Part shown: piece by piece, positions 1 through 64,000 of the stretch
How the letters are laid out: each line of letters begins with the position of its first letter
Position numbering within the stretch: position 1 is the first letter of the stretch
From: Ramlibacter sp.
GTDB lineage: Bacteria; Pseudomonadota; Gammaproteobacteria; Burkholderiales; Burkholderiaceae_C
Reading direction: 5' to 3'
Length of the DNA: 64,000 bases
Assembly (NCBI RefSeq): GCF_028291745.1
Contig: NZ_JAQGNQ010000002.1
Span: 1-64,000 of the forward strand
Position numbers and translations under genes: made by a program
The notes under the pieces: generated by a model
What the model was told of the DNA's origin: nothing
What the model saw: the letters and a program-made list of their open reading frames with translations, nothing else
The model's database searches: none

Positions 1-44
1 GGACCACCCTGGCCAAGGCCCGCAACATCCATCTCGACGAATGA
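1..44 (+). CDS. C-terminal tail of an unidentified gene (partial)
   Basis: An open frame runs in from the left edge and ends at a TGA at 42-44, reading TTLAKARNIHLDE before the stop. Only about 13 residues are visible, too few to assign a family. That it is coding is an inference from position: it sits in the same orientation as the next gene and is followed by an intergenic repeat rather than further coding sequence. It could equally be a chance open frame. Confidence 0.4.
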   Translation, partial: TTLAKARNIHLDE

Positions 45-104
45 CCGGTGCGCCGGCCTTCGCCCGCCTCCGTGGCGGTCATCCCCATGGATGTCACCGC
101 CATG

Positions 105-185
105 GTCATCCCGGCCTCGAGCCGGGATCCATGCAGCGCTTGATTCGAGCGCCGTCGTGGATTGCGGGTCAAGCCCGCAATGACA
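105..185. repeat. Paired-hairpin intergenic repeat (REP-like)
   Basis: Two short hairpins face each other. The left one has arms around CCCGGC...GCCGGG (about 109-126). The right one has TTGCGGGTCAAGCCCGCAA (about 162-180). The outer ends GTCATCC and GGATCCATG on the left, and TGGATT and AATGACATC on the right, are roughly inverted copies of each other. This layout (GTCAT ... GGATCCA ... TGGATT ... ATGAC) is typical of the small palindromic repeats scattered through proteobacterial intergenic regions. The spurious 60-residue ORF over it is not a gene. Confidence 0.6.
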
Positions 186-233
186 TCCACATCCCCCAGT
201 CTTTCGCCCGCCCGCAACCCTGACTGAATCAAC

Positions 234-1313
234 GTGACCCAAACCGCACCCCTGAGCATCGGTATCCTCAACGGCGACGACATCGGCCACGAGATCGTGC
301 CCGCCTCCGTGGAGATCAGCCGCGCCGCCGCCGAACTGCATGGCGTCGCCGTCGACTGGCGCCCCTTGCCGATCGGTGCCCGCGCGCTCGAGACCCATGG
401 CCACACGCTGCCGCCCGCAACGCTGGACACCCTGAAGACCCTGGACGGCTGGATCCTCGGCCCGATCGGCCACCGCGCCTATCCGAAGGGACCGAACGCG
501 ATCAATCCGCATCCGATCCTGCGCAAGCAATTCAACCTGTTCGCCAACGTGCGGCCCACGCGCTCGTATCCCGGCATCGGCTGCCTGCACGACGACGTGG
601 ACCTGGTGATCGTGCGCGAGAACAACGAGGGCTTCCAGCCCGATCGCAACATGGTGCTGGGTTCGGGCGAGTTCCGTCCGACCGACGAGGTCACGCTGTC
701 GGTCCGTGTGATCACGCGCACCGGCAGCCGCCGCGTCGCGCGCGCCGCCTTCGAGCTGGCGCGCCAGCGCCGCAAGCATCTCACCTACATCCACAAGGAC
801 ACGGTGTTCAAACTGAGCTGCGGGATGTTCGTGGAGGAGTGCCAGAAGCTGGCCGCCGAATACCCGGACGTGCTGGTCGACGACGTCATCGTCGACACCT
901 TCGCGATGCGCCTGGTGCGCGATCCGCAAAGCTTCGACGTGGTGGTCACCACCAACATGTTCGGCGACATCCTGTCCGACGAGGCCGCGGGCCTGGTCGG
1001 CGGCCTGGGCATGGCACCCGGCCTGTGCATCGGCGACGGCAACGTCGCGATGGCGCAAGCCACGCACGGCTCGGCGCCCGACATCGCCGGTCGCGGCATC
1101 GCCAATCCCTACGCGATCATCGAGTCGACGCGCATGATGTTCGAGTGGCTCGGACACAGCCGCGGCAACGAAGGCGCCGTGCGCATGGCAAAGTCCATGT
1201 CCGAAGCCACGACCGCGGCGCTGGCCGACGCGCAGGCGCGCACCGGCGACATCCGCGGCCAGGGCAACACCGCCAGCTTCACGCAGGCGGTGCTGCGCAA
1301 CCTGCGCAAGTGA
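234..1313 (+). CDS. Isocitrate/isopropylmalate dehydrogenase family protein
   Basis: NAD(P)-dependent decarboxylating dehydrogenase for a 2-hydroxy acid with a vicinal carboxylate; the exact substrate is not determined by sequence. The 359-residue product has the family layout: RENNEGF in the substrate-binding region (about residue 128), the catalytic lysine region YIHKDTVFKL, the metal-binding NMFGDILSDEAAGLVGG, and the nucleotide loop HGSAPDIAGRGIANP. RENNEGF is closer to the isocitrate/homoisocitrate/tartrate branch (RENTEG) than to LeuB (RELTGG). It starts with GTG, without a convincing ribosome-binding site. It is followed at 53 bp by an MDR oxidoreductase and a Bug-type binding protein, which suggests catabolism of an organic acid rather than leucine synthesis; this last point is inference. 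Confidence 0.88.
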   Translation: MTQTAPLSIGILNGDDIGHEIVPASVEISRAAAELHGVAVDWRPLPIGARALETHGHTLPPATLDTLKTLDGWILGPIGHRAYPKGPNAINPHPILRKQFNLFANVRPTRSYPGIGCLHDDVDLVIVRENNEGFQPDRNMVLGSGEFRPTDEVTLSVRVITRTGSRRVARAAFELARQRRKHLTYIHKDTVFKLSCGMFVEECQKLAAEYPDVLVDDVIVDTFAMRLVRDPQSFDVVVTTNMFGDILSDEAAGLVGGLGMAPGLCIGDGNVAMAQATHGSAPDIAGRGIANPYAIIESTRMMFEWLGHSRGNEGAVRMAKSMSEATTAALADAQARTGDIRGQGNTASFTQAVLRNLRK

Positions 1314-1366
1314 GGCGCCACTTGCGCTGACCATCCGGGTTCCCGCCCGGCAAAGGAGAGAGACCG

Positions 1367-2347
1367 ATGCAGTCGTGGTGGATGCAGATGAACGAAGCCG
1401 ACGCCGTGCTGGAAATGCGCGACGTGCCGGTGCCGCAGCCCGGGCCGCGCCAGATGCTGGTGCGCATGCACGCCTCCAGCCTCAATCGCGGCGAGTTCGT
1501 GGCGGGCCATGGCCTGCACGGCGCGACGGGCAGCTGGAAGGCGATCGGCGGCGAAGGCGCGGGCGTGGTCGCGGCGGTGGGGCCGGACGTTGGCGACTTC
1601 CGCGCCGGCGACCGCGTCATGGGCCGCTGCCCCGGCGCCTTCTCCGAGTACGCGGTGATGGACTGCGCGGAAGCGATGGCCGTACCCTCCACGCTGACGT
1701 GGGAAGAGGCCGCCGCCATCCCGCTGACCTTCCTGACCGCCTTCGACATGCTGGTGCTGCAGGGCCGCCTGGCGGCGGGCGAATGGCTGTTGATCAACGG
1801 CGTGTCCTCGGGCGTCGGGGTCGCCTCGCTGCAGCTTGGCAAGGTGTTGGGCGCGCGCGTGATCGGCACCTCCGGCTCGCAGGAGAAGCTGGATGCGCTC
1901 AAGCGCTACGGCCTCGATGTGGGCCTGTGCACGCGCACGGCCGACTTCGCACCCGAGGTCCTGCAGGCCACCGACCAGCACGGCGCCGACCTGGTGATCA
2001 ACGCGGTCGGCGGCTCGGTGTTCGCGGAGAACATTCGCGCGATGGCCTTCCAGGGGCGACTGGCCACCGTGGGTTATGTCGACGGCGTGCTGCATGCGGA
2101 CCTCGATCTCGAGGTGCTGCACGCCAAGCGGCTGGCCGTCTTCGGCGTGTCGAACAAGTTGCGCAGCAAGGCGCAACGCGCCGCCTCGGTGCCGCGCTTC
2201 ATCACCGAGGTGCTGCCGCACATCGCGGTCGGCCGCATCCGGCCGCAGATCGACCGCGAGTTCTCCTTCGCCGAAGTGCCCCAGGCGAAATCCCGCATGG
2301 AAGCCGGCGGCCACGTGGGCAAGATCGTGCTGCGTATCGCTTCCTGA
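1367..2347 (+). CDS. MDR-family zinc-independent oxidoreductase (quinone reductase/alcohol dehydrogenase type)
   Basis: Medium-chain dehydrogenase/reductase of 326 residues. The N-terminal GroES-like half includes the segment EGAGVVAAVGPDVGDFRAGDRV. The Rossmann half has the cofactor loop LLINGVSSGVGVASLQLGK (about residue 137), and the C-terminus is KIVLRIAS. The cysteine/histidine ligands of the zinc alcohol dehydrogenases are absent, which fits an NADPH:quinone-reductase-like enzyme. A good AAGGAGAG ribosome-binding site precedes the ATG. It lies between an IMDH-family enzyme and a Bug-type binding protein on the same strand, probably one operon. The substrate is not predictable. Confidence 0.9.
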   Translation: MQSWWMQMNEADAVLEMRDVPVPQPGPRQMLVRMHASSLNRGEFVAGHGLHGATGSWKAIGGEGAGVVAAVGPDVGDFRAGDRVMGRCPGAFSEYAVMDCAEAMAVPSTLTWEEAAAIPLTFLTAFDMLVLQGRLAAGEWLLINGVSSGVGVASLQLGKVLGARVIGTSGSQEKLDALKRYGLDVGLCTRTADFAPEVLQATDQHGADLVINAVGGSVFAENIRAMAFQGRLATVGYVDGVLHADLDLEVLHAKRLAVFGVSNKLRSKAQRAASVPRFITEVLPHIAVGRIRPQIDREFSFAEVPQAKSRMEAGGHVGKIVLRIAS

Positions 2348-2392
2348 GTTTTGCTGCACGAACGAGCCCGCGGCGGGCCAAGGAGACAAGGC

Positions 2393-3364
2393 ATGAAGAG
2401 AAGAAATCTTGCCGCAGCCCTGGTCCTCGCCGACCTCGGCGTGGCGGCCTGGGCGCAGCCCGCGGGCTATCCCGCTCACCCCATCCGGCTCGTGATCGGC
2501 TTTGCGCCCGGAGGCGCTGCCGATACCGTGGCGCGGGTGATGAGCGATGCCTTCGGCAAGGCCCTGGGCCAGCCGGTGCTGGTGGACAACAAGCCGGGCA
2601 ACGGCTCCAGCATTGCCGCCGACATCGTGGCCAAGTCGCCGCCGGATGGCTACACGCTGCTGATCGCCAGCCCGAGCAGCATCTCGGTCAATCCCGCGCT
2701 CAATCCCAAGCTGCCTTATGCGCCTGCCGACCTGCTGCCGGTGACCAGGATGACGACTTCGCCGCTGGTGCTGGCGGTGAATCCCGCCACCGGCATCCAG
2801 TCCGTGCCGGAGCTGATCGCGGCGGCGAAGAAGTCGCCCGGCAGGCTCAATTACTCGACCTCCGGCAATGGCTCGGCGCCGCATCTCGGTGCCGCGCTGT
2901 TCACGCAACTGACCGGTGCGCAGATGACGCACGTCCCGTATCGCGGTGGCAGCCTGGCGATCCAGTCGGTGATGGCCGGCGACACGCAAGTGACCTTCGG
3001 GACCTCGCCCTCGGTGCTGCCGCAGGCGAGCGGCGGTCGCTTGCGCGTGCTGGCCGTCAGCACCCGCGAGCGCTCGCCGCTGGTGCCCGACGTGCCCGGC
3101 ATGCGCGAGGCCGGCCTGCCCGACTACAACCTCGAGTTCTGGTACGGCATGTTCGTGCCGGCCGGCACGCCCGCGCCCATCGTCCGCAAGATCTATGAGG
3201 CCACGGTCAGCGCGATGCAGCAACCGGCCGTGAAAGCAGCGCTCGCGCGCGAGGGCACGGAGGTGTCGCTGTCGCCCTCGCCCGAGGCCTTCGGCAACTT
3301 CCTGGTGGACGACGGCAAGTTCTGGGTCGGCCTGGTGAAAAGCGCCAAGGTCAAGAGCGAGTGA
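2393..3364 (+). CDS. Bug/TTT-family periplasmic solute-binding protein
   Basis: Secreted binding protein of the tripartite tricarboxylate transporter receptor (Bug) family, which usually binds carboxylates in the periplasm. The ATG at 2393 was chosen because it follows AAGGAGACAAGGC and begins a normal Sec signal peptide (MKRRN, hydrophobic stretch, AWA cleavage site); the ORF-track start 42 bp upstream lacks these. The mature part has the family signature PIRLVIGFAPGGAADTVAR, the PYRGGSLA loop, and the C-terminal GTPAPIVRKIYEA region. At 323 residues it has normal family length. No TctA/TctB membrane genes are nearby, as is usual for orphan Bug proteins in Burkholderiales. Confidence 0.92.
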   Translation: MKRRNLAAALVLADLGVAAWAQPAGYPAHPIRLVIGFAPGGAADTVARVMSDAFGKALGQPVLVDNKPGNGSSIAADIVAKSPPDGYTLLIASPSSISVNPALNPKLPYAPADLLPVTRMTTSPLVLAVNPATGIQSVPELIAAAKKSPGRLNYSTSGNGSAPHLGAALFTQLTGAQMTHVPYRGGSLAIQSVMAGDTQVTFGTSPSVLPQASGGRLRVLAVSTRERSPLVPDVPGMREAGLPDYNLEFWYGMFVPAGTPAPIVRKIYEATVSAMQQPAVKAALAREGTEVSLSPSPEAFGNFLVDDGKFWVGLVKSAKVKSE

Positions 3365-3436
3365 GGCAATGTAACGCCGGCGGCGCGCGGCGCGGGCGGC
3401 GCTAAGCTGCGCGCTTGTTCCGTGCAGGAGACTCGC

Positions 3437-4336
3437 ATGACCACCCGCCTCACCGCCCACGACTTCGACCAGGAACTGCTGATTCTCTTCGACGCCTACG
3501 TGCACGGCGACGTGGACCGGCGCGGCTTCCTCGAGCGCGCGCAGCGCTTTGCCAAGGCGGGCGTGACGGCCGCCGGCCTGCTGGCCGCCCTGAGCCCCGA
3601 CTTCGCGGCGGGCCAGCAGATCAAGCCGGACGATGCGCGCGTGAAGAGCGAATGGGTGACCGTGCCATCGCCGGCCGGCCACGGCACCATCCGCGGCTAT
3701 CTCGCGCGCCCCACGTCCGCCGGCACGCGCAAGGTGCCCGCCGTGCTGGTGATCCACGAGAACCGCGGCCTCAATCCGCACATCGAGGACATCGCCCGGC
3801 GGCTGGCGCTGGACGGCTTCATGGCGTTCGCGCCCGACGCGCTCACTTCAGTGGGCGGCTATCCGGGCGACGAGGACAAGGCGCGCACCGCCTTTGCCAC
3901 GCTCGATCAGCCCAAGACTCGCGCGGACTTCCTGGCCGCGGCGGCCTGGCTGCGCGCGCGCCCGGACGGCAACGGCCGCATGGGCGCGGTCGGCTTCTGC
4001 TACGGTGGCGGCATCGTGCACTGGCTGGCGACCGCCCTGCCGGACCTCAATGCGGCCGTCACCTTCTACGGCAACACGCCGCCGCCGGAAGACGCGGCCA
4101 AGGTGAAGGCACCGCTGCTGGTGAATCTGGCGGGCACCGACGAACGCATCAACGCGGCCTGGCCTGCGTACGAAGCGGCCTTGAAGGCCGCCGGCGTGAA
4201 GTTCGCCGTCTACCAGTACGCCGGCACGCAGCACGGCTTCAACAACGACACCACGCCGCGCTACGACCCCGCAGCCGCCAAGCTGGCGTGGGACCGCACC
4301 ATCGGCTTCTTCAAGTCGAACCTGATTCCGCTCTGA
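3437..4336 (+). CDS. Dienelactone hydrolase family protein with Tat-like leader
   Basis: Alpha/beta hydrolase of the dienelactone hydrolase family, 299 residues. The cysteine nucleophile lies in GFCYGGG, the acid is probably in LAGTDERIN, and the histidine is in TQHGFNND. An internal N-terminal segment, DRRGFLERAQRFAKAG followed by a hydrophobic run, resembles a twin-arginine signal displaced by about 30 residues, a feature shared with YghX-like members; export is therefore possible. The start at 3437 has CAGGAG 6 bases upstream; the ORF-track GTG at 3422 overlaps this site and is unlikely. The substrate is unknown. It is the last gene of the first plus-strand run. Confidence 0.9.
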   Translation: MTTRLTAHDFDQELLILFDAYVHGDVDRRGFLERAQRFAKAGVTAAGLLAALSPDFAAGQQIKPDDARVKSEWVTVPSPAGHGTIRGYLARPTSAGTRKVPAVLVIHENRGLNPHIEDIARRLALDGFMAFAPDALTSVGGYPGDEDKARTAFATLDQPKTRADFLAAAAWLRARPDGNGRMGAVGFCYGGGIVHWLATALPDLNAAVTFYGNTPPPEDAAKVKAPLLVNLAGTDERINAAWPAYEAALKAAGVKFAVYQYAGTQHGFNNDTTPRYDPAAAKLAWDRTIGFFKSNLIPL

Positions 4337-4575
4337 AGCGCTGCGGGCCGGCGTGGCGGCAAGTGCGCGCTGCGGTGTTCCCGGCCCGTGAATTCAGCAC
4401 GGAGCAGCGCGGGCAGGCCGTGCCGGATCGTTTCTAATACGGGTCGCGTCCGCCGGACGCTTCACCGCAGGCAGCGGGCCCCGCGCCGCGCGTGTGTGCG
4501 CACTTCGCGGCGCCCGGCGCCACCCCATCCACCCTCGTCAGCGCGCGCTACGGCGCGTGCCAAGGAATCGTTTTC

Positions 4576-5262
4576 TTGCGCAGCACTTTCGGCCAGTCCA
4601 GCCTGGTCCGCCAACTGGCGGCGTGGATGCCCGCGGAAGCGGAAACGCCGGGCATGGACGTCGCCGAGCGGCTCAGTCTCTGGCTGAACGCCTTCGATGC
4701 GATCGGGCTGCAGCAGGCGCAGCAAGCGATCCGGCAGATCCGCACAGCGGCCCCGGCCAGCGGCGATGCGCCGCCCGTTTCGGCGGAGGCGCTGTCCGCC
4801 GACCTGCAGCGCGTGCGCAGCGCGCTGGCCGGCGCGATCGCGCAGGACCCGCGCAGATTGGCCCTCAGCCCCGAGGGCAGCAAGCCCTGGCAGCAAAGGC
4901 ACCTCGAACTGCAGCGGCAGATGGAGCAGATGATCCAGCCCCTGCGCGAACACGTGCAGCAGGCGCTCGCGCGCGTCTCGCCGCGACTGCGTCAACTGGC
5001 CGCGCTCGATGCCGTCCTGGCCCAGGCGCTGGCCGCGCGCGAGCAGGCGGTGCTGCCCACGGTGACCACGCTGCTGGAGCGGCGCTTCGTCCAGTTGCGC
5101 GCGCAAGCAAATGGCGACGGCACGAGCGAGGGCGCAGCCACGTGGCTGGAAGACTTTGCCGGCGAGTGGCGGCAGGTGCTGCTGGCCGAACTGGACCTGC
5201 GCCTGCAACCCGTGCTGGGCCTGATCGAGGCCCTGGGCAATGAATTGAAGAATCGAGCATGA
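4576..5262 (+). CDS. DUF3348 family protein, first gene of a Zorya-like motor operon
   Basis: A 228-residue, largely helical protein matching the DUF3348 pattern: an N-terminal RSTFGQSSLVRQLAAW segment, then VAERLSLWLNAFDAIGLQQA, with helical heptad-like stretches to the end. I chose a TTG start at 4576 because AAGGA lies 9 bases upstream and because family members begin close to this RxxFxxxxLxRxLA motif; the GTG at 4492 in the ORF track would add 28 unrelated residues. It overlaps the next gene by 4 bp (ATGA), so the two are translationally coupled. There is no signal peptide or membrane segment, so it is likely cytoplasmic and may contact the motor tail. Function is not established to my knowledge. 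Confidence 0.8.
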   Translation: MRSTFGQSSLVRQLAAWMPAEAETPGMDVAERLSLWLNAFDAIGLQQAQQAIRQIRTAAPASGDAPPVSAEALSADLQRVRSALAGAIAQDPRRLALSPEGSKPWQQRHLELQRQMEQMIQPLREHVQQALARVSPRLRQLAALDAVLAQALAAREQAVLPTVTTLLERRFVQLRAQANGDGTSEGAATWLEDFAGEWRQVLLAELDLRLQPVLGLIEALGNELKNRA

Positions 5263-7439
5263 GCAAGCGTTTTTTTGTGGCCGCCTTCGCGATCGGTGCA
5301 GCGGCCGTCCTGTGGGTGGCGCTGGGCTTTGTCGGCGCCGGCTGGTTGCCGCTCGCGATGACCGTGGCGATCGGCGCGGTGTACCTGGTCGGTGCCTTCG
5401 AGCTGCGGCAGTACCGCGCCGCGAGCGCCGGACTGGCGGCGGCGCTGGATCACGTTCCGCAGCCGCTGGCGCAACTCGCCGACTGGCTGCCGCAGGTGCC
5501 GCCCTCGCTGCGCAACACCGTGCGCCTGCGCGTCGAAGGCGAGCGGGTGGGGCTGCCCGGGCCGGCGCTGACGCCGTATCTGGTCGGCCTGCTGGTGATG
5601 CTCGGCATGCTGGGCACTTTCCTCGGCATGGTCGTCACCTTCAAGGGCGCGGTCTTCGCACTGGAGGGCTCGACCGATCTGCAGGCGATCCGCTCCGCGC
5701 TGGCGGCGCCGATCAAGGGCCTGGGGCTTTCCTTCGGCACCTCGGTGGCGGGCGTCGCGGCCTCGGCCATGCTGGGCCTGATGTCGGCGATCGGCCGGCG
5801 CGAGCGGCTGGAGCTGGCGCGCCAGCTCGATGCGCTGATCGCGACCACCTTGCTGCCCTTTTCACGGGCGCAGCAGCGACAGGAGACGGTGCGCGCGGTG
5901 CAAGCGCAGGCGCACGCGCTGCCGCAGGTGGTGCACCAGCTCGAGGCGATGATGGAGCGCATGGAGCGGCGCAGCGAGCAGCTCGATGCGCAACTGCTGG
6001 CCCGGCACGCGCAGCTGCAGGCTGAAGTCACCCGTGCCTACGGCGAGCTCGCACACACGGTGGGCGCCGCGCTGAAGGAGAGCCTGGATGCCGGTGCGGC
6101 CGCGGCGGGCGAGAGCATCCGGCCCGTGGTGGTCGGCGCGATGGCGCAGGTGGTGCAAGAGGCGCAGCGCCTGCATGAGCGCCTGGGCACCGTGGCGCAG
6201 GGCCAGGTGGACACCTTGTCGCAGCAGTTCGATGCCAGCGCGCGCAACGTGGCGCAGACCTGGTCGGCCGCGCTGCAGCGGCACGAGCGCAGCAGCGAGG
6301 CCGTGGGCGCGGGACTGGAGCGCTCGCTCGTGGCCTTCGCCGCCAACTTCGAGCAGCGCAGTGCCAGCCTCGTTGCCACCGTTGCCGACAGCCTGGCGCA
6401 CGCGCAATCAGACCAGGAACGCGCGCATCAGCAGAAGCTGCAGGCCTTCACGCAGGCGCTGGTGGCCATGTCCGCCGACCTGCAAGCGCAATGGGGGCGT
6501 GCCGGCGAGCAGGCGGTCGCGCAGCAGCAGGCCGTGTGGGCCGCGCTGGAGCAGGCCAGCAGCGACATCACGCAACGCACCGCCACGCAGGCGGGCCGCA
6601 CGCTGGGCGAGGTTGCGCGCCTGCTGGATCAATCGCACGCATTGGTGCACGCGCGCAGCGAGAGCGAAGCGCGCTGGAGCGAGCAGCACGGCCAGCGCAT
6701 GGACCAACTTGCGGGCCTGTGGCGCAGCGAACTCGCCGCGTTGCGGCAGGAGGAAAGCCTGCGCGGCGAAGCGGCAGTCGCGCGCCTGGGCGACCTGCAG
6801 GGCGAAGTCACGCGCCATCTCGCAACGCTTGGCGCCGCGCTCGAAGCGCCGTTGACGCGCCTGCTGCAGACCGCCGCGGAAGTACCGCAAGCCGCGGCCG
6901 GCGTGATCACCGAACTGCGCGCGGAAATGAGCCGCGTCGCCGAACGCGACAACCTGGCCCTGAGCGAACGCAGCGCCTTGCTGGAGCAGCTCGGTGCGCT
7001 GCTGCAGGCGCTGCAGCACGACTCGGGCGCGCAGCGGGGTGCGATCGAAAGCCTGGTGGCCTCGGCGGGCTCCTTGTTCGATCGCGCGGGGCAGCAGTTT
7101 GCCCACACGCTCGATGCGCACGCCGGAGCGGCCGGCGCAGTGGCGGCGCAGGTCACCGGCAGCGCGCTGGAGCTGGCCAGCCTGGGCGAAGCGTTCGGCG
7201 CGGGCGTGCAGCAGTTCCAGGCCAGCAACGAGAAACTGGTCGAGACGCTGCAGCGCATCGAAGCCTCGCTGCAGCGCTCCACGGCGCGCAGCGACGAGCA
7301 ACTTGCCTACTACGTGGCGCAGGCGCGCGAGGTGATCGACCTGAGCATCGCCTCGCAACAGGGCCTGGTCGACCACCTGCGCCAGCTGGAGGGCAAGCCT
7401 GCCAAGCCGCTGGCGCTGGTCGAGGGTAGCCGCGGATGA
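5259..7439 (+). CDS. DUF802 protein: MotA/ExbB-like stator subunit with long coiled coil (ZorA-like)
   Basis: A 726-residue membrane protein. Two helices span residues 5-50. A second pair follows at about 105-130 (LVGLLVMLGMLGTFLGMVV) and 145-175 (IKGLGLSFGTSVAGVAASAML); these match the two conserved pore segments of MotA/TolQ/ExbB-type proton channels. Residues from about 185 to the end form a very long alanine/glutamine/glutamate-rich coiled coil with repeated DUF802-type units. A stator-like head with a long cytoplasmic tail is the architecture of ZorA in Zorya anti-phage systems. It overlaps both neighbours by 4 bp and is followed directly by a MotB/OmpA-type partner, as expected for a 5:2 motor. 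The motor role is inferred. Confidence 0.85.
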   Translation: MSKRFFVAAFAIGAAAVLWVALGFVGAGWLPLAMTVAIGAVYLVGAFELRQYRAASAGLAAALDHVPQPLAQLADWLPQVPPSLRNTVRLRVEGERVGLPGPALTPYLVGLLVMLGMLGTFLGMVVTFKGAVFALEGSTDLQAIRSALAAPIKGLGLSFGTSVAGVAASAMLGLMSAIGRRERLELARQLDALIATTLLPFSRAQQRQETVRAVQAQAHALPQVVHQLEAMMERMERRSEQLDAQLLARHAQLQAEVTRAYGELAHTVGAALKESLDAGAAAAGESIRPVVVGAMAQVVQEAQRLHERLGTVAQGQVDTLSQQFDASARNVAQTWSAALQRHERSSEAVGAGLERSLVAFAANFEQRSASLVATVADSLAHAQSDQERAHQQKLQAFTQALVAMSADLQAQWGRAGEQAVAQQQAVWAALEQASSDITQRTATQAGRTLGEVARLLDQSHALVHARSESEARWSEQHGQRMDQLAGLWRSELAALRQEESLRGEAAVARLGDLQGEVTRHLATLGAALEAPLTRLLQTAAEVPQAAAGVITELRAEMSRVAERDNLALSERSALLEQLGALLQALQHDSGAQRGAIESLVASAGSLFDRAGQQFAHTLDAHAGAAGAVAAQVTGSALELASLGEAFGAGVQQFQASNEKLVETLQRIEASLQRSTARSDEQLAYYVAQAREVIDLSIASQQGLVDHLRQLEGKPAKPLALVEGSRG

Positions 7440-8095
7440 TGGAACTGGATGAAGGCGACCTCGGCGCCGAGGCGACCGCGCCGGTGTGGGCGGTGTTCGG
7501 CGATCTGATGGCCGGCCTGCTGGGCGCCTTCGTGCTGGTGCTGGTGGGCGTGCTGGTGGTGCAGATGGACCTGGTGTCGCATCTGCAGGAGGAGGTGGGC
7601 AAGCGCCGCGTCGAGGAGCAGCGGCGCATGGCGCTGGAACAGGCGCTGGCCGTTCCGCTGGCCTCGGGGCGCGTCACGCTCAACGGGGGGCGCATCGGCA
7701 TCAGCGGCAGCGTGCTGTTTCCGCTCAACTCCGACCAGCTGCGGCCCGAAGGGCGGCAACTGCTGCAAAGCCTGGTGCAGCCGCTGCGGGTATACCTGGG
7801 CGAGCGCAACGAGATGCTGATGGTCAGCGGCTTCACCGACGACAAGCCGATCCAGGAAGGCAACCGACGCTTTGCCGACAACCTTGAGCTGTCCGCGCAG
7901 CGCGCGCTCACCGTGACGCGCGCGCTGATCGAGGAAGGCATGCCGTCCGCGCAGGTGTTCGCGGCGGCCTTCGGGCCCGAACAGCCCGTCGCCTCCAACG
8001 GCAGCGAACAGGGGCGCTCCTTGAATCGGCGGGTGGAGATGGCCCCGGTGCCCAGAACCGCAGCCCCCGCGGCGGTGAACAGCGGGCGGCCATGA
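7436..8095 (+). CDS. OmpA/MotB-like peptidoglycan-binding protein (ZorB-like)
   Basis: A 219-residue protein with one N-terminal membrane helix and a C-terminal OmpA/MotB domain. The helix begins VFGDLMAGLLGAFVLVLVG, and Asp23 sits where MotB and ZorB carry the proton-conducting aspartate. A short coiled coil (LQEEVGKRRVEEQRRMALEQ) links it to the OmpA domain, seen as VLFPLNSDQLRPEGRQLL, LMVSGFTDDKPI, NLELSAQRALTVTRALIEEG and a final SLNRRVEM. The domain would anchor the complex to the cell wall. It overlaps the DUF802 gene and the DUF2894 gene by 4 bp each. The aspartate and the gene order together argue for a proton-driven stator pair rather than a structural OmpA protein. Confidence 0.88.
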   Translation: MMELDEGDLGAEATAPVWAVFGDLMAGLLGAFVLVLVGVLVVQMDLVSHLQEEVGKRRVEEQRRMALEQALAVPLASGRVTLNGGRIGISGSVLFPLNSDQLRPEGRQLLQSLVQPLRVYLGERNEMLMVSGFTDDKPIQEGNRRFADNLELSAQRALTVTRALIEEGMPSAQVFAAAFGPEQPVASNGSEQGRSLNRRVEMAPVPRTAAPAAVNSGRP

Positions 8096-8823
8096 GCGAG
8101 ACCGCGGCCAGCCCTTTGCCGCAGGACGCAGGCAGCGCGTTGCTGGAGCAGCTTGCCGGCTTGCGCAGCGAGGGCAGATGGCGTAGCGATCCGGTGCGCT
8201 TTCGCTACCTGGAGGCGCTGGCGCAAAAGCTGCAAGGCCAGCCGGCTCCCGTGCAGCGGCTGCTGCAGGAGCGGCTGCAAGCAGCACTCGCCGATTTTGG
8301 CGCGCGCGTCGAGCAGTGCCAGCAGGCCGCACGCGCGGAAGCCGAGGGCCTGATAGGCCGACATCCGGCGCAGGCCGGGGCGCTGCGCCGTCTGCAGGTA
8401 ACGGGCGACATCGTCGCGATGCGCCGCCTGGTCGCCCCGGCGCAGGCAAAGGCCGCATGCGCGCCCTTGATGCATTTGAACGAATCCATCCGCGCGGCCG
8501 GGCGCCGCGGCGACCCCGCTGGCGCAGATGCCCCCGAGGCGAACGAACTGGCCAGTGCGCGCCGCTTTCGGGGCTCCTGGGACCGGCAGCGCAGCGAACA
8601 GCAGGTGGAGCAGGCGCTGGCCCGCAAGCCGGCGCAAGCAGGCCCGCTGAACTCGCACGTGCTGGTGCTGCAAGCGCTGGAGTTGATGCGCGAGCTGTCG
8701 CCGGACTACCTGCGGCACTTCCTCGCGCACGTCGAATCGCTGCAGTGGCTGGAGCGCTCGCGCGACGCGGCGGCGGCCGCGAAGGCGGGCAAGGTGGCGA
8801 AGGCGCGTCGGCAGAAGAGATGA
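8092..8823 (+). CDS. DUF2894 family protein, last gene of the Zorya-like operon
   Basis: A 243-residue soluble protein with a helical N-terminal half (LLEQLAGLRSEGRWRSDPVRFRYLEALAQKL), a charged middle, and a C-terminal block NSHVLVLQALELMRELSPDYLRHFLAHVESLQWLE that is characteristic of DUF2894. The lysine/arginine-rich C-terminus (KAGKVAKARRQKR) could bind nucleic acid, but no nuclease or helicase motif is visible. Coupled by a 4-bp overlap to the OmpA-like gene. In a Zorya-like system this would fill the effector or accessory position. The family has no function that I can state with confidence. Confidence 0.82.
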   Translation: MSETAASPLPQDAGSALLEQLAGLRSEGRWRSDPVRFRYLEALAQKLQGQPAPVQRLLQERLQAALADFGARVEQCQQAARAEAEGLIGRHPAQAGALRRLQVTGDIVAMRRLVAPAQAKAACAPLMHLNESIRAAGRRGDPAGADAPEANELASARRFRGSWDRQRSEQQVEQALARKPAQAGPLNSHVLVLQALELMRELSPDYLRHFLAHVESLQWLERSRDAAAAAKAGKVAKARRQKR

Positions 8824-8894
8824 GGCGCGGCTTGCCTGCAGGTGCGCCGCTGCTAAGCTCATTGCCCCCGGAAAAGGCCCGCAAGGAGGCAGCG

Positions 8895-9242
8895 ATGGAG
8901 GTGATCGATGGCCGCATCGTCATGAGCGACGAAGAGTGGGCGAGGTTTGCCGCCGCCACCTTCGCTCCCTGGAGGCCGCGCACGCCGGCGGAATTCAATG
9001 CCATGGCAGATCTCGGCTCGGCCCGGCACGTGGCGGAAAACACCCGCGGCATCGGCGGCTTCCTGGCGGCGGCGGCCGAGGGCATCAAGTTCGGGCGCAA
9101 CGGCGAAATCAAGTTCCCGCCCAACCAACGCAAGCTGGCCTTTGCCAAGGAGTACGGAACGTGGCCGACGGCGGAACAGTTGCGCCGCTTCGAGTTCAAC
9201 GTGAATGCCCTGGGGCGGCCGCCGCTCAAGCTGGTCCGCTGA
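8895..9242 (+). CDS. Small hypothetical protein (115 aa)
   Basis: An open frame hidden inside a longer track ORF. An AAGGAG site lies 7 bases before the ATG at 8895. The product begins MEVIDGRIVMSDEEWARF and ends NVNALGRPPLKLVR; it looks soluble with a natural composition (KFPPNQRKLAFAKEYGTWPTAEQLRRF). The frame ends 14 bases before a strong hairpin, which supports it as a real gene. I do not recognise a family. It is 71 bp downstream of the DUF2894 gene and may be transcribed with that operon, but it is not coupled to it. Confidence 0.7.
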   Translation: MEVIDGRIVMSDEEWARFAAATFAPWRPRTPAEFNAMADLGSARHVAENTRGIGGFLAAAAEGIKFGRNGEIKFPPNQRKLAFAKEYGTWPTAEQLRRFEFNVNALGRPPLKLVR

Positions 9243-9255
9243 CCGCATGGCAATG

Positions 9256-9290
9256 AAAAGGCCCGCCCCGGAGGGCAGGCCTTTGGTTTG
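9256..9290. terminator. Bidirectional terminator hairpin
   Basis: The stem pairs AAAGGCC with GGCCTTT around a GC-rich loop, with A-rich sequence on the left and TTTGGTTT on the right. It lies between the convergent ends of the 115-residue gene (plus strand, ending 9242) and the small minus-strand gene (ending 9305), so it can serve both directions. Confidence 0.75.
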
Positions 9291-9304
9291 CTGAACCCGG
9301 ACGA

Positions 9305-9598
9305 TCAGGTCAGCTTCTTCAGCAGCAGGGCGGCCAGCGGCCGGATGCTCCCGTACAGGAGGCTCTCCAGCAGCTTGCGCGCCCCGTCGGCCAGCGCCGG
9401 CGACTTCAGCGCATCGACCAGCGCCTTGCGGTGTCCCTGGTCGAGGACGGCATCGAACATCGCCCGCACTGCCTGTTCACCGCCCGCCTCCATGGCGAGC
9501 TCGATGGCACGACCCGGCTGGTCGGTCAGCAACTGCGCGATGGCAGCGATCTGGTTGGACCAGTTGTCGTAGTGCGTGTCGTAGTCGGTGGGTTCCAT
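9305..9598 (-). CDS. Small hypothetical protein (97 aa)
   Basis: The minus-strand product begins MEPTDYDTHYDNWSNQIAAIAQLL. The start at 9598 is set by a strong GGAGGAATGAG just upstream of the ATG; the ORF track extends it spuriously through the hairpin at 9632-9670. The rest is predicted helical and ends YGSIRPLAALLLKKLT, which might be an amphipathic or membrane-associated tail. I do not recognise the family. It is convergent with the preceding gene, and its promoter must lie in the hairpin-containing region shared with the divergent RND operon. Confidence 0.7.
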   Translation of the reverse strand: MEPTDYDTHYDNWSNQIAAIAQLLTDQPGRAIELAMEAGGEQAVRAMFDAVLDQGHRKALVDALKSPALADGARKLLESLLYGSIRPLAALLLKKLT

Positions 9599-9631
9599 CT
9601 CATTCCTCCATGAAGAAGATCGAGCGGGACC

Positions 9632-9670
9632 CACCGCCCCTGCGGGAACGTGGTTCCCGCGGGGGTGGTG
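9632..9670. repeat. Long near-perfect inverted repeat
   Basis: An 18-bp stem with a 3-base GTG loop. The inner arms GCGGGAAC and GTTCCCGC are perfect, and the outer arms extend to CACC and GGTG. The only two irregular positions could form G-U pairs in RNA. It lies in the 254-bp region between the divergent small gene (start 9598) and the RND operon (start 9853). No T-tract follows on either strand, so it is not a standard intrinsic terminator. It may be an operator, a cruciform or a leader-RNA hairpin. The rest of this intergenic stretch shows nothing else that I can support. Confidence 0.7.
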
Positions 9671-9852
9671 AAAACCGGCAATGGGCCGGTGACGACGGAT
9701 TGCTCCGAAATCGGCAGTGATTTCAGCGCTGACGCTCAGGACCGTCAAGCGACGGGGAGCGGTCAACGCGGGGTGAATCCGCTGTTGGCGCGGCGAGCAC
9801 CTTCCCCTATGATGGGCAGTTCCGTCCCGCTGTACCTTCCCCCCTCTGCCCG

Positions 9853-12800
9853 ATGTCCCTCGTCACGCTGGCGCTGAGGCGCCCCTACACGTTCATCGTG
9901 ATGGCCATGCTGATCGTGCTGGCCACGCCGCTGGCGTTGCGCAACATGGCCACGGACATCTTTCCGGAAATCAACATTCCGGTGGTGAGCATCATCTGGA
10001 ACTACACGGGCCTGCCCGCGCAGGAGATGGGGCAGCGCATCGCCTCCTCCAGCGAGCGCGGGCTGACCACCACGGTCAGCGACATCGAGCACATCGAATC
10101 GACCTCGCTGCCCGGCGTGTCGGTGCTCAAGGTGTTCTTCCAGCCCAACGCGAACATCCAGTCCGCCATCGCCCAGACGGTGGCCGCGGTGCAGACGCAG
10201 GTGCGGCAGCTGCCGCCCGGGATCACCCCGCCGCTGGTGATCAAGTACTCCGCTTCCAGCATCCCGGTGGTGCAGCTCGCGCTCTCCAGCGGCACGCTGC
10301 CCGAGCAGACGGTGTTCGACGACGCAATCAACACGCTGCGCCCGCGCCTCGTCACCATTCCGGGCGTGGCGATTCCCTTTCCCTACGGCGGCAAGGTCAA
10401 GGTGATCTCGGTCGACCTCGACACCCAGGCCCTGCAGGCGCGCGGCCTGGCGCCGGCCGACGTGGTCAATGCCGTCAACACGCAGAACCTGATCCTGCCC
10501 TCCGGCACCGCCAAGCTCGGGGACACCGAGTACACGGTGCGCATGAACGGCTCGCCCGAGGCGATCTCGGGCCTTAACGACCTGCCGGTGCGCACCAGCG
10601 GCGGCACGACCACCTACCTGCGCGACGTTGCCTTCGTGCGCGACGGCTTCCAGCCGCAGACCAACGTGGTGCGGCAGGACGGCCAGCGCGGCGTGCTGCT
10701 GTCGGTCCTGAAGAACGGCGGCGCCTCCACCCTGGACATCGTCTCCAACCTCAAGGCGATGCTGCCGATCGCCGCGCAGCAGCTGCCGCCGGACATCAAG
10801 ATCGCCACGCTGTTCGACCAGTCCATCTTCGTGACGGCGGCGATCACCGGGGTCGTTGCCGAGGCGGTGATCGCGGCGGCGCTGACGGCGGCGATGGTGC
10901 TGCTGTTCCTGGGCAACTGGCGCAGCACGCTGATCATCGGTTTGACGATTCCGCTGTCGATCCTCGCCTCCATCCTCGTGCTGTTCGCGCTGGGCGAGAC
11001 GCTCAACATCATGACGCTGGGCGGCCTGGCGCTCTCGGTCGGCATCCTGGTGGACCAGGCGATCGTGACCATCGAGAACATCGAGCGGCACATGCACGAG
11101 GGCAAGCCGCTGCTGCAGGCCATCGAGGTGGGCGCGGGCGAGATCGGCGTGCCGGCCTTCGTCTCCACGCTGTGCATCTGCATCGTGTTCGTGCCGATGT
11201 TCTTCCTCTCGGGCGTGGCGCGCTTCCTGTTCGTGCCGCTGGCCGAGGCGGTGGTGTTCGCGATGATCGCGTCGTACTTCCTCTCGCGCTCGCTGGTGCC
11301 CACGCTGGTGATGCTGATGATGAAGGAGCACGGCAGCAACCAGGGTCCGCCCGGGCCGCTGCAGCGCGTGTACCTGGCCTTCGACCGGCAGTTCGAGCGC
11401 CTGCGCGTCAGCTATGCCGTGATGCTCTCGTCGCTGCTGGCCAGCAAGGGCCGCTTCGGCGCGCTCTTCCTGGCCTTCTGCGTGCTGTCCTGCGGCCTGG
11501 CGCCGGTGCTGGGGCGCGACTTCTTTCCGACCGTGGACGCGGGCCAGATCCGCCTGCACATGCGCGCGCCCACCGGCACGCGCATCGAGGAGACGGCGCG
11601 CCTGGCCGACCGGGTGGAGCAGGCGATCCGGCAGATCGTGCCGGCGACCGAGCTGGAGACGATCCTCGACAACCTCGGCATTCCCAACAGCGGCATCAAT
11701 CTCTCGTACAGCAACGCCGGCACCATCGGCACGCTCGATGGCGAGATCCTGCTGTCGCTGAAAGAGGGGCACAGTGCCACCGACCATTGGGTGACGCTGC
11801 TGCGCTCGGAGCTGCCGCGGCGCTTTCCGGGCGTGGAGTTCTTCTTCCAGCCGGCCGACATCGTCACGCAGATCCTGAACTTCGGGCTGCCGGCTGCGAT
11901 CGACGTGCAGTTCACCGGCAACGACGTGGCGGGCAACGCCGCCCTGGCCGCGGAACTGACCAAGAAGATTCGCGCGGTGCCGGGCGCGGTCGATGCCCAC
12001 GTGCACCAGCGCCTGGACGGTCCCGCGCTCGACCTGCAGATGGACCGCACGCGATTGCAGCAGGTCGGTCTCTCGGCCAGCAACGTCGGCCAGAACGTGC
12101 TGATCGCGCTCTCGGGCAGCTCGCAGACGGCGCCGGCCTTCTGGCTGAATCCGCAGAACGGCGTGGTCTACAACGTCGTGGTGCAGAGCCCGCAGTACGA
12201 AGTCGATTCGATCAACTCGCTGCTCAATCTGCCGGTCGGCGCGGCCGGCGGCAACAGTGCGCCGCAGCTGCTGGGCAACCTGGTGGAAGCGCAGCCGGGC
12301 CGCCAGTTGCCGATCGTCTCGCGCTTCAACATCCAGCCGGCGATCGACGTCTATGTCAGCGTGCAGGGCCGCGACCTCGCCGGCCTGGCCGCGGAGGTGC
12401 AGCGGCTGGTCGACCAGGTCACGCCCAGGCTCAAGCGCGGCAACCAGGTGCAGCTGCGCGGCCAGGTGCAGACGATGCAGAACTCCTTTGCCGGCCTCGG
12501 CCTCGGGCTGGCCATGGCGATCGTTCTGGTCTACCTGCTGGTGGTGGTGAATTTCCAATCGTGGATCGACGCGGCGATCATCATCGCCGCCTTGCCCGCG
12601 GCACTGGCCGGCATTGCCTGGATGCTGTTCATCACCGGCACCACGCTCAGCGTGCCGGCGCTGACCGGCGCCATCATGACCATGGGCGTCGCCACCGCCA
12701 ACTCGATCCTGGTGATCGCTTTCGCGCGCCAGCAGCGCGAGACCGGCATGTCGCCCATGGCGGCCGCGCAATCCGCCGGCGCCACCCGCATTCGTCCCGT

Positions 12801-13044
12801 GCTGATGACGGCGCTGGCGATGATCAGCGGCATGATTCCCATGGCCCTCGGCCTGGGCGAGGGCGGCGAACAGAACGCGCCGCTCGGTCGCGCCGTGATC
12901 GGCGGGCTGCTGTTCGCCACCGTCTCCACCCTCTTGTTCGTGCCGGTGCTGTACGCCGGCGTGCACGAGCGCCTGGCGCGCCGCGCTGCCCGGCGCGGCC
13001 ATGGCGCCGTCGCGCCGGTCGCTGGCTTGCCCCTGGAAAGTTGA
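9853..13044 (+). CDS. RND efflux transporter permease
   Basis: Inner-membrane proton antiporter of the resistance-nodulation-division superfamily, 1063 residues. It has the usual layout: TM1 at residues 12-32, a first large periplasmic loop, TM2-TM6 (EAVIAAALTAAMVLLFLGNW onward), an amphipathic linker, TM7, a second loop and TM8-TM12. The proton-relay region reads VGILVDQAIVTIENIER, with one aspartate where AcrB has two; this resembles the CusA/NolG-like branches more than AcrB. It is the first gene of a permease-adaptor-outer membrane factor operon, an order less common than adaptor first. The substrate is not predictable. Confidence 0.95.
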   Translation: MSLVTLALRRPYTFIVMAMLIVLATPLALRNMATDIFPEINIPVVSIIWNYTGLPAQEMGQRIASSSERGLTTTVSDIEHIESTSLPGVSVLKVFFQPNANIQSAIAQTVAAVQTQVRQLPPGITPPLVIKYSASSIPVVQLALSSGTLPEQTVFDDAINTLRPRLVTIPGVAIPFPYGGKVKVISVDLDTQALQARGLAPADVVNAVNTQNLILPSGTAKLGDTEYTVRMNGSPEAISGLNDLPVRTSGGTTTYLRDVAFVRDGFQPQTNVVRQDGQRGVLLSVLKNGGASTLDIVSNLKAMLPIAAQQLPPDIKIATLFDQSIFVTAAITGVVAEAVIAAALTAAMVLLFLGNWRSTLIIGLTIPLSILASILVLFALGETLNIMTLGGLALSVGILVDQAIVTIENIERHMHEGKPLLQAIEVGAGEIGVPAFVSTLCICIVFVPMFFLSGVARFLFVPLAEAVVFAMIASYFLSRSLVPTLVMLMMKEHGSNQGPPGPLQRVYLAFDRQFERLRVSYAVMLSSLLASKGRFGALFLAFCVLSCGLAPVLGRDFFPTVDAGQIRLHMRAPTGTRIEETARLADRVEQAIRQIVPATELETILDNLGIPNSGINLSYSNAGTIGTLDGEILLSLKEGHSATDHWVTLLRSELPRRFPGVEFFFQPADIVTQILNFGLPAAIDVQFTGNDVAGNAALAAELTKKIRAVPGAVDAHVHQRLDGPALDLQMDRTRLQQVGLSASNVGQNVLIALSGSSQTAPAFWLNPQNGVVYNVVVQSPQYEVDSINSLLNLPVGAAGGNSAPQLLGNLVEAQPGRQLPIVSRFNIQPAIDVYVSVQGRDLAGLAAEVQRLVDQVTPRLKRGNQVQLRGQVQTMQNSFAGLGLGLAMAIVLVYLLVVVNFQSWIDAAIIIAALPAALAGIAWMLFITGTTLSVPALTGAIMTMGVATANSILVIAFARQQRETGMSPMAAAQSAGATRIRPVLMTALAMISGMIPMALGLGEGGEQNAPLGRAVIGGLLFATVSTLLFVPVLYAGVHERLARRAARRGHGAVAPVAGLPLES

Positions 13045-13050
13045 TTGATC

Positions 13051-14253
13051 ATGTCGCAAGAAGGTCCCGTCGACGTCGTTGACGAATCACAGCGCCGCCG
13101 GGTGCAGCGCTTCACGCGCATCGCCACCATTGCGGTGCTCGTGCTGCTGGCGGCCGGTGCCGGCCGCGTGCTGTTCATGCGCGCCGGCAACGCGCGCACC
13201 CTGGAAGCGCATGCGGCGGAAAGCGCACTGCAGTACGTGCGCGTCACGCAGGTCAAGGCCACCGGCGCCGGCCAGAAGCTGGTGCTGCCCGGCACGCTGC
13301 AAGGCTTCGTGCAGGCGCCGGTGTCGGCGCGTGCCGGGGGCTATCTGCGCCGCTGGACCAAGGACATCGGCAGCCGCGTCGAGAAGGGCGAGCTGCTTGC
13401 CGAGATCGAGACGCCCGAGCTCGATCAACAGTTGTCGCAGGCGATCGCCGCGCGCAACCAGACCGCCGCGACCGTGGAGCTCGCCAAGACCACGGTGGAC
13501 CGCTGGGAGGCGCTGCGCAAGCGCGATGCCGTGTCGCAGCAGGAACTCGAGGAGCGCCGCAGCGGCTACGTGCAGGCTCGCGCCAACCTCGCCGGGGCGG
13601 ATGCCAACGTCGAGCGGCTGCGGCAGCTCGAAGGTTTCAAGCGCGTGCTGGCGCCGTTCTCCGGCGTGATCACGCGGCGCAACGTGGACATCGGCGACCT
13701 GATCGACAGCAACAAGCCGCTGTTCCTGCTGTCGCAGACCGATCCGCTGCGCGTCTACGTCAACGTGCCGCAGGCCTATGCGCAGCTCGTGCGGCAGGGC
13801 CAGCCCGCGGTGGTGACGCAGGCCGAAATCCGCGGCCGCAGCTTTGCGGGCCAGGTCGCGCGCACGGCGGGCTCCATCGACACCGCCACGCGCACGATGC
13901 AGGTCGAAATCGCGCTGCCCAATCGCGATGCCGCGCTGCTGCCCGGCGCCTTCGTGCAGGTGGAGCTGTCGGCGCTGGCCAGCGGCGCCCTCACCATTCC
14001 GTCCAACGCGCTCCTGTTCCGTGGCCAAGGCACGCTGGTGGCCAAGGTCGATCCGGCCGGCACCGTGCAGATGGTGCCGGTGCGCCTGGGCCGGAACTAC
14101 GGTGAAACGGTGGAAGTGGCGCAAGGCCTGCAGGGCAACGAGACGCTGGTGCTCAATCCCTCCGATTCGCTGGCTGCCGGCGACAAGGTGCAGGTGGTCG
14201 CGGAGACGCGCGGCGCGACGCCGGGACCGGCACCGGCCAAGGGCACACCGTGA
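13051..14253 (+). CDS. RND periplasmic adaptor (membrane fusion protein)
   Basis: A 400-residue HlyD/AcrA-type adaptor linking the permease to the outer-membrane channel. One N-terminal helix (residues about 18-38, [19 protein letters not shown]) anchors it, rather than a lipoprotein cysteine. The barrel-sandwich halves are seen as GYLRRWTKDIGSRVEKGELLAEIETPEL and LAPFSGVITRRNVDIGDLI, flanking a helical hairpin (AARNQTAATVELAKTTVDRW...). The beta-barrel and membrane-proximal domains follow. The ATG at 13051 is preferred to the TTG two codons earlier. It lies 6 bp after the permease stop and overlaps the next gene by one base. Confidence 0.93.
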   Translation: MSQEGPVDVVDESQRRRVQRFTRIATIAVLVLLAAGAGRVLFMRAGNARTLEAHAAESALQYVRVTQVKATGAGQKLVLPGTLQGFVQAPVSARAGGYLRRWTKDIGSRVEKGELLAEIETPELDQQLSQAIAARNQTAATVELAKTTVDRWEALRKRDAVSQQELEERRSGYVQARANLAGADANVERLRQLEGFKRVLAPFSGVITRRNVDIGDLIDSNKPLFLLSQTDPLRVYVNVPQAYAQLVRQGQPAVVTQAEIRGRSFAGQVARTAGSIDTATRTMQVEIALPNRDAALLPGAFVQVELSALASGALTIPSNALLFRGQGTLVAKVDPAGTVQMVPVRLGRNYGETVEVAQGLQGNETLVLNPSDSLAAGDKVQVVAETRGATPGPAPAKGTP

Positions 14254-15653
14254 TGCGGCGTGTGTTGTTGCTCGCCGCGGTCGCGGCGCTCGCGGGCTGC
14301 TCGGTCACGCCGCCCTATCGGCCGCCGCAGCTGGAAGTGCCCGCCTCCTGGAAGACCGAGCCGGGCTGGCAACTGGCCAAGCCCGACGACGCCGCGGTGC
14401 GCGGCGCGTGGTGGCACAGCTTCGGTGACGCGCAACTCGACGCGCTCGAAGCGCAGGCGCTGGCCGCCAACCCCAATCTCGATGCCGCCGCCGCGCGGCT
14501 GGCGCAGGCACGCTCGCAAGTCGACGTGCAGGCGTCGGGCCTGTTCCCGCAGCTCTCCACCAGCATGCGGGCCGCGCGCCAGGAGATCTCGGCCAACCGG
14601 CCGCTCACCAACTACAACGCGCCGAACTTCCAGACGGTGCAGAACGACTTCGGCCTGAGCTTCTCGGTGGCCTACGAGGCCGACCTCTGGGGTCGCGTGC
14701 ACAGCACCGTCGACGCGGCGCGCGCGCTGGCCGAACAGACGGCCGCCGACTTCCAGAACGTGCGGCTGGTCCTCACCACCGACCTGGCGGCCAACTACTT
14801 CAATTTGCGCGAGCTCGATATCGAGCTCGACGTGCTGGCGCAATCGATCGCGCTGCAGCGCCGCGCGCTCGATCTCGCGACCGCGCGCCACCAGCTCGGC
14901 GCGACGTCGGGGCTCGATGTGGCACAGCAGCAGGCCCTGCTCGATCAGACGCTGACGCAGGTCGACGTGCTGCGCCGCCAGCGCAGCCAGTTCGAAACGG
15001 CGATCGCGGCGCTGATCGGCCGCCCCGCGCCGCTCTTTGCGGTGCCCGCGGAAATCACCCCGCGCAGCGCGCCGGCCGTGCCGGTGGCGGTGCCCTCCGA
15101 AGTGCTGCAGCGGCGGCCCGACGTGGCTTCCGCCGAGCGGGCGATGGCGGCAGCGAATGCGCAGATCGGCATCGCGCGCGCCGCCTACTATCCAAGCGTC
15201 TTCCTCAATCCGACCTTGGGGGTGGACTCACGCAACCTTGGCATGTTGTTCGACGTGCCCAGCTTGCTGTGGTCCTTCGGGGTTTCGGTCACGCAGCCGC
15301 TGATCGACGCCGGCCGCACGGACGCCAACGTGGCGATCGCGCAGGCGGGCTACCAGCTGGCCGTGGCCAACTACCGCCGCACCGTGCTCACGGCCATGCA
15401 GGAAGTGCAGGACGGCATCAACGGCAGCGTCGCGCTGGACCGCGGCCTGGCCCAGGCCAACCTGGCCGAGCAGAGCGCGCAGCGCGTGCTGGATCTCGCC
15501 AACGACCGCTACGAGGGCGGCGCGGCGAGCTACCTGGAGGTGATCACGGCCCAGCAGTCGCTGCTGACCGCGCAGCGCCAGGTGGCGCAGCTGCTCGGCC
15601 AGCGGCTGCTGGTCTCCGTGCTCCTGGTCAAGGCCGTGGGCGGCGAGTGGTAG
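14253..15653 (+). CDS. Outer-membrane efflux lipoprotein (NodT/OprM family)
   Basis: TolC-like outer-membrane factor of 466 residues, with a lipoprotein signal MRRVLLLAAVAALAGC. The mature form would carry a lipidated cysteine. Family landmarks include PPYRPPQLEVPASW near the N-terminus, WWHSFGDAQLDALEAQALAANPNL, the conserved EVLQRRPDVASAERAMAAANAQIGIARAAYYPS, and PLIDAGRTDANVAIAQAGY. The ATG overlaps the adaptor stop (TGATG). It completes the tripartite RND pump of this operon. Confidence 0.94.
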   Translation: MRRVLLLAAVAALAGCSVTPPYRPPQLEVPASWKTEPGWQLAKPDDAAVRGAWWHSFGDAQLDALEAQALAANPNLDAAAARLAQARSQVDVQASGLFPQLSTSMRAARQEISANRPLTNYNAPNFQTVQNDFGLSFSVAYEADLWGRVHSTVDAARALAEQTAADFQNVRLVLTTDLAANYFNLRELDIELDVLAQSIALQRRALDLATARHQLGATSGLDVAQQQALLDQTLTQVDVLRRQRSQFETAIAALIGRPAPLFAVPAEITPRSAPAVPVAVPSEVLQRRPDVASAERAMAAANAQIGIARAAYYPSVFLNPTLGVDSRNLGMLFDVPSLLWSFGVSVTQPLIDAGRTDANVAIAQAGYQLAVANYRRTVLTAMQEVQDGINGSVALDRGLAQANLAEQSAQRVLDLANDRYEGGAASYLEVITAQQSLLTAQRQVAQLLGQRLLVSVLLVKAVGGEW

Positions 15654-15672
15654 CGCCCACGGAGTCTGGCTG

Positions 15673-16107
15673 CTAGCGGTTGACGATCAGGTTGGCGATG
15701 ATGCCGGTGGCGACGGCCGCCAGCACATAGTCGGGCCCGACCTGCACCCACTGATAACCGCGCGGCGGGGCCGAGAGACGGTGGCCGCGCCAGTCGTTCA
15801 CCACGTACTGCCGGTTGCGGTACTCGTTGGGCAGCCGGCCGCCGCGGTGGAACTCGGGACTGCGGGCGTCGTAGAAGCGGTGCTCATCGCGGTTGTTGCT
15901 GCGACCGTTGTTCTGGTCGTTGCGGTCGTTGCGGTCGTTGTGGTCGTTGCGGCCGTTGCGGCCGTTGGGGTTGTTGCGGTTGTCGCGCTGCTCCTGGCGC
16001 GCATCGTTGCCGCGGCCGTTGTCGTCGCGGCGGGGCTGGGCGAAGGCGGCAGTGCCCGCCCCCAGCGATGCGATCACGAGACTGCAGAGAAGAGTTCTGG
16101 CTTTCAT
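15673..16107 (-). CDS. RcnB-like periplasmic protein with Asn/Arg repeat tract
   Basis: A 144-residue secreted protein. The signal peptide is MKARTLLCSLVIASLGAGTAAFA. A low-complexity region of repeated Asn-Asp-Arg and Asn-Gly-Arg triplets follows (about residues 38-70). The C-terminal RcnB-type domain reads WRGHRLSAPPRGYQWVQVG and ends YVLAAVATGIIANLIVNR. RcnB in E. coli is a periplasmic partner of nickel/cobalt efflux; members with this domain in Burkholderiales are numerous and mostly uncharacterised, so a metal role is only possible. The gene is convergent with the RND operon, 19 bp away. Confidence 0.85.
   Translation of the reverse strand: MKARTLLCSLVIASLGAGTAAFAQPRRDDNGRGNDARQEQRDNRNNPNGRNGRNDHNDRNDRNDQNNGRSNNRDEHRFYDARSPEFHRGGRLPNEYRNRQYVVNDWRGHRLSAPPRGYQWVQVGPDYVLAAVATGIIANLIVNR
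15916..15987. repeat. 9-bp tandem repeat inside the RcnB-like gene
   Basis: Eight degenerate copies of a 9-base unit, GTCGTTGCG on the plus strand (two later copies GCCGTTGCG/GCCGTTGGG, then GTTGTTGCG and GTTGTCGCG). Read on the minus strand they encode the Arg-Asn-Asp / Arg-Asn-Gly triplets of the low-complexity tract. Copy-number changes would keep the frame, so the tract length may vary between strains. Confidence 0.8.
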
Positions 16108-16335
16108 CTTGTAGGTCCTTCGAAGTTGTCGATGTCCATCTTGCGGGACGCCGCGTAACGGCAGGCGTACGCATGGCGCCTAATTGCAAGGCCGTGTAGC
16201 GGGACTGGGATGGTGCGGCATGTAGCTGCGCAGTGCGGGATTTTTCGCGTCATAAGCGCGCATTCGCGTGTCGGACTGAACTCTCACGCGTAGGCGTGCT
16301 CCTACTTCGTTCAATTCAACGAAGGAATCGCTCCG

Positions 16336-17283
16336 ATGTGGAAGTCTGGCGTCATCGCTCTCCTGGCCGCAGCCGTGTTCAGCCCGTGCATGGCGCACGC
16401 CGATGAGTTCGAACAAGGCATGAACACGATGTGGGAAGTGCTGTGGCACCAGAGCGGCACGCCCACGCGGCTCGTGCGCTGGGAGCAGGACATCAAGGTC
16501 CGCGTCTACGGGACCAACGTGGCCGCCCACAAGCAGCACGCTCTGACCGCCCTGCGGGCCGCCGCCGGCGAGGCTGGTGTGAAGGTGATCGACGTCACCG
16601 ACCGTCCCGATGCCGCGCAGCTGGCCAACGTGAGCATCGAGATCACGCCGGACGCCGCCCTCTCGGACAACCAGCCCTGCGAGACGCGGCTGAATTTCCG
16701 CACCGAGGACAAGCTCGACTCCGTGACCATGCAGATGCGCGACAGCGAAGAGCGGCGCTGCGCCTATCACGAGTCCATGCACGTCATGGGCGTGCGCGGT
16801 CACCCGGATGGCGAGACGGTGCTGAGCTACTTCACCACCCACACCGAAGGGCTGCTGCCCCTCGACAAGGCGATGCTGCGCGCCTGGTATTCGCCGCGCG
16901 CCCGCGGCGGCATGACGCCCTTCGAGTTCCTGCCCATCATGGCCGACGAACTCGTCAAGCTCATGCCCGACCGCAACCTGGCCAAGCTCGAGCGCGACCG
17001 CTTCCTCACCGACACCATCCAGCAGATGCAGGCCTTTGCCGATGGCCAAGGCGACGTGCCGGCCATCGTGAAGCGCTGCGGCAAGGTCACGCCCGAGGCG
17101 GTGCACTACGGCCGCATGGAGATGAGCTACTTCCTGGCCGTTGCGTTCCAGAAGGGCACCACGGCGCCGCAAGACATTGCCTTGGCCGAGCGCTGGCTGC
17201 AACGCGCCGCCGACATGGGCAGCCGCCCCGCACAGGCGCGCCTTGGCGCCGGCGGCTTCAACGCGGCAGCGGGCAGCAACTGA
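16336..17283 (+). CDS. Secreted putative zinc metalloprotease with Sel1-like C-terminus
   Basis: A 315-residue exported protein: Sec signal MWKSGVIALLAAAVFSPCMAHA, preceded by GAAGGA. The middle contains CAYHESMHVMGVRGHPDGETVLSYF: HESMH fits HExxH, and a further histidine follows 6 residues later, similar to the metzincin-like or DUF2927-type putative peptidases. The C-terminal ~50 residues (YFLAVAFQKGTTAPQDIALAERWLQRAADMGSRPAQARLG) form a Sel1-like repeat. Catalysis is not shown. Two cysteines (in QPCETR and RRCAY) could form a disulfide. It is monocistronic: about 230 bp of promoter region upstream and a convergent MFS gene 3 bp downstream. Confidence 0.75.
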   Translation: MWKSGVIALLAAAVFSPCMAHADEFEQGMNTMWEVLWHQSGTPTRLVRWEQDIKVRVYGTNVAAHKQHALTALRAAAGEAGVKVIDVTDRPDAAQLANVSIEITPDAALSDNQPCETRLNFRTEDKLDSVTMQMRDSEERRCAYHESMHVMGVRGHPDGETVLSYFTTHTEGLLPLDKAMLRAWYSPRARGGMTPFEFLPIMADELVKLMPDRNLAKLERDRFLTDTIQQMQAFADGQGDVPAIVKRCGKVTPEAVHYGRMEMSYFLAVAFQKGTTAPQDIALAERWLQRAADMGSRPAQARLGAGGFNAAAGSN

Positions 17284-17286
17284 GGG

Positions 17287-18540
17287 TCAGGCCTGCGTCG
17301 CCGCTCCGCCCGGTGAGTGGCGATGGCGATCGGCCCGCAGCGCGAGCGCGAAGACGCCCAGGCCGCCGAGGGCCAGCAGGGCACCGACCCAGCCGGTCGA
17401 GGTCCAGCCCAGCCCGGCGCTGATCGCCACGCCGCCCAGCCACGCGCCCAGCGCATTGGCCAGGTTGAAGGCCGAGTGATTCAAGGCCGCAGCCAGGGTC
17501 TGCGCTTCGCCGGCCACGTCCATCAGGCGGATCTGCAGGGCCGGCGCGATCGCGACGATGGTTCCGATCAGGAAGAGGCCCAGCGCCGCGGTCGCGACGT
17601 GATGCGCCGCGAAGACAAAGCCGCCCAGCACCAGAAACGACCACAGCAGCAGTCCACCGATGGTTCGCATGAGCCAACGGTCCGCGAGCCGCGAACCCAC
17701 CAGGTTGCCCACCACCATGCCGGTGCCGAACAGGGCCAGCATCAGCGGCACGCGGGCCAGCGGCAGCCCGGCCACCTCGATCAGCGTCGGCTTGATGTAG
17801 CTGAACACGGCGAACATGCCGCCGAAGCCGATGGCGCCTATCGCCAGCGTGAGCCACACGTGCGGATTGCGCAGCGCCTGCAGTTCGCGCAGCGGCCCGG
17901 CACCGCGCTGCACCGGCATTGCCGGCACGTAGAGGCGGACCAGCACCACGGCCAGCAGCGCGATCACGCCGACGAACACGAAGGCGGCACGCCAGCCGTA
18001 ATGCTGGCCCAGCGCGGAGGCGATCGGCACGCCCGCCAGCGTGGCGCCGGTCAGGCCCAGCATCACCATTCCCACCGCCGCAGCCCGCCTTCCCGGTGGC
18101 GCCAGCGAAGCTGCGACCAAGGCTGCGACACCGAAGTAGGTGCCGTGCGGCAATCCCGAGACGAAGCGCAGCAGGTTCAAGGAAAGGTAGCCGGGCGCCA
18201 GCGCCGAGCCGAAGTTGGCCACCGCATACGCGGCCATCAAGGCGATCAGCAGCGCGCGGCGGCCCCAGCCGGCCGCCAGCACGGCCAGTGCCGGCGCACC
18301 GATCACCACGCCCAGCGCATAGGCGCTGATCACGTGGCCGGCCTGCGGAATGGTGACGCCCAGGTCGTGCGCGACTTCGGGCAGCAGCCCCATGATCACG
18401 AATTCGCCGGTGCCGATGGAGAAGCCGCCGACGCCGAGGGCCAGCACGGCCCGCAGCAGCGTGCGATCGGGAGCAGTGGCGGAACGAGACGGACGAGTGA
18501 GGGGAGGCCCTTGCTCGGGCTGCAGCCGGGGGAGTGTCAT
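17287..18540 (-). CDS. MFS transporter (DHA1 / AraJ-like)
   Basis: Major facilitator of 417 residues with about 12 membrane segments. The first helix reads AVLALGVGGFSIGTGEFVIMGLLPEVAHDLG, which is typical of the AraJ/Cmx-like drug:H+ antiporter branch, and YALGVVIGAPALAVLAAGWGRRALLIALM holds the conserved loop 2-3 region. The hydrophilic N-terminal 30 residues are cytoplasmic. The gene is convergent with the putative zincin and divergent from the ClpP-like gene. Likely exports a small molecule; the substrate is unknown. Confidence 0.92.
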   Translation of the reverse strand: MTLPRLQPEQGPPLTRPSRSATAPDRTLLRAVLALGVGGFSIGTGEFVIMGLLPEVAHDLGVTIPQAGHVISAYALGVVIGAPALAVLAAGWGRRALLIALMAAYAVANFGSALAPGYLSLNLLRFVSGLPHGTYFGVAALVAASLAPPGRRAAAVGMVMLGLTGATLAGVPIASALGQHYGWRAAFVFVGVIALLAVVLVRLYVPAMPVQRGAGPLRELQALRNPHVWLTLAIGAIGFGGMFAVFSYIKPTLIEVAGLPLARVPLMLALFGTGMVVGNLVGSRLADRWLMRTIGGLLLWSFLVLGGFVFAAHHVATAALGLFLIGTIVAIAPALQIRLMDVAGEAQTLAAALNHSAFNLANALGAWLGGVAISAGLGWTSTGWVGALLALGGLGVFALALRADRHRHSPGGAATQA

Positions 18541-18718
18541 GACGCGAAGAGAGGGAGCCCGGCGGGATCGCGCGGACTCCGGGTAAACCCGAAGATCCGG
18601 ACCTTAGCATGGCCGGCCGTCGTGGCGGGCTGCAGGGACTTCACGCGCGAGGGGATGCGGCCGCCGCGCAGCCGGGCGGTGCGGCCATCGGGCATGATGT
18701 GCGCCCCAGGAGGCACCC

Positions 18719-19318
18719 ATGGAACATCCAGATCCCGAAACCCCGGCAGCAACGGCCGAACCGCGCAACGCCTTTCTCGAGGAGAAAGCCTTCAAGTCGC
18801 GCACCGTGCTGCTGTTCGGGGCCATCAGCGACACCAGCGCGAGCGACATCGCGCGCCGCCTGATCGCACTCGACGCCGAGTCCGACGCGCCCATCGACAT
18901 GCTGGTCAGCTCACCCGGCGGCCACCTCGAATCGGGCGATGCGATCCACGACATCATCCGTTTCATCAACGCCCCGGTGAACATGATCGGCACCGGCTGG
19001 GTCGGCAGCGCCGCGACCCACCTGTACCTGTCGGTGCCCAGGGAGCGGCGCGTCTGCACGCCCAACACCCGCTTCCTGATCCACCAGCCCTCGGGCGGCG
19101 CGGGCGGCCCGGCGAGCGACATCGCGATTCACGCGCAGGAAATCATCAAGGCGCGCGAGCGCATCGCGCGCACGATCTCGCGCGAAACCGGCAAGCCGCT
19201 GGAAGAGGTGCAGGAAGACATCGAACGCGACCGCTGGCTCTCGGCCGAAGAAGCGATCACCTACGGCCTGGTGAGCCGCATCATCCAGCACAAGAGCGAG
19301 CTGAAGCGCAAGGGCTGA
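18719..19318 (+). CDS. Orphan ClpP-like serine protease subunit
   Basis: A 199-residue ClpP-family protein. The catalytic triad can be placed: serine in GTGWVGSAATHLYL, histidine in NTRFLIHQPSGG, aspartate in DIERDRWLSAEEAITYGLV. The oxyanion region LVSSPGGHLESGDAIHDII is also present. The N-terminus (MEHPDPETPAATAEPRNAF) lacks the usual propeptide, and GWVGSAAT diverges from the GQAASMGA of housekeeping ClpP. No clpX, clpA or tig gene is adjacent, so this is probably a second ClpP paralogue. It could assemble with housekeeping ClpP or act on its own; this is unresolved. Confidence 0.85.
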   Translation: MEHPDPETPAATAEPRNAFLEEKAFKSRTVLLFGAISDTSASDIARRLIALDAESDAPIDMLVSSPGGHLESGDAIHDIIRFINAPVNMIGTGWVGSAATHLYLSVPRERRVCTPNTRFLIHQPSGGAGGPASDIAIHAQEIIKARERIARTISRETGKPLEEVQEDIERDRWLSAEEAITYGLVSRIIQHKSELKRKG

Positions 19319-19338
19319 GGGCAGCCGGACACGGGCAG

Positions 19339-19376
19339 CCGGACGCAGAACACGCAAAAGCGTCTTCTGCGTCCGG
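19339..19376. terminator. Strong hairpin between convergent genes
   Basis: A 17-bp stem with one mismatch and an AAAA loop: outer arms CCGGACGCAGAA / TTCTGCGTCCGG, inner arms ACGC / GCGT. It lies between the ends of the ClpP-like gene (19318) and the LLM oxidoreductase gene (19406), so it probably ends transcripts from both sides, although there is no clear T-tract. It is preceded by two direct copies of GCAGCCGGAC (from 19321). Confidence 0.65.
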
Positions 19377-19405
19377 ATACTTGGCTGTTCGGAGGTCCGC
19401 TGCCT

Positions 19406-20386
19406 TCAGCCGATCACCTCCGCCGCGATCTCGTAAGACCGCAGCCGGGCGGTGTGGTCGAACATCTGGCAGGTGATCATCAGTTCGTCGGCGCCGGTGC
19501 GGGCTATGAAGGCACGCAGCGAGCGGCGCACCGTGTCCGGCGAGCCGATGGCCGTGCATGAGAGCACTTCGTCGAGCATGGTTCGCTCCTGGTAACCCAG
19601 CGTCTCGCGGTAGCCGGGCACCGGCGGCGGCAGGCGCGAGGGCGTGCCCGTGCGCAGGTTCACGAAAGCCTGCTGCATCGAGGTGGCAAGCACCGCCGCG
19701 TCCTCCTCGCGGTCGGCGGCAAACACGTTGAATCCCAGCATCACGTACGGCTTGGCCAATTGCGCCGAGGGCTTGAAGGTGGAGCGGTACAAGGCGATCG
19801 CCTGCTCCATCGCCGCCGGCGCGAAGTGCGAGGCAAACGCATACGGCAGCCCCAGCATCGCGGCGAGCTGCGCCCCGAAGTGGCTGGACCCCAGGATCCA
19901 GATCGGCACCTTCAGCCCGGTGCCCGGAACGGCGCGTACGGGCTGCTGCGGCTCATCGGAGAACAGGTCCATCAGCTCCACCACGTCGCGCGGGAACTGG
20001 TCGGGATCGGAGCTGAGGTTGCGGCGCAGCGCCCGGGAGGTGCGCTGGTCCGAGCCGGGCGCACGCCCCAGGCCCAGGTCGATGCGCTCCGGGTACAGCG
20101 AGGCGAGCGTGCCGAACTGCTCGGCGATCACCAGCGGCGAGTGGTTGGGCAGCATGATGCCGCCGGCTCCCACGCGGATCGTGCGCGTGCCACCGGCCAC
20201 GTGACCGATCAGCACCGCGGTCGCGGCGCTGGCAATGCCCGGCATGCCGTGATGCTCGGCCAGCCAGAAGCGGCGATAGCCGAGCTGCTCGGCCCGCTGT
20301 GCCAGCTCCAGCGAATTGCGGAAGGACCGGGCTGCATCGCTGCCCTGGGTGATGGGGGAAAGATCAAGGACGGAAAGCGTGGCCAT
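19406..20386 (-). CDS. LLM-class flavin-dependent oxidoreductase
   Basis: Luciferase-like monooxygenase family, 326 residues. Family landmarks are [43 protein letters not shown] at the N-terminus, [37 protein letters not shown], and [25 protein letters not shown]. These match the MsnO8/YhbW-like group, which uses FMNH2 from a separate reductase. The substrate is unknown. Upstream lies a 326-bp divergent region shared with the GST gene. It contains a structured, terminated element on this gene's strand (see the ncRNA entry). Confidence 0.92.
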
Positions 20387-20443
20387 GCAAGTGAGTTGGT
20401 GCCGTGGGGCAGAGCATCAAGGGGCGGAGGGCGGATCGGAACG

Positions 20444-20540
20444 CAAAGAAAAGGAGCCCGCACAAGGCGGGCCCAATGCAGGACGTCCGAGAGGCGTCGC
20501 CTGCGCCCGCGCACAAAACATGCGCGGGTAGAGAGACAGT
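20444..20540 (-). ncRNA. Candidate small RNA or terminated leader upstream of the LLM gene
   Basis: On the minus strand the region folds into a perfect 8-bp hairpin (CCCGCGCA / TGCGCGGG, 20506-20528), then a GACG/CGTC segment. It ends with a terminator: GCCCGC, 5-base loop, GCGGGC, then CTCCTTTTCTTT (about 20472-20444). A TATTCT box at 20552-20547 could act as a -10 element; no good -35 is visible. Since both neighbours are divergent, no protein gene needs a terminator here. A free-standing sRNA of about 95 nt or a leader that attenuates the LLM gene are both possible. A leader peptide MFCARAQATP begins inside the first hairpin but has no clear ribosome-binding site. Confidence 0.45.
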
Positions 20541-20712
20541 ACACACAGAATAGCGCAGCAAAAAGTATTCACCGCCGGAAGGCAACGTCGCTGTCTGTCC
20601 GACAACGCCCCATGCTCAGTTTCGCGATGCGCTGCTGGCCGGCCGCCGGGGCGCCGAGTACGCGTGCCGCAGGTTTGCGCCACACTCGCCGCTTTGCCAC
20701 CCAGGACCGCGC

Positions 20713-21423
20713 ATGACGACCGACCTGTCTTCCTTTCCGATCACCCGCAAGTGGCCGGCGCGGCATCCGGACCGCATCCAGCTCTATTCGCTGCCCACGC
20801 CCAACGGCGTCAAGGTGTCCATCCTGCTGGAGGAGACCGGGCTGCCATATGAGCCGCACCGGGTGGGATTCGAGAACAACGACCAGCTCTCGGCCGAGTT
20901 CCTCTCCCTGAATCCGAACAACAAGATCCCGGCGATCCTCGACCCGCAGGGTCCGGGTGGCAAGCCGCTGGCGCTGTTCGAGTCGGGCGCCATCCTGATC
21001 TACCTGGCCGACAAGGCGGGACGGTTCCTGCCGCAGGACCCCGCCCGGCGCTACCAGGCGATCCAGTGGCTGATGTTCCAGATGGGCGGCATCGGCCCGA
21101 TGTTCGGCCAGCTCGGCTTCTTCCACAAGTTCGCCGGCAAGGACTATGAAGACAAGCGTCCGCGCGACCGCTACGTGGCCGAGAGCAAGCGCCTGCTCGG
21201 CGTGCTCGATGCGCACCTCAAGGGCCGCCAGTGGATGATGGGCGAGGAGTACGGGATCGCCGACATCGCGATCTTTCCGTGGGTGCGCAACCTGGCGGGC
21301 TTCTATGGCGCGGGCGAGCTGGTCGGCTTCGATGCCTTCGGCGAAGTCAGGCGCGTGCTCGATGCCTTCGTGACGCGCCCGGCCGTGATGCGCGGACTGG
21401 AAATTCCGAAGAAGCCGGACTGA
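20713..21423 (+). CDS. Glutathione S-transferase family protein (YfcG/YghU-like)
   Basis: A 236-residue thioredoxin-fold transferase. The N-terminal domain reads IQLYSLPTPNGVKVSILLEETGLPYEPHRVGF, and LNPNNKIPAILDPQG and LFESGAILIYLADKAGRFLP form the glutathione site. The helical C-terminal domain has QWLMFQMGGIGPMFGQLGFFHKF and YGIADIAIFPWVRNL. The TPNGxK motif and the N-terminal extension before it are typical of the nu-class enzymes YfcG/YghU, which reduce disulfides rather than conjugate xenobiotics. It is convergent with a small lipoprotein gene. Confidence 0.92.
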   Translation: MTTDLSSFPITRKWPARHPDRIQLYSLPTPNGVKVSILLEETGLPYEPHRVGFENNDQLSAEFLSLNPNNKIPAILDPQGPGGKPLALFESGAILIYLADKAGRFLPQDPARRYQAIQWLMFQMGGIGPMFGQLGFFHKFAGKDYEDKRPRDRYVAESKRLLGVLDAHLKGRQWMMGEEYGIADIAIFPWVRNLAGFYGAGELVGFDAFGEVRRVLDAFVTRPAVMRGLEIPKKPD

Positions 21424-21433
21424 AGCGCGCCGC

Positions 21434-21458
21434 CGCGGCCCTCACTTCAGGGGCCGCG
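21434..21458. terminator. Hairpin between GST and lipoprotein genes
   Basis: Arms CGCGGCCC and GGGCCGCG (8 bp, perfect) around an 8-9 base loop. It lies 11 bp after the GST stop and overlaps the end of the convergent lipoprotein gene. No T-tract, so the terminator role is tentative. Confidence 0.4.
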
Positions 21459-21678
21459 AGGCGTGCACGCAGTCGAAGATGTATTGCCCGTGGTCGTTGG
21501 AGCGGAAGAAGGCGCGCAGGCCCCGCTTCTGGCATTCGGTATCGGCCGCGGTCTGCAGCGAGGCCGACGTGGTCCACTTGCGGCCCTCCACCACGACGGA
21601 GCGCCCGTCGTCCTGCACGACGTGCGCCTCGCACCCCGCCAGGAGGCTCAGCGTGAACAGCGGGGCGACGAGCTTCAT
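21442..21678 (-). CDS. Small putative lipoprotein (78 aa)
   Basis: I start the gene at 21678, where MKLVAPLFTLSLLAGC gives a compact lipoprotein signal with a lipobox LLAGC; the ORF-track start 189 bp upstream adds arginine-rich residues with no coding character. The mature part (about 60 residues) reads EGRKWTTSASLQTAADTECQKRGLRAFFRSNDHGQYIFDC and contains two further cysteines, perhaps a disulfide. It is lipid-anchored, probably to the outer membrane. I do not recognise the family. The upstream region is shared with the divergent ABC exporter gene. Confidence 0.7.
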   Translation of the reverse strand: MKLVAPLFTLSLLAGCEAHVVQDDGRSVVVEGRKWTTSASLQTAADTECQKRGLRAFFRSNDHGQYIFDCVHASRPLK

Positions 21679-21910
21679 CCCGTCCGCCCCCAAAGCGCAT
21701 CCTGCGGTGCTGCCATCCGATCCCCTCTGCGTGCTGGTCGTTTGCCGAACCTGTCTACTGTAGACCATCACGGCGCCTGGTACTTTCTGACAAACGCGCA
21801 GGCTTGTCATCCTACTCATCCGTAAGACGTTAAAGTGGCAGTCACCTGCGGCATGCCGACTGTACATCCGTACAGACCGTTTTGCCAGCGCGCCCTCCCC
21901 GTCTTACGCC

Positions 21911-23815
21911 ATGTCCACGCTGACGCTCGCCAAGCCCGCCCGTCTCCCGCCGCCGCCCACCGGCGGCACCCTTGCCGTCGCCCGGCGGGCGCTGCCCTGG
22001 CTGCGCGGTTTCGAACGCCCGATCGCCAAGGTCGTAGGCCTGGCCCTGCTGTTGGCCGCCGTCTCGGCGACCGCGCCGCTGGCCGTCATGGGCCTGGTGG
22101 ATACGCTGGCGCGCCTGGCCTCGCCCGGGGCGGTGCCCGCCAACGCCGGCCGCGCCATCCTGCTGACCCTGCTGCTCGTGGCCGGTGCCGAACTCGCGCA
22201 GGTGTGGCTCTCGCGCCTGCTCGAGGCGCGCAGCTGGCGCGTGCGGCTGGACCTGGATTTCGCACTGCGCGAGCGCGTGACCGCGCGCCTGCACGAACTG
22301 CCGCTCACGTACCACCAGCAGCAGACGGTCGGCAGCATGGTCAGCCGGGTCAATGCCTCCATCAACGGCTTCGTCGGCGCGGTCGGTGAACTCGCCTTCA
22401 AGGCCCTGCCCGCCATTGCCTACCTCGCGCTGGCGCTCGCCGCTCTGCTGAAACTCGATGCCCGGCTGGCCTTGGCGGTGTGCCTGTTCGCGCCGCTGCC
22501 GGCGCTGATCGGCATGCGCGCCGCGCGCGAGCAGACCCACCGCGACCGCGTACTGCTGGATCACTGGAGCGCCACCTTCGGCCGCTGGACCGAGGTGCTG
22601 GCCGGCATCCGCACCGTCAAGGGATTCGCGATGGAAGAGGCGGAGCAGCAGCGCTTCCTGGATGCCGTGGCGCAGGGCAACCAGCGCGTGACCCGCGGCG
22701 CCCGGCGCGATGCCCGCACCAATTCGCTGCAGGGGCTGTCGGCCGCCGCCGCCCGCCTTTCCGTGGCGGCGCTGGGTGCGTGGCTGGTGTTGAAGGGGCA
22801 GGGCACCGTCGGCACGCTGGTGGCCGCGCTGCAATACGTGGGCGGCCTGTTCGGTCCGATCCAGGGACTCACCGCCGTCTATTCCACCGTGCGGCGCGCC
22901 GGCGTCGCCCTGGAAGGCGTCTGCGCCATCCTCGATGCGCCGGACCCGGTGGCCGACCAGCCCGGTGCCCGCGACCTGGCCGTCACGCAGGGCGCGGTGC
23001 GCTTCGAGAACCTCAGCTTCGACTACGGCGACGGCCGCCCGGTGCTGCACGACTTGACGCTGGCGGTCGCCCCGGGCGAGACCGTGGCCCTGGTGGGCCC
23101 CAGCGGCTGCGGCAAGACCACGCTGGTCTCGCTGCTGGAGCGGCTGCATGCACCCACGGCTGGCCGCATCCTGGTCGACGGCTGCGACATCCGCGGCTGC
23201 ACGCAGCGCTCGCTGCGCAGCCAGATCGGCACGGTGATGCAGGACGTCCACCTGTTCAACGACACCATCCTGGCCAACATCAGCTACGGCACGCCGGGAG
23301 CCACGCGCGAGCAGGCCGAGGCGGCGGCGCGCGCGGCCAACGCGCATGAATTCATCGAACGCCTGGCCGATGGCTACGAGACCGTGGTCGGCGAGCGCGG
23401 CGCCGGACTCTCGGGCGGCCAGAAGCAGCGCATCGCGATCGCCCGCGCGCTGCTGAAGAATCCGCCCATCCTGGTGCTGGACGAAGCGACCAGTGCGCTG
23501 GACAACGAGAGCGAGGCGCTGGTGCAGGCGGCGCTGCGCACCCTCACGCGGGGCCGCACCACGCTGGTGGTGGCGCATCGGCTTTCCACCGTGGTCGATG
23601 CCGACCGCATCGTGGTGCTGCGCGACGGCTGCATCGACGCGGTCGGCCCCCACGAGGAACTGCTGGCGCAAGGCGGCTACTACGCGCGCCTGTTCGCGCA
23701 GCATGCGCGCGGCGGCTTGCTGGATGCACACGAGGCGAGCGACGATCAGCCCGCGGCCAACGATGGGTCGGGCCAAGGCTCCGCGCTGCGGCTGGTGGCG
23801 GCGGGCACCGCCTGA
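21911..23815 (+). CDS. ABC exporter, fused membrane and ATPase domains
   Basis: Half-transporter of 634 residues, expected to dimerise. The type I exporter membrane domain covers about residues 35-320 (LALLLAAVSATAPLAVMGLVDTL, LLLVAGAELAQVWLSRLLEARSW, LAYLALALAALLKLDARLALAV). It is followed by an ATPase with Walker A GPSGCGKTT, signature LSGGQKQRIAIARAL, Walker B ILVLDEATSALD and H-loop VVAHRLSTV. It resembles the MsbA/NdvA lipid or glucan exporter branch; the substrate cannot be fixed. It is transcribed alone, and the stop lies 8 bp from the end of the convergent cyclodeaminase gene. Confidence 0.92.
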   Translation: MSTLTLAKPARLPPPPTGGTLAVARRALPWLRGFERPIAKVVGLALLLAAVSATAPLAVMGLVDTLARLASPGAVPANAGRAILLTLLLVAGAELAQVWLSRLLEARSWRVRLDLDFALRERVTARLHELPLTYHQQQTVGSMVSRVNASINGFVGAVGELAFKALPAIAYLALALAALLKLDARLALAVCLFAPLPALIGMRAAREQTHRDRVLLDHWSATFGRWTEVLAGIRTVKGFAMEEAEQQRFLDAVAQGNQRVTRGARRDARTNSLQGLSAAAARLSVAALGAWLVLKGQGTVGTLVAALQYVGGLFGPIQGLTAVYSTVRRAGVALEGVCAILDAPDPVADQPGARDLAVTQGAVRFENLSFDYGDGRPVLHDLTLAVAPGETVALVGPSGCGKTTLVSLLERLHAPTAGRILVDGCDIRGCTQRSLRSQIGTVMQDVHLFNDTILANISYGTPGATREQAEAAARAANAHEFIERLADGYETVVGERGAGLSGGQKQRIAIARALLKNPPILVLDEATSALDNESEALVQAALRTLTRGRTTLVVAHRLSTVVDADRIVVLRDGCIDAVGPHEELLAQGGYYARLFAQHARGGLLDAHEASDDQPAANDGSGQGSALRLVAAGTA

Positions 23816-23822
23816 GGCAAAT

Positions 23823-24761
23823 TCAGGCCTTGCTGGCTTCGACCACCAGGATCGCCGCGGCCAGGTCTGCCAGCGCGTTGCCCACCGACTTGAAGACCGT
23901 GCGCTCGCCGGCGCTGCGCCTGCCGGCGCCGTCCTCGCGCGAGAGCGTCGCCAGCGTGCCGCGCAGGTCTTCGGCGCGGAGCACGCCGCGCTGCAACGGG
24001 CCCAGCAGGTCACCGCTTTTCTTCAGCGCTTCCTCGCTGTCCACGTAGAGCGCGGCGCCGCGGAAGCAATCGTCGTCCGCCTCGCGCATCGCCGGCGTAA
24101 AGCTGCCGATCAGGTCCAGGTGCGTGCCGGGGCGCAGCCAGGCGCCGTGCACGAGCGGTGAGGCCGCGAGCGTGGCGCAGCTGACGATGTCTGCTTCGGC
24201 GCAGGCAGTGGGCAGATCGGCGACGGCTCGCGCGGCAAAACCTTGCGCCTGCCAGCTGCGGGCCAACGCCTGTGCCTTGTGCGGAGAGCGCGCCCAGACA
24301 CTCACCTGTTCGATCGCGCGGACCGTGCGATACGCCGGCGGCAGCAGCGCCGCGATGCGGCCGGCACCGATCACCAGCAGATGCCGTGCGTCCTCGCGTG
24401 CCAGCCTGCTTGCCGCCAGCGCGGACGCCGCCGCCGTGCGCCGCGCCGTGAGGACGTCACCATCGATCAGCGCCAGCGGCACGCCGGTGCTGCCGTCGAA
24501 CAGCAGGTAGGTGGCGTGCAGCCCCGGCAGTCCGAGCGCCGCGTTGCCCGGCGCGATGTTGATGGTCTTGATGCCGTAGTAGCGGCCGGGGATCCAGGCG
24601 GGCATCACCAGGGAAGTGAAGGACGTGCCGCTGGGGACGCTCACTTCGTGAACGTGGCGAGCGGGGACCTCGCAGCCCTGCGCGAAGAGGCTTTGCAAGG
24701 CGGGGACCAGGCGCTCGAAGGGAAGGGCGGCTTGGGCAGCGGCGGGGTCGAAGATCTGCAT
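23823..24761 (-). CDS. Ornithine cyclodeaminase / mu-crystallin family protein
   Basis: A 312-residue NAD(P)-dependent enzyme of the ornithine cyclodeaminase family, which includes ornithine cyclodeaminase, alanine dehydrogenase (archaeal) and delta-1-pyrroline/piperideine-2-carboxylate reductases. Evidence: LVMPAWIPGRYYGIKTINIAPGN in the substrate domain, a VLTARRTAAASALAASRLAR helix, and the Rossmann loop LLVIGAGRIAALLPPAYRTVR; DLIGSFTPAMREADDDCF matches the family's aspartate-containing loop. The exact reaction is unresolved. The gene lies 67 bp downstream of ftsH on the same strand and may be read through from it, but there is no functional link. Confidence 0.9.
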   Translation of the reverse strand: MQIFDPAAAQAALPFERLVPALQSLFAQGCEVPARHVHEVSVPSGTSFTSLVMPAWIPGRYYGIKTINIAPGNAALGLPGLHATYLLFDGSTGVPLALIDGDVLTARRTAAASALAASRLAREDARHLLVIGAGRIAALLPPAYRTVRAIEQVSVWARSPHKAQALARSWQAQGFAARAVADLPTACAEADIVSCATLAASPLVHGAWLRPGTHLDLIGSFTPAMREADDDCFRGAALYVDSEEALKKSGDLLGPLQRGVLRAEDLRGTLATLSREDGAGRRSAGERTVFKSVGNALADLAAAILVVEASKA

Positions 24762-24828
24762 CGGCTGTTCTGTTTGTCTCTGCCTGTCTCCCGGGATGTC
24801 ATCCGAACACCCGGCATGACATCGGCCG

Positions 24829-26820
24829 TCAAACCTGCAAGGGCCGACTCTGCAGATCCGGCGCCGGCGGCAGGCCGGTGGCGTCGAGGATCTCCTGTTC
24901 CGACAGCGTCTCCTGCTTCAGCAACGCCTGCACCAGGCCGTCGAGCGCGGGGCGGTGTTCGCGCAGCAGGCGCTTCGCGTCCTGGTGGCATTCGTTGAGG
25001 ATGCGCTGCACTTCGGAATCGACCAGGCTCGCGGTCTCTTCGCTGAAGGGCTTCTCGCCGCCGAAGCTGCCGCCACCACCGAGGAAGGCGTTCTGCGGCG
25101 GTGCCAGTTGCACCATGCCCACCGCGTCGCTCATGCCCCAGCGCGTCACCATGTTGCGGGCCATCTGCGTCGCCTGCTCGATGTCGTTCTCGGCGCCGGT
25201 GGTGCGCGTTCCGTACACCACCTCCTCCGCCGCCCGGCCGCCCAGCATGCCGACGATGCGCGCGCGCAGGTAGGCCTCGGGATAGTTGTAGCGGTCGGTC
25301 TGCGGCCTTTGGTAGGTGACGCCCAGTGCCATCCCACGCGGCACGATGGTCACGCGATGCACCGGGTCGGCGCCCGGCACGAGCAGGCCCAGCACCGCAT
25401 GCCCGCTCTCGTGATAGGCGATGCGCTCGCGGTCGTCCGGCCCCAGCAGCAGCGGACGCTCGGGGCCCAGCACGATCTTCTCGAGGGCGTCGAGGAAGTC
25501 CTTCTGCGACACGTCGTTCTCGTTGCGGCGCGCGGCCAGCAGCGCCGCCTCGTTGACCAGGTTCTTCAGGTCGGCGCCCGAGAACCCGGGCGTGGTCTGC
25601 GCGAGCTCCTCGAGACTGACGCTGGTGGCCAGCGGCACCTTGCGCACATGCACGTCCAGGATGGCCTTGCGGCCCGTCTTGTCCGGCAGGTTGACCACCA
25701 CGCGCCGGTCGAAGCGGCCGGGCCGCAGCAGGGCGCGATCGAGCACGTCCGGCTGGTTCGTGGCGGCCAGCAGGATGATGCCTTCGCGGCCGGTGAAGCC
25801 GTCCATCTCGGTCAGGATCTGCTGCAGCGTGTGCTCCTGCTCGCTGGCGCCGCCGCCCATGGAGAACTGCCCGCGCGCGCGGCCGATGGCGTCGATCTCG
25901 TCGATGAAGATGATGGCCGGTGCACTCTCGCGCGCCTGCTTGAAGAGATCGCGCACGCGCGCCGCGCCGACGCCGACGATCATCTCCACGAACTCCGCTG
26001 CGCTCATCGAGAAGAAGGGCACGCCGGCCTCCCCGGCCACCGCGCGCGCCAGCAGCGTCTTGCCGGTGCCGGGCGAGCCGACCAGCAGCACGCCCTTGGG
26101 GGCCGTGCCGCCCAGGCGCGTGTACTTCTGCGGCGCCTTGAGGAAGTCGACGATCTCCACCAGTTCGTTCTTGGCCTCGTCGATGCCGGCCACGTCGTTG
26201 AAGGTGACGCGGTCGTCCTTCTCCGCGTCGTAGCGCCGCGCCTTGCTGCGGCCGATGCCGAAGATGCCCCCCATGCCGCCCATGCCGCCGCCGCCCTGCG
26301 CCGCCGCGCGCCGGTACATCCACACGTAGAACCCGATCAGCAGGATGGCCGGGCCGAAGCCATAGATCAGGGTCGCCCAGCCGCTGCCTTGCTGGATCGG
26401 CACCGCGCTGATCTCCACGCCGTGCGAAATCAGGAAGGGCTCCAGCTGGCGGTCGAAGAAGGCCGGCAGTTCGGTGGTGAAGGTGCCGGCCGTGCGCGAG
26501 GGCTGTTGCGCCTGGGTGCCGCGCAAGGGCTTCTGCTTCGGCTGTCCCGCGGGCGGCCAGGTGACCGGCGCCTTGAAGCGGCCCTCGATGCTGGTGTTGC
26601 GGCTGTAGATCGATTCGACGTTGCCCTTGCCGGCCTCGTCGCGGAACACGGTGTAAGGCACCGTGATGGGCGCATCGCTGCTCGGGAACAGGAACACCGA
26701 CACCACGTAGTTGACCACCAGCGCCAGGATGAACAGCGCCCACATCTTGCGGGGCGGCAGCTTGGGGCGGGCGTTGGCGGCGGGTTTGGTGGGCGGGGTC
26801 GGAGGCGGATAGGGGGTCAT
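24829..26820 (-). CDS. ftsH: ATP-dependent zinc metalloprotease FtsH
   Basis: Membrane AAA+ protease of 663 residues. TM1 is at about residues 27-47 ([20 protein letters not shown]), then a periplasmic domain and TM2 (about 155-178). The AAA module has Walker A GSPGTGKT, Walker [12 protein letters not shown] and the second-region-of-homology arginine finger [11 protein letters not shown]. The zinc protease domain has HESGH with a downstream aspartate/glutamate ligand region. The glycine/methionine-rich linker [16 protein letters not shown] after TM2 is typical. I start at [10 protein letters not shown] (26820); no clear ribosome-binding site is visible and an upstream start is possible. The usual rlmE-ftsH-folP neighbourhood is absent, so this may be a second FtsH paralogue. 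Confidence 0.93.
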
Positions 26821-27012
26821 GGACGCTGCTGGGGTGGCGCGGGCAGCCTGCATGATGCACGGGTCGCCGCGCTCGCGGGTGGCGCAAGACAAGGTCGAGC
26901 AAATCGCTGACAGGAACAGGAGACGGGCCTGCGCGGATCGTCGCCGGCTGCTGGCCGATTCCCGACCGCCCGGGCGCCGACCTGGCACGGGACGCCCCGA
27001 GGCAGTCGCGCG

Positions 27013-27462
27013 CTAGCGCAGCGCCTGATCGGCGAGATTCCACTTCCTGAGCACCCGTGCCACCCGGCGCGGGCCGCCCTCCACGTGCTCGGCGAGATTG
27101 AGTCGGGCATGGCGGAAGGCATCGAGCACCGCCAGCATGTCGTCGCCAATGGGCTGCTCCAGGCCGCGCAGCGTGGCCAGCGCCAGCGGCTGCTGGTTCC
27201 AGACGGCGGCGACGAAGCGCACGATGTCGCGTGACTGGCGCACGTCGCGCTCCTCGGCCCGCCGCAGCAGGCGGTCGAAGGCGGCCAGGCCCGATTCAGT
27301 GGCGAGGTGCGAGCAGATTTCCTCGCTGGTGAGCCGGGCGCGCTCGAACAGCGTGCCCTCGTGGTCGATGCGCAGGCGGTCGGCCCGCCCGACCACGCGT
27401 TGCACGTTCTGGATGCGTTCCAGGTTGGCCTGGTGCCGCCGCTCGCGCTCGTCCTTGCTCAT
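27013..27462 (-). CDS. Hypothetical protein (149 aa)
   Basis: The start at 27462 follows AAGGGGAGCGGCC and gives MSKDERERRHQANLERIQNVQRVVGRADRLRI; the ORF-track extension to 27609 is not supported. The protein is charged, helical and soluble. It has the segment GLAAFDRLLRRAEERDVRQSRDIVRFVAAVWNQQPLALATLRGL and a C-terminal GGPRRVARVLRKWNLADQALR. The tract looks like a conserved helical domain, but I do not recognise a characterised family. It lies 192 bp upstream of ftsH in the same direction; the gap contains no gene that I can support. Confidence 0.7.
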   Translation of the reverse strand: MSKDERERRHQANLERIQNVQRVVGRADRLRIDHEGTLFERARLTSEEICSHLATESGLAAFDRLLRRAEERDVRQSRDIVRFVAAVWNQQPLALATLRGLEQPIGDDMLAVLDAFRHARLNLAEHVEGGPRRVARVLRKWNLADQALR

Positions 27463-27671
27463 GGCCGCTCCCCTTTGCTTGCGCCGGCACGAGGGCTGCC
27501 GGTCCCTGTCTCCTTGTACTGCAACACGGCAGTGGGTGGAAGCGGGGATGCATGGACGCGCGCCCGCCTGCGCCGGCTGGCGTACGCCGCTTGGCGGATT
27601 GCGGCGCAAAAGGGCACGGGTATGCTCGGTCTGTTATGGATTTTCGAACGGTCCCAGCAGGAGAGCAGGCA

Positions 27672-27893
27672 ATGACCCCGGCAGACGACCTGGTCCGGGC
27701 CAGGGCGAGCGTGGACGAAAGCGAGCGCATCCCGGTCAAGCGCTACGGCCAGGTGCCGGAGATGTCGCAGGAAGCGCCGGCGCCGGCGCCGGCCCAGCCC
27801 CGGCCTTCGCGGCTGCGGATCTTCCTGGGGACGGTGTGCTGGTTGCTGATGGCGGCCTTTGCGGTGGGGTTGGTCCTTCGCTTCGGCCACTGA
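27672..27893 (+). CDS. Small single-pass membrane protein (73 aa)
   Basis: AGGAG lies 8 bases before the ATG at 27672, which gives MTPADDLVRARASVDESERIPVKRYGQVPEM. A proline/alanine-rich linker follows, then one membrane helix (IFLGTVCWLLMAAFAVGLVLRF) ending two residues before the stop. An in-frame ATG 36 bp upstream is possible but has no such site. A C-terminal tail-anchored topology is suggested. Family not recognised. Confidence 0.6.
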   Translation: MTPADDLVRARASVDESERIPVKRYGQVPEMSQEAPAPAPAQPRPSRLRIFLGTVCWLLMAAFAVGLVLRFGH

Positions 27894-28087
27894 TCTGCAG
27901 CGACGCTGGCGTGTGCCGCGGCGTGCCGTCGCACTGCATCTTGCATCCCCGCTGATCGCTCGATCAGTAGCCGGCGCCTGGGCGCAATCGGCACGATCCC
28001 GGATGTGGCCCTTCGCGCATTTGGAAATACTCCGCCATCTGGACGCTCGCCTTGCCGCGCAGCGTACCGCTCAAGGTCGGAGGGACG

Positions 28088-28822
28088 ATGGAACACGAGG
28101 GGCGCGATCGGCGCAGTTTTCTGAAGCAGGTGGCCACCGGTGGTGCGGTGGCCGTGGCCACTGCGGTACCCCAGGCCACCATGGCCCAGGCCGGCAACCC
28201 CGCCCCGGCGCCCCACGCGGCGGCAGGCGGGGCGGCAACCGGGCCGGTGGGGTACACCTATCTCACGCCTGACGAGGCGGCCTTCATCGAGGCCGTCGTC
28301 GATCACATGATCCCGGCCGATGCCTGGACGCCCAAGGGCACGGACCTTGGCGTCAACGTCTACATCGACCGCGCACTGGCCAGCGGGTGGGGCAAAGGCG
28401 AGCGCCTGTATCGCCAGGGGCCCTGGAAAAGCGGCACGGCGAACCAGGGCTATCAGCTTCCACTCACGCCGGCCGAGGTCTACCGCGCCGCGATCCCCGC
28501 GGCCACTGCGCACTGCGTGAAGCAGTACGGCAAGCGCTTCGAACAACTCGAGGCATCAGAGCGCGAGGCCTTCCTCGTCGCGCTGCAAGGCGGCAAGCTC
28601 GTCCTCGAGGATGGACCGCCGGCCCGGACCTTCTTCGACATGCTGTACCAGAACGTGATGGAAGGCATGTTCTCGGATCCGCTGTACGGGGGCAACAAGG
28701 ACAAGGCAGGCTGGAAGCTGGTGGGCTTCGGCGGTGTCGTGGCCGTGCACCAGCAGAACGTGGTCCGGTACCTGGGAAAGAAGTTTCCCGTCCAACCGCT
28801 CGGCATCGCCGACATGAGCTGA
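28088..28822 (+). CDS. Gluconate 2-dehydrogenase subunit 3 family protein (Tat-exported)
   Basis: Small (gamma-type) subunit of a periplasmic GMC dehydrogenase, 244 residues. A GGAGGGACG site sets the ATG at 28088. A twin-arginine signal DRRSFLKQVATGGAVAVATAV is followed by the family core LTPDEAAFIEAVVDHMIPADAWTPKGTDLGVNVYIDRALASGWG and PARTFFDMLYQNVMEGMFSDPLYGGNKDKAGWKLVGFGG. In the known complexes this Tat-borne subunit carries the flavoprotein, which has no signal of its own, across the membrane. It is the first gene of a three-gene cassette, with 13 bp before the flavoprotein gene. Confidence 0.92.
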   Translation: MEHEGRDRRSFLKQVATGGAVAVATAVPQATMAQAGNPAPAPHAAAGGAATGPVGYTYLTPDEAAFIEAVVDHMIPADAWTPKGTDLGVNVYIDRALASGWGKGERLYRQGPWKSGTANQGYQLPLTPAEVYRAAIPAATAHCVKQYGKRFEQLEASEREAFLVALQGGKLVLEDGPPARTFFDMLYQNVMEGMFSDPLYGGNKDKAGWKLVGFGGVVAVHQQNVVRYLGKKFPVQPLGIADMS

Positions 28823-28835
28823 CCCGGGCCGCGCC

Positions 28836-30614
28836 ATGACAATCAGGAAACTTAAGGAAGTCGACGCCGTCATCGTCGGCCTGGGCTGGACGGGCGGCAT
28901 TCTCGCCAAGGAACTCTCCGAAGCCGGCCTGACGGTCGTCGCCCTCGAGCGCGGCCGCATGACCACCACCGAGGCCGACTTCCAGGTCCCCACGGTGCGC
29001 GACGAACTGCGGTACGTGCAGCGCCAGGAGATGATGCAGGACGCTGCCCGCGACACGATCACGATGCGCAACACGGACCGGCAGGAGGCGCTGCCCGTGC
29101 GCAGGCTGGGCGCCTTCCTGCCGGGAGAAGGCGTCGGCGGTTCGGGCCTGCACTGGAGCGGCGGCACCTGGCGCTGGAGCGACATGGAGTTCAAGGCGCG
29201 CAGCCTGTACGAGGGACGTTACGGCAAGGCGCACATCCCCGCGGACATGATGGTGCGCGACTGGGGCATCAGCTACGAGGAGATCGAGCCGTACTACGAC
29301 CGCTTCGAGCGCACTGCGGCCGTTTCCGGCAAGGCCGGCAACCTGGGCGGCCAGACACAGGCGGGAGGCAATCCCTTCGAGGCGCCGCGCTCGCGCGAGT
29401 ATCCCAATCCCCCGCTCAACCCGATCCTGGCCGGACAGATGTTCTCGGAGGCCGCGGCCAAGGCCGGCTACCATCCTTTTCCCCGCCCGGCGGCCAATTC
29501 CTCGCGCGCTTACACCAACCCCGACGGCGTGAGCTTCGGCGGTTGCCAGTACTGCGGCTTCTGCCAGCGCTTTGGCTGCGAGGCGAATGCCAAGGCCAGC
29601 CCGCATCTGACGGTCGTTCCCGCCGCGCTCAAGCGCCCCAACTTCGAGATGCGCACCCATTCGTGGGTGACGCGCATCCTGAAGGACGCCTCGGCCAGGC
29701 GCGTCACTGGCGTGGTCTACACGAACCTGCTCACCGGGGAGGAGATCGAGCAGCCCGCGCAGATGGTGTTCCTGTGCTCCTTCACGCTGAACAACGTGCA
29801 CCTGATGCTGGTGTCGGGCATCGGCAAACCGTACGATCCCGCGACGCAGACTGGCGTGATCGGTCGAAACTACTGCTACGAGACGCGCACGGCCGCCAAC
29901 CTGTTCTTCGAGGGCAAGGAGTTCAACCCGTTCATTTCGGCGGGCTGCACGAACGTCGTGATCGACGACTTCAACGCCAACTGGCAGTTCGACCGCGGCG
30001 CGCTCGGTGTGGTCGGCGGCTACATCGTCTCCGCGGGCCACAACACCAACCTGCCGATCGGCAACCGTCCGGTGCCGCGCGGCACGCCAGCATGGGGCTC
30101 CCGGTGGAAGGAGGCGACGGCCAAGTGGTACGGATCGTCCATGAGCATCAGTTCCAGCGGCGGGTCCATGCCGCACCGCTACAACTACCTGGATCTGGAT
30201 CCCACGTACCGCAACGCCTTCGGCCAGCCGCTGCTGCGCATGACCTTCGACTACAAGGACAACGAACAACGCCTGAACGCGCACGCGGCCAGGATCGTCA
30301 ACGAACTGGCCAGGTCGCTGAACCCGACCCACATGAGCGCCGCCAGCGGTGAGCCGCAGTCCTGGTCGGTCGTGCCCTATCTCTCCACCCACAATGGCGG
30401 AGGCACTTCGATGGGCACGAGCCCGGCCGACAGCGCAGTGAATCCCTGGCTGCAAAGCTGGGACGCGCACAACCTCTTCGTCATGGGCGCCAGCACCTTC
30501 GCGCACAACGGGGCCTACCAGCCCACGGGCCTGGTCGGGGCACTCGCCTACCGCGCCGCCGATACCGTGAAGAATCGCTACCTGCGCAACCCCGGCCCGC
30601 TGGTGTCGGCCTGA
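28836..30614 (+). CDS. GMC-family flavoprotein dehydrogenase (large subunit)
   Basis: A 592-residue FAD enzyme that oxidises a sugar, sugar acid or alcohol and passes electrons to a cytochrome. The FAD-binding loop is VDAVIVGLGWTGGILAKELSEAG. The segment GGCQYCGFCQRFGCEANAKAS is typical of the gluconate/sorbitol dehydrogenase branch. The C-terminal GMC signature includes LSTHNGGGTSMG and NLFVMGASTFAHNGAYQPTGLVGALAYRAAD. The C-terminal histidine/asparagine pair of the active site falls within these two blocks. It has no signal peptide, consistent with co-export with the preceding Tat subunit. The substrate cannot be told from sequence. Confidence 0.93.
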   Translation: MTIRKLKEVDAVIVGLGWTGGILAKELSEAGLTVVALERGRMTTTEADFQVPTVRDELRYVQRQEMMQDAARDTITMRNTDRQEALPVRRLGAFLPGEGVGGSGLHWSGGTWRWSDMEFKARSLYEGRYGKAHIPADMMVRDWGISYEEIEPYYDRFERTAAVSGKAGNLGGQTQAGGNPFEAPRSREYPNPPLNPILAGQMFSEAAAKAGYHPFPRPAANSSRAYTNPDGVSFGGCQYCGFCQRFGCEANAKASPHLTVVPAALKRPNFEMRTHSWVTRILKDASARRVTGVVYTNLLTGEEIEQPAQMVFLCSFTLNNVHLMLVSGIGKPYDPATQTGVIGRNYCYETRTAANLFFEGKEFNPFISAGCTNVVIDDFNANWQFDRGALGVVGGYIVSAGHNTNLPIGNRPVPRGTPAWGSRWKEATAKWYGSSMSISSSGGSMPHRYNYLDLDPTYRNAFGQPLLRMTFDYKDNEQRLNAHAARIVNELARSLNPTHMSAASGEPQSWSVVPYLSTHNGGGTSMGTSPADSAVNPWLQSWDAHNLFVMGASTFAHNGAYQPTGLVGALAYRAADTVKNRYLRNPGPLVSA

Positions 30615-30628
30615 AGCGAGCACAGACC

Positions 30629-31027
30629 ATGAAGACGATCTTCCAGCTCCCGCAGCTGTCGCAACTGCTGCCCGCCGTGTTGCTCCTGGTCGCGGCGGCG
30701 CCGGCCCGCGCGCAGGACCTGCAGCGCGGCGAACAGCTTTTCACCGACTGCCGTTCCTGTCATGCGGTCCAGGCGGGCGTCAACGGGGTCGGGCCATCCC
30801 TGGCAGGCATCGTCGGGCGCAAGTCGGCCTCGATCGAGGATTTCCGTTATTCCCCGGCCATGAAGCGCAGCGGCATCACGTGGGATGCAGCGACGCTGGC
30901 CGCCTTCCTGGCCGATCCGCAAGCCCTGGTGCCGGGCAACCGCATGCCCTACGCCGGCATGCCGAACCCGAGGGACGTTGCGGACCTGGTGGCCTACCTG
31001 GCCAAGGCAGCGGCGGCCCCGCACTGA
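30629..31027 (+). CDS. Cytochrome c, single haem, electron acceptor of the GMC dehydrogenase
   Basis: A 132-residue exported class I cytochrome c. It has a Sec signal ending PARAQ, one haem motif CRSCHAVQ, the conserved GPSLAGIVGRKSAS loop, and an axial-methionine region NRMPYAGMPN. It is the third gene of the dehydrogenase cassette, 14 bp after the flavoprotein. Classical gluconate 2-dehydrogenase has a membrane-anchored three-haem cytochrome; this subunit is soluble, short and mono-haem, so electron flow probably goes on to another c-type cytochrome or the terminal oxidase. Confidence 0.92.
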   Translation: MKTIFQLPQLSQLLPAVLLLVAAAPARAQDLQRGEQLFTDCRSCHAVQAGVNGVGPSLAGIVGRKSASIEDFRYSPAMKRSGITWDAATLAAFLADPQALVPGNRMPYAGMPNPRDVADLVAYLAKAAAAPH

Positions 31028-31077
31028 CTGCGAAAGTCTCTCCAGGCTTCTCATGGCGTCCATGCAGAAGCAAAGCA

Positions 31078-31094
31078 GGCCGCTCGTTGCGGCC
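31078..31094. terminator. Short GC hairpin between convergent genes
   Basis: Arms GGCCGC / GCGGCC around TCGTT, in the 78-bp gap between the cytochrome gene and the convergent binding-protein gene. No T-tract; the assignment as a terminator is tentative. Confidence 0.35.
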
Positions 31095-31105
31095 GGAGCA
31101 GCGCC

Positions 31106-32098
31106 TTAGTTCGCGCTCATCTTCACCTTGGTGTCGAGGAACTGGTTGGTGAACATCGTTGCCGGGTCGAAGGGCTTGTCGATGCCGATCAGCGATTGCA
31201 CCAGGGCGTAGTCGGACTTCACGCGCGCGGCGTCGAAGGCGCCGAGCGCGACCTTCTCGGTCGTGTCGTCGCGCATCAGCGTCTTGATGCGGTTCCACTG
31301 GTCGCGCTGGTTGTTCGCGTCGAGCCCGCTCACGCTGGCCATCAGCGCCTGCAGGCACGGGTCGAAGGTCTTCACGCAACTGGCGTAAGCGCGCTGCGTG
31401 ATGGCGACGAACTTCGCCGCCACCTCCTTGTGGCCGGCAAGCCAGGCGCTGTTCACGGTGAACGCGTTGCCGTACAGGTTGACGCCGATTTCGCGCCAGG
31501 GCAGAAAGGCGAGGTCGGGGCCGAACTCGCGCACCTTCAGGTCATGCTCGTTGTAGAAGTCGCTGACGATGTCGACCGACTTGGACTTCAGCGCCGCGAC
31601 CTTGGCCGGCGGGCTCACGTTGACGAAGGTGACGGCGACCGGATCGATGCCGACCTTCTTGGCGAAGGCCGGCCACATCAGGCGCGCGGCATCGCCGGGC
31701 GGGTTGCCGATCTTGTGGCCGGGGAAGTCCTTCGCGCCCTTGATGCCGGACGACTTGAGCCAGTAGAAGCCTTGCGGGCTGTTGGCGTAGATCACCATCA
31801 GCGCGGTGAGGTCCGCGCCCTTGCCGCGCGCCTGCATGGCGGTGGGCAGGTCGGAGATGCCCATGGTGGAGCCGCCGGAGCCCACGCGCTGCGCCGACAC
31901 GGCCGAGCCCTTGCCCGACTCGATGTCGAGATCGATGCCGGCCTCCTTGTACCAGCCCTGCGCCCGCGCATAGTAGAGGGGCGAGTGATCGGCAGTGGGC
32001 GTCCAGTTCAGCGTCAGGCTGATGCTCTCGTTGGCGTGGCTGGCGGCGCCGGCGCCTAGCAGGAAGACGGCGCCAAGCACCTTCGACAGGTTTTTCAT
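31106..32098 (-). CDS. ABC substrate-binding protein, NMT1/THI5-like
   Basis: A 330-residue periplasmic binding protein of the NMT1/THI5/SsuA-like family. The ATG at 32098 has GGAG 10 bases upstream and begins MKNLSKVLGAVFLLGAGAASHA, a Sec signal. The mature N-terminus SISLTLNWTPTADHSPLYYARAQGWYKEAGIDLDIESGKG is diagnostic of the NMT1/THI5 group, which includes hydroxymethylpyrimidine and formylaminopyrimidine binders, along with many of unknown ligand. Its permease and ATPase are probably the genes at 34371 and 38182. It is divergent from the tetR gene, with a palindromic operator candidate between them. Confidence 0.92.
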   Translation of the reverse strand: MKNLSKVLGAVFLLGAGAASHANESISLTLNWTPTADHSPLYYARAQGWYKEAGIDLDIESGKGSAVSAQRVGSGGSTMGISDLPTAMQARGKGADLTALMVIYANSPQGFYWLKSSGIKGAKDFPGHKIGNPPGDAARLMWPAFAKKVGIDPVAVTFVNVSPPAKVAALKSKSVDIVSDFYNEHDLKVREFGPDLAFLPWREIGVNLYGNAFTVNSAWLAGHKEVAAKFVAITQRAYASCVKTFDPCLQALMASVSGLDANNQRDQWNRIKTLMRDDTTEKVALGAFDAARVKSDYALVQSLIGIDKPFDPATMFTNQFLDTKVKMSAN

Positions 32099-32139
32099 CG
32101 GAAGCAAACTCCAGGGGAGAGGGAACGGGCGACTGTTTT

Positions 32140-32159
32140 ATACCAACTGTTTGGTTGAT
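32140..32159. promoter_or_regulatory. Candidate TetR operator between SBP and tetR
   Basis: ATACCAACTGTTTGGTTGAT is an imperfect palindrome (ACCAA / TTGGT arms, 4-5 base centre) in the 85-bp region between the divergent binding-protein gene and tetR. Read on the minus strand it begins TCAACCA, the same half-site as the palindrome at 34302-34317. Placement and form suit autoregulation and control of the binding protein by the adjacent TetR protein. Confidence 0.6.
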
Positions 32160-32183
32160 AATCAATCGAAGGAGAGCGCAGGC

Positions 32184-32909
32184 ATGGCGACCACCACCAA
32201 GAGCCGCACGACGGGCACCGCCCATGGCGCGACCAAGGCCATCGCGCCCCGGGGTGCCAGTGCCAAGGCACCAGCGCGGCGCGACCCGGGGGCGAGCCGC
32301 GACGGCCTGGTGCGCGCGGCGGTCGCGGAATTCGCCAAGTCCGGTTTCGCCGGTGCACGGGTCGACGAGATCGCCAACGCGGCCGGCGTCAACAAGCAGC
32401 TGGTCTATCACTACTGGGGCAGCAAGCAAGGCCTGTACCTGGCCAGCCTCGAGTCGGTGTACGCGGAGATCCTCGAAAAAGAGCGACGCCTGTCGCTGGG
32501 CGAACTGGCGCCGCACGAGGCAATGGCGCAGCTGGTGGGCTTTTCCTTCGACTACCTGGCCGAACACCCGGAGTTCATCGCGCTGCTCACCGACGAGAAC
32601 CGCAACCAGGGCCGCCACATCCTCGCATCGGGCGAACTGCAGCAGATGCACATGCCTTTCGTGGAGATGCTGGAGGCGACGCTGCGCCGCGGCGTCAAGG
32701 CCGGCGTGTTCCGCAACGATTACGACGCCGTCAATCTCTACATCTCGATTGCCGGCATCTCGTACTTCTTCTTCTCGAACAACCACACGCTGTCGGCGAT
32801 CTTCGGCCGGCCACTCGGCGACCAGGGCGCGCTGGTGCAGCGTCGCCGTCACGTGATCGAGTTTGCCCTCAACGCGCTGCGCCCCGACGCCGCACCAAGG
32901 AAGCGCTGA
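32184..32909 (+). CDS. TetR/AcrR family transcriptional regulator
   Basis: A 241-residue DNA-binding repressor. AAGGAG lies 12 bases before the ATG at 32184. A basic, disordered N-terminus (about 45 residues) precedes the helix-turn-helix, seen as [55 protein letters not shown]. The C-terminal ligand domain includes [19 protein letters not shown], similar to the TetR_C domains of the RutR/NicS-like group. It has one base between its stop and the sdaA start, so the two are co-transcribed. Likely targets are the two related palindromes at 32140 and 34302. Confidence 0.92.
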
Positions 32910-32910
32910 C

Positions 32911-34278
<1,368 letters not shown>

Positions 34279-34301
34279 CCGGCGCCGTTCCGGCGGACTG
34301 A

Positions 34302-34317
34302 TCAACCAGTTGGTTGA
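34302..34317. promoter_or_regulatory. Second candidate TetR operator, upstream of permease operon
   Basis: TCAACCAGTTGGTTGA is a palindrome with 7-bp arms and a 2-base centre. It lies 54 bp before the permease start and 24 bp after the sdaA stop. It shares the TCAACCA half-site with the site between the binding-protein gene and tetR. It probably marks a separate regulated promoter for the permease-to-ATPase operon. Confidence 0.65.
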
Positions 34318-34370
34318 CTCACAGCAAGCACGCTCCTATCATGGCCGCATGACCCGAGCGAAGGACTGAG

Positions 34371-35183
34371 ATGAGCGCCACCGAAGCCGCGATCGCGCCT
34401 GCCGCCGCTCCCGTGCGCGAAGCGGACAACACCGCCTGGCACCGCTGGGCGCTCATCCTCGTCGTGCACCTGGTTGCCATCGGCGCGTGGGAGCTTGCGG
34501 TGCGCCTGTTCGGAATCCGCGAGTTCGTGCTGCCGGCGCCTTCGCGCATCCTTGCGACACTGGGCAAACCGAGCTACAGCTGGCTGTCCAACACCTGGGT
34601 GACGGCGCTGGAAGTCTTCGGCGGCTACGCGCTCGGGCTGGTGCTCGGCATCCTCGGCGCCCTGCTGTTCGTCACCAGCCGCCGCCTCACTGCGGTGCTG
34701 TTCCCTCTGCTCGTGACGCTGAACATGATCCCCAAGGTGGCGATGGGGCCGCTGATCATCGTGTGGTTCAAGTACGGCATCGGCCCGAACATCCTGATCA
34801 CGTTCAGCCTCTGCTTCTTCCCGATCCTGCTCACCACGATCCGCGGCCTCAACGAAACCGAGCCCGACCTGCTGGACCTGGTGCGCGCGCTCAAGGGCTC
34901 GCGCTGGCAGCTGTTTCGCTACATCCAGCTGCCTGGCTCGCTCCCCTACCTGTTCTCCGGCATGAAGGTCGCCACGGTGCTGGCCGTCGCCGGCGCCGTC
35001 GTGGGCGAGTTCATTGCTTCCGACAAGGGCCTGGGCTACCTGATGATCCAGGTGCAGGCTTCGCTGGACACCCCGGCCGTCTTCATGGCGGTACTGCTCA
35101 TCACGGGCCTCGGGGTGATCCTCTACGGGCTGGTCCTGCTGCTGGAACGGCTCTTCATCACGCAAGACGCGAGACTCCAATGA
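34371..35183 (+). CDS. ABC transporter permease (NitT/TauT type)
   Basis: A 270-residue inner-membrane permease with six predicted helices (LILVVHLVAIGAWELAVRLF, then a second pair around GGYALGLVLGILGALLFV). The cytoplasmic EAA-type loop reads LLDLVRALKGSRWQLFRYIQLPGSLPYLFSG. GAAGGACTGAG sets the start. It overlaps the following SDR gene by 4 bp. It probably works with the NMT1/THI5-like binding protein at 31106 and the ATPase at 38182; the metabolic genes inserted between permease and ATPase suggest that the imported compound is processed by them. Confidence 0.92.
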   Translation: MSATEAAIAPAAAPVREADNTAWHRWALILVVHLVAIGAWELAVRLFGIREFVLPAPSRILATLGKPSYSWLSNTWVTALEVFGGYALGLVLGILGALLFVTSRRLTAVLFPLLVTLNMIPKVAMGPLIIVWFKYGIGPNILITFSLCFFPILLTTIRGLNETEPDLLDLVRALKGSRWQLFRYIQLPGSLPYLFSGMKVATVLAVAGAVVGEFIASDKGLGYLMIQVQASLDTPAVFMAVLLITGLGVILYGLVLLLERLFITQDARLQ

Positions 35184-36244
35184 CTGCTGCTTCCCCCGCC
35201 CGCCCCCTGCTCGACGACCTGCCGTTCCCCGAACGCTTCGCGACCGAGGAGGCGCTCGAAGACTACCTCTCCACGCCCTCGCGCGACCTCGTGCGCGACC
35301 TTGCCCGGCTCGAAGGCGACCTGATGATCCTGGGCGTCGGCGGCAAGATGGGCCCGACGCTGGCCCGGCTGGCGCGCAATGCCTTGCCGCAGTCGCGCCG
35401 CGTGATTGCCGTCGCGCGCTTCAGCGATCCCGCAGTGCGCCAGTCGCTGCTGCAGCACGGCGTCGAGACGATCGCCTGCGACCTGCTCGATCGCGAGGCG
35501 CTGGCGCGCCTGCCGCAGTGCCCCAACATCGTGTTCATGGCGGGCCACAAGTTCGGCGCCGGCAATGACTACGGCCTGACCTGGGCGATGAACACGCACG
35601 TTCCCGCGCTGGTCGCCGACAACTTCCGCAGTTCGCGGATCGTTGCGTTCTCGACGGCCTGCGTGTACCCCTTCGTGCCGGTGATCGGGCAGGGCGCGAG
35701 CGAAGACGAGCACCTGACCCCCCCGGGCGAATACGCCAACTCCTGCGTCGGCCGCGAACGCATGTTCCAGTACTTCTCCGGCAAGCACGGCACGCCCGGG
35801 CGGCTGTTCCGTCTGAGCTATGCCATCGACTGCCGCTATGGCGTGCTGGCCGACGTGGCGGCGAAGGTCTGGCGCGGCGAACCGGTGGACGTGACCATGG
35901 GCCACGTCAACGTGATCTGGCAGGGCGACGCCAACGCGCAGGCCCTGCGCTGCCTGGCCGTCACCACGGTGCCCACCTCGCCGATCAACGTGAGCGGCCC
36001 CGAGACGACCTCCATTCGCTGGCTGGCCGAAGAGTTCGGCCGCCAGTTCGGCAAGCCCGCCACGATCACGGGCAGCGAGGCGCCCACGGCCTGGCTGATG
36101 AACACCGGCGAAGCCGAGCGCCTGTTCGGATATCCCAAGGTGCCGCTCAAGCAGCTGGTGGCCTGGGTGGCCGACTGGATCTCGCACGAGCAGCGCATGT
36201 ATGGCAAGCCGACCAAGTTCGAGGCGCGGGATGGCAAGTACTGA
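35180..36244 (+). CDS. Extended-SDR NAD-dependent epimerase/dehydratase-like protein, altered active site
   Basis: A 354-residue protein with a Rossmann fold MILGVGGKMGPTLARLA after a 45-residue N-terminal extension. Extended-SDR landmarks follow: NIVFMAGHKFG, NTHVPALVADNF, and IVAFSTACVYPF, which holds the active-site serine or threonine. The YxxxK motif appears as YANSC (in GEYANSCVGRERMF), so the tyrosine is kept but the lysine is a cysteine. It may thus bind NAD(H) and its ligand without normal redox chemistry, or use another base. The ATG overlaps the permease stop, and the next gene overlaps by 14 bp. Substrate unknown. Confidence 0.85.
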   Translation: MTAASPARPLLDDLPFPERFATEEALEDYLSTPSRDLVRDLARLEGDLMILGVGGKMGPTLARLARNALPQSRRVIAVARFSDPAVRQSLLQHGVETIACDLLDREALARLPQCPNIVFMAGHKFGAGNDYGLTWAMNTHVPALVADNFRSSRIVAFSTACVYPFVPVIGQGASEDEHLTPPGEYANSCVGRERMFQYFSGKHGTPGRLFRLSYAIDCRYGVLADVAAKVWRGEPVDVTMGHVNVIWQGDANAQALRCLAVTTVPTSPINVSGPETTSIRWLAEEFGRQFGKPATITGSEAPTAWLMNTGEAERLFGYPKVPLKQLVAWVADWISHEQRMYGKPTKFEARDGKY

Positions 36245-37109
36245 GTCGGCGTCGGCCCAGCGCATCGAAGTCGAGCCGCTGGCGCAGCTTGACGCCACTG
36301 CGCTCGCCATGCTGCAGGGCCTGGTCGCCGACAGCCACTGGAACCAGGTCGCCGCGGACTGGGCGCTGTTCCATCAGGCCGGCACCATCCAGGTCGTGCG
36401 CGAAAAAGGCCGCATCGTCGCCAGTGGGGCGGTGCTGCCGATGGGCGCGTCGGAGGCGGGTGCCAGCGGCGTCTCGTGGATCAGCATGATCCTGGTCACG
36501 CCCGCCGAGCGCGCGCGCGGACTGGGGCGCGCCGTGTTCGGCCGCTGCCTCGAACAGGTGCAGGCGAGCGGCCGCATTCCTATGCTCGATGCCACCCCGG
36601 CCGGCGAGGCGCTGTACCGGCAGTTCGGCTTCGAGCCGCAGTTGCGGCTGACGCGGTGGCGCCGCGAAGCGCGGGCTGCCACGCAGCCGGTCCTTTCCGA
36701 TTTGCTGCCGGGGCTCGACACCCTGGTCGCCCTCGACGGGCAGGCGCTCGGCTTCGAGCGCCCCCGGCTGCTCGCCGATCTGCTCGCGCGTCCCTCGACG
36801 CTGTGCGTGCGCACCGCGCAAGCGCTGGCCCTCGTTCGTGCGGGCCGCACGGCCCACCAGATCGGACCGCTGCTGGCCGCTGACGAAGCAGCCGCCGCGG
36901 CCGCTCTCAACCGTGCCGCAGCCAGCCTCGACGGCGCGATCTACATCGACGTGCCCGATCCGCGTCCCCGCATGCACGCGGCGCTGGAGGCCGCCGGCTT
37001 CCAGCCGCAGCGTGGCTTTGCGCGCATGGCACGCGTGGACCGCGGCCAGGTCCCCCCTGCCGGCCAGTACGCGCTGCTGCACGCCATCGCCGGCCCCGAG
37101 TTCGCCTAG
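36231..37109 (+). CDS. GNAT family N-acetyltransferase (two-domain)
   Basis: A 292-residue protein. The first domain is a GNAT fold: SHWNQVAADWALFHQAG, VSWISMILVTPAERARGLGRAVFGRCLEQV (the acetyl-CoA-binding loop appears as RARGLG) and GEALYRQFGFEPQLRLTRW. The second half (DTLVALDGQALGFERPRLLADLLARP to the end) resembles a degenerate second GNAT domain of the YitH/YobR-like type. The ATG at 36231 was chosen because the track start lies deep inside the SDR gene. Its 14-bp overlap with the SDR gene indicates coupling. Substrate unknown. Confidence 0.87.
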   Translation: MASTESASAQRIEVEPLAQLDATALAMLQGLVADSHWNQVAADWALFHQAGTIQVVREKGRIVASGAVLPMGASEAGASGVSWISMILVTPAERARGLGRAVFGRCLEQVQASGRIPMLDATPAGEALYRQFGFEPQLRLTRWRREARAATQPVLSDLLPGLDTLVALDGQALGFERPRLLADLLARPSTLCVRTAQALALVRAGRTAHQIGPLLAADEAAAAAALNRAAASLDGAIYIDVPDPRPRMHAALEAAGFQPQRGFARMARVDRGQVPPAGQYALLHAIAGPEFA

Positions 37110-37117
37110 GAGTTCCC

Positions 37118-38185
37118 ATGCCACTGAACCGATCCGACCTGCCCCGGGACGTGCTTGCGCTGCTCGCGCAGGGCACCGTGATCCCCGCGCACCCGCTCGC
37201 GCTCGACGCCAAGCGCCAGTTCGACCGGCGCCGGCAGCGCGCGCTCACCCGCTACTACGTCGATGCCGGCGCCGGCGGCCTGGCCGTGGGTGTGCACACG
37301 ACGCAGTTCGCGATCCGCGAGAAGGGGCTGTACGAGACGGTGCTGCGCAGCGCCATGGAAGACCGCCTCGCGTGGAGCCAGCGTCCCATGGCCATGGTCG
37401 CCGGCCTGTGCGGATCCACGGCGCAGGCGCGGGCGGAAGCGCGCACCGCCGTCGGCCTCGGCTACCACGCCGGGCTTCTGAGCCTGGCCGCTCTCGCAAG
37501 CGCCTCCGAGGACGAACTGATCGCGCATTGCGAGGCCGTGGCGCAGGAGATCCCGCTGGTGGGCTTCTACCTGCAGACGGCCGTCGGCGGCCCCATTCTC
37601 TCCAGCGACTTCTGGCGCCGCTTCGCCCGGATCCCGAACGTGCTGGCCATCAAGGTCGCGCCCTTCAATCGTTACCGCACGCTCGACGTCGTGCGTGGGC
37701 TGGTCGACGCGCGGGCCGAGGAGCGCGTCTATCTGTACACCGGCAACGACGACCACATCATCCTGGACCTCGCGCTGCCCTTCACCGCGATGCGCGACGG
37801 CGAACCGGTGACGGTACGCTTCCGCGGCGGGCTGCTGGGCCACTGGTCCGTGTGGACCGCCAGCGCCGTGCGCCAGTTGCAGCAGGTCAAGGAGATCCTC
37901 GCGGCCGGCGGCGGCAACCTGCCGCCCGAACTGCTCGCGCTCGATGCGCGCGTGACCGACTGCAATTCGGCCTTCTTCGATGTCGCCAACAACTTCCACG
38001 GCTGCATCGCCGGCTGCCACGAAGTGCTGCGCCGCCAGGGTCTGCTGGAGGGCATCTGGTGCCTGGACCCGCACGAGGGTCTGGGCCGCGGGCAGGCGGA
38101 GCAGATCGATCGCGTGTACCGCCAACACGCGGACCTGGCCGACGACGCTTTCGTGAAGGGCAACGTGGAGCGCTGGCTGGCATGA
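37118..38185 (+). CDS. Dihydrodipicolinate synthase/N-acetylneuraminate lyase family protein
   Basis: A 355-residue TIM-barrel aldolase of the DapA family, somewhat longer than DapA (about 290). The probable Schiff-base lysine is in VLAIKVAPFNRYRT, and the catalytic tyrosine region is PLVGFYLQTAVGGP, diverged from the DapA LYNVPGRT motif. Substrate-loop residues therefore differ from lysine biosynthesis. AGGAG lies 6 bases before the ATG. It overlaps the ATPase gene by 4 bp. In this context it probably splits or condenses a keto acid derived from the imported compound (inference). Confidence 0.88.
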   Translation: MPLNRSDLPRDVLALLAQGTVIPAHPLALDAKRQFDRRRQRALTRYYVDAGAGGLAVGVHTTQFAIREKGLYETVLRSAMEDRLAWSQRPMAMVAGLCGSTAQARAEARTAVGLGYHAGLLSLAALASASEDELIAHCEAVAQEIPLVGFYLQTAVGGPILSSDFWRRFARIPNVLAIKVAPFNRYRTLDVVRGLVDARAEERVYLYTGNDDHIILDLALPFTAMRDGEPVTVRFRGGLLGHWSVWTASAVRQLQQVKEILAAGGGNLPPELLALDARVTDCNSAFFDVANNFHGCIAGCHEVLRRQGLLEGIWCLDPHEGLGRGQAEQIDRVYRQHADLADDAFVKGNVERWLA

Positions 38186-38980
38186 ACGCCACCCCCGTCC
38201 CGACGCCAGTCGCCGCCACGCGCAGGCCCCTGATCCGCATGCGCAACTTGCGCAAGGTGTACCGGCAGCGCGGCCAGGAGTTCCTCGCCGTGTCCGACGT
38301 GACCCTGGACATAGGCGAAGGCGACATGGTGTCGCTCGTCGGCCCCTCGGGCTGCGGCAAGTCCACCCTGCTGAAGATCCTGGCGGGCCTGCACGGGCAC
38401 GACGGCGGCACGCTGGAGGTGGGCGGCGGCAGCGACTTCAACCCGGGGCGCGACGTCGGCATGGTGTTCCAGCAGCCGCTGCTGCTGAAGTGGCGCACGA
38501 TCCTGGACAACGTGCTGCTGCCCGCGGACATCCTGGGGCTGCCGCGCAAGGCAGCGCGCCAACGGGCCCTTGGCTTGCTGGACATGGTCGGCCTCGGCGG
38601 TTTTGCCGACAAGATGCCGTACGAGCTCTCGGGCGGCATGCAGCAGCGGGCCGCGATCGCCCGCGCCCTGATCCACGACCCGAAACTGGTGCTGATGGAT
38701 GAACCCTTCGGCGCGCTCGATGCCCTCACGCGCGAGAAGATGAACCTCGAGATGCTGCGCATCTGGGAACAGACCCACAAGACCTTCGTGGTCGTGACGC
38801 ACAGCATCCAGGAGGCGGTGTTCCTCGGCTCGCGCTGCGCCGTGCTGACGGCTGGCCCGGCGCGCATGGCGGACACCTTCGCCATCGCGCTGGAGGAGCC
38901 CGCGCCGCCTGCAGGTGAAGACCACGGCGGCCTTCGGCGAGTACGTGGGCCGCATCTATCGCCTGCTCGGGGTGGAGTAG
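38182..38980 (+). pseudogene. ABC transporter ATP-binding protein, frameshifted near the 3' end
   Basis: NitT/TauT-type ATPase with Walker A GPSGCGKST, Q-loop MVFQQPLLLKWRTILDNV, signature LSGGMQQRAAIARAL, Walker B LVLMDEPFGALDALT and H-loop VVVTHSIQEAVFLGSRC, all intact in the start frame. After FAIALEEPAP (near 38905) the frame runs into arginine/proline-rich sequence and continues to 39081, overlapping the next gene. The +1 frame instead gives LQVKTTAAFGEYVGRIYRLLGVE and a stop at 38978-38980, the expected C-terminus. One extra base or two missing bases at about 38900-38908 explains this. The core ATPase is complete, so the protein may still work. A sequencing error is equally possible. 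Confidence 0.85.
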
Positions 38981-38983
38981 GCA

Positions 38984-39895
38984 TCAGGCCTCGGCGGTGG
39001 CGGCGCAGGCCCGATTCGCCTGCTGGCGTAGATCCTCGGTCGTCTGCCCCACGCCACCCGGCCGCCAGCCCGGTGGCTTGAGCAGGTAGCCGCAGATTTC
39101 CGCGAAGGAGCTGGCGGTGCGCAAGTCGCGCCACAACGCCTGCCACTGATGAAACTCGATGGTCAGCAGGTTGTAGCCGGTCATGGGCTGCACCAGGCCG
39201 AAGCGGCACGGCGCGTCCGCGCGCTCGGGAATGTAGGTGCCGAACAGCCGGTCGAACACGATCAGCACGCCGCCGTAGTTGCCATCCAGGTATTCGAGAT
39301 TGGCGGCGTGGTGCACGCGGTGCGCCGAGGGCGTGTTGAGGATCCACTCCAACGGACCGAGGCGCGGGATCCAGGTCGCGTGGATCCAGAACTGGTACAG
39401 CAGGTTGAGCGACAACAGCATCAGGACGATGCGCGGCGGCATGCCTGCAAGCGGTGCCAGCATGAAGAACGCGAGGGTGCCCGTCAGGCGGCCGGTCCAG
39501 CCGAAGCGGTAGGCGGCCGCCAGGTTCAACTGGTTCGGCGAATGGTGCACGGCGTGCGTGCACCAGAACCAGCGCACCCGGTGCGCGGCCCGGTGGTACC
39601 AGTAGTAGCAGAACTCCTGCCCGACAAAGCAGGCCGCCCAGCCGGTCCAGTGGTCCATGGGCAAGGTCCACAGCCGGTGCTGCCAGAACCAGCGCATCGC
39701 ATCCCCCCAGAACCCCAGCGGCAGCAGCAGGGCGAGCGGGTATTCGCGCACCAGGAAATCGACCACCGAAATGCCGGCGGCCTTCCAGTCGTAGCTGGCA
39801 AAGCCGTTGCGCGCCGAGAGCACCAGCGCTTCGAGCAGCGACGAGGCCAGCACGGTGATGACCGCGGCCTTCAGGATCGTGTAGAGGATTTCCAT
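38984..39895 (-). CDS. Sterol desaturase / fatty acid hydroxylase family protein
   Basis: A 303-residue integral membrane di-iron enzyme of the fatty acid hydroxylase superfamily. The start at 39895 (MEILYTILKAAVITVLASSLLEALVL) removes 47 arginine-rich residues of the track ORF. Histidine clusters are visible: YYWYHRAAHRVRWFWCTHAVHHSPN and HRVHHAANLEYLDGNYGG, with a further histidine (WIHATW) between them. Four or more hydrophobic segments surround them. Bacterial members hydroxylate or desaturate lipids or alkyl chains; the substrate is unknown. It is convergent with the ABC ATPase gene (3 bp apart) and divergent from the second RND operon. Confidence 0.9.
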   Translation of the reverse strand: MEILYTILKAAVITVLASSLLEALVLSARNGFASYDWKAAGISVVDFLVREYPLALLLPLGFWGDAMRWFWQHRLWTLPMDHWTGWAACFVGQEFCYYWYHRAAHRVRWFWCTHAVHHSPNQLNLAAAYRFGWTGRLTGTLAFFMLAPLAGMPPRIVLMLLSLNLLYQFWIHATWIPRLGPLEWILNTPSAHRVHHAANLEYLDGNYGGVLIVFDRLFGTYIPERADAPCRFGLVQPMTGYNLLTIEFHQWQALWRDLRTASSFAEICGYLLKPPGWRPGGVGQTTEDLRQQANRACAATAEA

Positions 39896-40121
39896 GGGCG
39901 TGGAATCGGCGGGACGAGCCGGGCGCAATGAATGAGCGATGGCTTCGCAGCGTAGCCAGCCGCGCTGCGGACGGCAACCCGTTTGGGGCGAACCGCTGGC
40001 GCGCAGGGGCGAACCCGTTTCTGACAAACCCGTCATTTTGAAGACAGCGAACGGTCATGTAGCGCTAGCTAAGGTCCTGCACTTGGCCGCGACGAGGCAG
40101 GCTCGCGCGACCGTTCCATCC

Positions 40122-41588
40122 ATGTCCATACGTTTCCTCTCCATCGCGCTGCTGTCCGCAGCCTCCCTGGCCGCCTGCAGCAGCGGCCCCGACTACGTCC
40201 GTCCCAGGATCGAGCTGCCTGCTGCCTTCAAGGAAAGCGGACCGTGGAAGCCCGCTCAGCCCCAGCTGCCCGATGCCCGGCAGCCCTGGTGGGAGGTGTT
40301 CGCCGATCCCGACTTGAACCGGCTGGAGAGCGAGGCCAATGGGGCCAACCAGACGCTGCGCCAGCTCGAGGCCGTGTACCGCCAGGCGCGCGCGCAGGTC
40401 GCTATCGAGCGCTCCGCCTTCTGGCCCACTGCGGGTCTCAACGCCTCGGCCAGCCGCGGGCGCAGCGGCACCGCGAGCTCGGCGACTAGCGCGGGCAACA
40501 GCTTCGCGCTCAGCCTCGGCGCCAGCTGGGAGCCGGACCTGTGGGGCAGCGTGGCGCGCACCGTCGAATCGGCCAGCGCCAGCGCCGAGGCCAGCGCCGA
40601 CGATCTGGCCGGCGCGCGTCTGAGCGTGCAGACGCAGCTCGCGAGCGACTACCTGGCGCTGCGGGTCAACGACGTCCTGAGCGATCTCTACGCCGAAACC
40701 ACCGCCGGCTACGCCAAGGCGCTGCAGCTCACGCAGAGCCAGTACCGTGCCGGCACCGTGCTGCACTCGGACGTGGCCCTGGCCGAAAGCACGCTGAAGG
40801 CAGCGCAGGCTCAGGCTGCCGACCTCGACGCCACTCGCGCGCAACTGGAGCACGCCATCGCGACCCTCGCGGGCCATCCGGCCAGCACCTTCGACCTGCC
40901 ACGGCGGCGCATGACGCTGGCGCAGTTGCGCTCCAGCCTGCCGGCGATCCCAGTGGGGGTGCCCTCGCAGCTGCTGGAGCGTCGCCCCGATGTCGCCGCG
41001 GCGGAGCGGCGGGCAGCCGCCGCCAACGCCGCCATCGGCGTCGCGCAGGCCGCCTTCTTCCCGTCGCTGCTACTGAGTGCCAGCGGCGGCGGCGCCGGCG
41101 CCACGCTCGCAAGGCTGTTCGACACGCCCGGCCGCGTCTGGTCGCTCGGTGCCGCCCTGGCGCAAACGGTGTTCGACGGTGGTCTGCGCAGCGCCCGCCG
41201 CGACCAGGCCGAAGCCGGGCTCGACGCCGCCGCTGCCGCCTACAAGGCGACGGTGCTTTCGGGCCTGCAGCAGGTGGAGGACAACCTGGCCATCCTGCGG
41301 GTGCTGGACCAGGAAGGCGTGCTGCAGGAGGACGCAGTCAGCTCGGCGCAGGTGGCGGAGCAGTCCGCGCTACGACAGTACCGCGGCGGCACCGGCACCT
41401 ACCTGGCCGTGATCACCGCGCAGAACCTGGCACTCACCAACGAACGCACATCGGCGCAGATCCTCGGGCGCCAGCTCACCGCCGCCGTCACCCTGATCAC
41501 CGGCCTCGGCGGCGGCTGGACCGCGACGCCGGTCGCGCACACCGGCGCCGCCCCGGCGAGCACTTCCGCCGCCGCCGAGATCCACTGA
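40122..41588 (+). CDS. Outer-membrane efflux lipoprotein (NodT family), second RND system
   Basis: A 488-residue TolC-like outer-membrane factor. The lipoprotein signal MSIRFLSIALLSAASLAAC decided the start at 40122; the track adds 61 upstream residues without coding character. Landmarks: GPDYVRPRIELPAAF, WWEVFADPDLNRLESEANGANQ, QLLERRPDVAAAERRAAAANAAIGVAQAAFFPS, and QTVFDGGLRSARRDQAEAG. It is the first gene of an operon that continues with adaptor, permease, response regulator and sensor kinase. Confidence 0.93.
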   Translation: MSIRFLSIALLSAASLAACSSGPDYVRPRIELPAAFKESGPWKPAQPQLPDARQPWWEVFADPDLNRLESEANGANQTLRQLEAVYRQARAQVAIERSAFWPTAGLNASASRGRSGTASSATSAGNSFALSLGASWEPDLWGSVARTVESASASAEASADDLAGARLSVQTQLASDYLALRVNDVLSDLYAETTAGYAKALQLTQSQYRAGTVLHSDVALAESTLKAAQAQAADLDATRAQLEHAIATLAGHPASTFDLPRRRMTLAQLRSSLPAIPVGVPSQLLERRPDVAAAERRAAAANAAIGVAQAAFFPSLLLSASGGGAGATLARLFDTPGRVWSLGAALAQTVFDGGLRSARRDQAEAGLDAAAAAYKATVLSGLQQVEDNLAILRVLDQEGVLQEDAVSSAQVAEQSALRQYRGGTGTYLAVITAQNLALTNERTSAQILGRQLTAAVTLITGLGGGWTATPVAHTGAAPASTSAAAEIH

Positions 41589-41609
41589 GTCTTCGAACCC
41601 TCCTTTTCC

Positions 41610-42794
41610 ATGACTGCTCCCTCCTTGAACCGAACCCTCCGCATCGTCGCGAGCGTCGCCGCCCTCGTGGCCCTGGCCGTCGTGGTCCGCTGGGTCAGCA
41701 CCTCCGCCCAGGCCCAGGACAAGCGCCCCGCCAAGAGTGCCGGCGCCGCCCCCATCGTGGTCACCACCGCCACCGTGCAGACGCAGGACGTGCCGGTGTA
41801 CAGCGGCGGCCTTGGCGCCGTCGCGCCGTGGGCCACCGTCACTGTCAGGACCCGCATCGACGGCGAACTGGTGCGCGTAGGCTTCGTCGAGGGCCAGAAC
41901 GTCAAGACGGGGCAGGTGCTGGCGCAGCTCGACAACCGACCCATGCTCGCGCAGCTGGCGCAGGCGCAGGCGCAGGAGGCCAAGGACCGCGCGCAGCTCG
42001 CCAACGCCCACACGGACCTCGGGCGCTACACCGGATTGATCAAGGAAGACGCCGCCACGCAACAGCAGGTCGACACGCAGAAGGCGCTCGTGGCGCAGCT
42101 CGAGGCGGCGGTGCAGACGGATGCCGCGCAAGTGCAATACCAGAAGGTGCAGCTGGCGTACACGACGATCGCCGCGCCCATCTCCGGCCGCACCGGCGCG
42201 CGACTCGTCGACGCTGGCAACATCGTGCACGCCGGCGACGCCAACGGCCTGGTCGTGATCAACCAGCTCGATCCGGCGGGCGTGGTCTTCACGCTGCCCG
42301 AGGAGGTGGTGCAGGACGTCATCCGCGCGCAGCAAAACGCGGGCGCGCCCCTCACCGTGACCGCGCTCACGCGCGACGGCGCGAAGTTACTGGCCCAGGG
42401 CCAGCTCACGCTGCTCAATAACCAGGTCGACACCACCACCGGCACCGTGCAGCTGAAGGCGCGTTTCCCGAACGGCGGTTCGGCCTTGTGGCCAGGGCAG
42501 TTCGTCAACGTGCGGCTGCTGCTCGGACGCCGTGACCATGCCCTGACCGTGCCGCAGACGACGGTGCAGCGCAGCCAGAACGGTTCCTACGTGTACGTGG
42601 TCGATGCCCAGAAGCGCGCCCAGATCCGCACCGTGCACGTGGCGCTCGAACAGGATGGCATCTCCGTCATCGATAGCGGCCTCAAGGCTGGCGAGCGCGT
42701 CGTGGTCAACGGCCAGTACAAGCTCAAGCCGGACGTCCTGGTGGTCGAATCCGGCCAGGCCGGCAAGCCGGCCGGCGGCGAAGGCACCCGGTGA
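41610..42794 (+). CDS. RND periplasmic adaptor (MdtA-like)
   Basis: A 394-residue membrane fusion protein. An N-terminal helix (IVASVAALVALAVVVRWV) is followed by PIVVTTATVQTQDVPVYSGGLGAVAPWATVTVRTRIDGELVRVGFVEGQNVKTGQVLAQLD, close to the MdtA/MuxA type. The alpha-hairpin, second lipoyl half (TTIAAPISGRTGARLVDAGNIVH) and beta-barrel with SALWPGQFVNVRLLLG then follow. It overlaps the permease gene by 4 bp. Confidence 0.94.
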   Translation: MTAPSLNRTLRIVASVAALVALAVVVRWVSTSAQAQDKRPAKSAGAAPIVVTTATVQTQDVPVYSGGLGAVAPWATVTVRTRIDGELVRVGFVEGQNVKTGQVLAQLDNRPMLAQLAQAQAQEAKDRAQLANAHTDLGRYTGLIKEDAATQQQVDTQKALVAQLEAAVQTDAAQVQYQKVQLAYTTIAAPISGRTGARLVDAGNIVHAGDANGLVVINQLDPAGVVFTLPEEVVQDVIRAQQNAGAPLTVTALTRDGAKLLAQGQLTLLNNQVDTTTGTVQLKARFPNGGSALWPGQFVNVRLLLGRRDHALTVPQTTVQRSQNGSYVYVVDAQKRAQIRTVHVALEQDGISVIDSGLKAGERVVVNGQYKLKPDVLVVESGQAGKPAGGEGTR

Positions 42795-45700
42795 GCGTCT
42801 CGGCGAATTTCATCAAGCGCCCCATCGGCACGACGCTGCTGGCACTGGCGATCCTGCTGCTCGGCGTTGCCGCCTATCCTCTGCTGCCGGTGGCGCCCCT
42901 GCCGCAGGTGGACTTCCCGACGATCCAGGTTTCGGCGAGCCTGCCGGGCGCCAGCCCCGAGACCATGGCATCGAACGTGGCCCAGCCGCTGGAGCGCCAG
43001 TTCTCGCTGATCTCCGGCCTGAGCCAGATGACGTCGCAAAGCGGCATCGGCAGCACCCAGGTCACGCTGCAGTTCGACCTGAACAAGAGCATCGACTCGG
43101 CGGCCCTGGACGTGCAGGCCGCCATCCAGGCCTCCGCCGGCCAGCTGCCGGCCAACCTGCCCAGCCCCCCGAACTGGCGCAAGACCAACCCGGCCGACGC
43201 GCCCATCATGCTGTTGGCCGTGCACTCCGACACGCTGCCGCTGACGGAGGTCGACCGCTACGCCGAGGACATCCTCGCGCAACAGATCTCGCGCGTGCCC
43301 GGCGTCGGCCTCGTCAACATCGGCGGCGCCCAGAAGCCCTCGGTGCGCATCCAGGCGGATCCCGCCAAGCTGGCCTCGCTCGGCGTGAGCCTCGAATACG
43401 TGCGCACCGTGATCGGCAGTGCCAGCGTCAACCAGCCCAAGGGCACGATCGACGGCCCGAACCAGGCCTTCACGGTCTACAGCAACGACCAGTTGCTGAA
43501 GGCGCAGCCCTGGAACGACGTGATCGTCGCCTACCGAAACGGCGCGCCGGTACGCGTGCGCGACATCGGTCAGGCCGTGGACGGCCCCGAGAACGTGAAG
43601 ATCGCGGCCTGGAGCTTCAAGGGCGCGGGTGCGCCCAAGGAGGGCGCGGTCACCGACGGTCGCGCCATCATCCTGCCGATCTACAAGGAGCCGGGCGCCA
43701 ACGTGATCACCACGGTGGACGCGATCAAGCAGGCCCTGCCCGGGCTGCAAGCGTCGATCCCGCCCAGCGTGCAGGTCAGCACGCTGGTGGACCGCACGCA
43801 GAACATCCGCGCCTCCGTGCGCGACGTGGAATTCACCCTGGCGCTCACGATCGGGCTGGTGGTGCTGGTGATCTTCCTGTTCCTGCGCAGCACCGCGGCG
43901 ACGCTGATCCCCAGCGTGACCGTGCCGCTGGCGCTGCTCGGGACGGCGGCCATCATGTACCCGCTCGGCTTCAGCCTCGACAACCTGTCGCTGATGGCGC
44001 TGACGATTTCGGTCGGCTTCGTCGTCGACGACGCGATCGTGATGCTGGAAAACATCTACCGGCACGTGGAGGACGGCATGCCTCCGCTGGAGGCCGCCTA
44101 CAAGGGCGCCGCGGAGATCGCCTTCACGATCGTGTCGATCTCGGTGTCGCTGGTTGCGGTGTTCATCCCGTTGCTGCTGATGGGCGGCATCGTGGGCCGC
44201 CTGTTCCGCGAATTCGCCGTCACGGTCACGCTGACCATCTTTGTCTCGGTGCTGGTGTCCCTGAGCCTCACACCCATGTTGTGCTCGCGCTTCCTGCGCA
44301 ACGAGCACGGCAAGAAGCACGGGCGGCTGTACCAGCTGTGCGAACGTGGCTTCGACGCCATGCTGAACGGCTACCGCCGCGGCCTCGACGTGGTGATGAA
44401 GCACCAGTTCGCCACCCTGTGCGTGTTCATCGCCACCATGGCCGCCACCGCGGTCCTCTACACGGTGATCCCGAAGGGATTCTTTCCGCAGCAGGACACC
44501 GGCTTCATCTTCGGCTCGGCCCAGAGCGCGCAGGACTCCTCGTTCGACTCGATGAACAAGCGCATGGTGCAGTTCGCCGACATCGTCCGGCGCGACCCTG
44601 ACGTCACCGGACTGGCCATGTTCGGCAACTCCTCGCAGTTCAACGCCGGCAACTTCTTCATCGCGCTGAAGCCGAAGGAGGAGGGCAGAAGCGCCAGCGC
44701 CGACGAGGTCATCGCGCGGCTGCGGCCCAAGCTCGCCCCGGTCGAGGGCGCGAGCCTGCTGATGCAGGCCGGCCAGGACATCAACGTGGGTGGCCGGCAG
44801 GCGCGCACGCAATTCCAGTACACGCTGACGGACCCCGAACTCGACGAGCTGAACGAATGGGCGCCGAAGATCCTGGAGCGCCTGCAGCACCTGCCGCAGC
44901 TCACCGACGTGTCCTCCGACCTGCAGAACTCGGCGGCGACGGCGCAAGTGGTCATCGACCGCGACCGGGCCTCCAGCTTCGGCATCACCCCGGCGATGAT
45001 CGACGCCACCATCTACGACGCCATCGGCCAGCGCCAGGTGGCCCAGTACTTCACGCAGATCAACAGCTACCACGTGGTGCTGGAAGTCACGCCGGCGCTG
45101 CAGCGCGACCCGGACCTGTTCTCCAAGCTGTACATCACCTCACCGCTGACCCAGCATCAGGTGCCCCTGTCCACGTTCGCGAAGATCGACACCAGCAAGA
45201 CCGCCTACCTGGCCATCAGCCATCAGAGCCAGTTCCCGGCGGTGACGCTGTCGTTCAACCTGGTGCCGGGCGCCGCGCTGGGCGATGCGGTCGACGCGAT
45301 CAATGCAGCCACGCGGCAGATGGGCCTGCCCGCCTCGCTGCACGAGTCATTCCAGGAACCGCCCAGGCCTTCCAGGCCTCGCTCGCCACCCAGCCCTACC
45401 TGATCGCGGCGGCGCTGGTCGCGGTGTACATCGTCCTGGGGCTGCTGTACGAGAGCTACATCCACCCGCTCACCATCCTGTCCACGCTCCCCTCCGCCGG
45501 CGCGGGAGCGGTGCTGATCCTGATGGCGGGCGGCTACGACCTGAGCGTGATCGCCCTGATCGGCATCATCCTGCTGATCGGCATCGTCAAGAAGAATGGC
45601 ATCATGATGGTGGACTTCGCGCTCAAGGCAGAACGCGAACAAGGCATGAGTCCCGAACAGGCCATCTACCAGGCGTGCCTGCTGCGTTTCCGCCCGATCA

Positions 45701-45957
45701 TGATGACCACCATGTGCGCGCTCCTGAGCGGCCTGCCGCTGATGCTCAGTCATGGCGCCGGCTCCGAGCTGCGCCGGCCCCTGGGCTACGCGATGGTGGG
45801 CGGTTTGGCGCTGTCGCAGGCGCTGACGCTGTTCACGACGCCGGTCGTCTACCTGTACCTCGATCGCGCCCACCAGTGGTACACGCGCAAGAAGAAGGCG
45901 CGGCTGCAACGCAAGCTGCCGCCGCAAGGTGCCGTGCAGCCAGCGGCGGCGCAGTGA
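42791..45957 (+). pseudogene. RND efflux permease (MdtB/MdtC/MuxB-like) with a single-base frameshift
   Basis: The gene covers about 1055 codons. The start frame (GTG at 42791) runs through TM1 (PIGTTLLALAILLLGVAAYPLLPVAPLPQVDFPTIQV), the proton-relay helix SVGFVVDDAIVMLENIYRHVEDG and the second periplasmic loop to SLHESFQ, then breaks at about 45352-45360 and stops at 45403. The next frame continues exactly where expected, [44 protein letters not shown], through TM9-TM12 to 45957. Restoring one G (CAGGGAACC for CAGGAACC) repairs it. If real, the last four helices are lost and the pump is dead; the intact surroundings suggest a recent mutation or a homopolymer sequencing error. Confidence 0.88.
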
Positions 45958-45972
45958 AGCGAGGCACGCGAC

Positions 45973-46665
45973 TTGAAGCTGCTGATCGTTGAAGACGAAG
46001 CCAAGACCATCGAGTACCTGCAAAAGGGCCTTGCCGAACAGGGCTGCGCGGTCGACGTGGCCACCAACGGTTACGACGGCCGCCACCTCGCCCTGGTGCA
46101 CGATTACGATGTGGTGGTACTCGACGTGATGCTGCCGGGCGTGGACGGGCTGACGGTGTTGCGCGACCTGCGCCGCGCCAAGCAGACGCCGGTGATCATG
46201 CTGACCGCGCGCGACCGCATCGAAGATCGGGTGCGGGGGCTGCAGGAAGGCGCCGACGACTACCTGGTCAAGCCCTTCTCCTTCCTGGAACTGCTGGCGC
46301 GCCTGCAGGCGCTCACGCGGCGCGGACGCACCCAGGAGCCGACGCAGTTCCACCTGGCCAACCTCCAGATCGACCTGATCTCCCGCAAGGCCTGGCGCGG
46401 CTCCACGCGCATCGACCTGACCGCGAAGGAGTTCGCGCTGCTCGCCGTGCTGGCACGGCACCAGGGAGAGATCCTGTCCAAGACCGCCATCGCGGAAATG
46501 GTGTGGGACATGAACTTCGACAGCCACACCAACGTGGTGGAGGTCGCCATCAAGCGTCTGCGCGCCAAGATCGACGGCGGCTTCAGCCCGAAGCTGCTGC
46601 ACACCATGCGCGGCATGGGCTACGTGCTGGAGGCGCGCGACGAGGTGGAGGCCAGCGCCGAATGA
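45973..46665 (+). CDS. OmpR-family response regulator (CusR/IrlR type)
   Basis: A 230-residue two-component regulator starting with TTG. The receiver domain has the acidic pocket VEDEAK, the phospho-acceptor aspartate in [16 protein letters not shown], the threonine in VIMLTAR and the lysine in [10 protein letters not shown] winged-helix DNA-binding domain follows ([10 protein letters not shown]-type segment [54 protein letters not shown]). It is closest to the heavy-metal response-regulator group. It is 15 bp after the RND permease gene and overlaps the kinase gene by 4 bp, so it likely controls this efflux operon. Confidence 0.93.
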
Positions 46666-48041
46666 AGGGCTCGATCACCTGGCGGCTGGCCTGCATGTAC
46701 GCCGTGGTGGCGTTCGTCACCTTCGCAGTCATGGGCGCCGCGCTCTACATGGTGCTGCAGACGGAGCTGGTGCGGCGCGAGGACGACCAGCTCACGACCT
46801 ATTCCCAGGGCTTGCAATACAGCATCGAGCGCAGCGGCACGCTCGAGCGCTGGGCCCGGGTGACGGCCAAGATGGACACACTGACTCCTGCGGACGGCAG
46901 CGTGCGCTTCTGGGTGCTGTCGCCGGATCCGCGCTTCGGCTATGGCCGCGGCGCGCGGGATGTGGCGGCGCAGATCCGTGCGGACGGCAGCGACAGAGTC
47001 AGCGACAGCGGCATCGGTTATCGGACGCTCGCGCGCACCATCGGCCCGCTGGAGGAGCGCCCGCCGGTGCGGCTGGTCGTGGGCGTGAACAAGCGCTTCT
47101 TCGAACGCACCCTGGCCACTTTCGCCGCCGCCTACTCGCTGCTGGCGCTGGTCGCCACGCTGGTGGCCGCCGGCATGGGTTTCTGGATCGGGCGCGTCGG
47201 GCTGCGGCCCGTGCGCCAGCTCTCGCGCGATGCCCAGGCGCTGCAGCCGAACCGGTCCGCCCAGCGCCTGGCCGCCGGCGCCCTGCCGGTGGAATTGCGC
47301 GACCTGGCCGGCGCCTTCAACGGCGCTCTGGAGCGGCTGGAAAATGCGTACCAGCAGTTGGAGGGCTTCAATGCCGACGTTGCGCATGAACTGCGAACGC
47401 CGCTCGCCAACCTGATCGGCGCGACCCAGGTCGTGCTTTCGCGCCCGCGCAATGCGGTGCAGTTCCAGGAGGTGCTCCAGTCGAACCTGGAGGAGCTTGA
47501 GCGGCTGCGTTCGATCGTCAACGACATGCTTTTCCTGGCCCGCGCCGACCAGGGCGAGGTGGCGACCGCGCTGGCCGAATGCATCGTGGCCGGCGAGGTC
47601 CGCAAGACCTTGGACTTCTTCGAATTCCTGCTCGACGAGAAGAACATCGTCGTGACGGTGGAAGGCGAACTGGACGTGACCGCCACGATGGAGCGGGCCC
47701 TGTTCCGCCGGGCGCTGTCGAATCTCGTGCAGAACGGCATCACGCATTCCCGGCCTGGCGCGCGCCTGGTGGTGAGCATCCGCACGGACGAGCGCTTCGT
47801 GTGGGTGGCGATCAGCAATGCCGGCGAGGCGATCGCTCAAGCGCACCTGCAGCGCCTGTTCGATCGCTTCTATCGCGTGGACGTGGCGCGCAACGACGGC
47901 CAGAGCGAACACGGTTTCGGCCTCGGCCTGGCGATCGTGAAGGCCATCGCGCGCATGCACGGCGGCCGCGTGACGGCGAGGAGCGACAACGGCGTCACGA
48001 CCATCGGTTTCAGCCTGCTGCGCACTGCGACCCAGACTTGA
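46662..48041 (+). CDS. Sensor histidine kinase (heavy-metal sensor / CusS type)
   Basis: A 459-residue membrane kinase. TM1 is at about residues 8-32, then a periplasmic sensor region (about 33-155), TM2 ([21 protein letters not shown]) and HAMP ([14 protein letters not shown]). The HisKA histidine is in [16 protein letters not shown]. The N-box is [14 protein letters not shown], and the G2 box is [19 protein letters not shown]. The G1 box appears as ISNAGEAI, as is common in this subfamily. The start overlaps the regulator stop (ATGA). No metal-binding histidine/methionine cluster stands out in the periplasmic loop, so the ligand may not be a metal. Confidence 0.92.
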
Positions 48042-48058
48042 TTCGCCGCGCCCGCAGG

Positions 48059-48196
48059 CCGGCTTTCGCCGAGATCGGTCTGCCGCAGATGCAGGCCGTC
48101 ACCTGGTACGCGGTGGTCGCGCCCCTGGGTACGCCGGCCGACATGGTCAAGGCGCTCAACGAGTCCCTGGTAGCCGCCATCGCTGGCACCAGGTGA
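48059..48196 (+). pseudogene. 3' remnant of a Bug/TTT binding-protein gene
   Basis: Directly after the kinase stop an open frame reads PAFAEIGLPQMQAVTWYAVVAPLGTPADMVKALNESLVAAIAGTR and then stops. This matches the C-terminal third of Bug proteins (P-x-x-x-E-x-GLP...W-x-G-x-x-x-P-x-GTP...V-x-x-LN), as in the complete copy at 2393. The N-terminal two thirds are missing. It is a gene fragment, possibly left by a deletion that joined the kinase gene to this site. Confidence 0.75.
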
Positions 48197-48673
48197 TCCG
48201 CCAAGCCAACGTTACCCGGGAGTAAGCAGGGAACGCCGCAGCAAAGGGCGCGTCACGCCCTCATGCGGACTGCAGGACGAGCGGCGGGGGCGCGTGCACT
48301 TCTGCGGCCCGGCCCGCCGTCAGCACGGCTTCATGCGCCAGGCGGAAGGCGGCGACCGAGCGGGCTAGCGACCCTGCCTCGCGCCGAGTGAGTTCGGAGG
48401 CAGACTTCGCATCGGCCAGGTCGGGACGCGCCGTAAAGAGACTACTGACCAGCCGGCTTTGTGCTGTCTGCAAGCGTCGTGGTGCGTTACCGCCTGTCCT
48501 GAAGCGAATGCCGTCCGGCGCGGCAGCACTTGGGTGCCGTGACATTCACCACGCATTCGGCTGCGAGCTCATCCGCACGTGTTAACAACTCGTCACATTG
48601 CGACAGACTCACGGGTGCCGGACCGCAGCACCACGTCGAGAGACCGCTGAGGAACGCGCAAGCCACTCTTTCA
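48197..48673. other. Intergenic stretch with no supported gene
   Basis: This 477-bp stretch between the Bug remnant and the chemotaxis-receptor remnant holds one 94-codon minus-strand frame (48261-48545). It has no good ribosome-binding site and no recognisable motif. I see no promoter, terminator or RNA element that I can support. The location between two gene remnants suggests decayed sequence. Confidence 0.5.
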
Positions 48674-49516
48674 ATGAGCATTCAAGAGACGTCCAGCTCG
48701 ATGGAAGAACTCACATCGACCGTGACTCAGAACGCCGCCAACGCCCGCCAGGCCAGCGAGCTGGCGGTGGGGGCCAGGGAAGTGGCGCGCAAGGGCGGAC
48801 AGGTTGTCGGCCGCGTGGTGAGCACCATGACCGGCATCTCCGAGGCGTCGCGCAGAATCTCGGACATCATCGGTGTGATCGATGGCATCGCGTTCCAGAC
48901 CAACATACTGGCTCTGAATGCCGCGGTGGAAGCGGCGCGTGCCGGCGAACAGGGCCGCGGCTTCGCCGTGGTTGCGGCGGAGGTGCGCAACCTGGCGCAG
49001 CGCAGCGCGCAAGCGGCCAAGGAGATCAAGACGCTGATCGTCGATTCGGTCGACAAGGTCGACGCGGGCACCAAGCTGGTGGATGCTGCCGGGAAGACCA
49101 TGCAGGAGATCGTCGATTCGGTCAGTAAAGTGAGCGAGCTCATCGCCGAGATCGCTCTGGCCAGCCAGGAGCAGAGCGCCGGCATCGAGCAGGTGAATAC
49201 CGCGATCACCCAGATGGACCAGGTCGTGCAGCAGAACGCGTCGCTGGTGGAAGAAGCCACGGCGGCGACCGAATCGATGAAAGAGCAGGCCGCGGCGCTG
49301 CTGCAGAAGGTGTCCCGGTTCAAACTCAAGGGCGAGCACGCCATGCCCGGTACGCAGTCTGCCGATGTGACGCGGACCACGTCGCGCGGGATCGCGGCGC
49401 CGGAATGGATCCGCGGCCCCAGCGAAGGCACGCGACCGCTGCACGGCGGGTTCGGCGGGGCGCTTGCGGCCCGCGTCACTGCCAACGGCTCCCCCATGGA
49501 GTGGAGACAGTTCTGA
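48674..49516 (+). pseudogene. Methyl-accepting chemotaxis protein, 5'-truncated
   Basis: The conserved cytoplasmic signalling domain is present: [22 protein letters not shown], the hairpin tip [48 protein letters not shown], and the return helix [24 protein letters not shown]. The C-terminal EWRQF fits the xWxxF tail that binds CheR/CheB. The membrane helices, ligand domain, HAMP and the first part of the signalling helix are missing; upstream in-frame sequence has no receptor character. The ATG at 48674 has no clear ribosome-binding site. This is a gene remnant, or possibly a soluble receptor fragment. Confidence 0.8.
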
Positions 49517-49567
49517 GGGGGCGCCCGACACGCTGGTCTGACCGGCGCTGCCGCGCCGGGTGCGGTC

Positions 49568-49654
49568 ATGCACCGCACGACGCGCGTGGTGCGCCCGGAC
49601 GGCAGTACCGTCGTGCGTCGTACGACCCGGGTGACGCGGCGCGTCGCTCCGTGA
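49568..49654 (+). other. Very small arginine-rich frame (28 codons), coding status unclear
   Basis: In the same frame as the receptor stop, an ATG opens a peptide HRTTRVVRPDGSTVVRRTTRV with an internal repeat (TTRVV...TTRVT). The preceding in-frame codons GAAAPGAV also look protein-like, so this may be the tail of a lost secreted or repeat protein. There is no convincing ribosome-binding site. Confidence 0.25.
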
Positions 49655-49719
49655 CGACCGACTGCCATGATGCGAGCAACCCGGACTCCACCGGCTTCGA
49701 CCCGAACGGAGGGGCTCCG

Positions 49720-49779
49720 AGGTGCTGGGCGGGAGGCCACCTTCAAGGCGTGAGCGTCGGGATGAAATACGCGTTCTGA
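49720..49779 (+). pseudogene. Possible 3' remnant of an outer-membrane beta-barrel gene
   Basis: An open frame ends GVSVGMKYAF and then TGA (49777-49779). Alternating hydrophobic residues and a terminal phenylalanine after an aromatic are the hallmark of an outer-membrane protein's last strand. A clean 10-bp hairpin follows within 15 bp, as at a genuine gene end. Nothing upstream resembles a barrel protein. The left boundary given is arbitrary. Confidence 0.35.
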
Positions 49780-49793
49780 GTCTCAGGGACGCT

Positions 49794-49822
49794 GCGGAGA
49801 GGCCTCTTTCACGCCTCTCCGC
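49794..49822 (+). terminator. Hairpin after the putative OMP remnant
   Basis: Perfect 10-bp arms GCGGAGAGGC / GCCTCTCCGC around a 9-base loop, 15 bases past the TGA at 49779. It has no T-tract but is the strongest hairpin in this stretch. From here to the deacetylase gene end (49966) I see nothing else. Confidence 0.5.
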
Positions 49823-49965
49823 GCGCTGGTTGCGCCAAGCGCCTTTCACCAGCAACGGCGCAGTGCCGTGCCCCGGTACGCTGTCCCGTCGCTGCAGGCG
49901 AGAGCGGTACACACCAGATCAGCCGCTGCGCGACGGCCAGCGCGATCGCAATGTGTCCGCTCACC

Positions 49966-50835
49966 CTACGCAGCAACCTGCGGCACTGCGGCAAAAGCCC
50001 CTAGCTGTACCCCGCAAAGCCGCACGAGCGCGTCGAAACCCGACCCGGCAAGAACATCGAATTCACAGCGGCGCGCCGCGGTGAACGCCGCCGCCCCGCC
50101 GCCGACGCTCGGATGGCACATGAGCAGGTCGCCGTCGCCCGCGGAGCGTAGCCAGGTCGTCAGCAAGGCAAGATAGCGATCCGCGCCACCATGGAATCCA
50201 TACACCCCCAGCAGATGCCGGTTCTGGGCAATGCCCGTCGCTGCGCACAACTGGCGCAGTCCATGTTCGCCCAGGGCCTGGATCACCCGTGCCTTGCCGC
50301 CTGCGGCAGGGGGCACGCGCGTGCTGCGTACCCACGGTAGTTCCCGGTAGCGAGAGGCCAGCACCGAAATCAGGACTTCGCGCACGCCCGGCAGCTGATG
50401 CACGTGCTGGTGCCCGTCGACATGCGCGGGCGCACGTCCGACGGCGCTTTCGAAGCGATCGCACTGCGCCTCGATCTCTGCGCGCAGCCGCAGGGTGTCG
50501 ATCCGTCCCAAGGCGCTGCGCGCCAACCATTCAGGCAACGAGCCACGGCACCGCGGATCCACGGTGTATTCGGTCAGGTCCAGGTGCAGGCCGACGCCGA
50601 CCCGCCACGGGGCGAGCTCCGCGGTGGCCTTTGCTGCTTCACGCCAGGCCGGCGCAGCGACCATGCAACTCACAGCGCCGAGGCGTCCGAGCGCCGCCAG
50701 GCCCAGGGCGGCGCGGTGGATGCCCGCATCCAGGCCGAAGTCATCGACGCATACCGTCAGGCGGGGCTGCGGCATGGACGATGACGCTTCACTGGGGTCA
50801 AGGCGGTCGCCCGTGCGGCTTGCCACTTCCGTCAT
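49966..50835 (-). CDS. ChbG/HpnK (YdjC-like) carbohydrate deacetylase, NaxD-like context
   Basis: A 289-residue metal-dependent deacetylase. The metal-binding aspartates are in RLTVCVDDFGLDAGIH. Histidines are in GVGLHLDLTEY and in HVDGHQHVHQLPGV, and a conserved GDLLMCHPS lies near the end. The family removes acetyl groups from N-acetyl sugars. The start at 50835 overlaps the GT39 stop by 4 bp (ATGA); MPQPRL at 50775 is an alternative. It lies downstream of polyprenyl-phosphate glycosyltransferase and ArnT-like genes, the arrangement known for Francisella NaxD with FlmF/FlmK and for the Bordetella lipid A glucosamine system. A role in deacetylating an undecaprenyl-linked hexosamine is therefore likely, but inferred. 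Confidence 0.87.
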   Translation of the reverse strand: MTEVASRTGDRLDPSEASSSMPQPRLTVCVDDFGLDAGIHRAALGLAALGRLGAVSCMVAAPAWREAAKATAELAPWRVGVGLHLDLTEYTVDPRCRGSLPEWLARSALGRIDTLRLRAEIEAQCDRFESAVGRAPAHVDGHQHVHQLPGVREVLISVLASRYRELPWVRSTRVPPAAGGKARVIQALGEHGLRQLCAATGIAQNRHLLGVYGFHGGADRYLALLTTWLRSAGDGDLLMCHPSVGGGAAAFTAARRCEFDVLAGSGFDALVRLCGVQLGAFAAVPQVAA

Positions 50836-52400
50836 GACATGCCTTGCGGGTGCGCTGCGGGTGATCGGCCGCAGCCCGCCGCCTTGAGCACGGCTGGGGC
50901 GTTGGCTGGCAACTGCCACAGCTTGCGGTCTGCAGTGGCCGCGATCACCTTGGCATCGGCCATGACTGCATAGCGCGCCGCCACTTCTGGCGCGGCAATC
51001 ACCCAGGTGGTGCGGCCATCGCACAACATCGACGGCCACTGTGCCGGAGTGACCTGCACGGCGCGCGATTGCACCGGGTCGAAGTGGCCGGCATCCGCGA
51101 GTTCCTTGCGCCAGTTGTCCTGCCGCGCCTCGACCCCCTGCCAATCCTCCACCACGACCACCGGATGCCGCAGGCGCGCATAGAAGGACAGGTCGAAGTC
51201 GTAGGCCTGCAGCAGAACGACCCGGTCCCCGTCCGCCACGACCTGGCGCAGCTCCACGCCGATGGCTCGGCCCGATTTGCGTGGGAACACGGCGACGCCC
51301 ACAACGAGGGCCAGGCATCCCGCCAACGCCACGCCGGCACTGGCACGCCAGAAGCGGCCGATGCGTGCTGGCGTGCGCCACTCCATTGCGCCGAAGCGCT
51401 GCGCCACCAGGAGGGCCAGCGGCCAGCACACCGGCAGGATGTAGCCCACGAGCTTGGATTGGGGCAGCGAGAAGAACACGGTGATGGCGATCAACCAGGT
51501 CCACAACAACTGGCGAATCGCCCGTCCGGTCGCATCGAGCTCGCTGTCGCGGCGCACCGCGGCCACCAGCCACCCGGACCACGGCAGGGCCAGCACCGCC
51601 AGCACCACCGGATAGAAAATCACCGGCTGGCGGTTGTTGAAGCCGCCCTGCGCGAACCGCGAGAATTGCTGCACGATGAAGAAGTAGCGCGCGAACTCGG
51701 GAAAGCGCAGTTGCATCAGCACGAACCAGGGCCCGGCCAGCAGCGTGAACAGCAGCATGCCGGGAAGCCACAACAGTCGCGGCAGCAAGCGCCATTGCCG
51801 GCGCAGCAGCAACCACGCGAGCAGCACCAGACCGGGCAGCACGATGCCGATCAGCCCCTTGGCCAGCACTGCGAGAGCCGCGAAGGCATAGCCCGCCGCG
51901 AGGCCGGCGCGCCGGGGCCCCGGCAACGCATCGGCCAGGACGGCATGGGCAAAGCCGAACACCGAGACGGCCATGCAGCCAGCCACCAGCATGTCGAGGT
52001 TGGCGAACTGGCTGCCGATGAAGACGAGGGGCTGCGTCGCCAGCACCAGCAAGGCGGCGCGCGCGACCCGCTCGCCGCACCAGCGCCGCGCGAACAGATG
52101 GAGGGCGGTGGCGCCGGCGCAAGCGCCCAGCCAGGGCGTGAGGCGCACCGCCCACTCATGCGGTCCGAACAGCGCCATCGACCCGGCGGTCATCCAGTAG
52201 AACAGCGGCGGCTTGTGGAAGTAGGGCAGACCGTCCAGCCGTGGAACGATCCAGTCGCCTGAAGTCAGCATGCCCCAGGCCACGCCGACGTAGCGGCCTT
52301 CGTCCGGCAGCCCGAGCGGCCGCACCCAGGCCGTGAAGCCCAGCCAGACGAACAGCAGCAGCAGCGGAACATGGCGGCCGCGTAACATCTGCGCGTTCAC
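50832..52400 (-). CDS. GT39-family glycosyltransferase (ArnT-like)
   Basis: A 522-residue inner-membrane enzyme with about 12 helices and a C-terminal periplasmic domain. The N-terminal loop LGLPDEGRYVGVAWGMLTSGDWIVPRLDGLPYFHKPPLFYWMTAGSMALFG contains the DEGRY motif, with the catalytic acidic residue, and the FHKPPLFYW motif, both typical of ArnT. ArnT enzymes move an amino sugar from undecaprenyl phosphate to lipid A at the periplasmic face. It overlaps the genes on both sides by 4 bp. Amino-arabinose synthesis genes (arnA, arnB, arnD) are absent here, so the sugar is probably a hexosamine. Confidence 0.92.
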   Translation of the reverse strand: MNAQMLRGRHVPLLLLFVWLGFTAWVRPLGLPDEGRYVGVAWGMLTSGDWIVPRLDGLPYFHKPPLFYWMTAGSMALFGPHEWAVRLTPWLGACAGATALHLFARRWCGERVARAALLVLATQPLVFIGSQFANLDMLVAGCMAVSVFGFAHAVLADALPGPRRAGLAAGYAFAALAVLAKGLIGIVLPGLVLLAWLLLRRQWRLLPRLLWLPGMLLFTLLAGPWFVLMQLRFPEFARYFFIVQQFSRFAQGGFNNRQPVIFYPVVLAVLALPWSGWLVAAVRRDSELDATGRAIRQLLWTWLIAITVFFSLPQSKLVGYILPVCWPLALLVAQRFGAMEWRTPARIGRFWRASAGVALAGCLALVVGVAVFPRKSGRAIGVELRQVVADGDRVVLLQAYDFDLSFYARLRHPVVVVEDWQGVEARQDNWRKELADAGHFDPVQSRAVQVTPAQWPSMLCDGRTTWVIAAPEVAARYAVMADAKVIAATADRKLWQLPANAPAVLKAAGCGRSPAAHPQGMS

Positions 52401-53419
52401 CGGGGCCCTCCACTCAGGCCGCGGCCCATCTGGCGCTTGACCAGGTACAGGGGCCTGGCCTTCACCTCCTCGAAGATGCGGGCGATGTACTCGCCCAGGA
52501 TGCCCGCGAAGATCATCTGAATACCGGAAAAGAACATCAGTGCCACCACGATGGTGGTCCAGCCGGAAACCTCGTGTCCGTACAGCAGGTACACGCCCGT
52601 GAGGTAAGCGCCATAGGCGAAGCTCGCCCCGGCGATGGCCGTGCCGACAGCGCTGACGATGCGCAGCGGCCAGGTGGTGAAGGCGGTCAGGCCGTCGATC
52701 GACAATCCCAGCAGGCGCAATCCGCCAAAGTGCGAGCGGCCATGCACGCGCGGTGGCGGCACGTAGGGAACGCCCACTGCGTCGAAGCCGATCCAGGCGT
52801 ACAGCCCCTTCATGAAGCGATTGCGCTCGGGCAGCGCCAGCAGCGCGTCGACGGCACGGCGATCCAGCAAGCGGAAGTCGCCCGCGTCCTCCGGAATCGG
52901 GAAACGATGGAAACGATTGAGCAGCGAGTAGAACAAGCGCGTGCCGGAGCGCTTGACTAGCGATTCGTCGGCGCGGCTGGCGCGATAGGCATAGACCACG
53001 TCCGCGCCGGCTCGCCAGCGCTCTACCATCTCCGGAATGAGGGTGACAGGGTGCTGCAGGTCGGCGTCCAGCATCACCACCACGTCGCCCTGCGCCGCCT
53101 GCAGTCCGGCGGTCAGCGCCGCCTCCTTCCCGAAGTTGCGCGAGAGCTGGATCAAGCGCACGCCAGGCACCTCGATGCAGTCTTCCATGACGAGCGCGGT
53201 GTCATCAGTGCTGCCGTCGTCCACCAGGATCACTTCCCACTCGGTGCAAAGCGCGGCCAGCGTTTCGCGCAACATCGGCAGTAGCAGGGTCAGGTTGCGG
53301 GCCTCGTTGCGGCAGGGGACGACGCAGGACAGGCGCGGGGGCAGCGAGCGTTCGCTGCGGTCCCGTTGTACGCCTTCCGCTGCATGCAGTGGATGGCGGA
53401 TTTGCGGTGCAGTGTGCAT
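52397..53419 (-). CDS. GT2-family polyprenyl-phosphate glycosyltransferase (ArnC/DPM1-like)
   Basis: A 340-residue protein with a cytosolic GT-A domain and two C-terminal helices. Motifs: LSCVVPCRNEARNLTLLLP, VILVDDGSTDDT, LSRNFGKEAALTAGLQAAQGDVVVMLDADLQHP (the metal-binding DxD) and FRLLDRRAVDALLALPERNRFMKGLYAWIGF. The helices LRIVSAVGTAIAGASFAYGAYLTGVYLLY and TTIVVALMFFSGIQMIFAGILGEYIARIFEEV match GtrB/ArnC-type enzymes, which load a sugar on undecaprenyl phosphate. The arginine-rich first 25 residues are probably not conserved, and the true start could be slightly downstream. First gene of the three-gene operon. Confidence 0.92.
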   Translation of the reverse strand: MHTAPQIRHPLHAAEGVQRDRSERSLPPRLSCVVPCRNEARNLTLLLPMLRETLAALCTEWEVILVDDGSTDDTALVMEDCIEVPGVRLIQLSRNFGKEAALTAGLQAAQGDVVVMLDADLQHPVTLIPEMVERWRAGADVVYAYRASRADESLVKRSGTRLFYSLLNRFHRFPIPEDAGDFRLLDRRAVDALLALPERNRFMKGLYAWIGFDAVGVPYVPPPRVHGRSHFGGLRLLGLSIDGLTAFTTWPLRIVSAVGTAIAGASFAYGAYLTGVYLLYGHEVSGWTTIVVALMFFSGIQMIFAGILGEYIARIFEEVKARPLYLVKRQMGRGLSGGPR

Positions 53420-53710
53420 GGGAGGTGCGTGGAGCGGACCGGGCTACAGCGGTCTCTCACCAGCTGCCCGGCGCAGCGGTGTCGTGGAATGGATGGAGCA
53501 TAGACGTTTCCTCGTTAAGAACCCGTAAAGGCCGTTCGCGCTCTTGCCGTGGCCGGCAAGTTCCGCGACCTGCAGCGCGGAGCCGACGCAGTTATTGACG
53601 TGCAGTACGAGGTGGTCGGGTTGCCTAGGGAGCGGGGCTGCGACTGCGCGACCCGACGCAGACTGCCGTAGTGTCGCCGGGCCCACCACCACTGAGGCGA
53701 CTGGGCCATG
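53420..53710. other. Intergenic stretch, no supported gene
   Basis: This stretch separates the minus-strand glycosyltransferase operon from the riboswitch remnant. Several frames of 60-130 codons cross it, all arginine/serine-rich and without motifs. The promoter of the GT operon should lie at its left end. I can support no discrete element in it. Confidence 0.5.
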
Positions 53711-53795
53711 CGCTAAACTTCGCCCCCTCGTCGTTGGGGAGTAGCTGCCCTGCGCCGCAGGACTCTCGTCGACACACTTGGCCTTGGTGCACGGC
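53711..53795 (+). promoter_or_regulatory. yybP-ykoY-type (Mn2+) riboswitch, probably orphaned
   Basis: The segment contains GTTGGGGAGTAGCTGCCC, then about 25 bases on CGTCGACACACTTGGCC, which fit the two conserved internal loops of the yybP-ykoY aptamer (GGGGAGUAGC and GUCAACAUACxxGGCC). These riboswitches sense Mn2+ and usually precede mntP or TMEM165/GDT1-type exporter genes in betaproteobacteria. The 3' closing strand and expression platform are not evident, because an exporter C-terminus follows almost directly. It is therefore probably a 5' leader left after an internal deletion. Assigned by eye; a covariance-model search would settle it. Confidence 0.6.
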
Positions 53796-53861
53796 ATCGC
53801 TGCTGCCTTGTTTTCCGTGCTCGGACTGCTGACGCTGTTCAACGTTGGTGGCCTGTTCTGA
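53784..53861 (+). pseudogene. 3' remnant of a TMEM165/GDT1 (UPF0016) Mn exporter gene
   Basis: The frame LVHGIAAALFSVLGLLTLFNVGGLF, then a stop, has the hydrophobic pattern of the last helix of GDT1/UPF0016 transporters and ends as those proteins commonly do. It starts immediately behind the riboswitch-like segment, so about 150 codons of the gene body appear deleted. The junction lies near 53785-53800. The family call rests on about 23 residues and the riboswitch context. Confidence 0.5.
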
Positions 53862-53874
53862 AGGAAAGGTGCGC

Positions 53875-53964
53875 GTGGACCTGCAGCGCATTACGCATCG
53901 TGGCTACAACGTAGACCCCGGGCCCGTGCCCGTCTACCGCGGTCGAGCGCAGTGGGAACACTGA
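53875..53964 (+). CDS. Possible 29-residue small ORF upstream of the ABC permease
   Basis: A GTG at 53875 lies 8 bases behind AAGGAA and opens VDLQRITHRGYNVDPGPVPV, continuing to a TGA at 53962-53964, 9 bp before the permease ATG. The composition looks protein-like, and the site is suitable for a leader peptide. It could instead be unrelated leftover sequence from the decayed exporter locus. Confidence 0.3.
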   Translation: MDLQRITHRGYNVDPGPVPVYRGRAQWEH

Positions 53965-53973
53965 GGCCAAGGC

Positions 53974-55710
53974 ATGTTTTCCATATTCTCATCGCGTCGC
54001 ACCGGCACGTCCTTGCTATCGACGACCCCGAACCGGTGGGACTGGGCCTTGTTGCCCATCGTCCTGAGCGTTCTCGTGGGGCTTGCGTTCGGCGCGGCGC
54101 AAATGAGCCGACCTTTCGTGCTCGGACAGCCCACGCCCGTCACCCTGGACCCGTTGCAGCTGCCTTACTACCTGCTACGCACCATCTTGCGCATGTTCAT
54201 GGCGCTGACCTGCTCGCTTCTCTTCAGCTTCGTGTTCGCGACGTTCGCAACGAAGTACCGTGCTGCGGAAAAGGTCCTCATTCCGCTGCTCGATGTGCTG
54301 CAGTCGGTGCCGATCCTCGGCTTCCAGGCGATTGCCATCGCCCCTTTCATCGCGCTGTTCCCGGGCAATCTCCTGGGTGTCGAGTGCGCAGCGATCTTCG
54401 CCATCTTCACCTCGCAGGCGTGGAACATGGCATTCAGCCTGTACCAGTCCATGAAGACGATTCCGCCGGAGTTGAACGAGGCTGCGCGCGTGTTCCGGCT
54501 CTCCGGTTGGCAGCGGTTCTGGCGGCTGGAGCTTCCCTACGCCACGCCGGGGCTGCTGTGGAACATGATGATGTCGATGTCAGGAGGCTGGTTTTTCCTG
54601 GTCGCCGCGGAGGCGGTGTCGGTCGCCAACCAGGACATCAAGCTGCCCGGCATCGGTGCTTACATTGCGGTGGCGATCGCCGAGGAAAACGGTCGCGCCA
54701 TCCTGTGGGCGATCGGCGCGATGCTGGCCGGCATCATCCTGTACGACCAACTGTTCTTCCGGCCGCTGCTGGCCTGGGCAGACAAGTTCCGGTTCGAAGA
54801 GTCCCAAGGCGACACAGCCCAGAACTCCTGGCTGCTCGACTGGGGCCGGCGCAGCGCCGTCGTACGCGCCATCTCCGATCAATTCTGGGCTGGCATGCGT
54901 GGCGCCCTGGGCTGGTTCAGCGGACCCGGCTCACGCGACGTGCAACGTGCCCCCCAGAAGCAGACGTCCAGCGTGCCCTGGACGCGCGTGTGGGACATCT
55001 CGATGCTCCTGATCGCGGTCATCACGGCGCTTGCCTTTTTCCTGTACGTGCACAGCGTGGTGGGCTGGCGCGAGGCGGCGCACGTGCTCGGCCTGGGGTT
55101 CATCACGCTGACACGGGTGCTGGTGCTGATCGCACTCGCATCGCTGGTCTGGGTTCCCGTTTCCGTGTGGATCGGGCTGCGCCCCGCCTGGTCGCAGAAG
55201 GTCCAGGCGCTCGCGCAGTTTCTCGCGGCGTTCCCCGTGAACCTGATGTTCCCGCTGGTCGTGTACGTCTTGGTCAGGTACAGATTGAACCCGAACATCT
55301 GGCTCAGCCCGCTCATGGTGTTTGGCACCCAGTGGTACATCCTCTTCAATGTGGTTGCGGGTGCGTCGACGCTGCCCAATGAGCTTCGGCTGGCGGCCGA
55401 GAACCTGGGCCTCAAGGGCTGGTTGAAGTGGAAGCGCGTCTACCTGCCCGCGGTGTTCCCCAGCTTCGTGACGGGCGCCATCACCGCAAGCGGCGGATCG
55501 TGGAACGCGAGCATCGTCGCCGAGTACGTAACCTGGGGCAAGACCTCGCTGGTTGCGGATGGCCTGGGCAGCTACATCAAGCGCATGACCGATGCGGGGG
55601 ACTTCCACCGCATCGCCCTGGGCATTGGCGTCATGTGCGTGTTCGTCATGGTGCTCAATCGTTTCTTCTGGCGGCGCCTGTACCTCCTCGCGGAAGACCG
55701 CAGCACATAG
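53974..55710 (+). CDS. ABC transporter permease, two fused membrane domains (NitT/TauT type)
   Basis: A 578-residue protein containing two complete BPD_transp_1 units. The first unit has its EAA loop in LNEAARVFRLSGWQRFWRLELPYATPGLL; the second in LRLAAENLGLKGWLKWKRVYLPAVFPSFVTG. The units are separated by a cytosolic linker with FEESQGDTAQNSWLL around residue 280. Normally two permease chains pair; here one chain gives both. The ATPase gene follows after 9 bp. No binding protein is encoded nearby. This pair type (fused permease plus AAA-associated ATPase) is widespread in proteobacteria but of uncertain substrate, annotated as nitrate/sulfonate-like. Confidence 0.93.
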   Translation: MFSIFSSRRTGTSLLSTTPNRWDWALLPIVLSVLVGLAFGAAQMSRPFVLGQPTPVTLDPLQLPYYLLRTILRMFMALTCSLLFSFVFATFATKYRAAEKVLIPLLDVLQSVPILGFQAIAIAPFIALFPGNLLGVECAAIFAIFTSQAWNMAFSLYQSMKTIPPELNEAARVFRLSGWQRFWRLELPYATPGLLWNMMMSMSGGWFFLVAAEAVSVANQDIKLPGIGAYIAVAIAEENGRAILWAIGAMLAGIILYDQLFFRPLLAWADKFRFEESQGDTAQNSWLLDWGRRSAVVRAISDQFWAGMRGALGWFSGPGSRDVQRAPQKQTSSVPWTRVWDISMLLIAVITALAFFLYVHSVVGWREAAHVLGLGFITLTRVLVLIALASLVWVPVSVWIGLRPAWSQKVQALAQFLAAFPVNLMFPLVVYVLVRYRLNPNIWLSPLMVFGTQWYILFNVVAGASTLPNELRLAAENLGLKGWLKWKRVYLPAVFPSFVTGAITASGGSWNASIVAEYVTWGKTSLVADGLGSYIKRMTDAGDFHRIALGIGVMCVFVMVLNRFFWRRLYLLAEDRST

Positions 55711-55719
55711 GAATCCGCG

Positions 55720-57033
55720 ATGAAGCAATTCCTGCTTGACCTCAAGGGCGTCTCGAAGTCCTTCCGCACCGCCGACGGAGCGCCGCGGCTTGTCCTTGAA
55801 GGCGTGAACTTCACGCTCATGGAAGGTGAGATCGTCGCACTGCTTGGCAAGTCGGGCTCGGGGAAATCAACCCTCCTGCGCATCATGGCCGGACTGCTGG
55901 CGGCCGACGCGGGCAGCGTCACGTATCGCGGCCGCGCGATCACCGCCCCCGTCGCCGGCGTTTCCATGGTGTTCCAGTCCTTCGCGCTCTTTCCTTGGCT
56001 CACGGTGCAGCAGAACGTGGAGCTCGGCCTCGAGGCGCAAGGGATCGCGTCGCACGAGCGCCAGGAGCGCGCCGACTCGATGCTGGAACTCATGAACCTT
56101 GGCGGCTTCGGAGGGGCCCTGCCACGCGAGCTTTCCGGGGGCATGCGCCAGCGGGTGGGAATCGCCCGTGCCCTGGTCACGAACCCGGACGTGCTCCTGA
56201 TGGACGAAGCCTTTTCCGCGCTCGACGTGCTCACGGGAGAGACGCTTCGCAGTGACATCCTGGAGTTGTGGGACAGCGGGAGCATCCCGACCAAGGGCAT
56301 GCTCGTGGTCTCGCACAACATCGAAGAGGCGGTCATGATGGCGGACCGCATCATCATCCTTGCGAGCGACCCGGGTCGCATCCGCAGCGAGTACCTCATC
56401 GAAGTCGCGCGGCCGCGCAATGCCGACTCTGCCCAGGTGCGAGGTCTCATCGACGAGGTGTACGGTCTGATGACCATGCGCCCTGTTTCGGCTGCTGCCA
56501 CGCTGGCCGCCGCTTCCGCCCATGTCCACTATCGACTCCCGGATACCGACGTCAGCCGCATCGAGGCGGTGCTTCACCTGCTCGCGGCCCCGCCCTTCAA
56601 TGGCCGCGCGGATCTGCCAAAGCTCGCCGATGAAGCGGAGCTGCCCGACGAGGAACTGTTCCCGACCTACGAAGCGCTGGGCCTGCTGGGGCTGGCGCAG
56701 GTCGAAAAGGGGGATATCAGCCTGACGCCGCTCGGGCAGCGGTTTGCCGAGGCCGGACAGACGCTGCGCCAGGAAATCTTCGGCCAGCAGCTACTGACGC
56801 ACGTCCCACTGGCCGCCCGCATTCGCAAGGACCTGGAGGCGGAGCCTTCGGGTACGCTGAAGGAGGAGCCTTTCATTGCCCTGCTGGAGGAGGCGCTCGA
56901 GGCGGACGAAGCCGCGCGAACCATGGAAATCGCCATCGAATGGGGTCGCTACGGCGAGGTGTTCGAGTACGACTTCAATGCCGGTGTGCTGAAGCTGCCC
57001 GACGAGGAGCCGCCGGAGGCGCCCGCCAGCTGA
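55720..57033 (+). CDS. ABC ATPase with C-terminal AAA-associated domain
   Basis: A 437-residue protein. Residues 1-255 form a NitT/TauT-type ATPase: Walker A GKSGSGKST, Q-loop MVFQSFALFPWLTVQQNV, signature LSGGMRQRVGIARAL, Walker B VLLMDEAFSALDVLT and H-loop VVSHNIEEAVMMADR. Residues about 280-437 form an AAA-associated C-terminal domain (LADEAELPDEELFPTYEALGLLGLAQVEKGDISLTPLGQRFAEA), which looks like a winged-helix module and may regulate transport. Partner of the fused permease. It ends at the left border of a small gene-poor stretch. Confidence 0.93.
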   Translation: MKQFLLDLKGVSKSFRTADGAPRLVLEGVNFTLMEGEIVALLGKSGSGKSTLLRIMAGLLAADAGSVTYRGRAITAPVAGVSMVFQSFALFPWLTVQQNVELGLEAQGIASHERQERADSMLELMNLGGFGGALPRELSGGMRQRVGIARALVTNPDVLLMDEAFSALDVLTGETLRSDILELWDSGSIPTKGMLVVSHNIEEAVMMADRIIILASDPGRIRSEYLIEVARPRNADSAQVRGLIDEVYGLMTMRPVSAAATLAAASAHVHYRLPDTDVSRIEAVLHLLAAPPFNGRADLPKLADEAELPDEELFPTYEALGLLGLAQVEKGDISLTPLGQRFAEAGQTLRQEIFGQQLLTHVPLAARIRKDLEAEPSGTLKEEPFIALLEEALEADEAARTMEIAIEWGRYGEVFEYDFNAGVLKLPDEEPPEAPAS

Positions 57034-57163
57034 CGGGTGCTCCGTTGTTGACGGGGCTGGGCTTGCTGGCGCCCTGACGTGAAATCTCTGGCGGCTCCGA
57101 CCGGCCACCCCATGGCTGCTCGCCGAGAGGCGTCTTCCACAGCAAAGAGTCGCGATCAATGCG

Positions 57164-57298
57164 ATGAAGAGTTACGTGTTCGCCGCCCTCGTCATGGCAG
57201 CGATCGCGGTGGCCGCGCCCGCGCGCCGGCCAGCCAGGGGCGGAGGAGAACCATCGTGCCGTCATTCCGGCACCTGCAGGCATGTTGCAACTCGTTGA
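57164..57298 (+). pseudogene. Signal-peptide-like small ORF, likely 5' gene remnant
   Basis: The frame MKSYVFAALVMAAIAVAAPA is a good Sec signal; the following 24 residues (RRPARGGGEPSCRHSGTC...) are arginine-rich and look non-coding. A small hairpin, GTGCCG / CGGCAC around TCATTC (57256-57273), with CATTCCGGCACCTGCAGGCATG sits over its 3' half and resembles part of an interspersed repeat. I read this as the start of a secreted-protein gene interrupted by a repeat-type insertion. The rest of the stretch 57034-57379 shows nothing. Confidence 0.3.
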
Positions 57299-57379
57299 TT
57301 GTCGTCACAGTATGTATCAGCCGAAGTGCTTCGACACCTTGCCGGCGCCTCTCCTTTTTTGCTGCTCCAGAAAGAATCT

Positions 57380-57622
57380 ATGCCCACGAATGGAAACGCC
57401 ACTCGGACTACGGCCGCCAGCCTCAACGCTTGGGTGGATGCGCATCGCGCCCTCATGGACGAGGAGGCAGACCTGGTCGCATTGGCGCGCAAGGTGGCTT
57501 GCCAGGAGAGCCCTGTCGCCGTCCTGCAACAACAGCAGATTCGGGTCGTGGCGCTGCAGAAGCAGGTCGAGGACCTCTACGACGGGGTAATGGCGGAACT
57601 TGCCAATCCCGCTCGCGCGTGA
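57380..57622 (+). CDS. Small hypothetical coiled-coil protein (80 aa)
   Basis: The ATG at 57380 begins MPTNGNATRTTAASLNAWV; AGAAAG upstream is a weak ribosome-binding site. The product is soluble and largely helical (LMDEEADLVALARKVACQE, then VAVLQQQQIRVVALQKQVEDLYDGVMAEL), with one cysteine. Track residues before this start are unlikely to be used. Family not recognised. Confidence 0.55.
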   Translation: MPTNGNATRTTAASLNAWVDAHRALMDEEADLVALARKVACQESPVAVLQQQQIRVVALQKQVEDLYDGVMAELANPARA

Positions 57623-57688
57623 GCTACCGGTCTGGCTGTTGAGCCCGCGGCTGGCGGACGTGTTCAACGGGAGGCCGCTGTGCCGAGC

Positions 57689-57796
57689 TCAGTGGTGGAA
57701 AACGAAAAAGCGCTGCTGGCTTCGCAAGGAGAAGTCGAGCGCGACGGTGAGTGGATCGTTATAGAAAAGCTCCTTCGTGGCGCGGTTCTTGAGCAT
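57689..57796 (-). pseudogene. Possible C-terminal gene fragment downstream of the M20 gene
   Basis: A minus-strand frame reads MLKNRATKELFYNDPLTVAL and continues with a phenylalanine-rich end (RFFVFHH) to a stop at 57689. The residues just before the ATG also look protein-like in this frame. The composition differs from the arginine/alanine-rich shadow frames around it. It may be a tiny gene, or a leftover C-terminus; I do not recognise it. Confidence 0.25.
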
Positions 57797-57815
57797 GGCA
57801 ATGGAGGCGGTGGGC

Positions 57816-59057
57816 TCACCGCGCCAACCCGTGCAGCACGTCCGCCAGCACGCGCACGCCGGCGATCATGTGGTCCATTTCGGCGAACTCGTCTTCGTGG
57901 TGGGTGATGCCAGCGCGGCAGGGAATGAAGATCATTCCCGCGGGCGCGATGCGCGCCACCAGGCCGGCATCGTGCCCCGCGAGGGACGGCAGCGAGAGGA
58001 CCGGAACGCCGAGGTGGGCGGCGGCGGTCGCGATGCGGTCGCGGATGCCGGCATCGAAGGCGATGGCGTCGGCAGCGACCAGCCGCTCGACCTGCACCTC
58101 GCAAGGGCCGCGGTGCGCGTCGCACAACTGCGCAACGCGCGCAGCGAGCGCCTGGAGGCGCTGCGATTCCGGATGGCGCAGGTCGATGCTGAAAGCCACC
58201 CGGCGCGGCACGACGGAGGGCGCGTTGGGCGTGACGTCGAAGCGGCCGACCGTGAACTTGATGATGTCTTCCGCGTCCGCGAATTCGCTGGCCATGGCCT
58301 GCACCATGGCGGTGGCCGCGAGCAGGGCATCGCGGCGCTCGCGCCGCGGCGCGGTGCCGGCGTGCGCCGCCTCGCCGCGCACCTCGACGCGGAAGGTGTG
58401 CTTGCCCTGGATGCCCGTCACCACGCCGAGCGGGATGCCCTCGCGCTCCAGCACCGGGCCTTGTTCGATGTGGGCTTCGACATAGGCGCACACCGGCGTG
58501 TCGAGGGGGCGATCGGCAAGCGCGGGCAGGGCGGAGCGCGTCTCGCGCAGGGCTTCTTCGACGCTGATTCCATCGGCGTCGGTGACCGCCAGCGTGGCGC
58601 GCAGCGTGCGCGCGCCGGTCAGGACCGCCGATCCCATCATGCCCGGTGCGAAGCGCGAACCTTCCTCGTTCATCCACGCCACCGCCTCGATGCCGCGTCG
58701 GCAGGCCAGGCCGGCGTCTTCCAGCGCCTCCAGCGCCTCGAGGGCGGCCAGCACGCCGTAGACGCCGTCGAAGCGGCCCCCGGTGGGCTGCGTGTCCAGG
58801 TGCGATCCGCTGAGGACCAGCGGCTCCCCTGGCAGCGTGCCGGGACGCCGCAGGAACAGATTGCCGGCCGCGTCGTGCAGCGCGAGGAAGCCGCGCTCGC
58901 GCCCCCACTGCACCATCAGTGCCTGCGCGCATGCGTCGGCGGCGGACAGCGCCTGGCGGTCGACGCCGCCGGCAGCGGTCGCGCCGATCGCGGCCAGCGC
59001 TTCGAAGCGCCGGCCGAAGCGCTTCGCATCCACGCGCGAGGAAGGCAGCGCGCTCAT
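57816..59057 (-). CDS. M20-family Zn-dependent amidase/carbamoylase
   Basis: A 413-residue enzyme of the hydantoinase/carbamoylase (N-carbamoyl-amino acid or ureidoglycolate/allantoate amidohydrolase) branch. The ATG at 59057 overlaps the upstream gene's stop by 4 bp. Metal ligands are visible: LSGSHLDTQPTGGRFDGVYGVLAALEAL (His, Asp), AWMNEEGSRFAPGMMGS (the Glu pair), VEAHIEQGPVLE, and GITHHEDEFAEM near the end. The dimerisation domain (KHTFRVEVRGEAAHAGTAP) is complete. It likely hydrolyses an N-carbamoyl or amide bond in the cytoplasm. Last gene of the seven-gene minus-strand operon. Confidence 0.93.
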   Translation of the reverse strand: MSALPSSRVDAKRFGRRFEALAAIGATAAGGVDRQALSAADACAQALMVQWGRERGFLALHDAAGNLFLRRPGTLPGEPLVLSGSHLDTQPTGGRFDGVYGVLAALEALEALEDAGLACRRGIEAVAWMNEEGSRFAPGMMGSAVLTGARTLRATLAVTDADGISVEEALRETRSALPALADRPLDTPVCAYVEAHIEQGPVLEREGIPLGVVTGIQGKHTFRVEVRGEAAHAGTAPRRERRDALLAATAMVQAMASEFADAEDIIKFTVGRFDVTPNAPSVVPRRVAFSIDLRHPESQRLQALAARVAQLCDAHRGPCEVQVERLVAADAIAFDAGIRDRIATAAAHLGVPVLSLPSLAGHDAGLVARIAPAGMIFIPCRAGITHHEDEFAEMDHMIAGVRVLADVLHGLAR

Positions 59058-59935
59058 TCCGTCTTCATGATCTGCGCCGCCGTCGAACGCGGGTCGCGCG
59101 GCAGCCATTTGCCTTGTTCGACGGTGGCCAGGAAATCGGCGACGAACTGGTTGAACAGCGCCGGCTCCTCGATGTTCAGGGTGTGGCCGGTCTTGGGCAG
59201 CACCAGCAGCCCGCTGGCGGGGACGGTTCGCTTGAGGAAGAGGCCGGGTTGCAGGCAGTGGTCGTCCTCGTCGCCGACGACCACCAGCGTCGGCACGGTC
59301 ATGCGCTCGAGTTCTTCCTCGAGGTCGTAGATGGACGGCCGCCGCGCCTGCACGCCCTGCATGGTGCGCGCCGAGCCGACGGAAGAATGCTCGCCGAGCT
59401 GGGTCGCGAATTCCTGCCAGCCGCGTGGGTCCTTCAGCTGGAAGGCGATGCGCGATGCGGCGGTCGAGTAGGTCTTTGAAAACACCGGCGCGCCGTCGGA
59501 TTCGAACTTGCGCGCGACTTCCAGCGAGACGTTGCGGAAGTAGTCCTCGTACGCCTTCTCGGCCCCGTAGCCGGCACCCGCGACCACCAGCGACAGCGCG
59601 CGCTGCGCATGGCGCAGCCCGAAGTGCAGCGTAGCGAAGCCGCCCATGGAAAGGCCCACCACGTGCGCCTTCTCGATGTCGAGGGCGTCCATCACGTCGG
59701 CGATGTCGTCCACCGCGATCTGCTGCGAATAGCGTTCGACGTCGCCGGGCACGTCCGAGGGCGCATAGCCGCGCGCGCTGTAGGTGATGCAGCGGTAGCG
59801 GCGCGTGAAGTAGCGCATCTGCGGCTCCCAGCTGCGCCAGTCGCCGCCGAATTCATGGACGAAGACGATGGGCGTGCCGCTGCCGGCTTCTTCCACCCAG
59901 AGCCGGGTGCCGTCGCGTGTGGTGATGTGGGGCAT
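59054..59935 (-). CDS. Alpha/beta-fold hydrolase
   Basis: A 293-residue hydrolase. CAGGAG lies 5 bases before the ATG at 59935, giving MPHITTRDGTRLWVEEAGSG; the track's extra 32 residues overlap the aminotransferase gene. The catalytic triad: nucleophile serine in VVGLSMGGFATL, aspartate in VVGDEDDHCL, histidine in LPKTGHTLNIEEP; HEFGGDWRSWEPQM supplies the oxyanion region. It is similar to 3-oxoadipate enol-lactonase-like and esterase-like members. The 14-bp gap from the aminotransferase and the overlap with the M20 gene indicate a shared pathway. Confidence 0.92.
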   Translation of the reverse strand: MPHITTRDGTRLWVEEAGSGTPIVFVHEFGGDWRSWEPQMRYFTRRYRCITYSARGYAPSDVPGDVERYSQQIAVDDIADVMDALDIEKAHVVGLSMGGFATLHFGLRHAQRALSLVVAGAGYGAEKAYEDYFRNVSLEVARKFESDGAPVFSKTYSTAASRIAFQLKDPRGWQEFATQLGEHSSVGSARTMQGVQARRPSIYDLEEELERMTVPTLVVVGDEDDHCLQPGLFLKRTVPASGLLVLPKTGHTLNIEEPALFNQFVADFLATVEQGKWLPRDPRSTAAQIMKTE

Positions 59936-59949
59936 GGCGTCTCCTGGAT

Positions 59950-61089
59950 TCAGAACAAGGGGCCGGCGAGCTCGATGGAACGTGCGCGCTCCACCATGGC
60001 GGGCAGGCGATCGCAGAACGCATCTGCCCATGCTTCGGGCACGGACAGGCTTACCTTCACGAAGCGATGGCCGAAGCGCTTGGTGTGGTAGGTGCCTTGG
60101 CGGATCATGATTCCGTGTTCCTGGTAAGCGGCGACCAGCGCTTCAGGCTTGATGTCGGCCGCGGTCGTGTCGATCACCAGCAGGTTGGCCTGCGAGGGGT
60201 AGACCAGCACCGTGAGACCGGGAACGGCGTGCGCCGCGTCACGCACAACCTGCTGGTTGCGGCGCAGGCGCTGCTTGATTCCCGGGAACCATTCGGCCTT
60301 GCTCCGGAGACCGGCGATGGCGGCGCGCTGCGAGAGCACGTTGCTTCCCAGGTTGTTGGGCGGCGCGTCGGCCACCTTCTCGATCAGGTCCGGGTTGGAG
60401 ACCACGGCACCGAGGCGCATGCCGGCGAGTCCCAGCCACTTCGAGAAGCTGTAGGTGACGATGGACTTCTCGGGATAGAAGCGGTAGGCCGGTGCGAAGG
60501 CGTCGGCGAACTGCGCGTAGGTGGCGTCGTGGATGAACCACGCGCCGACAGAACGCGCGATGTCCGTGAAGGCACGGATCTCGTCGGCGGTGTGGCAGGT
60601 GCCCAGCGGGTTGTTGGGGTCGACCAGGTAGATCACGCGCGTTTGCGGTGTGACCGCGGCGGCCAGCTGCTTTGCGGTGAGCTTGTAGCCCTGGGCCGCA
60701 TCGAAGATCGGCAGTTCCACCACACGCGAGCCGGCCTGCCGCGCGAACTGCATCGGCCACGCCCAGCTCGGGTCCGTGGTGACGAAGTCGGTGCCGGGCG
60801 CGCAAATGCGGCTGCACACGTTGTACAGCGCCTCGACCGCGCCGTCCGTGACGAAGGCGGTGGCGTCGGTGTCGGCCAGGCCGAGGTCTGCGACGATCAG
60901 GCGGCGCAGGGCCTCGAAGCCGGCGGGCGGCGCGTAGGCGTGGTAGCTGCCATCCGCGAGCGCGTCGGTCACGGCCTGCAGCACGGAGGGGTGTGGGTCG
61001 AAGTGGTTGGTGTTCTGGCCCAGCCACATCAGCCCGGGCGTGTTGCACAGGCGGTCGAAATAGGCGTTGCGCGATTCGAAGGTTTTCAT
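59950..61089 (-). CDS. PLP-dependent aminotransferase, class I/II
   Basis: A 379-residue fold-type I enzyme. The PLP lysine is in YSFSKWLGLAGMRLGAVVS. Other landmarks are VTDGAVEALYNVCSR (phosphate-binding turn), DPSWAWP, YLVDPNNPLGTCH (the conserved Asn-Pro), and FIHDATYAQFAD, with the PLP-pyridine aspartate in this block. The C-terminal substrate arginine lies in HRFVKVSLSVPE, where it is not obvious, so the substrate may lack a standard carboxylate contact. It lies 13 bp after the second permease gene. Confidence 0.92.
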   Translation of the reverse strand: MKTFESRNAYFDRLCNTPGLMWLGQNTNHFDPHPSVLQAVTDALADGSYHAYAPPAGFEALRRLIVADLGLADTDATAFVTDGAVEALYNVCSRICAPGTDFVTTDPSWAWPMQFARQAGSRVVELPIFDAAQGYKLTAKQLAAAVTPQTRVIYLVDPNNPLGTCHTADEIRAFTDIARSVGAWFIHDATYAQFADAFAPAYRFYPEKSIVTYSFSKWLGLAGMRLGAVVSNPDLIEKVADAPPNNLGSNVLSQRAAIAGLRSKAEWFPGIKQRLRRNQQVVRDAAHAVPGLTVLVYPSQANLLVIDTTAADIKPEALVAAYQEHGIMIRQGTYHTKRFGHRFVKVSLSVPEAWADAFCDRLPAMVERARSIELAGPLF

Positions 61090-61102
61090 TCTTTAGGGGT
61101 GT

Positions 61103-61855
61103 CTAGTTCCAGAACACGAGCTTGCGTTCGGCCCAGCTGACGAGGCCGAAAAAGGCCAGGCTGAGGGCGGACGCGACGAACACGGCCCCCCATACCTGCA
61201 CGAAGTCGACCTGCACCACGGCCTTGTAGATCTGCATGCCCAGGCCGTTGTAGGCACCCAGCATCTCGGTGACCACGGCCACCAGCACGCTGCGCGCGGT
61301 GGCCACGCGCAGGCCCGCGAACATCAGCGGCAGCGCGGTGGGCAGGCGCAGGCGCCACAGGATCGCGAGGCGGCCGCCGCCGAAGCTGCGCATCAGGTCC
61401 ACGGAACGCCGGTCGACGCGGTCCAGGCCCGACAGCGTGCCGAGGAACAGCGTGAACGCGATCGCGAGCGCCACCATCACGATCTTGGAGGCCATGCCGC
61501 TGCCGAACCACAGCAGCACCAGCGGCGAGTACGCGATCACCGGTACCGAGTTGACGGCGGTCGCCGCGGGCAGGATCGCTCCCCGCAGCCGGGGCGCCAT
61601 CGTGAGGAGAATCGCCGTGCCGATGCCGATCGCTGCGCCGAGCGCATAGCCGGCCAGCGCCTCGGCCAGCGTCACGAGCGCGGCCGAAACCAGCGGGCCG
61701 CGCTGCGCGCCGATGCTGGCGAGGATCTGCGTCACCGCGGGCAGCGAATAGGAGGGCAGGTGCAGTCCGCGCGCCATGCCTTCCCAGGCCAGGACCAGCA
61801 GCAGTCCGCCGGCGATGCCGCGCTGCATGGAGGTGGACATGCGGAGTGCCGTCAT
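61103..61855 (-). CDS. ABC transporter permease 2 (NitT/TauT type)
   Basis: A 250-residue inner-membrane permease: LLLVLAWEGMARGLHLPSYSLP at the N-terminus, AEALAGYALGAAIGIGTAIL, and the EAA-type loop SVDLMRSFGGGRLAILWRLRLPTALPLMFAGLRVATARS. The ATG at 61855 overlaps the stop of the other permease gene by 4 bp, so the two probably form a heterodimer. Riboflavin-, pyrimidine- and sulfonate-type importers share this layout; no substrate is assigned. Confidence 0.92.
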   Translation of the reverse strand: MTALRMSTSMQRGIAGGLLLVLAWEGMARGLHLPSYSLPAVTQILASIGAQRGPLVSAALVTLAEALAGYALGAAIGIGTAILLTMAPRLRGAILPAATAVNSVPVIAYSPLVLLWFGSGMASKIVMVALAIAFTLFLGTLSGLDRVDRRSVDLMRSFGGGRLAILWRLRLPTALPLMFAGLRVATARSVLVAVVTEMLGAYNGLGMQIYKAVVQVDFVQVWGAVFVASALSLAFFGLVSWAERKLVFWN

Positions 61856-62688
61856 TGCTCCGCCCCCCAGAAGACGATGCGCTTCTCCAGGGCCGCGACG
61901 CAGCCGTAGAAAAGGGTTCCCAGCAGCGCGCAGCCGAGCAAGGCCGCCCACAGGCCGACCGGGTTCTCGTTGAACATCGCCTGCAGCAGCAGCACGCCGA
62001 GTCCCACCGTGTCGCCGAACCATTCGCCGACGATGGCGCCGACCAGACTCAATGCCGCGGCCAGCCGCAGCGCGACGAAGATCTGCGGGAGCGCCGATGG
62101 CAACTGCAGGCGCCACAGCAGCTGATGCGGGCCGGCGCCGAAGCTGCGCATCAGCGCGATCCTGGCCGGATCGACCGCCTTGAGTCCCAGCAGCGCATGG
62201 ACCGTCACGGGGAAGAAGGTGACGTAGAAGGCAATGATCGCCTTGGCCATGAGCGTGTTGCCGAACCACAGCACCACCAGCGCCCCGAAGGCGATCACGG
62301 GAATGGTCTGCGAGATCACGAACAGCGGGAACACCATCTCGCGCAGCAGTTGCCGGCGATGGAAGAGAACCCCCACGCTCACCCCGAAGACCGCACCCGC
62401 GACGAAGCCGATCAGCGCTTCCGCCATGGTGCGCAGGAAGCCTGCGACATACGGCTGGGGCGTGGCGACGACGGCCTGCAGGATGAGGCTCAGGCGCGGC
62501 ACGTACTGCGGCTTGACCGCGAGGGCGACCACCAGCGCCTCCCAGGCGACTGCGGCGAGAACCAGCGCGATGGCCCAGCGCGCGGCCTGCGAGAGCCAGC
62601 CGCGCAGCGGCAGGGGCAGCCGTGCGAGTTGCGCGCTCTGTCCTGCTGACGGGGCGGCCGGGGCCGAGGTGAACGAACCGAAGATCAT
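61852..62688 (-). CDS. ABC transporter permease 1 (NitT/TauT type)
   Basis: A 278-residue permease with six helices. It starts MIFGSFTSAPAAPSAG; a first helix (WAIALVLAAVAWEALVVAL) and an EAA-type loop RIALMRSFGAGPHQLLWRLQLPSALPQIFVALRLAAALS are evident, and it ends LEKRIVFWGAEQ. The ATG overlaps the ATPase stop by one base (TGATG). Similar in length and motifs to its partner encoded next, although the sequences are well diverged. Confidence 0.92.
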   Translation of the reverse strand: MIFGSFTSAPAAPSAGQSAQLARLPLPLRGWLSQAARWAIALVLAAVAWEALVVALAVKPQYVPRLSLILQAVVATPQPYVAGFLRTMAEALIGFVAGAVFGVSVGVLFHRRQLLREMVFPLFVISQTIPVIAFGALVVLWFGNTLMAKAIIAFYVTFFPVTVHALLGLKAVDPARIALMRSFGAGPHQLLWRLQLPSALPQIFVALRLAAALSLVGAIVGEWFGDTVGLGVLLLQAMFNENPVGLWAALLGCALLGTLFYGCVAALEKRIVFWGAEQ

Positions 62689-63515
62689 CACGCCGCCGCA
62701 GCGACGGCCGTCGCGGTGAAGGACTTCATGCTTTCCTCTTCGATGGCATCGAGGAGGACGCGCTTGATGCGGATGAACTCGGGCTCGGTGACCAGGTCCG
62801 GTCTGCGCGGGCGCGGCAGCGTGACGGGCTGCTCCAGCTTCACCTTGCCCGGCCGCGCCGTCATCACCAGCACGCGGTCGCCGAGGAAGATCGCCTCGTC
62901 GACGTCGTGCGTGATGAACAGGATCGTGCGGCGGTGCTTCTGCCACACGTCCAGCAGCCAGCGCTGCATCATGGTACGGGTGAGCGCGTCGAGCGCCCCG
63001 AAGGGCTCGTCCAGCAGCATCAGGTCGCGCTTGAACAGGAAGGTGCGCATCAGCGCGACGCGCTGCCGCATGCCGCCCGAGAGCTGGTGCGGATACTGGT
63101 TCTCGAAGCCGGCCAGGCCGAACTCCGGCAGCATGCGCAGCGCCTGCTCGCGCGCCTGCTTGCGCGGGGTGCCTTCCACCTCGATCGCCAGGATCGCGTT
63201 GTCGATAACGGTGCGCCACGGCAGCAGCAGGTCGCGCTGCGGCATGAAGGAGACGCGCCCGAGCAGTTCCGCGGCGCGGCACTCGCGTCCCTCGAAGCGC
63301 AGCGTCCCGCCGGCATCGGGCTCTTCCAGGCCGGCCACGATGTTGAACAGGGTGCTCTTGCCGCAGCCGCTGGGGCCGACGACCGTGACGAACTCGCCGG
63401 GCGCGATGCTGGCGTCCAGGCCCTGGAGCGCGGTCACCCCGCCGAAGGTCTTGTGGATGCCGCGCAATTCGAGCAGCGCCGGGCTGCCGTGTGCGGGGGA
63501 AAGGTCGTTCACCAT
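62688..63515 (-). CDS. ABC transporter ATP-binding protein (NitT/TauT type)
   Basis: A 275-residue ATPase with Walker A GPSGCGKST, Q-loop SFMPQRDLLLPWRTVIDNA, signature LSGGMRQRVALMRTF, Walker B LMLLDEPFGALDALT and H-loop LFITHDVDEAIFLGDR. I start at the ATG at 63515; a GTG three codons upstream is possible and neither has a strong ribosome-binding site. The product is intact, in contrast to the frameshifted ATPase at 38182. No binding protein is encoded within the window for this transporter; it may lie beyond the right edge. Confidence 0.93.
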   Translation of the reverse strand: MVNDLSPAHGSPALLELRGIHKTFGGVTALQGLDASIAPGEFVTVVGPSGCGKSTLFNIVAGLEEPDAGGTLRFEGRECRAAELLGRVSFMPQRDLLLPWRTVIDNAILAIEVEGTPRKQAREQALRMLPEFGLAGFENQYPHQLSGGMRQRVALMRTFLFKRDLMLLDEPFGALDALTRTMMQRWLLDVWQKHRRTILFITHDVDEAIFLGDRVLVMTARPGKVKLEQPVTLPRPRRPDLVTEPEFIRIKRVLLDAIEEESMKSFTATAVAAAA

Positions 63516-63528
63516 GCTGCGCACTCGC

Positions 63529-64000
63529 TCAGGAGGTCACCTGCGCCAGGGGCTTGCGGCCACCCTTGATGATCGAACCGCGGGCCGCGATGCCGCCGTC
63601 GATGGTGACGATGGTGCCGGTGATGTAGCCGGCGTGCGGCGACGCGAGGAACAGCATCAGCTCGGCGACCTCCTGCGCTTGCGCCGGTCGGCCGCCGGGA
63701 TACTGAGAGAACAGTTCCTCCCAGCGGCCCTCGTCGCCCCAGTTGTCCACGGCACGGCGCTTCATCAGCTTGACCATGCGATCGGTCGCCACCGGCCCCG
63801 GGTTCACGCCGACCACGCGGATGCCGTCGTCCAGGCTCACGCCCCCGAGCGCCTTGGTGAACGCCATGACCGCGGCATTGCCGGTGGAACCGGCAATGTA
63901 GTTCGCGTCCCAGTTCTCGCCGGAGTTGCCGATGTCGTTGATGATGACGCCGCCGCCGACGCGCTTCATGCGCGCGTACACCAGCTGCGAGAGCTCCATG
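63529..64000 (-). CDS. SDR-family oxidoreductase (partial at right edge)
   Basis: The C-terminal part of a short-chain dehydrogenase; the cofactor-binding N-terminal half lies beyond the window, so the track's apparent start at 63999 is only an internal methionine. Visible are MKRVGGGVIINDIGNSGENW, NYIAGSTGNAAVMAFTKALGG (where the catalytic YxxxK reads YIAGS, without lysine), the conserved VVGVNPGPVATDRM, and the C-terminal YITGTIVTIDGGIAARG. It is the first visible gene of the seven-gene operon, 13 bp before the ATPase gene. Confidence 0.9.
   Translation of the reverse strand, partial: MELSQLVYARMKRVGGGVIINDIGNSGENWDANYIAGSTGNAAVMAFTKALGGVSLDDGIRVVGVNPGPVATDRMVKLMKRRAVDNWGDEGRWEELFSQYPGGRPAQAQEVAELMLFLASPHAGYITGTIVTIDGGIAARGSIIKGGRKPLAQVTS

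What the first reader, a model, noticed from the sequence alone, without database searches (positions are those of the whole stretch)
4576..8823. Four-gene Zorya-like motor operon (DUF3348, DUF802/MotA-like, MotB/OmpA-like, DUF2894)
Seen: four genes joined by 4-bp overlaps; a MotA/TolQ-type pore pair followed by over 500 residues of coiled coil; a partner with a single helix carrying Asp23 (VFGDLMAGLLGAF) and an OmpA peptidoglycan domain. Known: ZorA/ZorB of the Zorya anti-phage systems have this head-plus-long-tail and MotB-like build, and effectors differ by type. Inference: DUF3348 and DUF2894 fill the accessory or effector positions. From memory, type III Zorya (ZorABFG) is a four-gene variant found in proteobacteria; I cannot confirm that ZorF/ZorG equal DUF3348/DUF2894.
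Basis: partly seen in the sequence, partly recalled or inferred. Interest (0 to 1): 0.85.

Follow-up and report, generated by a model that had tools for sequence, protein, structure and literature searches.

The report
Ordinary type III Zorya defence operon
This is a complete type III Zorya operon, an already described four-gene anti-phage motor system, in a Ramlibacter genome; it is an ordinary member, although how the type III accessory proteins act is still unknown.

Summary
Four co-directional genes at 4576-8823 overlap by 4 bp each and encode DUF3348, a MotA/TolQ-type protein with a long tail (ZorA), a MotB/OmpA-type protein (ZorB) and DUF2894. Type III was named in 2021, and one Stenotrophomonas operon protected E. 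coli from phage.

Added here: the gene order is kept in 75 of 80 homologous loci (the other five contigs end too early). The ion-path residues are invariant. The ZorA tail varies in its middle but keeps a near-invariant tip. Within Ramlibacter the operon is patchy, almost never has the same neighbours, and its four genes track one another but hardly the host, so it is a mobile accessory unit, though not in a defence island. Both accessory proteins are predicted all-helical with no enzyme-like fold, unlike the DNA-acting ZorCD and ZorE of types I and II. Phage defence by this copy is inferred, not tested. ZorF and ZorG labels in the papers and in PADLOC are swapped.

The parts
4576..5262 (+). 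DUF3348 protein, 228 aa (ZorF in the papers, labelled ZorG in PADLOC-DB); TTG start, possible GTG start at 4492
   Evidence: Pfam PF11828 1.9e-48; PADLOC PDLC00658 1.2e-56; AF2 model all-helical, pLDDT 88.7, no PDB match with E<=0.001
5259..7439 (+). ZorA type III: MotA/TolQ/ExbB-like membrane head (T120 and S162 invariant), about 540-residue cytoplasmic tail with conserved tip RSDEQLAYYVAQAREVIDLS
   Evidence: PADLOC ZorA3 4.5e-247; alignment A3; profile hit to solved ZorA 8vvn 8.5e-8; conservation profile
7436..8095 (+). ZorB type III: single N-terminal helix with invariant Asp23, OmpA-like peptidoglycan-binding domain
   Evidence: PADLOC ZorB3 3.9e-108; Pfam OmpA 3.4e-17; alignment A4; Asp aligned to solved ZorB chains
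8092..8823 (+). DUF2894 protein, 243 aa (ZorG in the papers, labelled ZorF in PADLOC-DB) with a conserved basic C-terminal tail
   Evidence: Pfam PF11445 2.5e-48; PADLOC PDLC00652 8.7e-55; AF2 model all-helical, pLDDT 84.8, pTM 0.55; tail charge

Best explanation
This is a complete type III Zorya anti-phage operon. By homology, ZorA and ZorB form a 5:2 inner-membrane ion-driven motor: the ZorB OmpA domain grips peptidoglycan, Asp23 of ZorB and the Thr/Ser ring of ZorA carry the ions, and the long ZorA tail reaches into the cytoplasm. Phage-induced disturbance of the envelope would anchor ZorB and start ion flow, and movement of the tail would engage the two accessory proteins, probably through the conserved tail tip. 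Supported here: family membership, operon integrity, conservation of the ion-path residues, and inheritance as one mobile unit. Inferred: assembly, rotation, sensing, docking of DUF3348/DUF2894 on the tail, and phage defence by this copy. How the accessory proteins stop the phage is unknown; they are not recognisable nucleases, so they more likely act as adaptors, regulators of the motor, or binders (DUF2894 through its basic tail) than as DNA-cutting enzymes.
For: PADLOC hits for all four subunits; published definition and plaquing data for a Stenotrophomonas type III operon; type I and II structures and mutagenesis; the same gene order in 75 of 80 named loci, the rest cut by contig ends; invariant D23, T120, S162; 27 of 44 good Ramlibacter genomes and 55 of 180 in the family carry DUF3348; flank genes shared with 0.13 of 20 other regions against 9.72 of 19 for a TolQ control; distance correlation with RpoB 0.19-0.24 for the four genes against 0.66 for the Tol region, and 0.64-0.81 among the four.
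Against: No experiment on this operon. It lies among metabolic genes, not in a defence island. No copy was found in viral contigs. The only functional test of type III that I found is one plasmid-borne operon in E. coli.
Confidence: 0.93

Rival explanations
1. A housekeeping envelope machine like Tol-Pal or Exb: the four genes maintain the cell envelope, and the reported phage protection is a side effect of overexpression.
For: MotA/TolQ and OmpA folds are shared with Tol-Pal, Exb and flagellar stators; no defence island around it; single copy in nearly all carriers.
Against: Present in only 27 of 44 good genomes of the genus, no conserved position, weak tracking of the host tree, and the genome has its own tolQ elsewhere.
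Confidence: 0.05
2. A flagellar or gliding stator with accessory proteins.
For: MotB-like ZorB with moderate similarity to MotB models.
Against: Type III Zorya models score hundreds of bits higher than any MotA/MotB model; the very long tail is not a stator feature; no flagellar gene among the neighbours examined.
Confidence: 0.01

Closest known systems
Zorya type III (ZorABFG; Payne et al. 2021, PMC8565338)
   Same: All four subunits, domain content, gene set, proteobacterial host range
   Different: Nothing diagnostic; a further example in another genus
Zorya types I and II (ZorABCD, ZorABE; PMC11890865)
   Same: ZorA/ZorB motor, ion-path aspartate and Thr/Ser ring, peptidoglycan-binding domain, long tail
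   Different: No ZorC, ZorD helicase or ZorE nickase; two all-helical DUF proteins instead; ZorA/ZorB only distantly similar to type I/II models (ZorA 1.9e-5, ZorB 4.5e-17)
Tol-Pal, Exb and MotAB stators
   Same: Ion-driven A/B membrane core; OmpA-like domain as in MotB
   Different: Much longer A-subunit tail, extra DUF proteins, mobile distribution

Membership tests
Zorya type III | ZorA with MotA/ExbB/TolQ core and long cytoplasmic tail | tested here: met
   PADLOC ZorA3 4.5e-247 over residues 1-713
Zorya type III | ZorB with N-terminal helix, Asp and OmpA domain | tested here: met
   PADLOC ZorB3 3.9e-108; D23 invariant, aligned to 8vvn D24
Zorya type III | DUF3348 and DUF2894 genes flanking the zorAB pair | tested here: met
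   Pfam and PADLOC hits; same order in all homologous loci with full contigs
Zorya type III | Protection against phage | not testable with these tools
   Shown for the Stenotrophomonas nitritireducens operon only
Zorya type III | 5:2 ZorA:ZorB assembly | not testable with these tools
   Seen by cryo-EM for types I and II; no multimer prediction available here
Zorya type I / II | ZorC and ZorD, or ZorE, present | tested here: not met
   No hit to ZorC, ZorD or ZorE among the four proteins at E<=1; adjacent genes are metabolic or unknown
Tol-Pal / housekeeping envelope system | Universal in the clade with conserved neighbourhood | tested here: not met
   27 of 44 genomes; flanks not shared, those of the TolQ control are

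The most novel reading that the evidence does not exclude
Type III Zorya stops phages without a nuclease or helicase: DUF3348 and DUF2894 are helical, non-enzymatic partners of the motor, docking on the conserved ZorA tail tip, so the effect comes from the motor itself (ion flux, envelope) or from binding of phage or host targets.
Probability: 0.45. Interest if true: 0.5.

Novelty: new member of a known kind. Interest (0 to 1): 0.25.

Why it matters
The operon itself is expected. It matters slightly because type III is the least studied Zorya type: the evidence here that its four genes are inherited as one mobile unit favours a defence role over a housekeeping one, and the absence of any enzyme-like fold in its accessory proteins makes the question 'what is the effector?' directly testable.

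Tried and rejected
Housekeeping origin was tested by prevalence, neighbourhood and distance correlation and not supported. Two first distance comparisons were discarded because wrong reading frames were taken for RpoB; they were redone with RpoB checked by motif. An ordinary metabolic gene (dienelactone hydrolase) also has variable neighbours in this genus (3.8% of other regions share a flank gene, against 0.65% for Zorya and 51% for Tol), so variable position alone shows 'accessory', not 'defence'. Fold comparison of both accessory models gave only non-significant helical-bundle matches. Viral contigs held no copy. Most 'plasmid' records with DUF3348 are non-mobilizable by prediction and several are of megabase size. 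The small ORF at 8895-9242 is not part of the operon: found in only 2 of 59 Ramlibacter genomes. A consensus scan found no promoter or terminator that marks the operon ends.

Full report
The four genes are real and placed as described. Six-frame listing and sequence reading give DUF3348 4576-5262, ZorA 5259-7439, ZorB 7436-8095 and DUF2894 8092-8823, all on the + strand, with 4-bp overlaps at each junction. Pfam names DUF3348, DUF802, OmpA and DUF2894.

PADLOC-DB settles the family: ZorA3 4.5e-247, ZorB3 3.9e-108, and both accessory families at 1e-54 or better; similarity to type I and II ZorA is faint and no ZorC, ZorD or ZorE model is hit. Type III was defined in 2021 from 6,401 gene pairs flanked by DUF3348 and DUF2894 genes, and an operon from Stenotrophomonas nitritireducens reduced plaquing of at least one phage and protected liquid cultures at MOI below 0.1. 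[quoted passage not shown] Both papers call DUF3348 ZorF and DUF2894 ZorG, while the PADLOC-DB 2.0.0 models carry the opposite labels.

The window genome has one copy of DUF3348 and its own tolQ elsewhere.

Eighty named homologous loci were fetched by ZorB. In 75 of them all four genes are present in the order DUF3348-ZorA-ZorB-DUF2894, usually with 4-bp overlaps or short gaps; in the other five the contig ends before DUF3348 (some start sites in that table were chosen automatically and are unreliable). ZorB length is nearly constant (209-234 aa) but ZorA varies from about 530 to 1088 aa (the shortest value listed, 456, is a split frame). Along ZorA the head and roughly the last 90 residues are conserved and the middle of the tail varies in length and sequence. 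The tip motif RSDEQLAYYVAQAREVIDLS is nearly invariant, which suggests a docking site; that is inference.

The ion path is intact: ZorB Asp23 is invariant and aligns with Asp24 of Shewanella ZorB and position 26 of the 8qyd chain; ZorA T120 and S162 are invariant and lie in the stretch aligned to solved ZorA 8vvn. The 2025 paper describes this Asp packed against a Ser/Thr ring in types I and II.

DUF3348 (pLDDT 88.7, pTM 0.84) and DUF2894 (pLDDT 84.8, pTM 0.55) are predicted all-helical, and neither has a PDB match with E<=0.001. DUF2894 ends in a basic tail: net charge of at least +4 in the last 22 residues in 77 of 80 homologues, against 1 of 75 for DUF3348. The conserved residues do not form a nuclease motif that I recognise. 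This contrasts with ZorE (nickase) and ZorCD in types I and II.

Distribution: 27 of 44 good Ramlibacter genomes, 55 of 180 in the family and 18 of 270 in the order carry DUF3348. In 21 Ramlibacter regions the flanking genes are almost never shared (0.13 of 20 regions on average), against 9.72 of 19 for TolQ regions treated alike. In one relative (L212, genome G324) the window's left neighbours lie together in the same order without Zorya, whose copy is elsewhere in that genome. Protein distances of the four genes agree with one another (rho 0.64-0.81) but only weakly with RpoB (0.19-0.24), while the Tol control agrees with RpoB at 0.66. The operon therefore behaves as one mobile accessory unit. 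A caveat is that an ordinary metabolic gene also changes neighbours in this genus.

The neighbours are ordinary: an isocitrate dehydrogenase-type protein, an oxidoreductase, TctC, dienelactone hydrolase and an RND pump in the window, and a mixture of metabolic families around the other copies, with only isolated PADLOC matches. No tRNA lies in the window. Tetranucleotide content of the operon is the most deviant of 60 stretches of equal length, but the composition of the coiled-coil tail may explain this.

Its function here is inferred from homology.

Noticed in passing
PADLOC-DB 2.0.0 models PDLC00652-00658: ZorF and ZorG labels are swapped relative to the two papers (papers: ZorF = DUF3348, ZorG = DUF2894).
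   Followed up: yes
8895-9242: Small gene of no known family just downstream, found in only 2 of 59 Ramlibacter genomes; the relative in G315 (53% identity) is in a genome where no DUF3348 was found.
   Followed up: partly
5259-7439 (ZorA residues about 640-715): Near-invariant tail tip after a tail middle of variable length in the type III ZorA proteins examined.
   Followed up: partly
G349:C1:212934-213546: DUF3348 split into two pieces in one Ramlibacter genome, possibly a decayed copy or a poor assembly (63% complete).
   Followed up: no
G302 (C122 and C24): One Ramlibacter genome carries two DUF3348 copies; contamination is listed as 9%, so this may be an artefact.
   Followed up: no

Follow-up and report, generated by a model that had tools for sequence, protein, structure and literature searches.

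The segment at positions 53711–53861 of the window (i.e., the whole stretch of 64,000 nucleotides that was analysed) is very probably the relic of a GDT1 (TMEM165/UPF0016-type) gene formerly controlled by a Mn riboswitch, from which a deletion of approximately 0.61 kb has removed the interior. Both ends of the original unit are present in this scar; they are adjacent, on the same strand and in the original order, and the interval missing between them is found in intact homologues elsewhere. A preliminary description of the sequence had recognized the motifs of a Mn riboswitch, the C-terminus of a Mn exporter and the absence of the gene body between them, and the analysis reported here supports all three points; two further truncated genes lying at the same locus had been missed. 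The coordinates of all the features are reported in Table 1.

Two profiles, one of the leader DNA (up to about TTGGCC) and one of the C-terminal protein sequence, were built from 46 intact riboswitch-GDT1 loci retrieved from the genome harboring the window, from its genus (60 genomes) and from a sample of its family (401 genomes). Gene content and relatives suggest that this genome belongs to the Burkholderiales. In unfiltered searches of the whole 64-kb window, the leader profile gave a single significant match (E = 2.2e-9, the next one having E = 0.35), corresponding to the aptamer piece of Table 1, and the tail profile was significant only in the frame ending at 53858 (E = 7.2e-11, the next one having E = 4). 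The two matches abut on one strand and keep the order of the gene. The break is placed at the same point by BLASTN, since the matches to intact leaders stop at approximately 53783–53785 and most of the matches to GDT1 tails begin at 53785.

The leader motifs can be read by inspection at 53730–53783, where the signature of the 5′ side of the aptamer (GGGGAGTAG together with a GTCAACA-type L3) is present with two conserved bases changed. One change converts GTCAT into GTCGT, at a position occupied by A in 45 of the 46 intact relatives; the other converts TCAACA into TCGACA, where A is found in 46/46, a count that is partly due to construction, the motif having been required when the intact loci were searched for. 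The leader is 81% identical to the intact one of a member of the same genus (G009). It had been proposed that the piece could be recovered with the Rfam model RF00080; indeed, a cmscan of the region 53300–54100 against 4227 families at a permissive threshold returned RF00080 as the sole match (+ strand, 53724–53889, 18.4 bits, E = 0.0075), but this score is below the gathering score of 45 bits, as the aptamer lacks its 3′ half, and no Rfam match at curated thresholds was found in the 64-kb window. Good alignment is restricted to columns of the 5′ part, one helix has five broken pairs, and the 3′ strand closing P3 and P1 (a GAGACCTTTG-type segment) is absent from the scar. Since this strand is missing and P3 is left unpaired, the scar is predicted not to bind Mn in the way the known aptamer does. 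A functional RNA was also considered for the residual sequence and rejected, as it folds no better than shuffled sequences.

On the other side of the junction, the profile of GDT1 tails identified the homologous C-terminal helix. The tail frame gave no Pfam match, PF01169 included, and no E-x-G-D-K/R-T/S motif of GDT1 was found in the window. The tail's reading frame remains uninterrupted, a state compatible with a recent loss as well as with weak constraint.

The extent of the deletion can be estimated from the distance between the end of the CTTG in L3 and the LVH (or equivalent) codons, which is 607–664 bp in the 46 intact loci and 3 bp in the scar; therefore, approximately 0.61 kb is missing, rather than the 0.5 kb suggested previously. 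What has been lost comprises the expression platform and the 3′ half of the aptamer, as well as the start and almost all (about 85–90%) of the gene. Hence the earlier view that the leader and the 3′ end had both been preserved holds for the 3′ end and for the 5′ part of the leader, but not for the riboswitch as a whole, the deletion starting inside the aptamer (L3/P3). Most leaders of the type found in the scar read CTTGGCC, and GDT1 genes reading ATGGCGCTGGTGCAC (MALVH) do occur (L232 and L239), so that the breakpoint probably made use of the five-base homology TGGCC. The simplest account would thus be a single deletion running from the L3/P3 region of the aptamer to 25 codons before the stop, joining the 5′ part of the leader to the 3′ end of the gene. 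This would probably have occurred at the short repeat TGGCC in a redundant gene, and decay would have followed; judging from its sequence, the scar would no longer encode an exporter, nor would it bind Mn in the manner of the known aptamer, and it has already begun to decay.

The intact counterpart of this unit is well represented among the relatives, where riboswitch-GDT1 units occur in which about 0.6 kb separates the two points that meet in the scar. In the same genus, G009 harbors one at C1:285263–286021, with a full two-motif GDT1 ending in MRLVHGISALIFAVLGVLTLLNVGKLF; the GDT1 proteins of G178 and G340 end in LVHGIAA(A/V)IFAVLGLLTLFNVGRLF, and intact units also occur in many genomes of the family. 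As a separate observation, another member of the genus (G027:C115:81148–81854; L110, L192) carries a GDT1 gene behind a full Mn riboswitch with matches that fall in different frames, pointing to frameshifts or sequencing errors. Adjacent riboswitch and GDT1 halves were found in no other genome among some 450 of the genus and family, and on this ground the possibility that the scar is a small gene conserved among relatives was ruled out. A whole riboswitch-GDT1 gene at the exact site of the scar was not found in any close strain. In G006:C198 (L206), an intact unit lies approximately 3 kb upstream of the permease orthologous to the one following the scar, on the same strand and with other genes in between; among 80 named loci, one (Oxalobacteraceae bacterium OM1, L029) has a riboswitch-GDT1 near the permease, in the opposite orientation. 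The occurrence of the unit within about 3–4 kb of the permease in G006 and OM1, in differing arrangements, might reflect either a loose neighborhood or a coincidence.

The scar is the middle one of three relics located within about 420 bp, all of which keep the 3′ end of a gene and lie on the + strand. Further deletions nearby would have reduced a beta-propeller-like gene, on one side, and an OprB porin gene, on the other, to their 3′ ends. The intact copy of the former is found at C138 of the same genome, beyond the paralogue of the glycosyltransferase gene of the window; the name "beta-propeller-like" is tentative, since an NHL repeat falls below the cut-off and profiles name the protein weakly. 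The glycosyltransferase and its neighboring genes exist in duplicate in this genome (49966–53421 and G000:C138, L209), with about 80–86% DNA identity. The C138 block was considered as a possible counterpart of the scar locus and discarded, as it has no riboswitch-GDT1 piece; it did identify the first relic. Upstream of the window's glycosyltransferase gene, a further short segment resembles C138 as well, in a weak alignment (E = 0.012); if this resemblance is right, about 3.3 kb would be missing at that join, with GCCGGC shared. Concerning the third relic, a porin gene ends just before the same ABC permease in six named loci (including Noviherbaspirillum, Massilia and Oxalobacteraceae OM1), and the profile of these six porin ends matches the window only at the relic. 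In Oxalobacteraceae the porin gene preceding the permease is complete. The match to L084 continues past the stop codon into the start region of the permease, and the OprB family was assigned from a full-length porin homologue.

Table 1. Features identified at the scar locus and around it (positions refer to the window).
Feature	Position	Strand	Evidence
Intact glycosyltransferase 2 gene, far side of the relics	52397–53419	-	85% paralogue at C138
Relic, 3′ end of a secreted beta-propeller-like gene	53545–53609	+	83% over 64 bp, E = 1.5e-11, vs. intact copy at G000:C138
TAAACT, where intact leaders show a -10-like TAnAnT	53714–53719	+	Comparison of 51 leaders
5′ part of the yybP-ykoY Mn riboswitch aptamer (GTCGTTGGGGAGTAGC ... 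TCGTCGACACACTTGGCC), 3′ half missing	53728–53783	+	RF00080 (18.4 bits), leader profile, identity to G009
Putative deletion junction, probable 5-bp repeat TGGCC	53779–53783	+	Leaders end CTTGGCC; some homologous genes read ATGGCGCTGGTGCAC
Last 25 codons and stop of the GDT1 exporter gene (LVHGIAAALFSVLGLLTLFNVGGLF*)	53784–53861	+	Tail profile, frame translation
Relic, 3′ end of an OprB-family porin gene, through the stop codon	53866–53964	+	Porin C-terminus profile (E = 2.1e-5), L084 alignment
Intact ABC transporter permease, directly downstream	53974–55710	+	PF00528
Intact ABC ATPase with AAA_assoc_C domain	55720–57033	+	PF00005, PF09821

Most likely, then, the scar is a dead relic; other explanations can be envisaged. 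The scar, the porin relic, the permease and the ATPase are all on the + strand with no intact gene in between, an arrangement compatible with the idea that the deletions joined the old promoter of the exporter, without a working riboswitch, to an ABC permease-ATPase operon lacking its porin gene, so that the scar would now be the leader of that operon. The TAAACT at the position of the -10-like element of intact leaders agrees with this promoter capture; however, a scan for strict -35/-10 consensus promoters found none, one weak terminator-like hairpin is present at 53792–53805 (0.4 expected by chance), and orthologous permeases whose loci show no scar exist in G009, G006 and G001. Overall, we consider this capture unlikely. 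If it were true, the operon of an ABC importer would be driven by the promoter of a Mn exporter from which the riboswitch has been removed, and a rearrangement would have removed both the exporter and the porin and rewired the remainder.

The possibility that the scar is a small element under selection, either a trimmed riboswitch or a short membrane peptide, appears extremely improbable: the tail retains an open frame of 25 codons, near the start of which TTG/GTG codons occur, but no ribosome-binding site is evident, the aptamer has lost its 3′ half, invariant bases are altered, the RNA has no special fold and the element was not found in about 450 related genomes. Nor does it seem plausible, except at a very low probability, that two separate loci have been wrongly joined during the assembly. 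The sequence comes from a draft assembly (148 contigs) for which a contamination of 4.7% is estimated, and short repeats such as those at the inferred breakpoints are also places where assemblers err; however, the leader is at most 84% identical to any other riboswitch of the genome or of the genus so that none of these has been misplaced here, and an artefact would imply that the assembler had erred independently at several joins in a span of about 420 bp.

The reading of the scar as the relic of a redundant exporter gene can be considered together with the other Mn riboswitches of the genome, which are intact and score 58.7–86.4 bits for RF00080. One of them belongs to a complete riboswitch-GDT1 unit (C98), and another one precedes a gene that was read by eye as a sodium/calcium-exchanger-type gene (C141); since both are kept, the loss of the exporter at the scar was probably tolerable. 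At a further locus (C45, G000:C45:2641–3084; L210, L240), a complete Mn riboswitch is followed by a GDT1 gene of just 86 amino acids, with a single EMGDKTQ motif, located upstream of metX, at the position that a metX-linked GDT1 commonly occupies in the genus. In relatives, the two motifs are 297 bp apart in the DNA and each of them is embedded in a near-identical stretch around GARATGGGCGACAAGACSCAG; for this reason the C45 gene looks like the outcome of an in-frame deletion of 297 bp that would have occurred between the two internal repeats. Such a half-size gene was seen in no other genome searched; wherever else in the family sample the match was strong, the open frame at this place measured at least 186 amino acids. 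Hence, the three riboswitch-GDT1 loci of this genome comprise one intact (C98), one halved in frame (C45) and one reduced to a scar, and the genome is seen in the course of trimming redundant Mn exporters. The halved copy raises the question of whether a one-motif GDT1 made by deletion can still export Mn.

It is known that in bacteria the control of GDT1 by yybP-ykoY is the rule, a UPF0016 gene being under this riboswitch in 328 of the 333 screened strains that possess such a gene (PMC7380456). The scar shares with these RF00080-GDT1/UPF0016 units the leader motifs and the C-terminus of the gene, in the same order and on the same strand, and differs from them in lacking the 3′ half of the aptamer, the expression platform and about 85–90% of the gene. 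As two pieces, each below threshold, abut in the right order, a short remnant is enough to recognize the loss of the gene, despite no above-threshold Rfam or Pfam match. Among the titles and abstracts retrieved on relic riboswitches, nothing appeared relevant, and none joined riboswitch, pseudogene and truncated riboswitch. The loss of Mn exporters under riboswitch control has precedents; notably, a decayed Mn exporter has been described in Bordetella pertussis, where BP3410, an exporter of the calcium:cation antiporter family, lies behind a working Mn riboswitch and is reversibly inactivated by a 30-bp duplication (PMC8546581). In both cases a yybP-ykoY-controlled Mn exporter has been lost, and BP3410 represents a precedent for such a loss being tolerated or even useful; in the scar, however, the GDT1 gene was deleted along with half of the riboswitch, and an intact GDT1 exists elsewhere in the genome, whereas the riboswitch of BP3410 works. 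The scar also resembles the ordinary relics of deletions between short repeats, in which the ends of the gene are kept, the body is lost, decay follows and other relics lie next door. The scar shows no essential difference from them: it is a case of ordinary gene decay, in which half of a riboswitch was lost too, and it is unusually readable, the riboswitch making it easy to recognize.
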